32,133 nt of DNA from IMG/VR virus record IMGVR_UViG_3300042559_001063, positions 1-32,133 of that record. One strand, given 5' to 3'. Below, piece by piece: positions 1 through 32,133 of the stretch (its first letter is position 1; every line of letters begins with the position of its first letter). Source of the DNA: a virus. The notes beneath the pieces were generated by a model. It made no database searches. It was given only the letters and a program-made list of their open reading frames with translations, and was not told the origin of the DNA. The translations under genes were made by a program, and so were the position numbers.

Positions 1-380
1 TTAATCTTCCTCGAGAACAGTGGAGCTTCCTGAAAATAGATGTTGTCGACTCGGGCATCGAGGATTGGCTTCAGTGTATTAAAAGTCATGATGTTGATCG
101 GCATACGACCTTTGCCATAGTCGATTTCGTTGTTGAGATAATTCTCAGCAATAAGGTGTACATCTGATCCGCGATTCGCTGCTTGTACACTAATACGCTT
201 CGCTTCTTCCTCACCAACCCGCGCCTTCCATGCCTCGAGACCAGACTTATCTTGAACTCCTAGCACTGTAGTAACTGAAGGGAACTTCTCTCCCGTAGGT
301 GGAAAGTAAAAACGCCCGGTTGGAGTAGTATCACAACCGAGCTGATCAAGTACGATCCCATGGTTTACATGGTTAAACAT
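1..380 (-). CDS. RecB/Cas4-like PD-(D/E)XK exonuclease, N-terminal fragment
   Basis: The frame opens with ATG at 378-380 and is still open at base 1, so only the first 126 residues are inside the window. The text reads like the N-terminus of the phage PD-(D/E)XK exonucleases (RecB/Cas4-like): a 'PSVTTVLG' stretch, 'W..RVGEEEAKRI', then 'AANRGSDVHLIAENYL', the conserved RG-x(2)-H-x(2)-E helix, and 'QEAPLFSRK', which normally precedes the catalytic D and ExK strands. Those catalytic residues lie beyond the window edge, so nuclease activity is inferred. The start codon overlaps the stop of the hexapeptide-repeat gene by 8 bp, so the two are probably translationally coupled. Confidence 0.7.
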   Translation of the reverse strand, partial: MFNHVNHGIVLDQLGCDTTPTGRFYFPPTGEKFPSVTTVLGVQDKSGLEAWKARVGEEEAKRISVQAANRGSDVHLIAENYLNNEIDYGKGRMPINIMTFNTLKPILDARVDNIYFQEAPLFSRKI

Positions 381-1083
381 TAGATTGATTCTTTCGATAT
401 TTGGAAACAAGGAACTCGAGCGTATCTGGAATATGCTTGAAGAATCGAAGTCCTTCTTTACCATTCATTGCAAATGCTTCTTCACGAGTGACATGTCGCC
501 ACTCATCAAACGTCTTGGTCTGACAATCAATACTTATATGTTCGTCCATGATGGTTATGTCATACGTGAAGCCAGTGAGCACGATGGGTTTCTGAGTCGT
601 CTTACGAGTGATGTTGGCATATCCATCAATTACAAAATCGCCATACACCCAGGCGTCATCATGCACCTTAGAGTGACCTAGGATTTCAATCTTGCCGAAT
701 ACTTGAGCATTTCCATATACCGATGAAATACCATCAATAATAGCTTCATCATACACTAACGCGTTTTGAAAAATGTTTGTTTGACCAGTGACAAGAGCAT
801 CATCTGATATCTTTGCGTTGTCGTATACATTCGCTTGATCTTTTACTCTTGCATTTCGGTCGACTTTTGCTTTATCATATACGAGCGCGCTATCATATAT
901 CCAGCAATCACCTTCATGCGAAAGGTTAGCTTCGTTTTCAACGAACCCGCCGATATCTCCAGCGCTTACATCTGCAAAATCTCGAAGTGCTTGAACCGCG
1001 TATAGTTTTCTTTGGCCAACTCGAATGTCGATATCACGATTGAGTTTGTACTTAGGTTGATGCATCATCCACTTTAATTTCAT
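373..1083 (-). CDS. hexapeptide-repeat (left-handed beta-helix) protein
   Basis: This is a 236-residue protein. After a short lead comes 'LYAVQALRDFADVSAGDIGGFVENEANLSHEG', the typical opening of phage and bacterial hexapeptide-repeat proteins. About nine rungs follow (residues ~60-150) with the i, i+6 pattern 'A.VYDNA.I..DALV', which predicts a left-handed parallel beta-helix. The C-terminal ~80 residues do not repeat. No acyltransferase catalytic histidine is obvious, so a structural or scaffold role is as likely as an enzyme. The ATG at 1081-1083 overlaps the Acb1 gene by 32 bp. ATGs at residues 6 and 7 are alternative starts and none has a strong Shine-Dalgarno. Function unknown. Confidence 0.75.
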   Translation of the reverse strand: MKLKWMMHQPKYKLNRDIDIRVGQRKLYAVQALRDFADVSAGDIGGFVENEANLSHEGDCWIYDSALVYDKAKVDRNARVKDQANVYDNAKISDDALVTGQTNIFQNALVYDEAIIDGISSVYGNAQVFGKIEILGHSKVHDDAWVYGDFVIDGYANITRKTTQKPIVLTGFTYDITIMDEHISIDCQTKTFDEWRHVTREEAFAMNGKEGLRFFKHIPDTLEFLVSKYRKNQSNV

Positions 1084-1543
1084 TAAACGTTAATTCAAAC
1101 GTTGGGAGTTTCACTTTTTTCATATCAGGTAAGTCTTTCGAATACGAAACAGACACGTGTGGTTTGTATTCTGGCCAAGCATCTTTCATATCATACACGT
1201 CTGCATAGTGGTTACGAAGACGAGCAATCATTGGAGACTCGATCTTCAAAACCGGTATGTCATTATTAACCCCAAGCATCATAATGTCAACTACTTTTGC
1301 TGTGCCAGAAGGAGCAATTGCTTTTATATGATTCGGTAAGTCGTGTTTTGACGTAGTAAAGAATATTGTTGTATGGAAGTCAAAGTCTTCTTCGTCCTGC
1401 TTTGTACCATCGTATTTTGCAGTAAGATCAAAGCCATTTTCTTTTGCCCAAGCACGAAGTTTGCGTTGTGTAGCCGCATCGTATTGAACAGCTACATACT
1501 TTTCTGTAGGTGCTTTTTCCATAAAATCCTTAAATTTAATCAT
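1052..1543 (-). CDS. acb1: Acb1-type anti-CBASS cyclic oligonucleotide phosphodiesterase
   Basis: This 163-residue protein resembles T4 gp57B (Acb1), a 2H-type phosphoesterase that cleaves the cyclic di- and trinucleotide signals of CBASS so that its effectors stay inactive. Two H-x-T/S signatures are visible: H57-T-T59 in 'DFHTTIFF' and H129-V-S131 in 'KPHVSVSY'. Length and spacing (72 residues between the histidines) fit the family, and the N-terminus 'MIKFKDFME' is T4-57B-like. The protein would act in the host cytoplasm early in infection. Its ATG overlaps the tail fibre stop by 8 bp, with AGGAAAA upstream acting as ribosome binding site. The position downstream of a tail gene is unusual for an early counter-defence function. 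Assignment rests on motifs, not a search. Confidence 0.8.
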   Translation of the reverse strand: MIKFKDFMEKAPTEKYVAVQYDAATQRKLRAWAKENGFDLTAKYDGTKQDEEDFDFHTTIFFTTSKHDLPNHIKAIAPSGTAKVVDIMMLGVNNDIPVLKIESPMIARLRNHYADVYDMKDAWPEYKPHVSVSYSKDLPDMKKVKLPTFELTFNEIKVDDAST

Positions 1544-3539
1544 AATAAGTTTTTCCTGATTTTACTTCATCGAGTTCATTCTTTAGTTCTATGATTGCTT
1601 CTATTAACAACGGAACTAATCTTTCATATCTAACCGTTAAATATTTCTCGTCGATTGGAGCAGGAGCAACAACCTCGGGCATAATACGCTGGACTTCTTG
1701 AGCAGAGACACCGACCTCACGTTTAACTTCGTATCCTAAAGCTTGTGCTGTTTCATTCGCTTCATAATAAAACCCAGACAGCGTCATAACCTTATCGAGC
1801 GCGTTCTCAATATATCCAAGCTTATTTTTTAACCTATCGTCTGAGTAATACGCTGTAATGTTATTTGTCGCTCGAATTTCTCCAGAAACACTTGATGCTG
1901 CAGTGCCTACACCTAGACTATTTACCTGATAATCGTTTATAGTGTTTAAGGCGTTTGCTGTAGTTGCAGTTGTAGCTGTAGTTGCGGTTGTAGCACTCGT
2001 CGCTGTTGCAGCATTGCCACTAATAGAAATTGCCCAAGTGCCAGAGGCTCCTGTCCCAGTGAGTGTTGGCGCATACGAGTTATAATTTAAGCTATCTAGA
2101 TTCAATCTCCAAGCATACCAAGTACCATTATAATATGCTCGAGAGTATATTTGACCGCTATTGTACACTGTATATCTTTGATATACCATAACACCGTCAG
2201 CTAGAACTTCTAGCATGCCCGCTGCAGCAACAGGATAATTTGTGCCACTGCTAGCATTCGCATTTGTGTTTTGGTGATAAAATCCTACAGCAGTATATGT
2301 GTTTAAGTCGACTGATCCACCGATGTCGGCACCTTTTGTAAAGGTATCTGTTGCCGGAGCTTTTGAGTTTAATTGTGTTTGAATATTTGATGTTACGCCG
2401 TCAGAATAATTTAATTCAGTTACGGTCGCAGTAAGTCCGGATAAGGTACTGACTGACGATGCAGTTGTAGCACTCGTAGCTGTTGCAGCATTGCCATTGA
2501 TGGAAATATTCCAAGTACCTGAAGCTCCTGCGCCAGTTTTAGAAGGAGCGTCATTAGCAATTTCAGCATTTACAAATTCTGTTGTAGCTATTTGTGTATT
2601 ACTTGTTCCCACAGATGCTGTTGGAGCAGTAGGTACACCAGTAAATACGGGTGACGCAAGAGGAGATTTTGAATTTAACTGCGTCTGAATACTTGATGTT
2701 ACACCATTTGCATAATTTAATTCAGTTACGGTCGCAGTAAGTCCAGATAAGGTACTAACGGTTGTAGCAGTGTTCGCGTTGCCATTGATGGAAATATTCC
2801 AAGTACCTGAAGCTCCAGTACCAGTTTTAGAGGGAGCATCGTTGGCGATCTCGGCATTTACAAATGCAGTTGTAGCTATTTGTGTGGTGTTTGTTCCAAC
2901 TGCTGCTGTTGGAGCAGCAGGAGTACCTGTAAATGTAGGAGATGCAAGAGGTGATTTTGAATTTAGTTGTGTTTGAATACTCGATGTTACACCATTTGCA
3001 TAATTTAATTCCGCAATTGTTGCGGTTAAGTTGGTTAGTGTTATTGCTGTATCTGCGCTTGAAGCGTTTGTGGCTGTTGACGCGTTACCAATAAGATTTG
3101 CAGTAATAGTATTTGCTGCAAAGTTACGAGATGCATCTCTTACTACAACCTTGCCAGCAGTTGATGCGTCTGTAGCATCAACCGCCCATGTAGTAGCTGT
3201 ACCACCATTAAAATTTGAACCAGTTAAGTAACTTCCACGAGTAAGTGTTTGTGTAGTATTTGCTGTAAGAGTAATGTTAACTGAACCGTTAAAGGAAACA
3301 CCATTGATAGTTCGTGCATTTAAAAATTGAGATGTAGTTGTAGAATTTCCTACTATATTTGCAGTAATAGTATTTGCAGTAAAATTACCAGATGAATCGC
3401 GAACAACAACTGTACTATTGTTTGCAACTTGAATATTATCAATTGCATATGCAAGTTTATAAAAATTATCATCTAGTTCTGCAAATGTTAAAGCAGAACC
3501 CTTTTCATTTCTATAAAGAATATCGTCAACAGTTGACAT
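1536..3539 (-). CDS. tail fibre protein with pyocin-knob and S74 chaperone domains
   Basis: This 667-residue trimeric fibre subunit is probably a host-receptor-binding or side fibre. Residues 1-30 ('DILYRNEKGSALTFAELDDNF') are the usual attachment segment of T4-like fibres. Residues ~171-395 hold three copies of a ~100-residue module beginning 'LTATVTELNYANGV' and ending 'ISINGNAATAT'. Residues ~410-490 look like a pyocin-knob domain (GFY, NYP, YNGTWYAW). Residues ~564-667 form an intramolecular chaperone of peptidase S74 type, with S566-D-D-R-L-K571 marking the expected self-cleavage point just before Ser566. A C-terminal coiled coil (LIEAIIELKNELDEVK) would be released with the chaperone. 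Its ATG shares one base with the stop of the 117-aa gene (TAATG). Confidence 0.9.
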   Translation of the reverse strand: MSTVDDILYRNEKGSALTFAELDDNFYKLAYAIDNIQVANNSTVVVRDSSGNFTANTITANIVGNSTTTSQFLNARTINGVSFNGSVNITLTANTTQTLTRGSYLTGSNFNGGTATTWAVDATDASTAGKVVVRDASRNFAANTITANLIGNASTATNASSADTAITLTNLTATIAELNYANGVTSSIQTQLNSKSPLASPTFTGTPAAPTAAVGTNTTQIATTAFVNAEIANDAPSKTGTGASGTWNISINGNANTATTVSTLSGLTATVTELNYANGVTSSIQTQLNSKSPLASPVFTGVPTAPTASVGTSNTQIATTEFVNAEIANDAPSKTGAGASGTWNISINGNAATATSATTASSVSTLSGLTATVTELNYSDGVTSNIQTQLNSKAPATDTFTKGADIGGSVDLNTYTAVGFYHQNTNANASSGTNYPVAAAGMLEVLADGVMVYQRYTVYNSGQIYSRAYYNGTWYAWRLNLDSLNYNSYAPTLTGTGASGTWAISISGNAATATSATTATTATTATTANALNTINDYQVNSLGVGTAASSVSGEIRATNNITAYYSDDRLKNKLGYIENALDKVMTLSGFYYEANETAQALGYEVKREVGVSAQEVQRIMPEVVAPAPIDEKYLTVRYERLVPLLIEAIIELKNELDEVKSGKTYYD
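2350..3029 (-). repeat. three tandem ~290-300 bp modules in the tail fibre gene
   Basis: Protein modules start at residues 171, 267 and 369 of the fibre, 96 and 102 residues apart. The third is truncated after 'QTQLNSKAP'. DNA identity is high: the stretches around 2491-2560 and 2776-2850 are nearly the same. Such modules are recombination targets that change fibre length. Confidence 0.85.
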
Positions 3540-3892
3540 TAGGTAATATCTCCATTTGGGCCGTAATACTTCCCTACGTATGAAACATAGGTATTACTAG
3601 AATAACCCGGGTTATTCTCTATATATCCTGATTTGACATAATCAAAAATAGTTTTTTCGGCATCACTTAATAATTCTACAAACAAATAAATTTGAGCTGC
3701 TAGCGCAGTCCTTATAGATGTATTAGCTTCTCTTGTTTGTAATTGTAAAAGAGTTTCATAATCAGGATTGCCTTCTCTCAATACGTCTAAATCATTAATA
3801 AGAGCAAGTTTATTTTCAGGTAGATTGGTAGTATTGTACTCATCTACAAGCATTTGTACTGCTGTTTCGTATGTGTAATTCGGTATATTCAT
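3539..3892 (-). CDS. unknown protein between PAAR and tail fibre
   Basis: This 117-residue, acidic, mostly helical protein is rich in Asn and Tyr, starts 'MNIPNYTYETAVQMLVDEYN', and carries no motif I recognise. It sits between the PAAR gene (ATGA overlap) and the tail fibre gene (TAATG overlap). That tight coupling suggests a role in baseplate or fibre assembly, for example as a fibre-attachment or chaperone protein. This is inference from position only. Confidence 0.7.
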   Translation of the reverse strand: MNIPNYTYETAVQMLVDEYNTTNLPENKLALINDLDVLREGNPDYETLLQLQTREANTSIRTALAAQIYLFVELLSDAEKTIFDYVKSGYIENNPGYSSNTYVSYVGKYYGPNGDIT

Positions 3893-4197
3893 CCAACAAA
3901 CACACTCGCTGAAGCTTCTCCGGCAGCATTTGGAAACCAGTCTTTACCACAACTATCAGTACCGTGTCCACCTGTAGCATCTCCAAGTCTGTGAACAGCT
4001 ATACCATTAAAGAAAACTGTTCCAGATCCTGCAACAGCAGGATCACCACATGCGGTTGTATCTCCTACAACAATAGCAAGTTCACCATTAATATACACAC
4101 TTGTATTTAGTCCTGATACATATGCGGTTTGATGAAAAGGATCACACGGCGAGGCATGCCCGATATGTTTATCACCGTTACGAACTACTGCCGGCAT
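3889..4197 (-). CDS. PAAR-repeat spike tip protein
   Basis: A 102-residue PAAR protein. This family forms the sharpened cone that caps the central spike of contractile tails (T4 gp5.4 is the T4 member) and helps pierce the outer membrane. Family features visible are the 'MPAVVRNGDKHIGHASPCDPF' opening, the 'VYINGELAIVVGDTTACGDP' strand set, 'GSGTVFFNGIAVHRLGD', and His/Cys residues (H11, H14, C18, C50, H74, C83) that may bind the tip metal. Genes on both sides overlap it, and the fibre gene lies two genes downstream, consistent with a tail cluster. Confidence 0.9.
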   Translation of the reverse strand: MPAVVRNGDKHIGHASPCDPFHQTAYVSGLNTSVYINGELAIVVGDTTACGDPAVAGSGTVFFNGIAVHRLGDATGGHGTDSCGKDWFPNAAGEASASVFVG

Positions 4198-4357
4198 CTT
4201 CTTTCTTCCTTATGACTGCCATGTTACCCATGATTTCCCATTCAAGAAGAGTTTGATCGTCCCAGCCCATTTGTTTCATAAGCGCAGCATTAAACTCAAT
4301 GTAAGGCTCGCCGTACTCATCTTCTTTTACTGTCGATACACCAATAATATCTGCCAT
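4178..4357 (-). CDS. 59-aa AbrB/SpoVT-like small protein
   Basis: This short reading frame between PhoH and PAAR begins 'MADIIGVSTVKEDEYGEPYIEF' in two parts and ends 'KKEDAGSSS'. The segment with LMKQMGWDDQ, TLLEWEIMG and AVIRKK follows the pattern of AbrB/SpoVT swapped-hairpin domains (a short helix, 'lGw..gd.l.w', a turn, 'l.kk'), so it may bind DNA. The family match is tentative. It starts two bases after the PhoH stop and overlaps PAAR by 20 bp. The ATG sits inside the TATAAATA late-promoter-like box, so transcripts starting there would skip it. Position and phage-like composition support a real gene. Confidence 0.7.
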   Translation of the reverse strand: MADIIGVSTVKEDEYGEPYIEFNAALMKQMGWDDQTLLEWEIMGNMAVIRKKEDAGSSS

Positions 4358-4364
4358 ATTTATA
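4357..4364 (-). promoter_or_regulatory. candidate T4-type late promoter box TATAAATA
   Basis: The minus strand reads TATAAATA exactly, the -10 element of T4 late promoters, which need no -35. A start about six bases further on would fall inside the 59-aa gene and give transcripts for PAAR, the 117-aa protein and the tail fibre. No TTGACA promoter serves this tail block. An eight-base AT-rich match is weak evidence alone. Confidence 0.35.
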
Positions 4365-5106
4365 GTCCGAGTCGATCACGTTCAATGATATAAGACTTGA
4401 CCAACTTTGATCTCACAATGTCTTCTACTTGGAAGTCGACAAATTCAAACTCTTTCATACGTTCAATGATTTTCATGAAGTCGCGAAGACCCGAAAGTTC
4501 CTTCTTACGCTCTGAAGTAAGATCGTCTTGTTTTACGTCACCACAAAAGATGATTCTGCAATTTTCACCAACACGAGTCATAACGGTATGAAGTTCACCG
4601 TCTCCCATATTCTGAACTTCGTCGACGAGAAGAATACAATCATCAAACGTCTCACCACGAAGATATGATGTAGTAATAAAATCTACATAACCTTTGCCCT
4701 TAAGCACTTCATACGCATCGCCTCTACCAAATAACTTAGTCGCAATAGGAACATATGGAGCTTCAAAGACTTTTGCTTTATCCTTCAATGACCCTGGTAA
4801 GAATCCCTGATCACGAGTTGATACCGTTGAACGAACAATATAGACTTTCTTATACGGCGAATTTGCCTTAAGTACTTCTTTGAGTGCAAAGTGCAGGCCA
4901 AGAAATGTTTTTCCTGTGCCAGCGATACCATGAAGCATCATATTATACCCATCATCCCAACGATCAAACGCTAGCCTTTGATTATCAGTCATTGGGGATA
5001 TATCAGACTTCATGACAAACATCTTTGTCTCGCCTGATTCAACTGTTCCGTCTTGCTTTAAGATTCTTTTTTGCCGCTTTGTTAGTCTTTGTTGTTGTAG
5101 AGGCAT
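4360..5106 (-). CDS. phoH: PhoH-like P-loop ATPase
   Basis: This 248-residue PhoH-family ATPase is common in marine and T4-like phages. Its phage role is not settled; RNA helicase-like or nuclease-associated functions have been proposed. Walker A is G60-I-A-G-T-G-K-T67, and Walker B is 'ILLVDE' at ~159-164, followed by 'VQNM'. 'VYIVRSTV', 'GFLPGSLKDK' and 'RIIFCGD' further on are family hallmarks. The first ~35 residues are basic. AAGGA lies before the ATG at 5104-5106. It follows the 77-aa gene by 14 bp and precedes the 59-aa gene by 2 bp. Confidence 0.93.
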   Translation of the reverse strand: MPLQQQRLTKRQKRILKQDGTVESGETKMFVMKSDISPMTDNQRLAFDRWDDGYNMMLHGIAGTGKTFLGLHFALKEVLKANSPYKKVYIVRSTVSTRDQGFLPGSLKDKAKVFEAPYVPIATKLFGRGDAYEVLKGKGYVDFITTSYLRGETFDDCILLVDEVQNMGDGELHTVMTRVGENCRIIFCGDVKQDDLTSERKKELSGLRDFMKIIERMKEFEFVDFQVEDIVRSKLVKSYIIERDRLGL

Positions 5107-5120
5107 TATTGGTCCTTGTA

Positions 5121-5354
5121 TTAAAGAGTATCAATCGTAGAATACTTGTGCGCTGACTTAGCTTTTATAAGGACGTCGTTGAAGCTCTTGTCGATTTTGC
5201 GCACACCCATCCGCACCGGGTCAGCAAAGCCCGGTGTTGCTAGATTCTGCTTGATATGAGGGTTATTTGTAAGAAATTCATCTCTCTCAGCGAAAGACAT
5301 AATCTCGGTGAAAACTTCTTCAGTTTCAGTGTTGGTAAAGGTGTAGGTTGGCAT
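5121..5354 (-). CDS. 77-aa conserved phage protein (FmdB-like N-terminus)
   Basis: The protein begins 'MPTYTFTNTETEEVFTEIMS', resembling the start of FmdB/zinc-ribbon proteins but without their cysteines, and continues with 'NNPHIKQNLATPGFADPVRMG' and a 'FNDVLIKAKSAHKYSTID' tail. This pattern recurs in T4-like phages; function unknown. A longer frame reaches 5423, but I chose the start at 5352-5354 because GGAG lies six bases upstream and the extension would run through a terminator hairpin. It appears to be the first gene of the PhoH-PAAR-fibre block. Confidence 0.75.
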   Translation of the reverse strand: MPTYTFTNTETEEVFTEIMSFAERDEFLTNNPHIKQNLATPGFADPVRMGVRKIDKSFNDVLIKAKSAHKYSTIDTL

Positions 5355-5365
5355 AATAACTCCGA

Positions 5366-5396
5366 TAAAAGAAAAGGGTCCCATGATAGGGACCCG
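5366..5396 (-). terminator. rho-independent terminator after the HAD gene
   Basis: On the minus strand GGGTCCC, loop TATCAT, GGGACCC is followed by TTTTCTTTT. The stem is 7 bp and mostly GC. It lies 31 bp past the stop of the HAD gene and ends the accessory transcription unit before the tail block. Confidence 0.85.
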
Positions 5397-5426
5397 TTCA
5401 CTACCACAATAGTATTTATTCAATAC

Positions 5427-6008
5427 TTAAGTGATAAGTTCATAAATGTGACGCCAATTTTGTACACGAGTAACATCATCATGATGTTGATGTCTATTAT
5501 GGCCGTGGTCAAGAAGCAAAGAATCTAGGCCTGCATTCAGTCCTGCGATTGCGTTCTCAAATTTATCTTCAACCCAGATACAACCACTGTCTTTGTACTC
5601 AGCTAGAGCTTCGTCTTTGTCAGCACCAGTGTCGAGACACAAGATTTTTTCAAAAGTGGTTTCACCAAACAGACGATGGATGTTCCGTTTACGCAGTTCT
5701 CCAGCGTAAGGATCTTTACTCAAAGACGTAATGCAGTGGAACACATATCCATGTTCTTCGTGCAGTTTACGAACATACTTAATAGCATCTCGGAAAGGTG
5801 GAAGGTGTTCGATTCGCGCACTCTCATTGAAGTGTCGAGCGAGAGCTTTTGCCTTCTCCTTCGAGATATTGAAGGTCTCTTCGATCCTGTACTCATCGTT
5901 TTTAACGATTGGATACCCGTGGAATTTCATCCATCCAGCAAATGAGTGGAACCAATCGAGTAGTACCCCGTCAGCGTCAACGAGGATTAGTTTATCACGT
6001 AGTTTCAT
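5427..6008 (-). CDS. HAD-superfamily phosphatase
   Basis: A 193-residue haloacid-dehalogenase fold protein. Motif I is D11-A-D-G-V15, motif II falls in 'HCITSLS' (Thr94/Ser95), and motif III/IV in K131 and 'WVEDKFENA' (E147-D148). The small helical cap (residues ~20-75) and length suit nucleotidase-like or polynucleotide-3'-phosphatase-like HADs. The substrate cannot be read from sequence. 'GHNRHQHH' near the C-terminus is an unusual histidine run. It has its own promoter at 6033-6060, AAAGG before the ATG, and a terminator downstream, so it is probably monocistronic. It could complement the phosphatase-less kinase at 28766-29293, but that is inference. Confidence 0.8.
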   Translation of the reverse strand: MKLRDKLILVDADGVLLDWFHSFAGWMKFHGYPIVKNDEYRIEETFNISKEKAKALARHFNESARIEHLPPFRDAIKYVRKLHEEHGYVFHCITSLSKDPYAGELRKRNIHRLFGETTFEKILCLDTGADKDEALAEYKDSGCIWVEDKFENAIAGLNAGLDSLLLDHGHNRHQHHDDVTRVQNWRHIYELIT

Positions 6009-6032
6009 AGTAAAGCCTTTCCTTACATGATC

Positions 6033-6060
6033 AATATAATCACTAGCAGAAAAATGTCAA
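6033..6060 (-). promoter_or_regulatory. sigma70-type promoter for the HAD gene
   Basis: Minus strand TTGACA (6060-6055), 16 bp spacer, TATATT (6038-6033). The TGA stop of the 57-aa gene lies inside the TTGACA box. Confidence 0.8.
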
Positions 6061-6230
6061 TGGCTAATATCACTTTCGAAGAAACTATTTTTTCGTAACG
6101 ATTTTTCTTCGCGCTGTTGTTTCACGAATTCTTTCTTCGGATTATAGCGTTTACCATCTTTTTTAACATCGTCAGACGATCCCCACTCGTCGTCGTGCCA
6201 ATCTTTAAACTTCTTCTGCTTTTTCGCCAT
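6057..6230 (-). CDS. 57-aa highly charged protein
   Basis: A small, strongly charged protein: 'MAKKQKKFKDWHDDEWGSS' followed by lysine/arginine-rich text ending 'FFESDISH'. The mix of basic and acidic runs suggests nucleic-acid or protein contact, but there is no recognised family. I chose the ATG at 6228-6230 rather than an upstream non-optimal codon because the extra residues would lie wholly inside the DUF6433 gene. It overlaps that gene by 26 bp. Its stop codon is built into the next promoter. Confidence 0.65.
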   Translation of the reverse strand: MAKKQKKFKDWHDDEWGSSDDVKKDGKRYNPKKEFVKQQREEKSLRKNSFFESDISH

Positions 6231-6690
6231 TTTTTGGCTTACGTCCTCTTTTAGGTTGTTCTGCAATAACTGGTAGATTTAAGCCTAAGCCTTCATTGAT
6301 TACGTCGGCGGTTAGTCCTTTTGGCGGTGTTTGTAGAAGGACTAACTCCATGAGCTTAGCGTCTTCTTTGTCGATACTCTCGAGCAACTCAATGAACAGG
6401 AATTCTCTTCTGTACTGATTAAGTCTATCACCATCATAACCCTTAATGAAGTATCGAAGCTTTCGGGTTTGGCGATATAGCATGCCTTGCGACTCAACAT
6501 GGGGCGAAGGCTTGTAAGGTGGAACACTATCAGAAGGAATATTCCACTTAAAGTTTTCTTTGTCGAACATTACCGACATGAGGGTTCGAAGAGATTGACT
6601 GTTGTTTCTTTTGAGAAAGTCGATCTTTTCTTCACGTGTCGGTAATGTTGATGTTTTGTTCACAATCTCAGATAATGAAAGTGTTGCCAA
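6205..6690 (-). CDS. DUF6433 family protein
   Basis: A 161-residue protein of the DUF6433 type, widespread in T4-like cyanophages and their relatives. The family line 'LSEIVNKTSTLPTREEKIDFL', then 'LRTLMSVMFD', 'PPYKPSPHVESQGMLYRQTRKLRYF' and 'RREFLFIELLESIDKEDAKLMELV' is visible in order. Function unknown. The C-terminus ends in a basic 'KRGRKPKNG' AT-hook-like patch, which hints at DNA contact. The start is a TTG (6688-6690) with GGAG seven bases upstream and no in-frame ATG before it. It lies 23 bp after RNase H in the same unit. Confidence 0.85.
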   Translation of the reverse strand: MATLSLSEIVNKTSTLPTREEKIDFLKRNNSQSLRTLMSVMFDKENFKWNIPSDSVPPYKPSPHVESQGMLYRQTRKLRYFIKGYDGDRLNQYRREFLFIELLESIDKEDAKLMELVLLQTPPKGLTADVINEGLGLNLPVIAEQPKRGRKPKNGEKAEEV

Positions 6691-6713
6691 TATAGTTCTC
6701 CGGTTGAGCTCAC

Positions 6714-7568
6714 TCAGAACTCATTCAAGGACTCCGTGAGCAGTTTAAGACGATTTTTGATAAAGTAGTTGAGAAGCTGCGAACGATCTTTCGTATTTTC
6801 TTTGTTATACTCTTCAAGAATACGCTCTTTAAGGTGAGCAGGAACTTGAGAAAGATCAATGAGGGATTGATTTCGAGCATAGTTTCGCTTAACTTCTGAA
6901 CTCATTTTATTTATATCGATCCACTCTTCCAGCCTTTTCTTAGTGACTGGCTTCTGACGAGTGCCTACAACAAACGAGTTGTCAGCTGACAGGATGTTAG
7001 GGATACCGTCACCAGCATCACCTTTCATGATGTGTTCGTACAAATACTGCTCAGGGTTAGAGTGAGTAACCCACTTCTTCATCACGGGGTTGTACTGTTT
7101 AATATTAGCATACTTGTGAAGTTGAATGTAGTCTTTATCACCGGAGAGAATAAGGAACTTCTCGCCAGCGTTAAGTTCACGACCTTCTTGATGGATAATG
7201 GTACCAATGATGTCGTCAGCTTCACATGCGTCGATTTGAATTACTTTGTATGGGAAAATGGTTTTAAGCTCTTCGCGGATTTTGTTGAGAGCATTAAAGA
7301 TCGAAGTCCAATCGAGTTCAGACTCCTCACGACTCTTACGACGAGATGCTTTGTAGTAAGGAAATTGTGTACGACGCCAGTAGTTTTTGTCGTCGGCACA
7401 GATGATAAGCTCGCCAAATTCTTCTTTGAACTTCATACGATTAAAGCGGATAGAGTTGAGAACCATATGACGAATCATATTCTCATCTACTTCTGCGTTG
7501 TGGTGATTGCCAATCTGCATCATGAGATTGGCAATCATAACTTGGTTAAGATCGACCAAAACGGCCAT
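6714..7568 (-). CDS. rnh: T4 RNase H-type 5' nuclease (FEN family)
   Basis: A 284-residue flap/5'-3' exonuclease of the T4 RNase H family, which removes RNA primers from Okazaki fragments. Metal-binding acidic residues are in place: D6, D59/D60 in 'IICADD', E116-A-D-D119, D144 and D146 in 'LSGDKDY', and D184/D187 in 'MKGDAGDGIPN' (the H3TH entry). It would work with the phage polymerase and the DNA ligase at 21563-22687. AGGAG precedes the ATG, and a promoter lies directly upstream at 7596-7623. Length is slightly below T4 RNase H (305 aa). Confidence 0.93.
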   Translation of the reverse strand: MAVLVDLNQVMIANLMMQIGNHHNAEVDENMIRHMVLNSIRFNRMKFKEEFGELIICADDKNYWRRTQFPYYKASRRKSREESELDWTSIFNALNKIREELKTIFPYKVIQIDACEADDIIGTIIHQEGRELNAGEKFLILSGDKDYIQLHKYANIKQYNPVMKKWVTHSNPEQYLYEHIMKGDAGDGIPNILSADNSFVVGTRQKPVTKKRLEEWIDINKMSSEVKRNYARNQSLIDLSQVPAHLKERILEEYNKENTKDRSQLLNYFIKNRLKLLTESLNEF

Positions 7569-7595
7569 TGTGTTACTCCTATTCTAGACTATACA

Positions 7596-7623
7596 ATTAT
7601 ATATCATCTTTGGAGAATGTCAA
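7596..7623 (-). promoter_or_regulatory. sigma70-type promoter for RNase H operon
   Basis: TTGACA (7623-7618), 16 bp spacer, perfect TATAAT (7601-7596) on the minus strand. The TGA stop of the 400-aa gene lies inside TTGACA. Confidence 0.9.
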
Positions 7624-8822
7624 CGGTAAACTTTCAAAATGATAGTTTCTTCGTTGAGTCGGCCATTTGCTGGTGCAGACTTAGTCTTTAGATCAAGGAA
7701 GATCTTAGTAGCTCGAGCCTTCGTTGTGGCCCCGATATCTTTCAACACATCCTCTGGCTTGCGCAAAGTCTTCTTTAAGCAAGACTCTTCTCTCATATTT
7801 GTAATCGTTGTGCCCTTGATCGAGAAGCCATCTACCGATGCAGCCACGAGTTGGATCAGATGGCGATATTTAGTATTGAATAGATACACCTCAGTTGCAC
7901 CTACGATGGCTGCAGGATCAACCGAAGTGAGTTTATACTCAGCACTATCTTTCTGATACTTAACCTTTGCAATCAGTTTTTCGACTGGCACCTTTTTCTT
8001 TGCACGAGGTTTTCGTACAGCTTGAACCTTCGATGCAGTCGCAGCGTTAATGAACTTTTGACAGTCGTCGATGATGTTCTTGATAAATGCCAAATAGTCC
8101 TTCTTGTCTTTTGCAGTTTTTAGATGGCGATAACCTTCTACTAGATCAGGCGTTTTTTGAGTCACTAGTTCTTCTGCTTCGTCGTACAGAGGTTTGTAAT
8201 AGTCATAGACCTTTTGAGCAAGAGGCTTAGGTGCGTTAATCTTTTTCAGTTCGTTGAAGACCGAGTAGTTTTCACCATCAAGCCATACTTTAGGATCATG
8301 ATACGTATCGATTACGTATTCAACCTCAGCAATAAAGTCGCTGATTTTTTCTGCAAGGATATCAGCAGATGTTTTGACTGGTGTAGATTTAGCTACCTCT
8401 ACAACAGCGCGGTTCTTGCGGCCAGCGTCAATTGCTTCTTGCAGTTTCGCATTGATCCAAGCCATACGCTTTTCGCTGAACGTAGCACCTAGAGAAAGCA
8501 TCTTACACAGACCACCAATAGCGGTGTTAATACGCCACTCTTCGGCTGCTTTAAAGTCGGCTAGGTCTTGAGTACGATTCTTTTTGATCCAGGCTTCAGC
8601 CCACTTATACGCGTCTTTGTGATCGTAGAAGTAGTTGTAATGCCGAAGGTTATGATAAAGAACGACTTCGGCATCAGGAATGTTTACAAAATTTGTGACC
8701 TCAGCACCAATGTGCTTTTCTTCAAGAACCTTAGCTGCCCCAGACTTACGCTGAGGAACTGGCTTGAGTTCTGGCTTTTTCTTCTTAGCAGTGATCTTTT
8801 TAAGTGCAGCAGCTTTTGCCAT
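7620..8822 (-). CDS. 400-aa conserved T4-like phage protein of unknown function
   Basis: A basic 400-residue protein with a Lys/Ala-rich N-terminus ('MAKAAALKKITAKKKKPELK') and a second basic linker near residue 270 ('VRKPRAKKKVP'). The C-terminal ~120 residues ('YKLTSVDPAAIVGATEVYLFNTKYRHL', 'GFSIKGTTITNMREESCLKKTLRKPED') resemble text I recall from uncharacterised proteins of marine T4-like phages. The basic linkers suggest DNA or RNA binding; there is no enzyme motif. It is the only gene between promoters at 8842 and 7596, so probably monocistronic. AAAGGAG precedes the ATG. Confidence 0.75.
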   Translation of the reverse strand: MAKAAALKKITAKKKKPELKPVPQRKSGAAKVLEEKHIGAEVTNFVNIPDAEVVLYHNLRHYNYFYDHKDAYKWAEAWIKKNRTQDLADFKAAEEWRINTAIGGLCKMLSLGATFSEKRMAWINAKLQEAIDAGRKNRAVVEVAKSTPVKTSADILAEKISDFIAEVEYVIDTYHDPKVWLDGENYSVFNELKKINAPKPLAQKVYDYYKPLYDEAEELVTQKTPDLVEGYRHLKTAKDKKDYLAFIKNIIDDCQKFINAATASKVQAVRKPRAKKKVPVEKLIAKVKYQKDSAEYKLTSVDPAAIVGATEVYLFNTKYRHLIQLVAASVDGFSIKGTTITNMREESCLKKTLRKPEDVLKDIGATTKARATKIFLDLKTKSAPANGRLNEETIILKVYR

Positions 8823-8841
8823 AAGTATCTCCTTTGGGAAC

Positions 8842-8870
8842 AGTATATACCATCACAGAAGTGATGTCAA
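8842..8870 (-). promoter_or_regulatory. sigma70-type promoter for the 400-aa gene
   Basis: TTGACA (8870-8865), 17 bp spacer, TATACT (8847-8842). The -35 and most of the spacer lie inside the last codons of the glycosyltransferase gene. A CACTTCTGTGATG imperfect inverted repeat fills the spacer. Confidence 0.75.
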
Positions 8871-9761
8871 TAGCTCTTTCCATTGCCACTGTCTATTTTC
8901 CCATGAATATGTATCATTGAGGAAGTCGACTCGATCGTCAGACATCTCATCACCGTTCATTACATCGGTAATAGCATCCCGTAGGTTTGCTTCAAAACGA
9001 GTCATATGGTGATTTACATTTTCGGTGTAACCGTACATATAGGTGCATCCCATTGCGGTTTCTGGTAGTGCGGCGAGTGAAGAGTGTACACATACAAGAC
9101 CAGCACACATCGCTTCAATCATCACAAGACATGATGTCTCTTGCCAGATAGACGGATACGCCAGAATATGAGAACGCTTTAGTTCTTCTCGGATCACATC
9201 ATTTGATACAGACTTTGAGTAGTTAATACCCGGATGTGCTCTCAGTTGCTCAAACAGTTGCTCATATGGTTTATCACGGACATGCCATCCATAAAGATCG
9301 AATGACGAATACACGTTGAGCTCGATTTGTTCTCCAAACTCTTTGTACAACTTATTGTAAACTGGATACAAAAGCTCGAGACCTCGATGAGGAGTCGAAA
9401 AGTACATTAGCCTTACCTTATCTTGAGGCTTACTATGCTTCTCAATAGGGTTTATAGCATTTTGTAGAACGATACCAGCTTCAAACGGAACACCTAGATA
9501 AGCGTTATACATCTGTTGTTGCCAATGGCTTACAAACACTAGCTTATCAAATCGTTTCCATCCGTCGTTCTTTAGGTGCTGAACTTCAGGATCACCTGGT
9601 AGATCATGAAGCACTAACACCTTACGCTTCGAATGATCGAGTTCACGTACTCGAGAGTGAATAATTTGAAACTGCGAAAGTAACTCAGGCGGAAGGGAAT
9701 TAATCCGATCCGCCATAAGTTCAGTTCCGCCTCTGGCGAAATTAGACAAATACTGCTCCAT
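8853..9761 (-). CDS. GT4-type glycosyltransferase
   Basis: A 302-residue group 1 (GT4, GT-B fold) glycosyltransferase. The opening 'FARGGTELMADRI' is the sugar-acceptor glycine loop; 'VLHDLPGDPEV' and 'KLVFVSHWQQQMY' follow; the C-terminal donor site 'YPSIWQETSCLVMIEAMCAGLVCV' is the E-x7-E hallmark. At ~300 residues it is shorter than most members (350-400) but both halves are present. Phage enzymes of this kind glycosylate modified bases in phage DNA or host surface glycans; the target cannot be told here. It overlaps the upstream SH3-like gene by 20 bp and lacks a clear Shine-Dalgarno. Confidence 0.88.
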   Translation of the reverse strand: MEQYLSNFARGGTELMADRINSLPPELLSQFQIIHSRVRELDHSKRKVLVLHDLPGDPEVQHLKNDGWKRFDKLVFVSHWQQQMYNAYLGVPFEAGIVLQNAINPIEKHSKPQDKVRLMYFSTPHRGLELLYPVYNKLYKEFGEQIELNVYSSFDLYGWHVRDKPYEQLFEQLRAHPGINYSKSVSNDVIREELKRSHILAYPSIWQETSCLVMIEAMCAGLVCVHSSLAALPETAMGCTYMYGYTENVNHHMTRFEANLRDAITDVMNGDEMSDDRVDFLNDTYSWENRQWQWKELLTSLL

Positions 9762-9999
9762 TCACTCGCTTGAGACTATCCCAACGGAAAGAACGCCACC
9801 CCTGATTAATTACATCAAAGACTGCAACTACATCAGGATTCGGAGTCTTCTTTTGAACTACTTCTTCAAGGTCGACTTGCTTAGGAAGAGAATCCTCCTT
9901 GAGAGTACAAGTCATGACACGAGTAGTGCCATCCTTCTTTACAAACTCGACATCGACAACTTCATTCCGTAATAGGATGAGCACGTCAGATTTTTCCAT
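9742..9999 (-). CDS. SH3-like (WYL_2-type) small protein
   Basis: An 85-residue all-beta protein: 'VVDVEFVKKDGTTRVMTCTL', a hydrophilic loop, then 'VVAVFDVINQGWRSFRWDSL'. This matches small phage proteins of the WYL_2/Sm-like SH3 barrel type, where 'GWRSF' is the signature. Such proteins are thought to bind nucleic acid or regulate; the role here is unknown. I chose the start at 9997-9999 because GGAGG lies eight bases upstream. A start nine codons earlier has no such site. It overlaps glutaredoxin by 14 bp. Confidence 0.72.
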   Translation of the reverse strand: MEKSDVLILLRNEVVDVEFVKKDGTTRVMTCTLKEDSLPKQVDLEEVVQKKTPNPDVVAVFDVINQGWRSFRWDSLKRVNGAVFV

Positions 10000-10240
10000 C
10001 ACCAAAACCTCCAGCGGTGTTTTCAATTTCGCTCATAAACGCATCATAGCCGCCAACATGGCGATCGTGCCAGAAAATCTGTGGAATCTTAGTAGTTCCT
10101 TCTGGTACTTTACTTTTCATTTCGTCAAAGACTTCCAGATTTTCAACGTTCTTCCACACATATGGAAGATCACGGCTTTCAGCTAGAGCCTTTGCCTCTT
10201 TGCACCATTTGCACCAATCAGCGCCGTAGATGACGATCAT
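9986..10240 (-). CDS. glutaredoxin
   Basis: An 84-residue glutaredoxin with active site C10-K-W-C13 ('YGADWCKWCKEAKAL'), cis-proline P53 in 'TTKIPQIF', and the 'HVGGYDAF' glutathione-binding turn. T4-like phages carry such proteins to reduce ribonucleotide reductase; none is in this window. It is the third gene of the unit that begins at the 10753-10781 promoter and overlaps its neighbours on both sides. Confidence 0.92.
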   Translation of the reverse strand: MIVIYGADWCKWCKEAKALAESRDLPYVWKNVENLEVFDEMKSKVPEGTTKIPQIFWHDRHVGGYDAFMSEIENTAGGFGDGKI

Positions 10241-10524
10241 TCGCCATCTACCTTCTTTGCAGACTTATTCCAGTCCTTCAGGCGTGCAACATACTCACGA
10301 CCAGACACCTTCACTTTAATGAAGCGCTTATGAGTCTGTTCTTTATTAGGATTTGCAATCGTCATGACGACGTCTTTGCCCTGCTTCAAAGCACGAAGCT
10401 GGTTTGCAATGCGATCACTCGATTGTAGATAGTCAGAACGCATAGCGTTCACGATCTTACGATCAACGTTGCTGTGCTTGCCTTGCGAGATAAAGCCTTT
10501 CGACTTACCACCTTTTTTACCCAC
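10237..10524 (-). CDS. 95-aa conserved basic phage protein
   Basis: A very basic 95-residue protein beginning 'GKKGGKSKGFISQGKHSNV' with 'RKIVNAMRSDYLQSSDRIANQ' and 'GKDVVMTIANPNKEQTHKRFIKV'. The pattern recurs in marine T4-like phages with no assigned function; the charge suggests nucleic-acid binding. The start codon is GTG (10522-10524) with AAGGAG eight bases upstream. It overlaps the stop of the upstream 70-aa gene by 8 bp and glutaredoxin by 4 bp. Confidence 0.75.
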   Translation of the reverse strand: MGKKGGKSKGFISQGKHSNVDRKIVNAMRSDYLQSSDRIANQLRALKQGKDVVMTIANPNKEQTHKRFIKVKVSGREYVARLKDWNKSAKKVDGE

Positions 10525-10729
10525 GGTCTTTCTCCTTCATTTCATATTGAACGTCTTTGCGCAAAAACCAGTATAACCAACTAGTCATGCAATGATCGAT
10601 ATCCCAGAAAAATACTTTATCAAGAAGCCAAACAATATTTGGCTTTCCTGCTTTCTGTAAAGCGTAATTTCTAGCACTCAGTGTCTGATTGCTTGATCCA
10701 CCAAGGATCACATTCAGTAGTACAGACAT
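10517..10729 (-). CDS. 70-aa unknown protein
   Basis: A 70-residue protein starting 'MSVLLNVILGGSSNQTLSAR' with 'KAGKPNIVWLLDKVFFWDIDHC' and a basic tail. The aromatic, hydrophobic middle could contact membrane, but no clean transmembrane segment is seen. A longer frame starts with TTG at 10772-10774, but that codon is in the promoter's spacer. The ATG at 10727-10729 leaves a ~17-base leader after the -10 box and has AGG seven bases upstream. First gene of its unit. Confidence 0.65.
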   Translation of the reverse strand: MSVLLNVILGGSSNQTLSARNYALQKAGKPNIVWLLDKVFFWDIDHCMTSWLYWFLRKDVQYEMKEKDRG

Positions 10730-10752
10730 CGCTGTACCTACTCTTAAAAAAT

Positions 10753-10781
10753 ATCTTATAATAAGATTTGTCAAATGTCAA
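10753..10781 (-). promoter_or_regulatory. sigma70-type promoter of the glutaredoxin-glycosyltransferase unit
   Basis: TTGACA (10781-10776), 17 bp spacer, TAAGAT (10758-10753). A second overlapping TTGACA begins inside the spacer. It lies in the only gene-free gap of this area (10730-10811). Confidence 0.7.
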
Positions 10782-10811
10782 CTCCATAATGAAACCACTA
10801 TAGAATATATA

Positions 10812-11303
10812 TCAAATCTCTTCGTCGATAGATCGTCTCATCTCTTCAATCATATCATCGTACGATTCAACCATCTTGATACTGTATCGATCACACACCA
10901 TCTTTACGTTACCGTAACGGTAGAACTCTTTCGGGCAACATACAATTACATTAAACGGTCCGGGTCCTAGACCTCGTCCGAAGATACCAAGCTCAAGTAG
11001 AGTAATAGGAGCCTTTGAATCTGCAGCAAAGTAGTACACGATCATGCTTGCATCTTCTTGCTGCTCAAGCTCCCAGTCGACTTGCTCATAAAACTGAGTG
11101 CCAGGTGTAGGGTCTTGAATCCAAGAAGAATCCCAATCATCACGTCGAGGATTCACGAGGATCAAATCATCATTGTAATCTGCTAGATCTTTCGACAGCC
11201 TATCTTGCCAATTCTCAGCCGCACCCATATCAATCGATCCACCAAGAAAGACTGAAAACTTTCCAGATGGAACCGGAAGCGGCGCTTTAATTACTTGAGT
11301 CAT
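10812..11303 (-). CDS. nucleoside 2-deoxyribosyltransferase-like protein
   Basis: A 163-residue Rossmann-like protein of the nucleoside 2-deoxyribosyltransferase type. 'FSVFLGGSIDMGAAENWQ' is the base-binding 'GGSI' strand and helix, and 'NPRRDDWDSSW' and 'FYEQVDWELEQQEDASMIVYYF' carry the conserved Asp/Glu residues. 'SKAPITLLELGIFG' holds the usual nucleophile region (E in 'LLELG'). Family enzymes break or exchange N-glycosidic bonds of nucleosides. The phage role could be nucleotide salvage or base exchange, but relatives also bind signalling nucleotides. I chose the start at 11301-11303; the longer frame would overlap the upstream gene by 125 bp. Confidence 0.75.
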   Translation of the reverse strand: MTQVIKAPLPVPSGKFSVFLGGSIDMGAAENWQDRLSKDLADYNDDLILVNPRRDDWDSSWIQDPTPGTQFYEQVDWELEQQEDASMIVYYFAADSKAPITLLELGIFGRGLGPGPFNVIVCCPKEFYRYGNVKMVCDRYSIKMVESYDDMIEEMRRSIDEEI

Positions 11304-11637
11304 ACATGTTTCTCGAGAAACGTGTATATACACGTTTCTCCCAACAATCTCGAATCCACTCGATTTTCTTTTCAGTGGTCCAACCAGAAAGGTAATCGTT
11401 GTCACCATCAAAAAGATCGAGAACTTCTTGTTCGTTCATCGTGACCGTATCAGTGATATTTTCTCCAACATGTAATTGAGAAAATTCTTTTACCTCATTA
11501 CAAGTAACGCAGTCGAGAGCCCAAGTAGTATCTACCACAGCTTCAGTGTTGAGTTCCTGTAGTTTATCTTTCGGCATAACATATCGATGACGAAACGTTG
11601 AAATTGTCGTTACGACTACATATTCATTATCACTCAT
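11287..11637 (-). CDS. 116-aa unknown phage protein
   Basis: A 116-residue acidic protein: 'MSDNEYVVVTTISTFRHRYVM' start, 'CVTCNEVKEFSQLHVGENI' and 'LDLFDGDNDYLSGWTTEKKIEWI'. This pattern occurs in T4-like phages without a function. CxxC-NE at ~43-48 could be half of a metal site. AGGTATCAA precedes the ATG. The gene lies 23 bp after the CCA enzyme, past a strong hairpin, and overlaps the next gene by 17 bp. Confidence 0.7.
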   Translation of the reverse strand: MSDNEYVVVTTISTFRHRYVMPKDKLQELNTEAVVDTTWALDCVTCNEVKEFSQLHVGENITDTVTMNEQEVLDLFDGDNDYLSGWTTEKKIEWIRDCWEKRVYTRFSRNMYDSSN

Positions 11638-11658
11638 TTGATACCTATATTTGTTAAA

Positions 11659-11684
11659 GTTCAGGCAGACTTAACTGCCTGAAC
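11659..11684 (-). terminator. 10-bp hairpin overlapping the end of the CCA gene
   Basis: Minus strand GTTCAGGCAG, loop TTAAGT, CTGCCTGAAC, a perfect 10-bp stem followed by only TTTAAC. The TGA stop lies in the 3' arm. It may act as a weak or partial terminator, or as an RNA end protector, since genes continue 23 bp downstream without a visible new promoter. Confidence 0.55.
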
Positions 11685-12908
11685 ACGTGCCTTAAACATA
11701 CCTTCTTTGATCTTTGTAGTGTTCTTCTCACCGTTTGGAAATACATCTGCAAACTTAACAGCACGAACACGATCAAAGACCCACCGTACTTTCATCAGAT
11801 GCTCGGTTGGAGCATCCTCAGAACCCAGTCGGCCATTCTCATCACAAACACCGACAGCCCACAGCAGCAACACAACCTCAGGATCGCGGAAAGCATCCAT
11901 ATCCTCGAACATCTGAACCCAAGTTTTCGGGTTCAGAGTGTCCAGCTTGTGCATATGCATGTGGAACCGAGTCGTCTTCATCACTCGATCCCGCATTTTT
12001 GCAGGAACAGTCAGACGGCTACAGAAGTCACGAGCAACTGCAACACCAGTGACTTCGTGCCCATAGTGCTTAGGCAGTTGATCACGAGGAGTCATACCCT
12101 TGCCGAAGTCGTGTACCAGGCATGCCAGTCGAGTCTCTAGATCAAAGTTGCTCTCAACGGCTTGAGTCAGAACCAGCATGGTGTGCTCGTAAGCATCACC
12201 TTCAGGGTGCCACCGCCGAGCCTCGAGAGCCGTCTTCAGCCGATAGACCTCAGGGAACAAAACATGCAGTGCATCACACTCCAGCAGAGTGTCGAAAAAC
12301 AGACGAGCATGATCTTCCATCAGAGCTCGGCTCAGTTCTTTCCAAACACGCTCAGCTGTCAGCTCGTTCAGAACACCACGCTTTGCCATCGAGGAAACCA
12401 GAGCAACCGTCTCCGGTGCAATAGTCCAGTCAGGTCCAAAACGAGCCCGAAAGCGAGCCAGCCGCAGAACCCGAACAGGATCATCAGCGAAAGCATCAGA
12501 AGTATGTCGCAGCACTTTGTTGTTCATATCTTTTTGACCATTGAAAGGATCAACAATATTCATGATACGAGTCTTAGCATCGTCGAAGAACTCTATCGCC
12601 ATCGCGTTGATCGTCAGATCGCGACGAGACAGATCTTCTTCGATGGTGACCTCTGGTCCAAAGTCGACTTCAAAACCATGATAGCCTTTGCCAGACTTAC
12701 TCTCACGACGAGCCAGAGCCCATTCATCGCCTTGATCACTCAGATAGACTGGAAACTCAGCGCCGACTTTGGTAAACGACTTGATGTAAAACGGAGGGTT
12801 CGCCATCAACTCAGCCTCAGTTGCACCGGTGACAACCCAGTCAACATCTTGCGAGCTAACGCCCATCAGGTAATCACGGACATAGCCGCCGACTTTGTAA
12901 AATCTCAT
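11661..12908 (-). CDS. cca: CCA-adding tRNA nucleotidyltransferase with HD domain
   Basis: This 415-residue enzyme adds or repairs the CCA 3' end of tRNA. The class II nucleotidyltransferase signature is complete: 'KVGGYVRDYLMG' (G7-G8..R11-D12), then D21-V-D23 metal carboxylates, and 'RRDLTINAMA' and 'DDPVRVLRLARFRARF' downstream. An HD domain follows ('DAYEHTMLVL', 'LACLVHDFGKG'), as in E. coli multifunctional Cca (412 aa). I chose the ATG at 12906-12908 because AAGGTG precedes it and the longer frame would begin next to the promoter. The gene looks somewhat richer in GC than its neighbours by eye. A CCA enzyme is uncommon in phages and no tRNA is seen here. Confidence 0.92.
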   Translation of the reverse strand: MRFYKVGGYVRDYLMGVSSQDVDWVVTGATEAELMANPPFYIKSFTKVGAEFPVYLSDQGDEWALARRESKSGKGYHGFEVDFGPEVTIEEDLSRRDLTINAMAIEFFDDAKTRIMNIVDPFNGQKDMNNKVLRHTSDAFADDPVRVLRLARFRARFGPDWTIAPETVALVSSMAKRGVLNELTAERVWKELSRALMEDHARLFFDTLLECDALHVLFPEVYRLKTALEARRWHPEGDAYEHTMLVLTQAVESNFDLETRLACLVHDFGKGMTPRDQLPKHYGHEVTGVAVARDFCSRLTVPAKMRDRVMKTTRFHMHMHKLDTLNPKTWVQMFEDMDAFRDPEVVLLLWAVGVCDENGRLGSEDAPTEHLMKVRWVFDRVRAVKFADVFPNGEKNTTKIKEGMFKARVQAVKSA

Positions 12909-12932
12909 GTTGTTCACCTTGTTCATAGATAT

Positions 12933-12961
12933 AGTCTACACTAAGTGTAAACATATGTCAA
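12933..12961 (-). promoter_or_regulatory. promoter of the cca unit with internal palindrome
   Basis: TTGACA (12961-12956), 17 bp spacer, TAGACT (12938-12933). The spacer contains a perfect inverted repeat, TACACT-N-AGTGTA (12937-12949), placed where a repressor would block polymerase. Confidence 0.65.
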
Positions 12962-12967
12962 CAACTA

Positions 12968-13165
12968 TTATTCGAATTCACACTGAAGTTCTTCTTCGTA
13001 ATAGTAGCAGTCATCGACATACTCGGGATCGTATCCGTGTTCGATTGCTTGCTGGACATGATACTGATGTCGAGCAAAATCTGCTTCAGCTTCAAGATGT
13101 GCTTGAAGTTCAGGATCTGCACAAGCCGACAAGAGTGCGACCGAGATAAGAACGAGATATTTCAT
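12968..13165 (-). CDS. small lipoprotein
   Basis: A 65-residue protein with a textbook lipoprotein signal peptide: Met-Lys-Tyr, a hydrophobic core, and lipobox L-S-A-C15, so the mature protein would begin at Cys15 ('CADPELQAHLEAEADFARHQY'). The +2 residue is Ala, so outer-membrane sorting is expected. The mature part is short, helical and acidic with three more Cys/Tyr-rich patches ('DDCYYYEEELQC'). Phage lipoproteins of this kind can block superinfection or aid lysis; neither is shown here. AAGGAG lies before the ATG, and a promoter-like element lies at 13189-13217. A longer frame to 13198 lacks a ribosome binding site. Confidence 0.8.
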   Translation of the reverse strand: MKYLVLISVALLSACADPELQAHLEAEADFARHQYHVQQAIEHGYDPEYVDDCYYYEEELQCEFE

Positions 13166-13188
13166 GTTGAGCTCCTTGCTATATGAAT

Positions 13189-13217
13189 AGCTTATCACGT
13201 TGCAAAACTAATGTCAA
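13189..13217 (-). promoter_or_regulatory. promoter-like element for the lipoprotein gene
   Basis: TTGACA (13217-13212), 17 bp spacer, TAAGCT (13194-13189), a weak -10. It lies in the 61-bp gap before the lipoprotein gene. Confidence 0.5.
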
Positions 13218-13226
13218 TAGTTATTT

Positions 13227-13628
13227 TCACCGATGCAAAGAAAGTTTGCGGAGTTCTTCCAGCATTTCCGGAGGAGTCAGATCACACGCGAACGCCCACC
13301 CGCAGGTGGCTTCTGAAGTCAGGAACACCTTACCATAAAAGTTGCGCCATGGGTACGTTGGATCAACAGTAACACCAGCAGGGTGATGAGTACCAAGGGT
13401 AATTGAAGTGATGTTGGCAATTTGCTCGAGTGTTGACTCGAGAACAAGAGTACGACCGAACGAACGATCTTCTTTCCATTGTACGATGTAAGGCATGTAT
13501 TCGTTGTCAGGATGATCTTCGACCCATTGGTCGAAGTCAGCTTGAGCATGCATGGCTTGAGCCATTGCTTTACCCGGATTCAAATCTTGCAGGTCTTCCC
13601 GCATCAGGCAGTAGAGAGTTGGAGTCAT
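13227..13628 (-). CDS. PTH2-like peptidyl-tRNA hydrolase
   Basis: A 133-residue protein opening 'TLYCLMREDLQDLNPGKAMAQ' and then 'AMHAQADF', which matches the beta-strand and catalytic-helix pattern of type II peptidyl-tRNA hydrolases (K20 of GK..AQ, H27 of AxHA). PTH2 enzymes free tRNA from stalled peptidyl-tRNA. The C-terminal half ('FYGKVFLTSEATCGWAF') is less typical and has an Asp in 'GVTVDPTYPWR' where the family has 'DAGRT', so substrate or activity may differ. It is coupled to the upstream gene by an ATGA overlap. Confidence 0.6.
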   Translation of the reverse strand: MTPTLYCLMREDLQDLNPGKAMAQAMHAQADFDQWVEDHPDNEYMPYIVQWKEDRSFGRTLVLESTLEQIANITSITLGTHHPAGVTVDPTYPWRNFYGKVFLTSEATCGWAFACDLTPPEMLEELRKLSLHR

Positions 13629-13855
13629 CGTGTAGGTGATCCTGTATTAGGTCTATGAGGGTGAGTAGAACTAGTTTGGGTTGTTTTCCAATGACCAAAA
13701 CCGACACCAGTTGTGCCGTCGTCCCATGTTTCGATCGCGTAGTATTTTTGTAGCCAGACTGTGTAACCATCATCAAGCGCGGTAGGAGTAACTGCAAAGT
13801 ATTCTGCAATATGCTGTTCACCAGAGCGTGGATTGGTTTCTGTCTTCCATTTCAT
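13625..13855 (-). CDS. 76-aa unknown protein
   Basis: A 76-residue protein: 'MKWKTETNPRSGEQHIAEYF', then 'TVWLQKYYAIETWDDGTTGVGFGHWK'; the C-terminus is Thr/Ser/Pro/His-rich and may be disordered. I recognise no family. It begins 6 bp after the 77-aa gene and is joined to the PTH2-like gene by an ATGA overlap. Confidence 0.6.
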   Translation of the reverse strand: MKWKTETNPRSGEQHIAEYFAVTPTALDDGYTVWLQKYYAIETWDDGTTGVGFGHWKTTQTSSTHPHRPNTGSPTR

Positions 13856-13861
13856 GTTATA

Positions 13862-14095
13862 CTAACCTATGTCAAATGTCAACAGTTTATTTTCAAGTTC
13901 TTCGATATAGTCTGCGATTTTCCAATCAATAGAATCCATACATTTAAACTTGTGTTCCTCCCCTGCACGATTGCGTAAGAACCGAACCATTGGACTTGGA
14001 TTGATCATAGGTTTAAGTTCTGCGTAGACTTTATCTACAACATCGTGTTCGTTTTCTTCCTCTTCGAAACCATGTGTGTTTATGATAGCCGACAT
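13862..14095 (-). CDS. 77-aa acidic unknown protein
   Basis: This protein starts 'MSAIINTHGFEEEENEHDVV' and ends 'YIEELENKLLTFDIG'; it is acidic and helical, with a possible short coiled coil at the end. I chose the ATG at 14093-14095, one base after the stop of the 222-aa gene. The frame stays open to 14248 but only antisense-like text lies there, inside the upstream gene. Function unknown. Confidence 0.6.
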   Translation of the reverse strand: MSAIINTHGFEEEENEHDVVDKVYAELKPMINPSPMVRFLRNRAGEEHKFKCMDSIDWKIADYIEELENKLLTFDIG

Positions 14096-14096
14096 A

Positions 14097-14765
14097 TTAA
14101 TCCCACAATGCAAAGTAATATTTTGCGAAGAGACGAAGACCGTTTTGGATACGATCGTAGTGTGCTTTCTTAGCTTCCCTATCAACCGTGAAGGTATGTT
14201 TTGGGCCCTTGCCCATCTGATAGAGTTCGCTATCTTCTTCCTTATCAAACTTCCAATCTACTTCACCAGAGTAGAATTGCTCATCACCCTTATCATCCTT
14301 GGCGCACTGCTCAAATGCCCAGATCATTTCATCTATGACCCAGTCCCAACGAGCATGCAAGTTGTCGTCAGTGTCCCACTCGTTCTCTTTCGGAGGTGCA
14401 GCAGTACTACGAAGATGTTCAGGAACGTCCTCATCATCAACGTGAGGCGATCCATGCTTCTTCGATTTCAGTTTAAGAAGAATAGGATGTACAACCAGAG
14501 CAATAGTATGATCCGCACCCCAAACGTCGTAGTCATCAATATGAATCTTGATTATACGTTCGTTTTTGTCAAGGTGTTTATTGATGGTTTTGTTCAGAAC
14601 ATCCATCATAGCGTCAGTGACTTTCTCAACTACACGATCATACCAAGTGTAGTCTGCCTCGCTATAGTCGTAATTGAACTTACCGAAGCGCTTTGCAAAA
14701 TACCAATCTTGCAGTTGGAGCGGTACAGAGATTCGATTGCGATAAGGTCCGATATAAGCTTTCAT
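14097..14765 (-). CDS. 222-aa conserved phage protein
   Basis: This protein starts 'MKAYIGPYRNRISVPLQLQDW'. Its family markers are 'IKIHIDDYDVWGADHTIALVVHPILLKLKSKKHGSP' (in two parts), 'VDDEDVPEHLRST', 'RWDWVIDEMIWAFEQ' and the end 'IQNGLRLFAKYYFALWD'. This set is widely conserved in tailed phages of many hosts without an assigned role. The 'KHGSPHVDDEDVP' loop and WDWVIDEMIWAF helix are its most conserved parts and could form an active or binding site. The ATG at 14763-14765 overlaps the upstream stop (ATGA); an earlier start four codons up is less likely. Confidence 0.78.
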   Translation of the reverse strand: MKAYIGPYRNRISVPLQLQDWYFAKRFGKFNYDYSEADYTWYDRVVEKVTDAMMDVLNKTINKHLDKNERIIKIHIDDYDVWGADHTIALVVHPILLKLKSKKHGSPHVDDEDVPEHLRSTAAPPKENEWDTDDNLHARWDWVIDEMIWAFEQCAKDDKGDEQFYSGEVDWKFDKEEDSELYQMGKGPKHTFTVDREAKKAHYDRIQNGLRLFAKYYFALWD

Positions 14766-15085
14766 TTTATAATCCAATCCATATTAAGCCAGTCAGTACC
14801 TTCTGGCATTATCTCTACATTATCGCCGTTGCGCTTTTCTAGTTGTGACCACACATGAGCATTGTTCATACGAAGACAGTATCCAGTCTTTCGGCATTCA
14901 TAGCAAGATCCACTCGAGCCATAAAACATAAACGCATGTTCAGTTTCTTCGACTCGAGTAATACCACTATTCATTCGCCAAGAGTCACCTGTGGTATATC
15001 CACCTGACCAGCCTGCAAGAATACGATAGTGCGGATCGTCGCCTTTAAATTTAATAACGACCCAGTTGTCAGGAGTGTACGTCAT
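14762..15085 (-). CDS. 107-aa conserved phage protein
   Basis: This 107-residue protein has the markers 'TPDNWVVIKFKGDDPHYRILAGWSGGY', 'GDSWRMNSGITRVEE' and 'FYGSSGSCYECRKTGYCLRMNNAHVW'. The same pattern is found in other phages, often beside the 222-aa family seen next to it, so they may act together. The CYECRKTGYC cysteines could bind metal. Function unknown. ATGA overlaps join it to both neighbours. Confidence 0.75.
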   Translation of the reverse strand: MTYTPDNWVVIKFKGDDPHYRILAGWSGGYTTGDSWRMNSGITRVEETEHAFMFYGSSGSCYECRKTGYCLRMNNAHVWSQLEKRNGDNVEIMPEGTDWLNMDWIIK

Positions 15086-15276
15086 AGTCCTAATGCCTTC
15101 TTCATTTCATCTTGCAAGTCTTCTCGACCGGTTTTATATGCGAGTTGAATCAACTCTGCAATTCTATTCGCTACGCCTTCGTTCTGCGCTGGAATATTCC
15201 AGTACATGGATCTAACACCCCAACCGGTTCCATGTTCTGATTGAAATGCTTCACACTCTAAAAATGGACTATTCAT
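15082..15276 (-). CDS. 64-aa unknown protein
   Basis: A small protein starting 'MNSPFLECEAFQSEHGTGW', with an amphipathic helix 'ANRIAELIQLAYKTGREDLQDEMKKAL' at the end. No family recognised. ATGA overlaps on both sides (with the 43-aa membrane gene upstream and the 107-aa gene downstream) support translation. Confidence 0.6.
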   Translation of the reverse strand: MNSPFLECEAFQSEHGTGWGVRSMYWNIPAQNEGVANRIAELIQLAYKTGREDLQDEMKKALGL

Positions 15277-15404
15277 GAGAACACCACATGAAGGCCTGCG
15301 GCAAAAATGTTCAAGTCAACTATAAAAGTTGCAAAATACAAAAACGTTGGATTGAAGTTCTTGTTAGTGCTAAACGCGTGTGCAAGTGCAAGAATAATCG
15401 TCAT
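15273..15404 (-). CDS. 43-aa membrane microprotein
   Basis: A short frame reading 'MTIILALAHAFSTNKNF' followed by 'NPTFLYFATFIVDLNIFAAGLHVVFS'. Two hydrophobic stretches suggest one or two membrane passes. It is bracketed by ATGA overlaps with the metallophosphoesterase gene upstream and the 64-aa gene downstream, strong positional evidence that it is translated. Function unknown. It belongs to the class of very small membrane proteins scattered through this window. Confidence 0.7.
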   Translation of the reverse strand: MTIILALAHAFSTNKNFNPTFLYFATFIVDLNIFAAGLHVVFS

Positions 15405-16051
15405 AGTTCTACATCCACATAATCATGAATACCAAGGCAATGAAACATTGTACGACCATGCTTGTATTGCATCGTGTTGTGCCAATGTCCAAAATACCAC
15501 TCATCTGGTTGATGGATGTTGAGCATAGTGCTGAACGCCATCGCTGTCCGTGTAGGAACAGTCTTCGCATTTCCTTTGAACAAAGCAAGCCCAGTCTGAA
15601 TGAACATCGCAGTGCTGATTTCTTGCGGACAATCATGGGTGATCATAACACGAGGTTTGATTTGTGCATAAATGTCGATCATGCGATAAAGCTCTTCCAT
15701 CGAGAGCTCTTCATCAGCCCACCAAGATACACCTTCAGTACGAAATGCATGATCGATCGACCAAGCACCACCGATGAACATCACATCGTTCTCAATAAAG
15801 CCATCTTTGATCCAGCCTGCCATTTTTGCACAGCGAGCAGGATCATCGTGATTGCCACGAATGAAGCGATGAGTACCATCCCAATGAAACTCATCAGCGC
15901 GGTCATGCCAGTAAGGACCGGCAAAGCCTACACCAAAGTCACCGACTTGAATAGTACGTTCACATCCGCCAAAGTTGATTGCATCCATTGCGGTTTGATG
16001 ATAAAGCTCCCACTCGCCATGAATATCGCCGATGATACGAGTCTTAACCAT
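15401..16051 (-). CDS. calcineurin-like metallophosphoesterase
   Basis: This 216-residue phosphoesterase has all five metal motifs: 'GDIHGE' (residues 8-13), 'VGDFGVG', 'RGNHDDP', 'THDCP' and 'FGHWH'. The order and spacing resemble phage serine/threonine phosphatase-like and nucleotidase-like members (lambda NinI group), though no substrate can be assigned. It overlaps the upstream membrane gene by 8 bp and starts the run of coupled genes down to 13.2 kb. Confidence 0.9.
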   Translation of the reverse strand: MVKTRIIGDIHGEWELYHQTAMDAINFGGCERTIQVGDFGVGFAGPYWHDRADEFHWDGTHRFIRGNHDDPARCAKMAGWIKDGFIENDVMFIGGAWSIDHAFRTEGVSWWADEELSMEELYRMIDIYAQIKPRVMITHDCPQEISTAMFIQTGLALFKGNAKTVPTRTAMAFSTMLNIHQPDEWYFGHWHNTMQYKHGRTMFHCLGIHDYVDVEL

Positions 16052-16298
16052 TTAAGATATCTTTCGCCATAGATTGACCGTCTTTAGAGCACGCAAACAT
16101 CACACCCATAAATGCTGAAGCAACAAAGATAATCCGCATCCACGTTAACGTTGTGGACCAGTCAAACGCCAGAGGTGCTAAGTCCCAAGCAATAAACGCT
16201 CCGAGTAATGGAAAGAAAATTGCTAAACCACTGAATAGCACAAAACAGATACCTGTCATTGCGCCAAAGGCGAGAATGTAAGCGTATAACGTTTTCAT
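16044..16298 (-). CDS. 84-aa two-pass membrane protein
   Basis: Hydrophobic segments at residues ~4-32 ('YAYILAFGAMTGICFVLFSG' and on) and ~52-70 ('MRIIFVASAFMGVMFACS') predict two or three membrane passes with a short polar C-terminus. No family recognised. It is coupled to the HD hydrolase upstream by ATGA and to the metallophosphoesterase downstream by an 8-bp overlap. Confidence 0.7.
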   Translation of the reverse strand: MKTLYAYILAFGAMTGICFVLFSGLAIFFPLLGAFIAWDLAPLAFDWSTTLTWMRIIFVASAFMGVMFACSKDGQSMAKDILNG

Positions 16299-16750
16299 TT
16301 TTCAGTTTCCTTAAGTTTGAAAGTGATCTCGAGATAAAACCGATGGTACTTTTCCATGCGAGCGATGTCTTTCTCAGTGACTCCTTTGAGCCGACGAACA
16401 TCAGTGTTGTGACGAAGATCAGCCAACTTGACTTTCATCGCATCGACGTTTGAGAACACACCTTCTTTGTATTCGTCGTAAGTTTGTCCTGGAACCTTTG
16501 TCAGTGCACGAATACCATTGATGATGCGATCGGTCATGCCGGCATCTTTCAAGTCTTTGTACGTGACATCAGTGTCTTCAATCACATCATGCCCAAGAGC
16601 GATGCACTGAAGCTCTTCGTCTTCTGACTTAATGTAGTGCATCACCTTCATCGGATGCAGGATGTAAGGATTACCGCCGCGATCGAACTGACCGTGATGC
16701 GCGTTCGTGGCAATCAGAAGCATTTTGCTGAGGAGTTCGCCTCGTTTCAT
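16295..16750 (-). CDS. Mesh1/SpoT-type HD hydrolase (ppGpp or related nucleotide)
   Basis: This 151-residue HD-domain protein matches the hydrolase half of RelA/SpoT and the small alarmone hydrolases (Mesh1). 'AHHGQFDRGGNPYILHPMKV' carries the first metal His and the HP motif, 'IALGHDVIEDTDVTY' the HD and ED pairs, 'GIRALTKVPGQTYDEY' and 'VKLADLRHNTDV' complete the set. There is no synthetase domain. Expected action is removing the 3'-pyrophosphate of (p)ppGpp, which would relax the stringent response. AAGGAG lies eight bases before the ATG at 16748-16750; the longer frame lacks one. It is the first gene after the 16775-16803 promoter. Confidence 0.87.
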   Translation of the reverse strand: MKRGELLSKMLLIATNAHHGQFDRGGNPYILHPMKVMHYIKSEDEELQCIALGHDVIEDTDVTYKDLKDAGMTDRIINGIRALTKVPGQTYDEYKEGVFSNVDAMKVKLADLRHNTDVRRLKGVTEKDIARMEKYHRFYLEITFKLKETEK

Positions 16751-16774
16751 GATGTAGTCTCCTTCCATGGTTAC

Positions 16775-16803
16775 AATCTATACCACGGAAAGAGAAATGT
16801 CAA
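16775..16803 (-). promoter_or_regulatory. sigma70-type promoter of the HD hydrolase operon
   Basis: TTGACA (16803-16798), 17 bp spacer, TAGATT (16780-16775), with TATAGA overlapping. The TGA stop of the endonuclease gene lies inside TTGACA. It probably drives the run down to 13.2 kb. Confidence 0.75.
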
Positions 16804-17558
16804 CCCTTAATATTCGTCCAGTTATCATAATTTACAACAGCTTCAGTAGCTTCATCTAACTGCGGAAAGATATTGAGTCCAGTGAGCTCTTCAACACGAT
16901 CGACTGTAGTGATGTAGTTTGGTAAGTCTTTGACTGGGAGCTCAACGTTTGGTAGTACGTACGCAACTGTTGATTTTGTTGCACCATCGTACACGACTTT
17001 CCAGAGGTACGTAGGAACACCTACCTTACCATCACCGATAGTCTTATACCCGTCTTCATAGATCGTACCAGAGACAACATACAGGTCGCGATTCTCAAGA
17101 GCCCAGTCTCTTACCTTTAGCTCAAGGATTCGCCAGATACCACGATTGTTATTTGGAACCTGTGGCACCATGTTCGAGAGAAAGAAGCTCTCACTCATAA
17201 CTTCTGGATTTGCTTTGTTATTTGCACCAGCTGACAAGTGGCCACGATCATATGGTTCACCTGAGTAATCTTCAAGCGTAGCTGAGTGCTCATCTGGAAT
17301 TTGATCGTCTGGTCTAAAGTCGTCTTTACGCTTAGCGATACCAGTGATATCTAAATTATCAAGGTGTTCAACTACATATTCAGCAGTCTTCGTGTCGTAT
17401 CGATAGTGTATTGCATAGTTAGTATGGCATACATACTGAGTGTTCTCAGCGATAGCCGAAACAGGAGCGCCAAAGATCACATGCTGAGAACAGTTCTCAT
17501 CGATAGGATTTGCAAAGGCGATTGATGGTAAAAGGGCAAGAAGATAAAGTAAGCGCAT
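16800..17558 (-). CDS. secreted DNA/RNA non-specific endonuclease
   Basis: This 252-residue nuclease is of the beta-beta-alpha-metal (Serratia NucA) family. Residues 1-16 are a Sec signal peptide (MRLLYLLALLPSIAFA, cut before Asn17), so the mature enzyme would be periplasmic or released. Catalytic D104-R-G-H107 is in 'PYDRGHLSAGAN', metal-binding Asn and Glu follow in 'FFLSNMVPQVPNNNRGIWRILE', and C23/C44 could form a disulfide. GGAGG precedes the ATG. A periplasmic nuclease could cut DNA of incoming rival phages or clean up nucleic acid at lysis; the sequence does not decide. It closes the RNA ligase operon. Confidence 0.92.
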   Translation of the reverse strand: MRLLYLLALLPSIAFANPIDENCSQHVIFGAPVSAIAENTQYVCHTNYAIHYRYDTKTAEYVVEHLDNLDITGIAKRKDDFRPDDQIPDEHSATLEDYSGEPYDRGHLSAGANNKANPEVMSESFFLSNMVPQVPNNNRGIWRILELKVRDWALENRDLYVVSGTIYEDGYKTIGDGKVGVPTYLWKVVYDGATKSTVAYVLPNVELPVKDLPNYITTVDRVEELTGLNIFPQLDEATEAVVNYDNWTNIKG

Positions 17559-17589
17559 GGAACCTCCATAATATTGTGCTTACTATTTA

Positions 17590-17868
17590 TCATTCGTTCT
17601 TATACCACAAGTAGCTTGGATGTGTACGATTCTTCCATGCCCAGTACTGAGTATCCATAAAGGTTACCTTAGTTACTGTATAACCATCAACACATTCTTT
17701 CTTGTACCAGTCACGAATTCGCTTGTATTCATCTGCTACTTGATCTGCAGCTTCTTCGAGTGTGTTGTCGGCATGACCGCAATCATCTAACACTCGACAA
17801 AAATGTTGCTCAACTGTGATTTCGTCATCGGGATAAAACGCGATATCCCAGCCTTTACCATTACACAT
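17590..17868 (-). CDS. 92-aa unknown protein
   Basis: This protein starts 'MCNGKGWDIAFYPDDEITVEQ' and continues 'HFCRVLDDCGHADNTLEEAADQV', ending 'AWKNRTHPSYLWYKNE'. Three cysteines and a histidine in the first half could bind metal. I chose the ATG at 17866-17868 with AGGAAACAAG upstream; the open frame to 17916 would add residues inside the neighbour. No family recognised. Confidence 0.65.
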   Translation of the reverse strand: MCNGKGWDIAFYPDDEITVEQHFCRVLDDCGHADNTLEEAADQVADEYKRIRDWYKKECVDGYTVTKVTFMDTQYWAWKNRTHPSYLWYKNE

Positions 17869-18052
17869 CTTGTTTCCTATGCGAAAGATAAGTTTGCATT
17901 TCAAAAGTAAGTTCACGAATTCTGGGTTTTACTGAAACATCGTTGTCACGAATAAGCTTCTTCATAAGAGAAGCTCGTTCTCTTCGCATATCTCCGATTT
18001 TTGATCCAGCCCAGAGACCATTCACCACTTCATAATTTTTTTCGTCGATCAT
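17861..18052 (-). CDS. 63-aa unknown protein
   Basis: A basic, helical protein starting 'MIDEKNYEVVNGLWAGSKIG', then 'DMRRERASLMKKLIRDND'. Its ATG is in an ATGA overlap with the 80-aa gene and its end overlaps the next gene by 8 bp. No family recognised. Confidence 0.6.
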   Translation of the reverse strand: MIDEKNYEVVNGLWAGSKIGDMRRERASLMKKLIRDNDVSVKPRIRELTFEMQTYLSHRKQDV

Positions 18053-18291
18053 GCAACTACCTTATCCATGATTTTGCTCAAGTTTTCAAGCACCCACTCT
18101 TTTGCAACAATGAGTTGCGCAGCATCACCTTGCACTTCGTCATCTTTAAACTTTGCTGCAGTCAACACTATGTTGTAGTCAGTAGGTGAACCTGAATCAA
18201 CTTCATACACGAAGAAGTCCGATTCTTTTGGCCTACAATATCTATAGAGATAAGTGAAGGCCATAAAGTCTTCGAGGATATCAGTTGTCAT
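18049..18291 (-). CDS. 80-aa unknown protein
   Basis: An acidic protein starting 'MTTDILEDFMAFTYLYRYC', then 'SDFFVYEVDSGSPTDYNIVLTAAKF' and a helical end. Start chosen at 18289-18291 (ATGA overlap with RNA ligase 1). No family recognised; coupling suggests co-expression with the ligase. Confidence 0.6.
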   Translation of the reverse strand: MTTDILEDFMAFTYLYRYCRPKESDFFVYEVDSGSPTDYNIVLTAAKFKDDEVQGDAAQLIVAKEWVLENLSKIMDKVVA

Positions 18292-19418
18292 GCTTTCATC
18301 CATTCCATTAGAGCTTCATACTTCGGAGTCGAACCGATGTTCTTCTTGCAGTAGTCGAGCAGCAGATCACGACACGAATGACCATCGATCAAGCGGAAGA
18401 TGAAACCACCATCGGCTTTGTTGAACAGGTTCGGCACCATGTCAAGCGCAATCCGCTTCTTGTCAGCACCATAGATCGTACGAGCCAACATCTCGAGACC
18501 TTCGAGTCGACCTGCAGCGTTCTCGAAAGCTTCCCAGAAAGAAGCCTCGACTCCATCAACACGAACCAAGTCCGACGGATCGAGCATAGCCCGAGTGTCG
18601 TCGATCGTCTCGTTCAGAACAAGCTCAACGATGTTACGATCAACCGCCACGATGTCCTTGGTCTTGTGGATACGCACATACCAATCGTTCTTGACCTTCA
18701 ACATGTGACCATCAGCAAAACGGATGATATCACCTTCACGACCTTCCTGTTCGCGAGCACGAGCAATGTAGTCCGAAAGGTTTCCTGATACGCTACCGTA
18801 ACGAGGAACTTGGGTGAACGGAGCCATATCTTCAAAGAAGTACTCACCGGTTTCGTTCTTGCGACTACCTAGGTACACAAGATCGTCAACAGCATAGTCG
18901 ATGACAATTTGGTTCTTACGGCTGGTCCATTCAAAAAGCGGAGTAGTGCCACTCAATACATTATCCAGCAGCCACTCTTTTTTCCAAGGGTCCTGAGTAG
19001 CAAGCCAAACTTCTGCATTCATAGCAACTTCAGTTACCCCCATCTTGGTAGCAAGTCGCAAATGCCCGTCAACTAGTAACGGACGAATCATGCTACCATC
19101 GAGTTTTTCCATAATAACATGCGGCGCACTCAGATCAATTTTGTGCACCTGAGTCTCTTCACGCTCGTTCACGTTGAAAAACTTGTGATACGGACGAGAC
19201 ATGATGTTACCTTCGGTATCGAAGATCAGACCACGACACTCACGGCGAATGGCACCCATCACATCGTTAGGCCCTTCCATACGGAAAGTATCTGGCATAG
19301 AGACAAGGTAGTTGATTACAGTGCCAAAGTCACGCTCGGCAACAACAAACTCGTCTCGACCAGCGATAGCCGGAAGGACGTCATTGATCGTACGGATTTC
19401 AGGGAACTTGTAGTGCAT
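18288..19418 (-). CDS. rnlA: T4-type RNA ligase 1
   Basis: This 376-residue ATP-dependent RNA ligase has the length of T4 Rnl1 (374 aa). Motif I is E104-K105-L-D-G-S, with K105 the adenylylation site. 'RRECRGLIFDTEG' and 'RPYHKFFNVNE' upstream are Rnl1-specific; 'TPLFEWTSRKNQIVIDY' (motif IIIa region), 'EGDIIRFADGHMLKVKNDWY' (motifs IV and V) follow. T4 Rnl1 seals tRNA cut by the PrrC anticodon nuclease, working with a kinase; a kinase gene lies at 28766-29293. It is the first gene after a strong promoter (19443-19471). Confidence 0.93.
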   Translation of the reverse strand: MHYKFPEIRTINDVLPAIAGRDEFVVAERDFGTVINYLVSMPDTFRMEGPNDVMGAIRRECRGLIFDTEGNIMSRPYHKFFNVNEREETQVHKIDLSAPHVIMEKLDGSMIRPLLVDGHLRLATKMGVTEVAMNAEVWLATQDPWKKEWLLDNVLSGTTPLFEWTSRKNQIVIDYAVDDLVYLGSRKNETGEYFFEDMAPFTQVPRYGSVSGNLSDYIARAREQEGREGDIIRFADGHMLKVKNDWYVRIHKTKDIVAVDRNIVELVLNETIDDTRAMLDPSDLVRVDGVEASFWEAFENAAGRLEGLEMLARTIYGADKKRIALDMVPNLFNKADGGFIFRLIDGHSCRDLLLDYCKKNIGSTPKYEALMEWMKA

Positions 19419-19442
19419 AGCACACCTCTTTGTTACTAGTTA

Positions 19443-19471
19443 GATATAAACAATCTACTCGCAAATGTCAA
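19443..19471 (-). promoter_or_regulatory. strong early-type promoter of the RNA ligase operon
   Basis: TTGACA (19471-19466), 17 bp spacer, TATATC (19448-19443), then TAACTAGTAA (19442-19433). The same block recurs before 21.44 kb and 29.56 kb. Confidence 0.85.
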
Positions 19472-19597
19472 CTAGTAATTTTCGTTATACCACAAAATAA
19501 AATTCCATGTCAGCTTCTCAAGACCTTTCGAGAGAAGGTAAATGCCTCCGAAGAGAGCGATGTTTGGGAGGATGTAGTTAACAGTCAGATCAATCAT
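19472..19597 (-). CDS. 41-aa membrane microprotein
   Basis: A short frame 'MIDLTVNYILPNIALFGGIY' followed by 'LLSKGLEKLTWNFILWYNENY'. The N-terminal half is a hydrophobic helix and the rest is amphipathic with aromatic residues. It overlaps the end of the 53-aa gene by 8 bp (ATGATTGA) and its TAG stop abuts the TTGACA of the next promoter. Function unknown. Confidence 0.65.
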   Translation of the reverse strand: MIDLTVNYILPNIALFGGIYLLSKGLEKLTWNFILWYNENY

Positions 19598-19751
19598 TGA
19601 GTTTATCCTTTAGTACTTTGATTTCGTGATCTTGGCGACGAAGTTCGATCATCACTCGAAGCAATATAGTGTAGACTTCTTGTCGCGTTGGTTGACTGCC
19701 GTCATTTTCCATAGCAGCAGTCATTTTCGCGATATCATCAGATAGTTTCAT
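19590..19751 (-). CDS. 53-aa coiled-coil-like protein
   Basis: A small charged helical protein: 'MKLSDDIAKMTAAMENDGS' then 'EVYTILLRVMIELRRQDHEIKVLKDKLND' in one amphipathic stretch with heptad-like Leu/Ile/Val spacing, probably a coiled coil. Start chosen at 19749-19751, overlapping the upstream gene by 14 bp. No family recognised. Confidence 0.6.
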   Translation of the reverse strand: MKLSDDIAKMTAAMENDGSQPTRQEVYTILLRVMIELRRQDHEIKVLKDKLND

Positions 19752-20052
19752 ACTTGTTCTTTCGCGGGCTTTGAACCCATTTGGCGAGCTCAGCATTCAA
19801 TTGATTGCACAATTCTTTTGCGTGATCAGTAGATCGACAAGTGATTTGTTTCACCACATGACCATCAGATCCATAAATGAAAACTTGTGGAGGGTAATAA
19901 CCATCGAACATGTTAGAGGAATAAAAACCAAGCACACCACGAATTGGGTTTCGTTTGCACATGACCTTAGTCCAAGATGGGTGCGGTCCAATACGTAGAA
20001 ATTTTTTCATACGAATAGACGAGATAGTGTAAGGATTGATGCCGCTGATCAT
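19738..20052 (-). CDS. 104-aa unknown protein
   Basis: A basic protein: 'MISGINPYTISSIRMKKFLRI', then 'GVLGFYSSNMFDGYYPPQVFIYG' and a helical end 'STDHAKELCNQLNAELAKWV'. ATGA overlap with the 65-aa gene fixes the start. No family recognised. Confidence 0.6.
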   Translation of the reverse strand: MISGINPYTISSIRMKKFLRIGPHPSWTKVMCKRNPIRGVLGFYSSNMFDGYYPPQVFIYGSDGHVVKQITCRSTDHAKELCNQLNAELAKWVQSPRKNKYETI

Positions 20053-20246
20053 TTTAAATACCACTCTCCTTCATAGTTTACGCAATTGCGCCAAAAGTTT
20101 GACCACTTTTCCCACGGCAGTGGTATACATTTATCAGTATCAAGATCGATGCCGTGCGATACATAGACTTCACCAGCCTCAGCAATCACGTTTCCACGTT
20201 CATCGTGTTCAGTTCTTTCCTGAGTGTGTCTAATTACAAGGATCAT
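20049..20246 (-). CDS. 65-aa unknown protein
   Basis: Starts 'MILVIRHTQERTEHDERGNVI', probably a beta-hairpin, and ends 'WSNFWRNCVNYEGEWYLK'. GGAG nine bases before the ATG; 3 bp after the 81-aa gene. No family recognised. Confidence 0.6.
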   Translation of the reverse strand: MILVIRHTQERTEHDERGNVIAEAGEVYVSHGIDLDTDKCIPLPWEKWSNFWRNCVNYEGEWYLK

Positions 20247-20249
20247 CTA

Positions 20250-20495
20250 TTAAATCTCCACTTCACGATATTGAACTTCGAGATATTCATAGGCAGAAAT
20301 AGCATCGTTAGGAATCCAACGGCCTTTCACATACTCGTGCTCGTATCCATGATTTGGCAGATCTGCATATGCTTCTTCATAAGTGGGCCAACTAGCAAGA
20401 ACAACTCGACCGTCGGCCCAGCGACCATATTGATCGACCTGCTGAATAACAACTTGCCATTCACAACGAAGAGTTTTGATACGGAACTCAGTCAT
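20250..20495 (-). CDS. 81-aa unknown protein
   Basis: Starts 'MTEFRIKTLRCEWQVVIQQVD', then 'ADGRVVLASWPTYEEAYADLPNHGYEH', an alternating strand-helix pattern. ATGA overlap with the 50-aa gene. Its pattern (a strand, then 'SWPTYEEAYADL') resembles small phage proteins that follow a 'WYTYEEA' theme, without known role. Confidence 0.6.
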   Translation of the reverse strand: MTEFRIKTLRCEWQVVIQQVDQYGRWADGRVVLASWPTYEEAYADLPNHGYEHEYVKGRWIPNDAISAYEYLEVQYREVEI

Positions 20496-20644
20496 AGCGA
20501 CTTCACCTCTTTTTGAACGATCTCAGTCAATGCCCACTTGCGAGTCAAAGCTTCTTTATGAGCGAGTGCAGCGGCTTCGTTGTCGAACACTTCGTCAACA
20601 GCGTAGCCATTACCTTTGAACCGCATTACGATCCAGACAGTCAT
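20492..20644 (-). CDS. 50-aa unknown protein
   Basis: A small frame reading 'MTVWIVMRFKGNGYAVDEVF' then 'DNEAAALAHKEALTRKWALTEI' and 'VQKEVKSL': a strand-strand-helix-strand pattern common in small phage proteins. It starts one base after the RMF-like gene's stop and ends in an ATGA overlap with the 81-aa gene. No family recognised. Confidence 0.65.
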   Translation of the reverse strand: MTVWIVMRFKGNGYAVDEVFDNEAAALAHKEALTRKWALTEIVQKEVKSL

Positions 20645-20645
20645 C

Positions 20646-20831
20646 TCAGTCATCCCATGCTGCAGAACTACGGCCTTCTTCCCAAGCCAAGTGAAGTTCC
20701 CATTCGTCGTTGTTGTTGAACGGATTGTCGTCTCGGCTCAGACCGTCCTGGTACGCACGATAGCCTTCGTCACGAGCATCACTCTCCGAGGACAGGGTTT
20801 CGTGGATCCAGCGATAGAATTCTTCGTCCAT
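20646..20831 (-). CDS. RMF/CrpP-like 61-aa protein
   Basis: A small acidic protein whose core 'ARDEGYRAYQDGLSRDDNPF' and end 'LHLAWEEGRSSAAWDD' follow the ribosome modulation factor pattern (A..GY.AG..G....PY....W..GW..G). RMF dimerises ribosomes in E. coli, and the related CrpP fold appears in many mobile elements. Unlike RMF, this protein is acidic rather than basic, so ribosome binding is doubtful and the match is tentative. AAAGGA precedes the ATG. Confidence 0.6.
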   Translation of the reverse strand: MDEEFYRWIHETLSSESDARDEGYRAYQDGLSRDDNPFNNNDEWELHLAWEEGRSSAAWDD

Positions 20832-20832
20832 T

Positions 20833-21036
20833 TCAGTATCCTTTGCGGATTAGGAATTCTTTCAGCATAGTTGCTTCTTCGGCAGTCATAGTGAAGCTTA
20901 CTAGCTGGCTGTCCCAACCGGCGTCTTCCGTAGCCGTGATCATTACATCCTTGCCAGCAAACACATAGACTTCTACCGAACGACCACCGCCAGAAACATC
21001 AAAGCTACGATCATCTTCCCATACACGATCAGTCAT
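20833..21036 (-). CDS. 67-aa unknown protein
   Basis: Begins 'MTDRVWEDDRSFDVSGGGRSV', then strands 'VEVYVFAGKDVMITATED', ending 'TMTAEEATMLKEFLIRKGY'. Two strands and a final helix are predicted. GGAGG lies before the ATG at 21034-21036, which overlaps the previous stop (ATGA). No family recognised. Confidence 0.6.
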   Translation of the reverse strand: MTDRVWEDDRSFDVSGGGRSVEVYVFAGKDVMITATEDAGWDSQLVSFTMTAEEATMLKEFLIRKGY

Positions 21037-21209
21037 CGCACTTCCTCCACATAGACATTGCGTTCTCCGATACGATCCCAATAGTCTGAGGCCTTCAACA
21101 GCTTAATGGCTTCTGCACGAGCTGCTTCACGCGACTCTGCTTGAACGGTGTATTCGATGGCCATATACACAACAGGACCATATTCACCCCAGACACGATA
21201 CGTTTTCAT
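21033..21209 (-). CDS. 58-aa unknown protein
   Basis: Starts 'MKTYRVWGEYGPVVYMAIEYT' and then 'VQAESREAARAEAIKLLKASDYW', a strand-strand-helix pattern seen in small phage proteins. GGAGG four bases upstream of the ATG at 21207-21209 fixes the start; a TTG four codons earlier is not needed. No family recognised. Confidence 0.65.
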   Translation of the reverse strand: MKTYRVWGEYGPVVYMAIEYTVQAESREAARAEAIKLLKASDYWDRIGERNVYVEEVR

Positions 21210-21210
21210 A

Positions 21211-21339
21211 TTAACCTCCAAAAGCAGCAGGGAAGATGTAAGGCGCGAAGAGGATCATTCCGAATGCGGCGAAGCAGAGCGAATACATGATCACTTCTTT
21301 GGCGAGGAAGATCAGGTCTTCGATTTTCTCTTTCATCAT
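21211..21339 (-). CDS. 42-aa membrane microprotein
   Basis: Reads 'MMKEKIEDLIFLAKEVIMYS' then 'LCFAAFGMILFAPYIFPAAFGG': an acidic amphipathic N-terminus and one transmembrane helix. Its last codons carry the GGAGG of the next gene. Starts 1 bp past the 31-aa gene. Function unknown. Confidence 0.65.
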   Translation of the reverse strand: MMKEKIEDLIFLAKEVIMYSLCFAAFGMILFAPYIFPAAFGG

Positions 21340-21340
21340 T

Positions 21341-21436
21341 TTACCCAATGTCTTTCAAGATAGCGATAAGAGTTATACCACCACCTACAACACCGATAAT
21401 AACTGAAACAGCTACGAGGACTATAGTCACGATCAT
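21341..21436 (-). CDS. 31-aa membrane microprotein
   Basis: Reads 'MIVTIVLVAVSVIIGVVGGG' then 'ITLIAILKDIG', almost wholly a single transmembrane helix with a GVVGGG glycine run that could pack helices. AAGGAACACAAG before the ATG is a good ribosome site. First gene after the 21467-21495 promoter. Confidence 0.65.
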   Translation of the reverse strand: MIVTIVLVAVSVIIGVVGGGITLIAILKDIG

Positions 21437-21466
21437 CTTGTGTTCCTTTCGTCGCCTTACTAGTTA

Positions 21467-21495
21467 GATATAAGCAATCCTACAACAAATGTCAA
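21467..21495 (-). promoter_or_regulatory. strong early-type promoter of the microprotein operon
   Basis: TTGACA (21495-21490), 17 bp spacer, TATATC (21472-21467), then TAACTAGTAA (21466-21457). The TGA stop of the 23-aa gene lies inside TTGACA. It probably drives genes down to 19.47 kb. Confidence 0.88.
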
Positions 21496-21563
21496 CCCCT
21501 AAATGCAACAAAAATGATGCCGGCAGCTAAAATAATCACAAAAAGTGAAAAGCCATCCATCAT
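21492..21563 (-). CDS. 23-aa membrane microprotein
   Basis: Reads MMDGFSLFVIILAAG then IIFVAFRG, one transmembrane helix with a basic end. The site GGGAGG, seven bases before the second ATG, is among the strongest ribosome sites in the window. Its first ATG overlaps the ligase stop (TAATG) and its TGA is inside the next promoter. A 23-residue frame can arise by chance, but the ribosome site argues for translation. Confidence 0.55.
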   Translation of the reverse strand: MMDGFSLFVIILAAGIIFVAFRG

Positions 21564-22687
21564 TAATCCTCCCTCTTACCTTTACCCCAGTCGATTACAA
21601 CAGGGAAACGCGGAACGCCATCAGGAGTAGGCGTGAAGTAGCGCAGAGTGACCCAGTCAGGCTTCTGTTGTTTATCCCACATCCCTCTAAGAGTGTCCAT
21701 ATCGCCACGAACACCAGCCTGGAAAGTCTTCTCAGCAGTCAGCTGAAGCACGAAATGCTTAGTGCAACCTTGCCAGTTACCTTGACCTTCAAGCATCTCA
21801 ACAACTTCGAACTCATCTGTCAGAAACTCTTTGCGCTTCAGTAGGTTCTTTGTACGCTTGTTCTCGTACTTCCCATCGACTCGAATCATTTGGCCTTCAT
21901 AGCCATGTTCAAGATAACCTTCGTACAGCGAATCGATTGAGCTCGGATCATTCACTTGCATTGTGGGAACGATCTTCACAAACTCATTTGATGCGGCGTA
22001 CCGAAGCAACTCGCGCTTACGGAAAGGCAGGTCGGGTTCAGAAGGAACAAACACGTCGTACACGTGATATTGTACAAGTTCTTTTGATTTCACCAGATCT
22101 TCTGGCTTTGGCTTCGTCTTACGAACCATTGAAGTAATGCTATTGAAGTCGTCTTTCAGCTCATGGTTATAGAGTTCACCATCAAGAATCATATCAGGAT
22201 GCTTTGAAAAGAATTCTTTCAGTGATTCCCAGATATGAGGAACGGCAGGAATCTCTTTTCCAGAGCGAGTCCAAAGACCGTCTTTACGAGCAATACAACG
22301 AATACCATCGAGCTTTGGCTGGCTATAGACGTAACCACTCTTCCAGTCAAGCGTCACATCTTCGAACTTCTCAGCAAGCATCGGTTTAAACTTGTCGAAG
22401 GTATCAATATTCTTCATGTCAGTGAAGTACCCGCGATCTTTCTTCTTCTGCACTTCAGAAGCCATTTCTGAAGCTGCTTGCTCTTCAAGAGAAGTCTCAT
22501 TGGAGCGACCAACATTCTTCTGCTCAACAAAGGTCCATTCAGATGTTACCTTTTTGCCATCTTCAAGGCCAGCGATGGAGCGCAATCCCCAACGAGTTCC
22601 ATCGGTTCCTGTCTCAGCATGCCAGACACGAGTCTTACCTTTGGAATCAAGTTTGTAGAGAGTTTCGCTAGTCAGTACGGTTTTCAT
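21563..22687 (-). CDS. ATP-dependent DNA ligase with WGR-like N-terminus
   Basis: A 374-residue ligase. Motif I is K125-L-D-G-I-R ('SQPKLDGIRCIARKD'), with K125 the adenylylation site; 'DMILDGELYNH' is motif III, 'YEGQMIRVDGKYENKRTKNLLKRK' covers motifs IV and V. Residues ~10-75 ('KGKTRVWHAETGTDG', 'WGLRSIAGLEDGK', 'EWTFVEQKNVG') resemble a WGR DNA-binding domain, as in other phage ligases of this size. It would join Okazaki fragments after RNase H. ATGA overlap with the TOPRIM gene. Confidence 0.92.
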   Translation of the reverse strand: MKTVLTSETLYKLDSKGKTRVWHAETGTDGTRWGLRSIAGLEDGKKVTSEWTFVEQKNVGRSNETSLEEQAASEMASEVQKKKDRGYFTDMKNIDTFDKFKPMLAEKFEDVTLDWKSGYVYSQPKLDGIRCIARKDGLWTRSGKEIPAVPHIWESLKEFFSKHPDMILDGELYNHELKDDFNSITSMVRKTKPKPEDLVKSKELVQYHVYDVFVPSEPDLPFRKRELLRYAASNEFVKIVPTMQVNDPSSIDSLYEGYLEHGYEGQMIRVDGKYENKRTKNLLKRKEFLTDEFEVVEMLEGQGNWQGCTKHFVLQLTAEKTFQAGVRGDMDTLRGMWDKQQKPDWVTLRYFTPTPDGVPRFPVVIDWGKGKRED

Positions 22688-23208
22688 TTGTATTCCTTCA
22701 AAAAGTTAGTTACGTATTCATCAGAAGCTTCGCCCATGTCTTTACCATCTTCCATCACATGGGCAACATGACCACATTTAGCAAGCTTGCGGCCAGCAAC
22801 ATCGTTATCACATACAGCAACGACAAACCGGTTGCTTTTAACCATGTAAAGCCATTCTCTCGTAGAAGAATCAATATCGTTAGAAAGAAGAGCGACAGCG
22901 CTAAAACCGCGAGAGGTAAGTCTGCATGCATCAAAGACTCCTTCAGTTACAAACAAGGTATTCGAAAATTTCCACGACTCAAGACCCCATGCGCCAACAA
23001 CTTTATCTTTGCGCCATGTGAAGTATCGAGAATCGCGAGGATGATTGTCCCTCTTTTTATCTTTTTTGTAATTATATTGTTGATAACCAACCATCTGGCC
23101 AGTCAGGTTCCACAAAGGATAGGTTGCAACACCTTCATCATCGTCAACCCAGACAGTGTGTACTGCTGAGTCAAAGTGACGAGATTTCAGGTGTTCAAGT
23201 ACATTCAT
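22684..23208 (-). CDS. stand-alone TOPRIM protein (primase-like)
   Basis: This 174-residue protein has a TOPRIM core: 'TLFVTEGVFDACRLTSRGFSAVALLSND' holds the catalytic Glu and GxxD turn, and 'FVVAVCDNDVAGRKLAKCG' holds the DxD pair. The N-terminal ~75 residues ('YPLWNLTGQMVGYQQYNYK', 'RYFTWRKD') match the segment before TOPRIM in T7-like primases, where a zinc finger would normally come first; it is absent. It may therefore be a primase relative needing a partner, or a TOPRIM nuclease. Coupled to DNA ligase (ATGA) and the 42-aa membrane gene (TAATG). Confidence 0.75.
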   Translation of the reverse strand: MNVLEHLKSRHFDSAVHTVWVDDDEGVATYPLWNLTGQMVGYQQYNYKKDKKRDNHPRDSRYFTWRKDKVVGAWGLESWKFSNTLFVTEGVFDACRLTSRGFSAVALLSNDIDSSTREWLYMVKSNRFVVAVCDNDVAGRKLAKCGHVAHVMEDGKDMGEASDEYVTNFLKEYK

Positions 23209-23336
23209 TAGATCAAACCGGTAACAACTTCAAGAACAACACGATTGATGGCAGCTGCCATAGGATTATAGTCTGCAAGCAGGTTAACTGCGTAGCAAAC
23301 AATCACAACATTCAGAACGATCATGAGGTTTTTCAT
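23208..23336 (-). CDS. 42-aa membrane microprotein
   Basis: Reads 'MKNLMIVLNVVIVCYAVNLL' then 'ADYNPMAAAINRVVLEVVTGLI'; the N-terminus is a membrane helix or uncleaved signal. AAAGG lies before the ATG and its stop overlaps the TOPRIM start (TAATG). First gene after the 23365-23393 promoter. Confidence 0.65.
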   Translation of the reverse strand: MKNLMIVLNVVIVCYAVNLLADYNPMAAAINRVVLEVVTGLI

Positions 23337-23364
23337 TGTCTTACCTTTCGTTGCCTATAGTTAT

Positions 23365-23393
23365 GTTCTATATAGTTATTCTGGTAATGTCAA
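23365..23393 (-). promoter_or_regulatory. promoter of the TOPRIM-ligase unit
   Basis: TTGACA (23393-23388), 17 bp spacer, TAGAAC (23370-23365), with an overlapping TATAGA. It begins one base after the T-run of the preceding terminator. Confidence 0.7.
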
Positions 23394-23394
23394 C

Positions 23395-23424
23395 AAAAAA
23401 AGAGCGCCAAGCGCTCTTTTTTCA
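23395..23424 (-). terminator. rho-independent terminator after the 118-aa gene
   Basis: Minus strand AAAAAAGAGCGC, loop TTG, GCGCTCTTTTTTT. A-runs on one side make it work on both strands. The TGA of the 118-aa gene touches the stem's A-run. Confidence 0.9.
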
Positions 23425-23778
23425 CTTTTTTTCGAGATATTCGTTGCGGATGGAATTCCAAACTTCGAGGAGTTGAAGTTTAAGTTTTTGATTTCTATCG
23501 GAAACGTATGGGTTGAAGGGCATATCGTTAGAGGGGTAGTTGGGGGAGAGATAATAGTTAGGATTTTCGTTGATGTAGATTTCGAAGACGGCGGAATAGA
23601 GTTTGTAGTCGAGTTGTTGTTTTTGGAAGAGGGTAGTGTAGATGTGATCGGGGTGAGTTGCAATCGTTTTAAGAGTAATATCGTATTTGTCGAGGATGTT
23701 TTTGAGGGTTTGTTGATTGAGACTGATGTGAGTGCGGTAGCCAAGGGTTTTAGTGGATTTTTTGAAGAGTGCAGACAT
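23422..23778 (-). CDS. 118-aa unknown protein in a terminator-promoter cassette
   Basis: A 118-residue protein starting 'MSALFKKSTKTLGYRTHISL' and ending 'LQLLEVWNSIRNEYLEKK', rich in Asn, Tyr, Leu and Lys, probably helical with a 'NPNYYLSPNYPSNDMPFNPY' loop. GGAG lies nine bases before the ATG. It has its own promoter (23806-23834) and terminator and is the only gene in that unit. I recognise no family. A plus-strand frame spans the same bases but has no ribosome site, so I treat it as a shadow. Confidence 0.7.
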   Translation of the reverse strand: MSALFKKSTKTLGYRTHISLNQQTLKNILDKYDITLKTIATHPDHIYTTLFQKQQLDYKLYSAVFEIYINENPNYYLSPNYPSNDMPFNPYVSDRNQKLKLQLLEVWNSIRNEYLEKK

Positions 23779-23805
23779 TTGGTATTCTCCGTTGCTAGGA
23801 GATCA

Positions 23806-23834
23806 TCTTTAACACATATCAAAACGAATGTCAA
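23806..23834 (-). promoter_or_regulatory. promoter of the 118-aa cassette gene
   Basis: TTGACA (23834-23829), 17 bp spacer, TAAAGA (23811-23806), a weak -10. It follows the upstream terminator by one base. Confidence 0.65.
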
Positions 23835-23835
23835 C

Positions 23836-23864
23836 AAAAAAAGAGCGCCGAAGCGCTCTTTTCT
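23836..23864 (-). terminator. rho-independent terminator of the SPFH operon
   Basis: Minus strand GAGCGC, TTCG tetraloop, GCGCTC, then a run of seven T. It lies 17 bp after the SPFH stop. A C(TTCG)G loop is an especially stable closing. Confidence 0.93.
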
Positions 23865-23880
23865 TTCACTTTTTTATCGA

Positions 23881-24837
23881 TTACTGAGCAGGTTTAGTTG
23901 CTACATCCATGAAAGGAACCGTCGAACCAGGGATCATTGTGGTAGGCAGCTGTCCATTCCACTTTTCAGCTTGTGTTAGCGCAATCAGACCAGCATTGTC
24001 TTTCAATGCTTCTGCTTTTGCCTTAATGGCCGATGCTTCTGCTTCACCACGGATACGAGTGGCTTCTGCTTCTGCAGTAGCTCGAGCAAGTTGCGCATCA
24101 GCTTCTGCTTGTGCCTGGATTACGGTGATCTCAGCGGTAACCTTTTCACGTTCTGCGTTCTGACGAACCTTCTGAACTTCGACTTCCGCGAGCATACGAG
24201 CTTCGATCGAGTTTTCATACGCATCGGAGAAGTCAATGTTTTCGATCTGCACCGACTCAACAATGATCGGTCCAACCACTGCTTTTTGAATAGACATCTG
24301 CACTTCAGCAGCAAGACGTTCACGCTCTTGAATAGCAGTAGATGCGTTGAACTTACCGAAAATGTTCTTTACTTCTTCAAGCACCTGACGATCGAGCAGA
24401 CGCGAGATAACACCAGCTTCACCACCGTATTCACGATAGATCGTCTCGACTTGATCAGCAGGGAAGCGGTAGTTAACAGAGAGGCTCAGACCAGCAGTTT
24501 GTTGGTCACGCGAGTATGCAAGGATGTTCTCATAAAGCTGAGCTTGTGATTGAACGCTAATATCAACCACAGAGTCAATAATCGGCATCTTAAAGCCAAG
24601 ACCAGGCTCAGCAGTACCAACAACAGCTCCGTTACGAAGAGTTACACCACGGTAACCTTCACCAACGGTATACCACGATCCGCCGATAACAGTGAGAGCG
24701 GTAAGACCGATAAGAGTAGCAAAAGTACCACCAACGATAGCATTCATTTTAAATTTCCTTACATCAATTTCATATTGTTTAAGAGCAGCTTTATATTCGT
24801 CAAGAGTCTTATAGTCGTATCGATCAGGCTTTTGCAT
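23881..24837 (-). CDS. SPFH/prohibitin-like membrane protein
   Basis: A 318-residue band-7 protein. A membrane segment at ~31-55 ('MNAIVGGTFATLIGLTALTV') is followed by the SPFH domain ('VGEGYRGVTLRNGAVVG', 'EPGLGFKMPIIDSVVDISVQ', 'YENILAYSRDQQTAGLSLSV'), then a long Ala/Glu-rich coiled coil ('AEREKVTAEITVIQAQAEAD'). Host relatives (HflK/HflC, flotillin) form large membrane rings that regulate FtsH protease and lipid domains. A phage copy may alter FtsH or the membrane; this is inference. I chose the ATG at 24835-24837 (AAGG nine bases upstream) over one three codons earlier. Confidence 0.9.
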   Translation of the reverse strand: MQKPDRYDYKTLDEYKAALKQYEIDVRKFKMNAIVGGTFATLIGLTALTVIGGSWYTVGEGYRGVTLRNGAVVGTAEPGLGFKMPIIDSVVDISVQSQAQLYENILAYSRDQQTAGLSLSVNYRFPADQVETIYREYGGEAGVISRLLDRQVLEEVKNIFGKFNASTAIQERERLAAEVQMSIQKAVVGPIIVESVQIENIDFSDAYENSIEARMLAEVEVQKVRQNAEREKVTAEITVIQAQAEADAQLARATAEAEATRIRGEAEASAIKAKAEALKDNAGLIALTQAEKWNGQLPTTMIPGSTVPFMDVATKPAQ

Positions 24838-25015
24838 CGGGTTCATCCTTAGAAGTTACAGAGTTATCCTGAACATACTCATTACCAGCCTCGTCAATCT
24901 TATACTCGTACCGAGGTTTCATAGGTTTAAAGCTGACGTTGCGTACAATCCATGTAGCACCAGCAGCAAAGATAGCTGCAACAGCAGCCATACCCAACAT
25001 TGCATAGATAGCCAT
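24824..25015 (-). CDS. 63-aa single-pass membrane protein
   Basis: An N-terminal transmembrane helix ('MAIYAMLGMAAVAAIFAAGA') with a basic/polar tail ('RNVSFKPMKPRYEYKIDEAG'), so the tail is probably cytoplasmic. It overlaps the SPFH start and follows the 62-aa membrane gene by 12 bp. It may assemble with the SPFH ring; no family recognised. Confidence 0.65.
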   Translation of the reverse strand: MAIYAMLGMAAVAAIFAAGATWIVRNVSFKPMKPRYEYKIDEAGNEYVQDNSVTSKDEPDAKA

Positions 25016-25027
25016 TATTTTATTTCC

Positions 25028-25216
25028 TTATCCAAAAAAGTACCACATCCAGAAGGCTAGAACGCCAATCCACGGAATATAGAATCTACCACTGATTTGA
25101 ACTTTTGTCAACCCCATTTTTACTGACGTTCTATTCAAAAACGAGATGAGACCCACAATAGTAAGCGGAGCCCAGATATGGGCCACAACACCTACAGTGT
25201 ACATAATCCAGTCCAT
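25028..25216 (-). CDS. 62-aa two-pass membrane protein
   Basis: Two hydrophobic segments, residues ~5-27 ('MYTVGVVAHIWAPLTIVGLI') and ~44-62 ('RFYIPWIGVLAFWMWYFFG'), with a basic loop between. First gene of the SPFH operon after the 25266-25293 promoter. No family recognised. Confidence 0.65.
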   Translation of the reverse strand: MDWIMYTVGVVAHIWAPLTIVGLISFLNRTSVKMGLTKVQISGRFYIPWIGVLAFWMWYFFG

Positions 25217-25265
25217 TTTTCCTCACTTTACTTCTGAGAGCATTTCATTAATTGCTTACAATATA

Positions 25266-25293
25266 GATATAATCTATCCTGTAGGAATGTCAA
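25266..25293 (-). promoter_or_regulatory. promoter of the SPFH membrane operon
   Basis: TTGACA (25293-25288), 16 bp spacer, TATATC (25271-25266) on the minus strand, in the 89-bp gap before the 62-aa gene. Confidence 0.8.
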
Positions 25294-25305
25294 CCACTAT
25301 TTTGC

Positions 25306-25866
25306 TTAATCCGCAAAAATTTTCAGCAACTCTTTTGCTTTCACCTGAATGTCTTCGAACGCAATAGGTGTGTAGTTGATCACTTCTACCGAGACGTTGA
25401 TGTAGCGACCTACAGGTGTCGGGTTGCCATGAATATGTCCATGGATGTTGCAAAAGAAATTCTTGCTTCCCGGCATGCCAACTTCATGCTGCGAAGGATG
25501 AAGCGGAATGTGCGAGAAGTGAAGCTTCTCATCACGGAACTTACGCTCGAGGTAAACCTCTTTAAAGAAGCCACCGGACGATAGATAGCGGATATCGTCG
25601 TGATTGCCAACAATCAAACGCTTGCTACCGTTGAGCTTTGGCCACATCTTCGCAAAGCGATCTTTGTCACCAAATGTTACGTCACCTAGGTGATAAACCT
25701 TATCACCATTCTTTACGACAGAGTTCCAGTTATCAACCATGCACTCGTCCATTTCATCAACGTTTGCAAATCCTGGACGAACTTTTAATCCAGTACGAGA
25801 GTCGATAAAGTTCAAGATATTTGCGTGACCGAAGTGTGTGTCACTGATTAGCCAAATATTACCCAT
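25306..25866 (-). CDS. calcineurin-like metallophosphoesterase (second copy class)
   Basis: A 186-residue phosphoesterase starting 'MGNIWLISDTHFGHANILNF', the 'SDTHFGH' first motif, then 'VYHLGDVTFG', 'LIVGNHDD', 'HFSHIPLHP' and 'NIHGHIHGN'. This pattern (DTHFGH...HGHIHG) is the YfcE/CapA-like small phage and bacterial phosphoesterase type, distinct from the 216-aa enzyme at 15401-16051. Substrate unknown. AGGA lies before the ATG at 25864-25866; a frame extending to 25905 passes through a hairpin and is less likely. It is the last gene of the NAD operon. Confidence 0.88.
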   Translation of the reverse strand: MGNIWLISDTHFGHANILNFIDSRTGLKVRPGFANVDEMDECMVDNWNSVVKNGDKVYHLGDVTFGDKDRFAKMWPKLNGSKRLIVGNHDDIRYLSSGGFFKEVYLERKFRDEKLHFSHIPLHPSQHEVGMPGSKNFFCNIHGHIHGNPTPVGRYINVSVEVINYTPIAFEDIQVKAKELLKIFAD

Positions 25867-25887
25867 CTTATATTCCTTTGAGAAGAA

Positions 25888-25905
25888 GTGGGGCCGAAGC
25901 CCCAC
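25888..25905 (-). other. GTGGGGC-TTCG-GCCCCAC hairpin
   Basis: A 7-bp GC-rich stem with a TTCG loop between the 39-aa gene and the phosphoesterase, partly upstream of the ribosome site. There is no T-run, so it is more likely an RNA processing or stability element, or a weak terminator, than a full stop. Confidence 0.6.
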
Positions 25906-25906
25906 C

Positions 25907-26026
25907 TCAATTTAGTTTCAGCCGTTCACAAACTTCGAGTTGTTTGTTCAACTGGTTACGAAGGTCGTTAGCCTTCCATACTGCAGCCATCCATTCTACG
26001 TATTCTTTCGAGCGAGTATCAAGCAT
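25907..26026 (-). CDS. 39-aa unknown helical protein
   Basis: Reads 'MLDTRSKEYVEWMAAVWKAN' then 'DLRNQLNKQLEVCERLKLN', an amphipathic helix. Its ATG overlaps the stop of the nicotinamide phosphoribosyltransferase (TAATG), and GGAAGG lies upstream. It may be an accessory of that enzyme; no family recognised. Confidence 0.55.
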   Translation of the reverse strand: MLDTRSKEYVEWMAAVWKANDLRNQLNKQLEVCERLKLN

Positions 26027-27453
26027 TACACACCTTCCTTTGCACGTTCGCGAATAGTAGCAAAGTCGTCTTCAATCAAAATAGTACCATTGTGGTACAC
26101 TTTACGAAGCAAGTTCTTTGCAGCGAACTCCCAGACGTAGTCTTCTGGCACCGTGCGAATGAAAGGATTTACACCAAAGCCAGCTTCTTTAACCAAAGCA
26201 AGACGGCCTTCTTTCGAACGCTTGCCGCGGTCAGTAACCGGGTCTTTTGAGAATCCTCTCCACTCACCATCGGCGCCTTTGATTGCCGAAGCCTTCATAG
26301 CATACTTCAAAGAATCGCGGTTCCAAGCCTGCAGAAGACCACCACCCATACCAAACGCAATGTTGTCGGCAGAGATGTTTTTCGCGATCATGTTTTCCAG
26401 AATAATGGGCAACGATTTCTCGTTAATACCATCACCCTGAATGACTCGGATGTACGGAGGAAGAACCTTAAAGCCTTTGCTGTTCACGGTATAACCAAAC
26501 TTCTCCATCAAGATCTCGATGACTTCAACTGGAACAGTCTCAGGATCACCAGAGTCTGGGCGTACCACCAAGGTGCCACCCGAAGCAATGATCTTATCTT
26601 TGAGAGAAGTACCCCAAAGATCAGCCACCGCTTTGTAGATGTCGAAGCTGTCAGATACACATGCGTATAGTTTACCTTCACCTGCGAACTGATTGATCAT
26701 GTTGTCGTAAGCTTTTACTTCGTCTTCTCGACCCCAAGATGTGATCGTTGAGTGTTCAGAAGCAGGAATCGAGAAACCTACAACCTCATCGGTGTTGTAG
26801 TATTCCATAACACCAACAAGAGCTTCAGCAGTGTCAGTTCCCATGAAGTTCACAAGGTGTGCCATACCGCCAAGTACTGCAGTCTCACTCGAAGAAGCAC
26901 CACGAGCACCAAAGTCATGCAACTTGAAGTTGATCTGAGCTTCTACTGGAACGTCAGACGTTTTCAAGAGAGCTGCTTTGATGATCTTCTTCATCTTACG
27001 TGACTTAGTTGCCACAGTCGAAGGGTACCAGACACCACGCAGAAGCGCAGTCTCGAGGTATGAAGTCAGCCACCACAGCCGAGGATCGGTGTTTACCACC
27101 TGCACCTGAACGTTGTGAGTAGGCATAACCGTGCCTTCAGGAACAGCTTCAATCTCTACAGGAAGCATACCGTCGTATTCATTAACGATAACTTCCCAAC
27201 CCTCACGGTTGAACGGTAGGCCGTGGGCAGTCACGATCTTTTCAGCACGGTCGACATCCTTCATAGTGATAGGAGTCGTCATGTAGTCTTTCATGAAAGC
27301 CTGAAGACCAAAGAAGACCGATTCATCTTCACCACCACGAGACTCAATGTACGAAGATACATGAGTCGTGCCGGCTGGATACTGCACCCACTGTGAGAAC
27401 TTGTAACTGTCGGTACGAAGGATAGCAGAGATTAGATTTAGTACGTTTTTCAT
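26026..27453 (-). CDS. natV: nicotinamide phosphoribosyltransferase
   Basis: A 475-residue NAMPT enzyme making NMN from nicotinamide and PRPP, the first step of NAD+ salvage. The N-terminus 'ILRTDSYKFSQWVQYPAGTTHVSSYIESR' is the NAMPT hallmark; H234 in 'IPASEHSTI' corresponds to the catalytic histidine; 'LVVRPDSGDP' binds the phosphate; 'GDGINEKSL' and 'NIAFGMGGGLLQ' line the site. Length agrees with the family (~490 aa). The gene follows the adenylyltransferase-Nudix gene after a 62-bp gap holding a hairpin, so the pair makes NAD+ in two steps, as in phage KVP40 and the NARP2 anti-defence pathway. Confidence 0.95.
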   Translation of the reverse strand: MKNVLNLISAILRTDSYKFSQWVQYPAGTTHVSSYIESRGGEDESVFFGLQAFMKDYMTTPITMKDVDRAEKIVTAHGLPFNREGWEVIVNEYDGMLPVEIEAVPEGTVMPTHNVQVQVVNTDPRLWWLTSYLETALLRGVWYPSTVATKSRKMKKIIKAALLKTSDVPVEAQINFKLHDFGARGASSSETAVLGGMAHLVNFMGTDTAEALVGVMEYYNTDEVVGFSIPASEHSTITSWGREDEVKAYDNMINQFAGEGKLYACVSDSFDIYKAVADLWGTSLKDKIIASGGTLVVRPDSGDPETVPVEVIEILMEKFGYTVNSKGFKVLPPYIRVIQGDGINEKSLPIILENMIAKNISADNIAFGMGGGLLQAWNRDSLKYAMKASAIKGADGEWRGFSKDPVTDRGKRSKEGRLALVKEAGFGVNPFIRTVPEDYVWEFAAKNLLRKVYHNGTILIEDDFATIRERAKEGV

Positions 27454-27481
27454 AATAGAACTCCTCTATTGTTATGTTGTG

Positions 27482-27500
27482 CCAGTCCTCTCTGGACTGG
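27482..27500 (-). other. CCAGTCC hairpin between nadM and natV
   Basis: A 7-bp perfect stem (CCAGTCC...GGACTGG) with a 5-base loop in the 62-bp gap. There is no T-run. A second weak fold (AATAG...CTATT, 27454-27470) surrounds the natV ribosome site GGAG. Confidence 0.5.
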
Positions 27501-27515
27501 GCTTTCTATTGGCTA

Positions 27516-28529
27516 TTAACCAATATTGATAAAGTTGTCGATGATATGGAAGTGATCCTCGAACATCTTTTCTTGTTTGACTTTGTTGAAAGGAACCCAG
27601 AATGCTTTCTCAGCATCATCAGCACCTTTCACTTTCGGTAGTTCACCAACACCAAGATCGAGAAAGAATGCTTGAGTGATAGTTCTGCCCCGTGACGAAC
27701 GGTTCGGTGCGTCAAAAGTCTTAGACTCCTTGATAGAACCTTTCAGAACAGGCACTGGGACCTTGATCTTAGTCTCTTCCTTGAGCTCACGGATAGCACC
27801 ATCAAGCATTGTTTCGTCTTGATTAAGGAAACCACCAGGTAGTGCCCAAAGACCTTTACCAGGCATATCGCCACGTTTGACAAGCAGAATGTGCCCAGAT
27901 TGAATAACAACAGCGTCAACAGTCATGAATGTCGGAGGGAAAGGTGCAACCTTCCACGCTTCCTTGTACTTCTTGACCATCTGGTATTCGTTGTACAGGG
28001 TATCCCAGTAGCCACCGATCTTTCCACCTACGATGATGACTTTATTCATTGCATCCCGTGCAGCGTCAGGCATATTGTCCAGTGCAGCAAAGTCGCAGTT
28101 ACCGAACAAGCAGTTACGGATGTCAGTAGCATTGATACCATCAACATCTGCAACTTCAACATGATCCTTCCAACGTGGAAAGATATTCAAGTAGTATGAA
28201 GTGTTATCTTTGGAGTGACCGATTAACCCTACATCTTTTGCATAAGGAACAGTTTCGTCAACAATCTTCTGGATTGCATTGACCCACTTGTTATCATCAT
28301 ACGGATAATCAGAGACAGGAACAACTTTGACACGATCGGTTGGAAACACCGCTTCGATCATTGCTTTTCGTTCTTGGAATGTAAAGGGATTTCGAATATT
28401 GCGAGCAGCGAAACTGGAACCGACGACTACGACGACTTCCTTGGCTTGCTCAAGCGCAGCTTCGATAACTGCTTTGTGTCCATTGTGAAACGGTTGGAAC
28501 CTACCGATAAAAACGAGTGCGTCTCGCAT
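27516..28529 (-). CDS. nadM: bifunctional NMN adenylyltransferase-Nudix hydrolase
   Basis: A 337-residue fusion. Residues 1-165 are a NadM-type nucleotidyltransferase: 'FIGRFQPFHNGH' (H-x-G-H at 15-18) binds ATP, and 'DGINATDIRN' (131-139) is the ISxxxIR motif; it turns NMN into NAD+. Residues ~200-337 are a Nudix domain with the full box at 232-253 (G..PGGF...E..REL.EET), typically an ADP-ribose pyrophosphatase in this fusion (as in Synechocystis slr0787). AAGGAG lies before the ATG at 28527-28529. The transcript starts close to a hairpin at 28553-28575. Confidence 0.93.
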   Translation of the reverse strand: MRDALVFIGRFQPFHNGHKAVIEAALEQAKEVVVVVGSSFAARNIRNPFTFQERKAMIEAVFPTDRVKVVPVSDYPYDDNKWVNAIQKIVDETVPYAKDVGLIGHSKDNTSYYLNIFPRWKDHVEVADVDGINATDIRNCLFGNCDFAALDNMPDAARDAMNKVIIVGGKIGGYWDTLYNEYQMVKKYKEAWKVAPFPPTFMTVDAVVIQSGHILLVKRGDMPGKGLWALPGGFLNQDETMLDGAIRELKEETKIKVPVPVLKGSIKESKTFDAPNRSSRGRTITQAFFLDLGVGELPKVKGADDAEKAFWVPFNKVKQEKMFEDHFHIIDNFINIG

Positions 28530-28552
28530 GCAAAAACTCCTTTTGCTATTTT

Positions 28553-28575
28553 GTAGGAGCCTCACTGGCTCCTAC
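28553..28575 (-). other. 5'-leader hairpin of the NAD operon
   Basis: Minus strand GTAGGAGCC, loop AGTGA, GGCTCCTAC; nine paired bases. It begins about 6-8 bases after the -10 box, so it would be the very 5' end of the transcript. Such hairpins can protect an mRNA from 5' decay. Confidence 0.6.
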
Positions 28576-28580
28576 TTCTA

Positions 28581-28608
28581 TTTATATCATAAGTTGATCA
28601 GATGTCAA
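28581..28608 (-). promoter_or_regulatory. promoter of the NAD salvage operon
   Basis: TTGACA (28608-28603), 16 bp spacer, TATAAA (28586-28581). The -10 extends to TATAAATA, which also fits the T4 late element. The TGA of the 54-aa gene is in TTGACA. Confidence 0.88.
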
Positions 28609-28769
28609 CTGTTATTTTTACCAGCAGCATACCCGACATCGTATGCTGCTTTCAGCCACCGAGTGACAATCTCAATGTTATCGCCCTGGTAATCATTTAG
28701 ATCTTCATAGAGGCTTTCAAGCCGAACACCAAAGACTTCTATTTCGTTTAACCACTCTTCGAATGTCAC
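28605..28769 (-). CDS. 54-aa unknown protein with GTG start
   Basis: Reads 'TFEEWLNEIEVFGVRLESLY' then 'EDLNDYQGDNIEIVTRWLKA' and 'AYDVGYAAGKNNS'; acidic and helical. Its GTG is in a GTGA overlap with the kinase stop, and its own TGA is inside the promoter of the NAD operon. AAGGG lies 11 bases upstream of the GTG. The short length makes this less certain. No family recognised. Confidence 0.55.
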   Translation of the reverse strand: MTFEEWLNEIEVFGVRLESLYEDLNDYQGDNIEIVTRWLKAAYDVGYAAGKNNS

Positions 28770-29293
28770 AGTTGTGTGCCCTTTTCAGCAATGGTATTAC
28801 CAAACAGATCAACAACACGGATGTAGTCGAAGCCTTCTTCGAGTTCAGGTTCGACATACGAGTCAGCCATCGATGTGATGACGTGATGAGGAATAGTCTT
28901 ACCTTCACGAAACAGAAGACGAATTTCAAGTTCAGCCCACTCTTCAGGAGTACGAGGAGGAGCGATGCACCAGCACGTCTTACGATACGTTTTTGGAAAC
29001 TTCGACAAAATACCCTTGCGCTTCTTCGAAGACATATTGGTCTGATCCCAATAGACATCGATACGATGCTCTAAAGCCATCGTGAGCAACTCGTTCATGC
29101 GTTTCGTTGCTGGCTCGATGTACTTTTGAAAACCAGAGTTATAGTTCAAACCATTGGCGTTGGACCATTGTTCGATGAGATTGTCTGTGCTATAAACGAA
29201 GACGTCGCCTCCGAATTCCGGATCATCAACAAATGAAAGACGAGTCGACTTGCCAGAACCAGGCAAACCGACAAGAACTTCAACCTTACTCAT
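28766..29293 (-). CDS. P-loop polynucleotide kinase-like protein
   Basis: A 175-residue P-loop kinase: Walker A 'VGLPGSGKST' (8-17), 'VYSTDNLIEQW' (the DN/RD of the T4 Pnkp kinase domain), a helical insert 'YWDQTNMSSKKRKGIL' that matches the lid region, and an arginine-rich end. It looks like the kinase half of T4 polynucleotide kinase; the C-terminal phosphatase half is absent. It could heal 5'-OH RNA ends for RNA ligase 1. I chose the ATG at 29291-29293, 8-bp overlap with the 92-aa gene. The nucleotide specificity is not certain. Confidence 0.75.
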   Translation of the reverse strand: MSKVEVLVGLPGSGKSTRLSFVDDPEFGGDVFVYSTDNLIEQWSNANGLNYNSGFQKYIEPATKRMNELLTMALEHRIDVYWDQTNMSSKKRKGILSKFPKTYRKTCWCIAPPRTPEEWAELEIRLLFREGKTIPHHVITSMADSYVEPELEEGFDYIRVVDLFGNTIAEKGTQL

Positions 29294-29564
29294 ATTCGGC
29301 AAACTCCGTATCTTCAAAAATGTTGTTGAAGGTGATCTCGTTGTACTCGCCGCGGCCAGTCATACCGAGTTCCCACATCCGAGCTTTCATCTTTGCGTCG
29401 TGTTCGGTCTTAATGTACATGGTAGTCTCAAGATCACCGTGCAGCATGCCTACTTCACTCCGGAAGAAGTCAACTACATACATGGTCTTAGTGTACGAAC
29501 CGTCAAAGTCGCCGTAGCAGACATCAACTTCAACTTCTTCAGGGGTCACGATCGCGATAGCCAT
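29286..29564 (-). CDS. 92-aa unknown protein
   Basis: An acidic protein: 'MAIAIVTPEEVEVDVCYGDFD' then 'TMYVVDFFRSEVGMLHGDLETTMYIKTEHD' (in two strands), ending 'FEDTEFAEYE'. GGAGAACAAC before the ATG. No family recognised. First gene after the 29590-29618 promoter. Confidence 0.65.
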   Translation of the reverse strand: MAIAIVTPEEVEVDVCYGDFDGSYTKTMYVVDFFRSEVGMLHGDLETTMYIKTEHDAKMKARMWELGMTGRGEYNEITFNNIFEDTEFAEYE

Positions 29565-29589
29565 GTTGTTCTCCGTTGCTTACTAGTTA

Positions 29590-29618
29590 GATATAAGCAA
29601 CGGAGAAGCAAATGTCAA
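29590..29618 (-). promoter_or_regulatory. strong early-type promoter of the kinase unit
   Basis: TTGACA (29618-29613), 17 bp spacer, TATATC (29595-29590), then TAACTAGTAA (29589-29580). The ClpP-like gene's TGA is inside TTGACA. Confidence 0.88.
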
Positions 29619-30307
29619 CCCTTTTCTTGAGGTTCTTGCACTTTTTTTCGCGAAGATTTCTTCAGGCTTGTCATAACGACAGGCTCAGCTTCTTCGATAT
29701 CGTCAGCTTCTTGTTGAGCTTTTTCAGCTTCCATTTTAGCCTTCTTGACTTCAAGACGTTTAATGATCTCATCGCCATCCATCCAAAGATCTTTGTTGTT
29801 CAACATCGAACGAATCTCATCTTCGGTTAGGAAGTCTTCGTAGATGTCACGCAGAAGCTTTTCAGACCAAACACGCTCATGCTGAAGCTGGTCAAGCATC
29901 TCGCCACCCTTACCCATGACACCACCCGAGTAGTTATGGAACATAAACATCGAGTGTTCTGATACTTCAAACTGATCGGCGGAGAGGAAGATCATAGTCG
30001 CAGCCGACATACAAGCACCTTCAACCGATACAATCACTGTTGCGTCTGTTTCAGAAAGTACCCGCATGAATTGGATAGCAGTGAATAGATCGCCACCGTA
30101 CGAGTTGATGAACAAACGAATTACGTCTGTTGCACCTGAGTGGCGGATCGTATCAAACCACTCGATATATTCGTCTGCCGACTCAATGTTTCCACAAAGA
30201 TAGAACTCATGAATGTTAACAACAGCTCTCGATGTATAGCGATCTTGCTGTTTGTTCTTTTGCTGGAACAAATCCATGATGTCGATCTGTTTCATTTTCT
30301 TTTGCAT
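29615..30307 (-). CDS. ClpP-like serine protease
   Basis: A 230-residue ClpP-fold protein. 'FYLCGNIESADEYIEWFD' and 'RLFINSYGGDLFTAIQF' form the handle and glycine loop; S101 in 'EGACMSAATMIFLSAD' and H124 in 'MFMFHNYSGGVMG' fit the catalytic pair, and the third residue (usually Asp) is likely in the following helix. Residues ~190-230 are a Lys/Glu-rich disordered tail not found in host ClpP. Phage ClpP-like proteins are often head-maturation proteases, but no capsid gene is near; a role in remodelling host proteins is possible. AAGGAG precedes the ATG. Confidence 0.85.
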   Translation of the reverse strand: MQKKMKQIDIMDLFQQKNKQQDRYTSRAVVNIHEFYLCGNIESADEYIEWFDTIRHSGATDVIRLFINSYGGDLFTAIQFMRVLSETDATVIVSVEGACMSAATMIFLSADQFEVSEHSMFMFHNYSGGVMGKGGEMLDQLQHERVWSEKLLRDIYEDFLTEDEIRSMLNNKDLWMDGDEIIKRLEVKKAKMEAEKAQQEADDIEEAEPVVMTSLKKSSRKKVQEPQEKG

Positions 30308-30323
30308 TATCGCTCCTTTTCAA

Positions 30324-30351
30324 TTGACATAATGTGTAGCATTAGTATAAT
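30324..30351 (+). promoter_or_regulatory. consensus plus-strand sigma70 promoter
   Basis: Plus strand TTGACA (30324-30329), 16 bp spacer, TATAAT (30346-30351), identical to the E. coli consensus in both boxes. It points away from the ClpP-like gene and into the 37-aa and 80-aa genes on the opposite strand, so its product would be antisense RNA. Confidence 0.7.
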
Positions 30352-30380
30352 AGCTATAAGGCTTTCAATTATAAGTTAAA

Positions 30381-30494
30381 TCATTCTTTAGTAAAGAGAA
30401 CATTTGACGGCACGTCAAACTGCTTTAGCAGAGAGTAGATCTGTTCTCGGGTATATCCAGTGAGATTACTTCCGAAAACGGAGACGTTCGCCAT
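30381..30494 (-). CDS. 37-aa small protein
   Basis: Reads 'MANVSVFGSNLTGYTREQIY' then 'SLLKQFDVPSNVLFTKE'; soluble, with an amphipathic helix. It overlaps the end of the 80-aa gene and fills the gap before the ClpP-like gene. GAGG lies 12 bases and AAAGAG just one base before the ATG. Its coding region contains two inverted repeats (30403-30419 and 30421-30432), so a non-coding role is possible too. Confidence 0.45.
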   Translation of the reverse strand: MANVSVFGSNLTGYTREQIYSLLKQFDVPSNVLFTKE

Positions 30495-30708
30495 GCTCTT
30501 TCACTACCTCATCAGCAAATTCAATTAGATCAGTCGGCAACTTTATGCCGATTACCTGATGCTCCCAGAAACCAAGTGAGCCTCTGAGTGCATACACTCT
30601 TGGCTTTACAGAAAAGAAAAAACGACTCCACACTGAGATTCTCTCCTCGATACGAAGAGTGAACTCGTTGGAGCCGTGATAAGTCGTGTGAACTAATCTG
30701 TACTTCAT
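30466..30708 (-). CDS. 80-aa unknown basic protein
   Basis: Starts 'MKYRLVHTTYHGSNEFTLRI', with 'SVWSRFFFSVKPRVYALRGS' and a helical end 'FADEVVKEHGERLRFRK'. Basic and probably nucleic-acid or membrane-associated, but no family recognised. The promoter -10 box lies only seven bases before its ATG, so the transcript may be nearly leaderless. Confidence 0.65.
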   Translation of the reverse strand: MKYRLVHTTYHGSNEFTLRIEERISVWSRFFFSVKPRVYALRGSLGFWEHQVIGIKLPTDLIEFADEVVKEHGERLRFRK

Positions 30709-30715
30709 AGAGATA

Positions 30716-30744
30716 TTTATATATCAGTTATGAAGAAATGTCAA
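30716..30744 (-). promoter_or_regulatory. promoter of the ClpP-like unit
   Basis: TTGACA (30744-30739), 17 bp spacer, TATAAA (30721-30716), extended to TATAAATA. The TGA stop of the 81-aa gene is inside TTGACA. Confidence 0.88.
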
Positions 30745-30986
30745 CCACGTTCAATCATCCATTGTACATCATCTAGATAATCAAGATAGATGTTCTCATC
30801 ATTCTCTTTTCCATATGCCATCACAATCGGCCCATCCATCGATGGACCAACAAAGATAGTATGAAAGATAAGATCTTCTGCTTTCTCAAGGTCCTTGAAT
30901 ATGGACTCTAATTCAGGAATCACATACTCAAGTGTTTCTTCAACCTGCGGAGCACGATCAGACACCCAGACAATCGGAAATTTCAT
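30741..30986 (-). CDS. 81-aa acidic unknown protein
   Basis: Starts 'MKFPIVWVSDRAPQVEETLEY', then 'LESIFKDLEKAEDLIFHTIFVG' and 'NIYLDYLDDVQWMIERG'. Acidic, with strands and helices alternating. No family recognised. It lies 7 bp after the SLOG gene. Confidence 0.6.
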   Translation of the reverse strand: MKFPIVWVSDRAPQVEETLEYVIPELESIFKDLEKAEDLIFHTIFVGPSMDGPIVMAYGKENDENIYLDYLDDVQWMIERG

Positions 30987-30993
30987 ATCTCAC

Positions 30994-31425
30994 CTATTTT
31001 TCTGTAGTTAACCATTCAGGATAGAATTCACGCACGGGAACACCTTCTCTTCGCGCAAGTCCTACCATCATTCTTGTGCCGACTCCGCCCGGGAACGCGA
31101 CGACCGCGTGCGGGTTTCCTTCTTTGAGCATTTGGCTGTTTCGGATAAAGCCGGCTCGCTTTTGGTATTTGTCCCAGTCAGCAGGGAAGCCTCTGACCTC
31201 AAGGCCTCTTTCTTCCGCCCACTCGCGAGCAAGGAGGTCAACGCCTCTTTGTTCTCCTTCGATAACAACGAGAGGTCTACGTATTGAGCTCCAAACAATA
31301 TCGAGGGTGTGCCAAATGTGGTCGATTTCTGGTTGATACTTTTCTTTCTTACCGGTTTTTGGGTTGGTTCGGTAGCCATATTCTCTGCCGCCGCAGATGA
31401 GGAGTCTGAATTCGTCATTCTGCAT
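30994..31425 (-). CDS. SLOG/DUF2493 (YspA-like) protein
   Basis: This 143-residue protein belongs to the DUF2493/YspA branch of the SLOG superfamily. 'RLLICGGREYGYR' is the nucleotide-binding first loop, 'VVIEGEQRGVDLLAREWAEERG' and 'FPADWDKYQKRAGFIRNSQML' are the helix-loop signatures, and 'VVAFPGGVGTRMMVGLA' is the GGxGT loop. SLOG proteins bind or make nucleotide-derived ligands and are common in defence and counter-defence systems, but this one has no tested function. The only in-frame ATG (31423-31425) sits right after GGAG, a poor spacing. Confidence 0.85.
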   Translation of the reverse strand: MQNDEFRLLICGGREYGYRTNPKTGKKEKYQPEIDHIWHTLDIVWSSIRRPLVVIEGEQRGVDLLAREWAEERGLEVRGFPADWDKYQKRAGFIRNSQMLKEGNPHAVVAFPGGVGTRMMVGLARREGVPVREFYPEWLTTEK

Positions 31426-31834
31426 CTCCGTATCCCTTTGGAATCACCCCACCCTCACGAACGTATTTTTCATTCATGATCTGTCGAACATCATCATCTG
31501 CTGGACCAAAGTCTGCGTTTTCGTAGAACCAACGAAGATACTTTAGTTCGTTGTCAGCGTCAGAACCCTTTGCGACAATGTATGCCATCTCGACAACTTC
31601 AAGGTCTTTCGCATCGACGTCAAAACGAAGGTTGCCACGACGAACAGCTGGTTCACCTCGATAATTCGTATAGTGAACGTCTCCGTAGTTGTGACAGTTC
31701 CAAGCGTTCTTTGCCGCGCTCTTCGTTGACCAAGAGGTCTTACCATTTGGTGTTTGGTAAAGACCACCTGTTACATTATTACGAATTGCGTAAACACACT
31801 TGAGCTTCGATAAGTTCATTGTATTATTCGCCAT
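31415..31834 (-). CDS. 139-aa unknown protein
   Basis: Starts 'MANNTMNLSKLKCVYAIRN', then 'GLYQTPNGKTSWSTKSAAKNAWNC', a likely strand-turn-helix, and an acidic C-terminal half. Three ATGs (31837, 31834, 31819) compete; I chose the one with GGAG seven bases upstream. It overlaps both neighbours by 11 bp. No family recognised. Confidence 0.6.
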   Translation of the reverse strand: MANNTMNLSKLKCVYAIRNNVTGGLYQTPNGKTSWSTKSAAKNAWNCHNYGDVHYTNYRGEPAVRRGNLRFDVDAKDLEVVEMAYIVAKGSDADNELKYLRWFYENADFGPADDDVRQIMNEKYVREGGVIPKGYGDAE

Positions 31835-32099
31835 CATCAATCTCCATTGTTGCTTTCTTTAAGCGATAGCCGCGATCAAAGTAGAACTGCACTCGTCGAC
31901 TCATATCGCCTCGATCAAATCCTTCTCTCCACCCGCCGAGATGTAGCATCCATGTTTCGTATGGTGTTTTACCAAATGACTGAAAGGCGGTGTCACTAAT
32001 GATCTGTTCCCGATGTTTTTCGTCCCAAGGCGAAATAGGTCCAACGATCACGTATCCTTCGACCTTGATCACCGCTTCACCTTTGTCGGGTGCTTGCAC
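31824..32099 (-). CDS. 91-aa protein with doubtful N-terminus
   Basis: The frame opens with GTG at 32097-32099 ('QAPDKGEAVIKVEGYVIVGP', 'ETWMLHLGGWREGFDRGDM' downstream); an in-frame stop lies 16 codons earlier than any better start. An ATG at 32129-32131 in another frame reads 'MSTDFEAEIYV' and would run straight into this frame if two bases of GTGTG were removed. So either the start is GTG or the gene is frameshifted at ~32097-32101. Function unknown. Confidence 0.6.
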   Translation of the reverse strand: MQAPDKGEAVIKVEGYVIVGPISPWDEKHREQIISDTAFQSFGKTPYETWMLHLGGWREGFDRGDMSRRVQFYFDRGYRLKKATMEIDDGE

Positions 32100-32133
32100 A
32101 CATAGATTTCCGCTTCAAAATCTGTTGACATAA

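Follow-up and report, generated by a model that had tools for sequence, protein, structure and literature searches.

A capsid-targeting-like N-terminal peptide on a predicted Acb1-type anti-CBASS enzyme of the T4 superfamily

Introduction

Phage countermeasures against CBASS are usually thought of as proteins made after phage entry. The closest described example is Acb1, a 2H phosphodiesterase known from phage T4 (gp57B) and Erwinia phage FBB1 (PDB 7T26 and 7T27). During T4 infection, cleavage of the signal starts at about 15 min, coinciding with the late onset of CBASS (PMC9117128), and Hobbs et al. describe nine further Acb1 homologues that are active on 3'3'-cGAMP and cAAA. T4 also carries the internal proteins IPI, IPII and IPIII, which are injected anti-restriction, and in that sense anti-defence, proteins (PMC12373910) bearing an N-terminal capsid targeting sequence (CTS) of ten residues with aromatic or hydrophobic residues at positions 4 and 7. 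For the IPIII tag, a review of T4 head work describes residues 4 and 7 as the chief determinants of targeting and residues 8 and 10 as those of processing, and an aspartate at position 10 inhibited processing while still allowing targeting (PMC9026906). Acb1 and capsid targeting sequences are each already known; what is new here is the joining of both, and among the open-access papers searched we found none linking Acb1 with capsid targeting.

Here we describe a virus record of 32,133 bases, itself a fragment (hereafter the window), which carries a gene for a predicted Acb1-type protein. Like T4 and FBB1 Acb1, this protein has a predicted 2H fold, two HxT/S motifs and an above-cut-off match to the Acb1 family, and its gene lies beside a tail-assembly gene and is probably expressed late. 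Unlike them, it has a diverged C-terminal lid and a better-developed N-terminal tag, and its gene stands in a phoH–PAAR order interrupted by an inserted fibre cassette. The tag shares with the CTS of IPI–III its N-terminal position, ten-residue length and residues 4 and 7, but the window protein would be an enzyme rather than a small restriction-enzyme inhibitor and lacks the E10 of the protease site.

Results

The acb1 gene occupies positions 1052–1543 on the minus strand and encodes 163 amino acids from an ATG start. Both 2H motifs named in an earlier note on this DNA are present, H57-T58-T59 (1367–1375, minus strand) and H129-V130-S131 (1151–1159, minus strand), corresponding to the two HxT/S motifs of the Acb1 family. 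Across an alignment of 16 sequences (the window protein, 14 relatives and T4), H57, T59 and H129 are unchanged throughout, while position 131 is serine but threonine in T4. The ratio dN/dS was 0.045–0.125 between the window gene and four relatives, indicating purifying selection. The earlier note had likened both length and start to those of T4 57B. The length differs by 11 residues, 163 against 152 in T4, and the window protein has extra residues ahead of the first motif; the remark on the start was the most useful part of the observation.

Searches of sequence families and predicted structure both point to Acb1. The window protein matched the Pfam family PF23474 (Acb1) at 43.7 bits, above the curated cut-off of 27, and all 16 aligned members matched the same family with E-values of 0.1 or better. 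A phmmer search against PDB sequences returned a sole, weak match, which was Acb1 7t26 (E = 0.087). Using an AlphaFold model of the protein (mean pLDDT 87.7, pTM 0.81, alignment of 12 sequences), Foldseek ranked the Acb1 structures 7t26 and 7t27 as the first two matches (rank 1 E = 4.2e-08), and VIA-align gave them Z-scores of 14.2 and 14.0. The second-closest fold was the Burkholderia phage BCSR5 phosphodiesterase (PDB 9Q2Y/9Q2G; Z = 12.9), likewise a phage 2H enzyme, with a lid and at an identity of 16–17%, for which a literature search returned no paper. Arabidopsis cyclic phosphodiesterase (Z = 10.7) and LigT (9.3–9.8) scored lower.

It is very unlikely that the gene encodes a LigT-like RNA 2',3'-cyclic phosphodiesterase or 2'-5' ligase, serving RNA repair rather than anti-CBASS activity. 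Such enzymes share the 2H superfamily with Acb1, and the window protein does match both PF13563 (2'-5' RNA ligase, a LigT relative) and PHROG 755, which is labelled RNA ligase. However, the PF13563 match lies under its cut-off (23.4 versus 27 bits), T4 57B carries the same PHROG label, PF23474 is matched above cut-off and by every aligned member, and Acb1 structures are ahead of every LigT-type entry by 3.5 Z units. Neither of the outcomes that the earlier note had named as refuting was seen, as the protein keeps both motifs and its predicted fold is closer to Acb1 than to the RNA phosphodiesterases, and the identity suggested there, an Acb1-type 2H phosphodiesterase, is supported by family and modelled fold alike. 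By analogy with the activities of T4 and FBB1 Acb1, the window enzyme probably cleaves CBASS signals. A PADLOC search gave no match, and matches to Nif11 and Lsr2 in Pfam, NCBIfam and PHROGs, which were weak or under cut-off, were set aside.

Ligand-contact residues of Acb1 include Y12, W74, F107, E141 and W147 (T4 numbering), which are described as base-stacking or contacting adenine (PMC9117128). In a MAFFT alignment, the columns of Y12 and F107 stay aromatic in the window protein (Y16 and W123), and W74, E141 and W147 have no clear counterparts, with the lid beyond residue 137 left unaligned by hhalign. Given these three positions, the substrates of the window enzyme may differ from those of T4 Acb1, and its range should not be assumed.

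Acb1 proteins of this lineage start with a separable peptide, typically M-x-x-F-x-x-F. Most of the 43 N-termini that we examined extend about 8–15 residues before the first strand, and six have no tag. Residues 1–10 of the window model have a mean pLDDT of 52 and the fold core starts near residue 13; the solved FBB1 Acb1 starts from G8. From 27 of the 43 N-termini, and with no T4 sequence, we trained a profile of residues 2–10, leaving out near-duplicates (L035, L049, L051, L053 and L055), uncertain or shifted starts (L056, L058, L070, L073 and L075) and proteins with no tag (L020, L040, L059, L063, L064 and L065). All 27 training tags have F or L at position 4 and 24 have F or Y at position 7, with M1 kept; a prohead-protease site at positions 8 and 10 occurs in strict form in 7/27 and in loose form in 15/27. 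The conserved positions 4 and 7 are the same ones on which IPIII targeting is reported mainly to depend. In the window protein the tag spans codons 1–10 (MIKFKDFMEK; 1514–1543, minus strand) and scores 17.8 bits, compared with −1.7 bits for the next-best ORF, leaving no second tagged ORF in the window. F4 and F7 are present, as are hydrophobic residues 4 and 7 in the T4-type CTS, and trimming of the protein is doubtful because the tag reads F7-M8-E9-K10, without E10.

We then applied the profile to 262 T4 ORFs, called by a simple longest-first script without annotated starts, revealing gp61.1 (21.8 bits), IPI (19.2), IPIII (8.3), IPII (8.3) and 57B (6.7) at ranks 1 to 5, with the next ORF at 4.9 bits. 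Scores above 5 bits were reached by five T4 N-termini; in 300 rounds of shuffling this number was 0.56 on average and never higher than 3. Alt, a packaged T4 protein, ranked 92nd of 262. IPI–III stayed within the T4 top 10 in 200 of 200 random halves of the training set, and they ranked 2 (IPI), 5 (IPIII) and 6 (IPII) when 11 excluded N-termini were restored (the six untagged ones plus L053, L056, L058, L070 and L073); training without any MKT- start likewise gave IP ranks of 2, 5 and 6. A profile limited to the window's clade (five sequences, effectively 1.1) placed IPI 4th, IPIII 75th and IPII 76th. Control profiles made from phoH, PAAR, p661 and the YdcK-like gene ranked every IP 42nd or worse, and the p661 control also placed T4 57B third. 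Among seven further T4-type Acb1s, the tag is degenerate or absent in most.

T4 gene 61.1 (18966–19130 in L096), whose product starts MKTFKEFIKE and has the top T4 score, is by its N-terminus a candidate for an injected protein. In Salmonella phage S16, the ORF annotated as an internal head protein (L137, 1638–1949) shares sequence with the end of acb1, and its likely true start, MKTYQEFINEA, falls within the ORF as annotated.

The tag is also found beyond Acb1. We surveyed 1,537 ORFs of at least 60 amino acids from the genomes of four relatives (G001–G004), phiM7 and T4, selecting by residues 2–7, a procedure whose length limit excludes T4 gp61.1 and whose cut lies above IPII and IPIII. This revealed 25 non-Acb1 ORFs resembling the tag, among which only two homologous pairs were found once the tag was removed. 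A hydrophobic residue at position 8 combined with E10 was present in 11 of the 25, compared with 29 of 1,508 other ORFs (Fisher p = 3e-12). Genomes of all five relatives encode a gp21-type protease (PF03420) as well as a portal and a major head protein of the T4 type, and in four of the five an ORF with a tag start lies between portal and protease (phiM7 9.0, G002 9.1, G003 13.2 and G004 7.5 bits), the interval that in T4 holds the prohead core genes 67 and 68. The G003 ORF adjoins the portal but is about 8 kb from the protease, and the ORFs of G002 and G004, though above 5 bits, fall under the survey's residue 2–7 cut. In G001, the closest long relative, the ORF in this interval scores only 0.6 bits. 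Judged from these sequences, the tag has the appearance of a peptide that directs several proteins to the prohead core.

Tagged ORFs, mostly unrelated to one another, also form clusters at 109–118 kb and 129–133 kb in G002 and at 14–20 kb in G004 (L115, L116, L125 and L126), and one of them resembles a polynucleotide kinase. The position of these clusters far from head genes, and the kinase-like protein within them, would suit a docking tag with another role, directed for example at the nucleoid, the membrane or a replication complex instead of the capsid. We consider this quite unlikely, as the prohead is indicated by the link to T4 inner proteins, by the enrichment of the protease site and by the tagged ORF in the portal–protease interval. 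Delivery on a tail spike through the PAAR neighbour was dropped by judgement: we saw no likeness to a PAAR extension, and the tag resembles the T4 head-targeting peptide.

Next to acb1 on the minus strand, a downstream gene for a YdcK-like beta-solenoid protein (373–1083) overlaps its 3' end by 32 bp; a YdcK-like gene follows acb1 in several relatives too. The upstream genes, all on the same strand, encode a tail fibre protein of 667 amino acids with a C-terminal S74 chaperone domain (1536–3539), a 117-residue protein with no family match (3539–3892), a PAAR protein (3889–4197), a 59-residue protein assigned to phrog_661 (4178–4357) and phoH (4360–5106). As the earlier note had observed, the fibre ORF overlaps acb1 by 8 bp (1536–1543). 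In an IMG/VR scan comprising 63 related loci, some of them on near-identical contigs, this overlap recurs in five, two of which have an Acb1 identical to that of the window. The usual immediate upstream neighbour is PAAR, which directly precedes acb1 (gap of at most 60 bp) with phoH beyond it in 38/63 loci; in eight it lies more distantly upstream, with a tail fibre gene between in five and another insert in three. Three loci have phoH upstream without PAAR, which in L059 and L061 comes after acb1, and 14 have neither gene in the available stretch, several of these being contig ends or distant homologues. In phiM7 the order is phoH, homing endonuclease, PAAR and acb1. Because PAAR and acb1 are adjacent in most relatives, the 117-residue ORF and the fibre gene represent a local cassette between them. 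When the window (3539–4197) is compared with L005, L003, L009 and L032, the PAAR/acb1 site is seen either to hold one of several cassettes, such as the 117-residue ORF with the fibre gene or a set of different ORFs, or to be empty, and the junction is likely an exchange hotspot for host-recognition genes.

According to the earlier note, acb1 lies elsewhere in T4. This statement is misleading, and the link to tail genes is not peculiar to the window: T4 57B overlaps the tail-fibre chaperone gene 57A by 4 bp, ending the run 4-2-3-1-57A-57B, and in seven of seven further T4-type acb1 records a 57A-type gene is directly upstream, overlapping in six. With 57A upstream in T4-type records and PAAR in most of the relatives, linkage to a tail gene is therefore usual for acb1. 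On its other side, T4 57B adjoins ipI, the gene of an injected protein.

A match to the T4 late-promoter motif, TATAAATA, is found at the phoH/p661 junction (4364–4357, minus strand), upstream of PAAR, fibre and acb1 and 2.8 kb from the last of these, and a scan of 900–4600 turned up no terminator-like site. Gene order, the motif match and the lack of terminator-like sites make late co-transcription of acb1 with the PAAR and tail-fibre genes likely, in keeping with the tail-linked timing that the earlier note had expected, which is plausible. The 195-kb genome of G001 has 36 copies of the motif on its main coding strand against 5 on the opposite strand, compared with 11 and 2 for the reversed motif. 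For 24 of the 36 copies an ORF start follows within 100 nt, against a random mean of 4.1 and a highest value of 11 in 500 trials. The reversed control is also found near starts (7/11 within 100 nt, five overlapping true motif sites), so AT-rich intergenic gaps explain part of this enrichment.

In an initial set of loci, L001–L005, L009 and L015 carry the junction motif and L006, L007 and L010–L014 lack it. It is instead located directly after the upstream nucleotidase gene in L006, L010 and L014; L011 and L012 have one upstream of phoH as well, the nearest in L007 is in rnh, and L013 has none. Another copy lies within the 3' part of rnh in the window (6908–6915, minus strand) and is kept in the relatives compared (L003, L005, L006, L007 and L010) despite nearby synonymous differences; it is perhaps a late promoter within a gene.

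Early expression from an internal promoter directly upstream of acb1 appears unlikely. Two weak sigma-70-like matches on the minus strand (9/12, near 3414–3463, within the fibre gene) could be read in its favour, but such sites at 900–4600 are at chance level (10 versus 11.6 in shuffled sequences), and the best of them (11/12, 1290–1262) lies inside acb1, from where only downstream genes could be driven. The earlier note had regarded tail-linked timing as late for a protein that must stop CBASS early, barring an internal promoter. Cleavage in T4 at about 15 min matches a late CBASS onset (PMC9117128), and a late Acb1 is thus no paradox. The main text of a T4 time course (PMC9697503) names neither 57B nor Acb1.

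Discussion

The N-terminal tag would offer a second way around lateness, in which protein made late could be packaged and act when the following infection begins. In the explanation that we favour, with a probability of roughly 60%, acb1 is transcribed late, together with the PAAR and tail-fibre genes, and its first ten residues act as a capsid-targeting-like peptide whose F4 and F7 would draw the late-made enzyme into the prohead core, where a gp21-type protease would perhaps trim it. Stored with the DNA and injected, Acb1 would already be in the cell when the next infection begins, and as a 2H phosphodiesterase it would open cyclic oligonucleotide alarm signals and so blunt CBASS. Packaging and injection are here read from the tag. 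For the wider proposal, that Acb1 is an injected capsid-internal enzyme across a broad group of the T4 superfamily and belongs to a larger, mostly unrecognised set of tag-marked proteins, we judge the odds to be slightly better than even.

It is possible, though we lean against it, that the protein is an ordinary Acb1, made late and acting in the infected cell as that of T4 does, with the peptide an unpackaged spacer or relic. In T4 the activity sets in some 15 min into infection, as expected of a newly made protein and in step with late CBASS onset (PMC9117128), the N-termini of T4-type Acb1s are mostly degenerate, and the tag is missing from 6 of the 43 N-termini of relatives, so the enzyme can do without it. 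A spacer or relic would sit poorly, however, with the retention of residues 4 and 7 in diverged relatives, their coincidence with the T4 targeting residues and the occurrence of the same peptide, with its protease site, on otherwise unrelated ORFs.

If the packaged and injected enzyme is borne out, a signal-destroying protein made in the previous host would arrive with the DNA and destroy CBASS signals from the first moments, leaving no race against the alarm. Cyclic-nucleotide defence would be disarmed from the start, much as IPI–III disarm restriction enzymes, so that an injected anti-CBASS enzyme would follow a familiar mode of attack while bringing a cargo of a new type. The tag profile could also provide a simple predictor of injected proteins in the T4 superfamily, including gp61.1 and proteins of unknown function.

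The window contains one further pair of genes related to defence. On the minus strand, positions 26026–27453 encode a nicotinamide phosphoribosyltransferase and positions 27516–28565 an adjacent nucleotidyltransferase/Nudix protein. NAD+ salvage pairs are known to counter NAD-depleting defences, and these two genes likely form such a pair.
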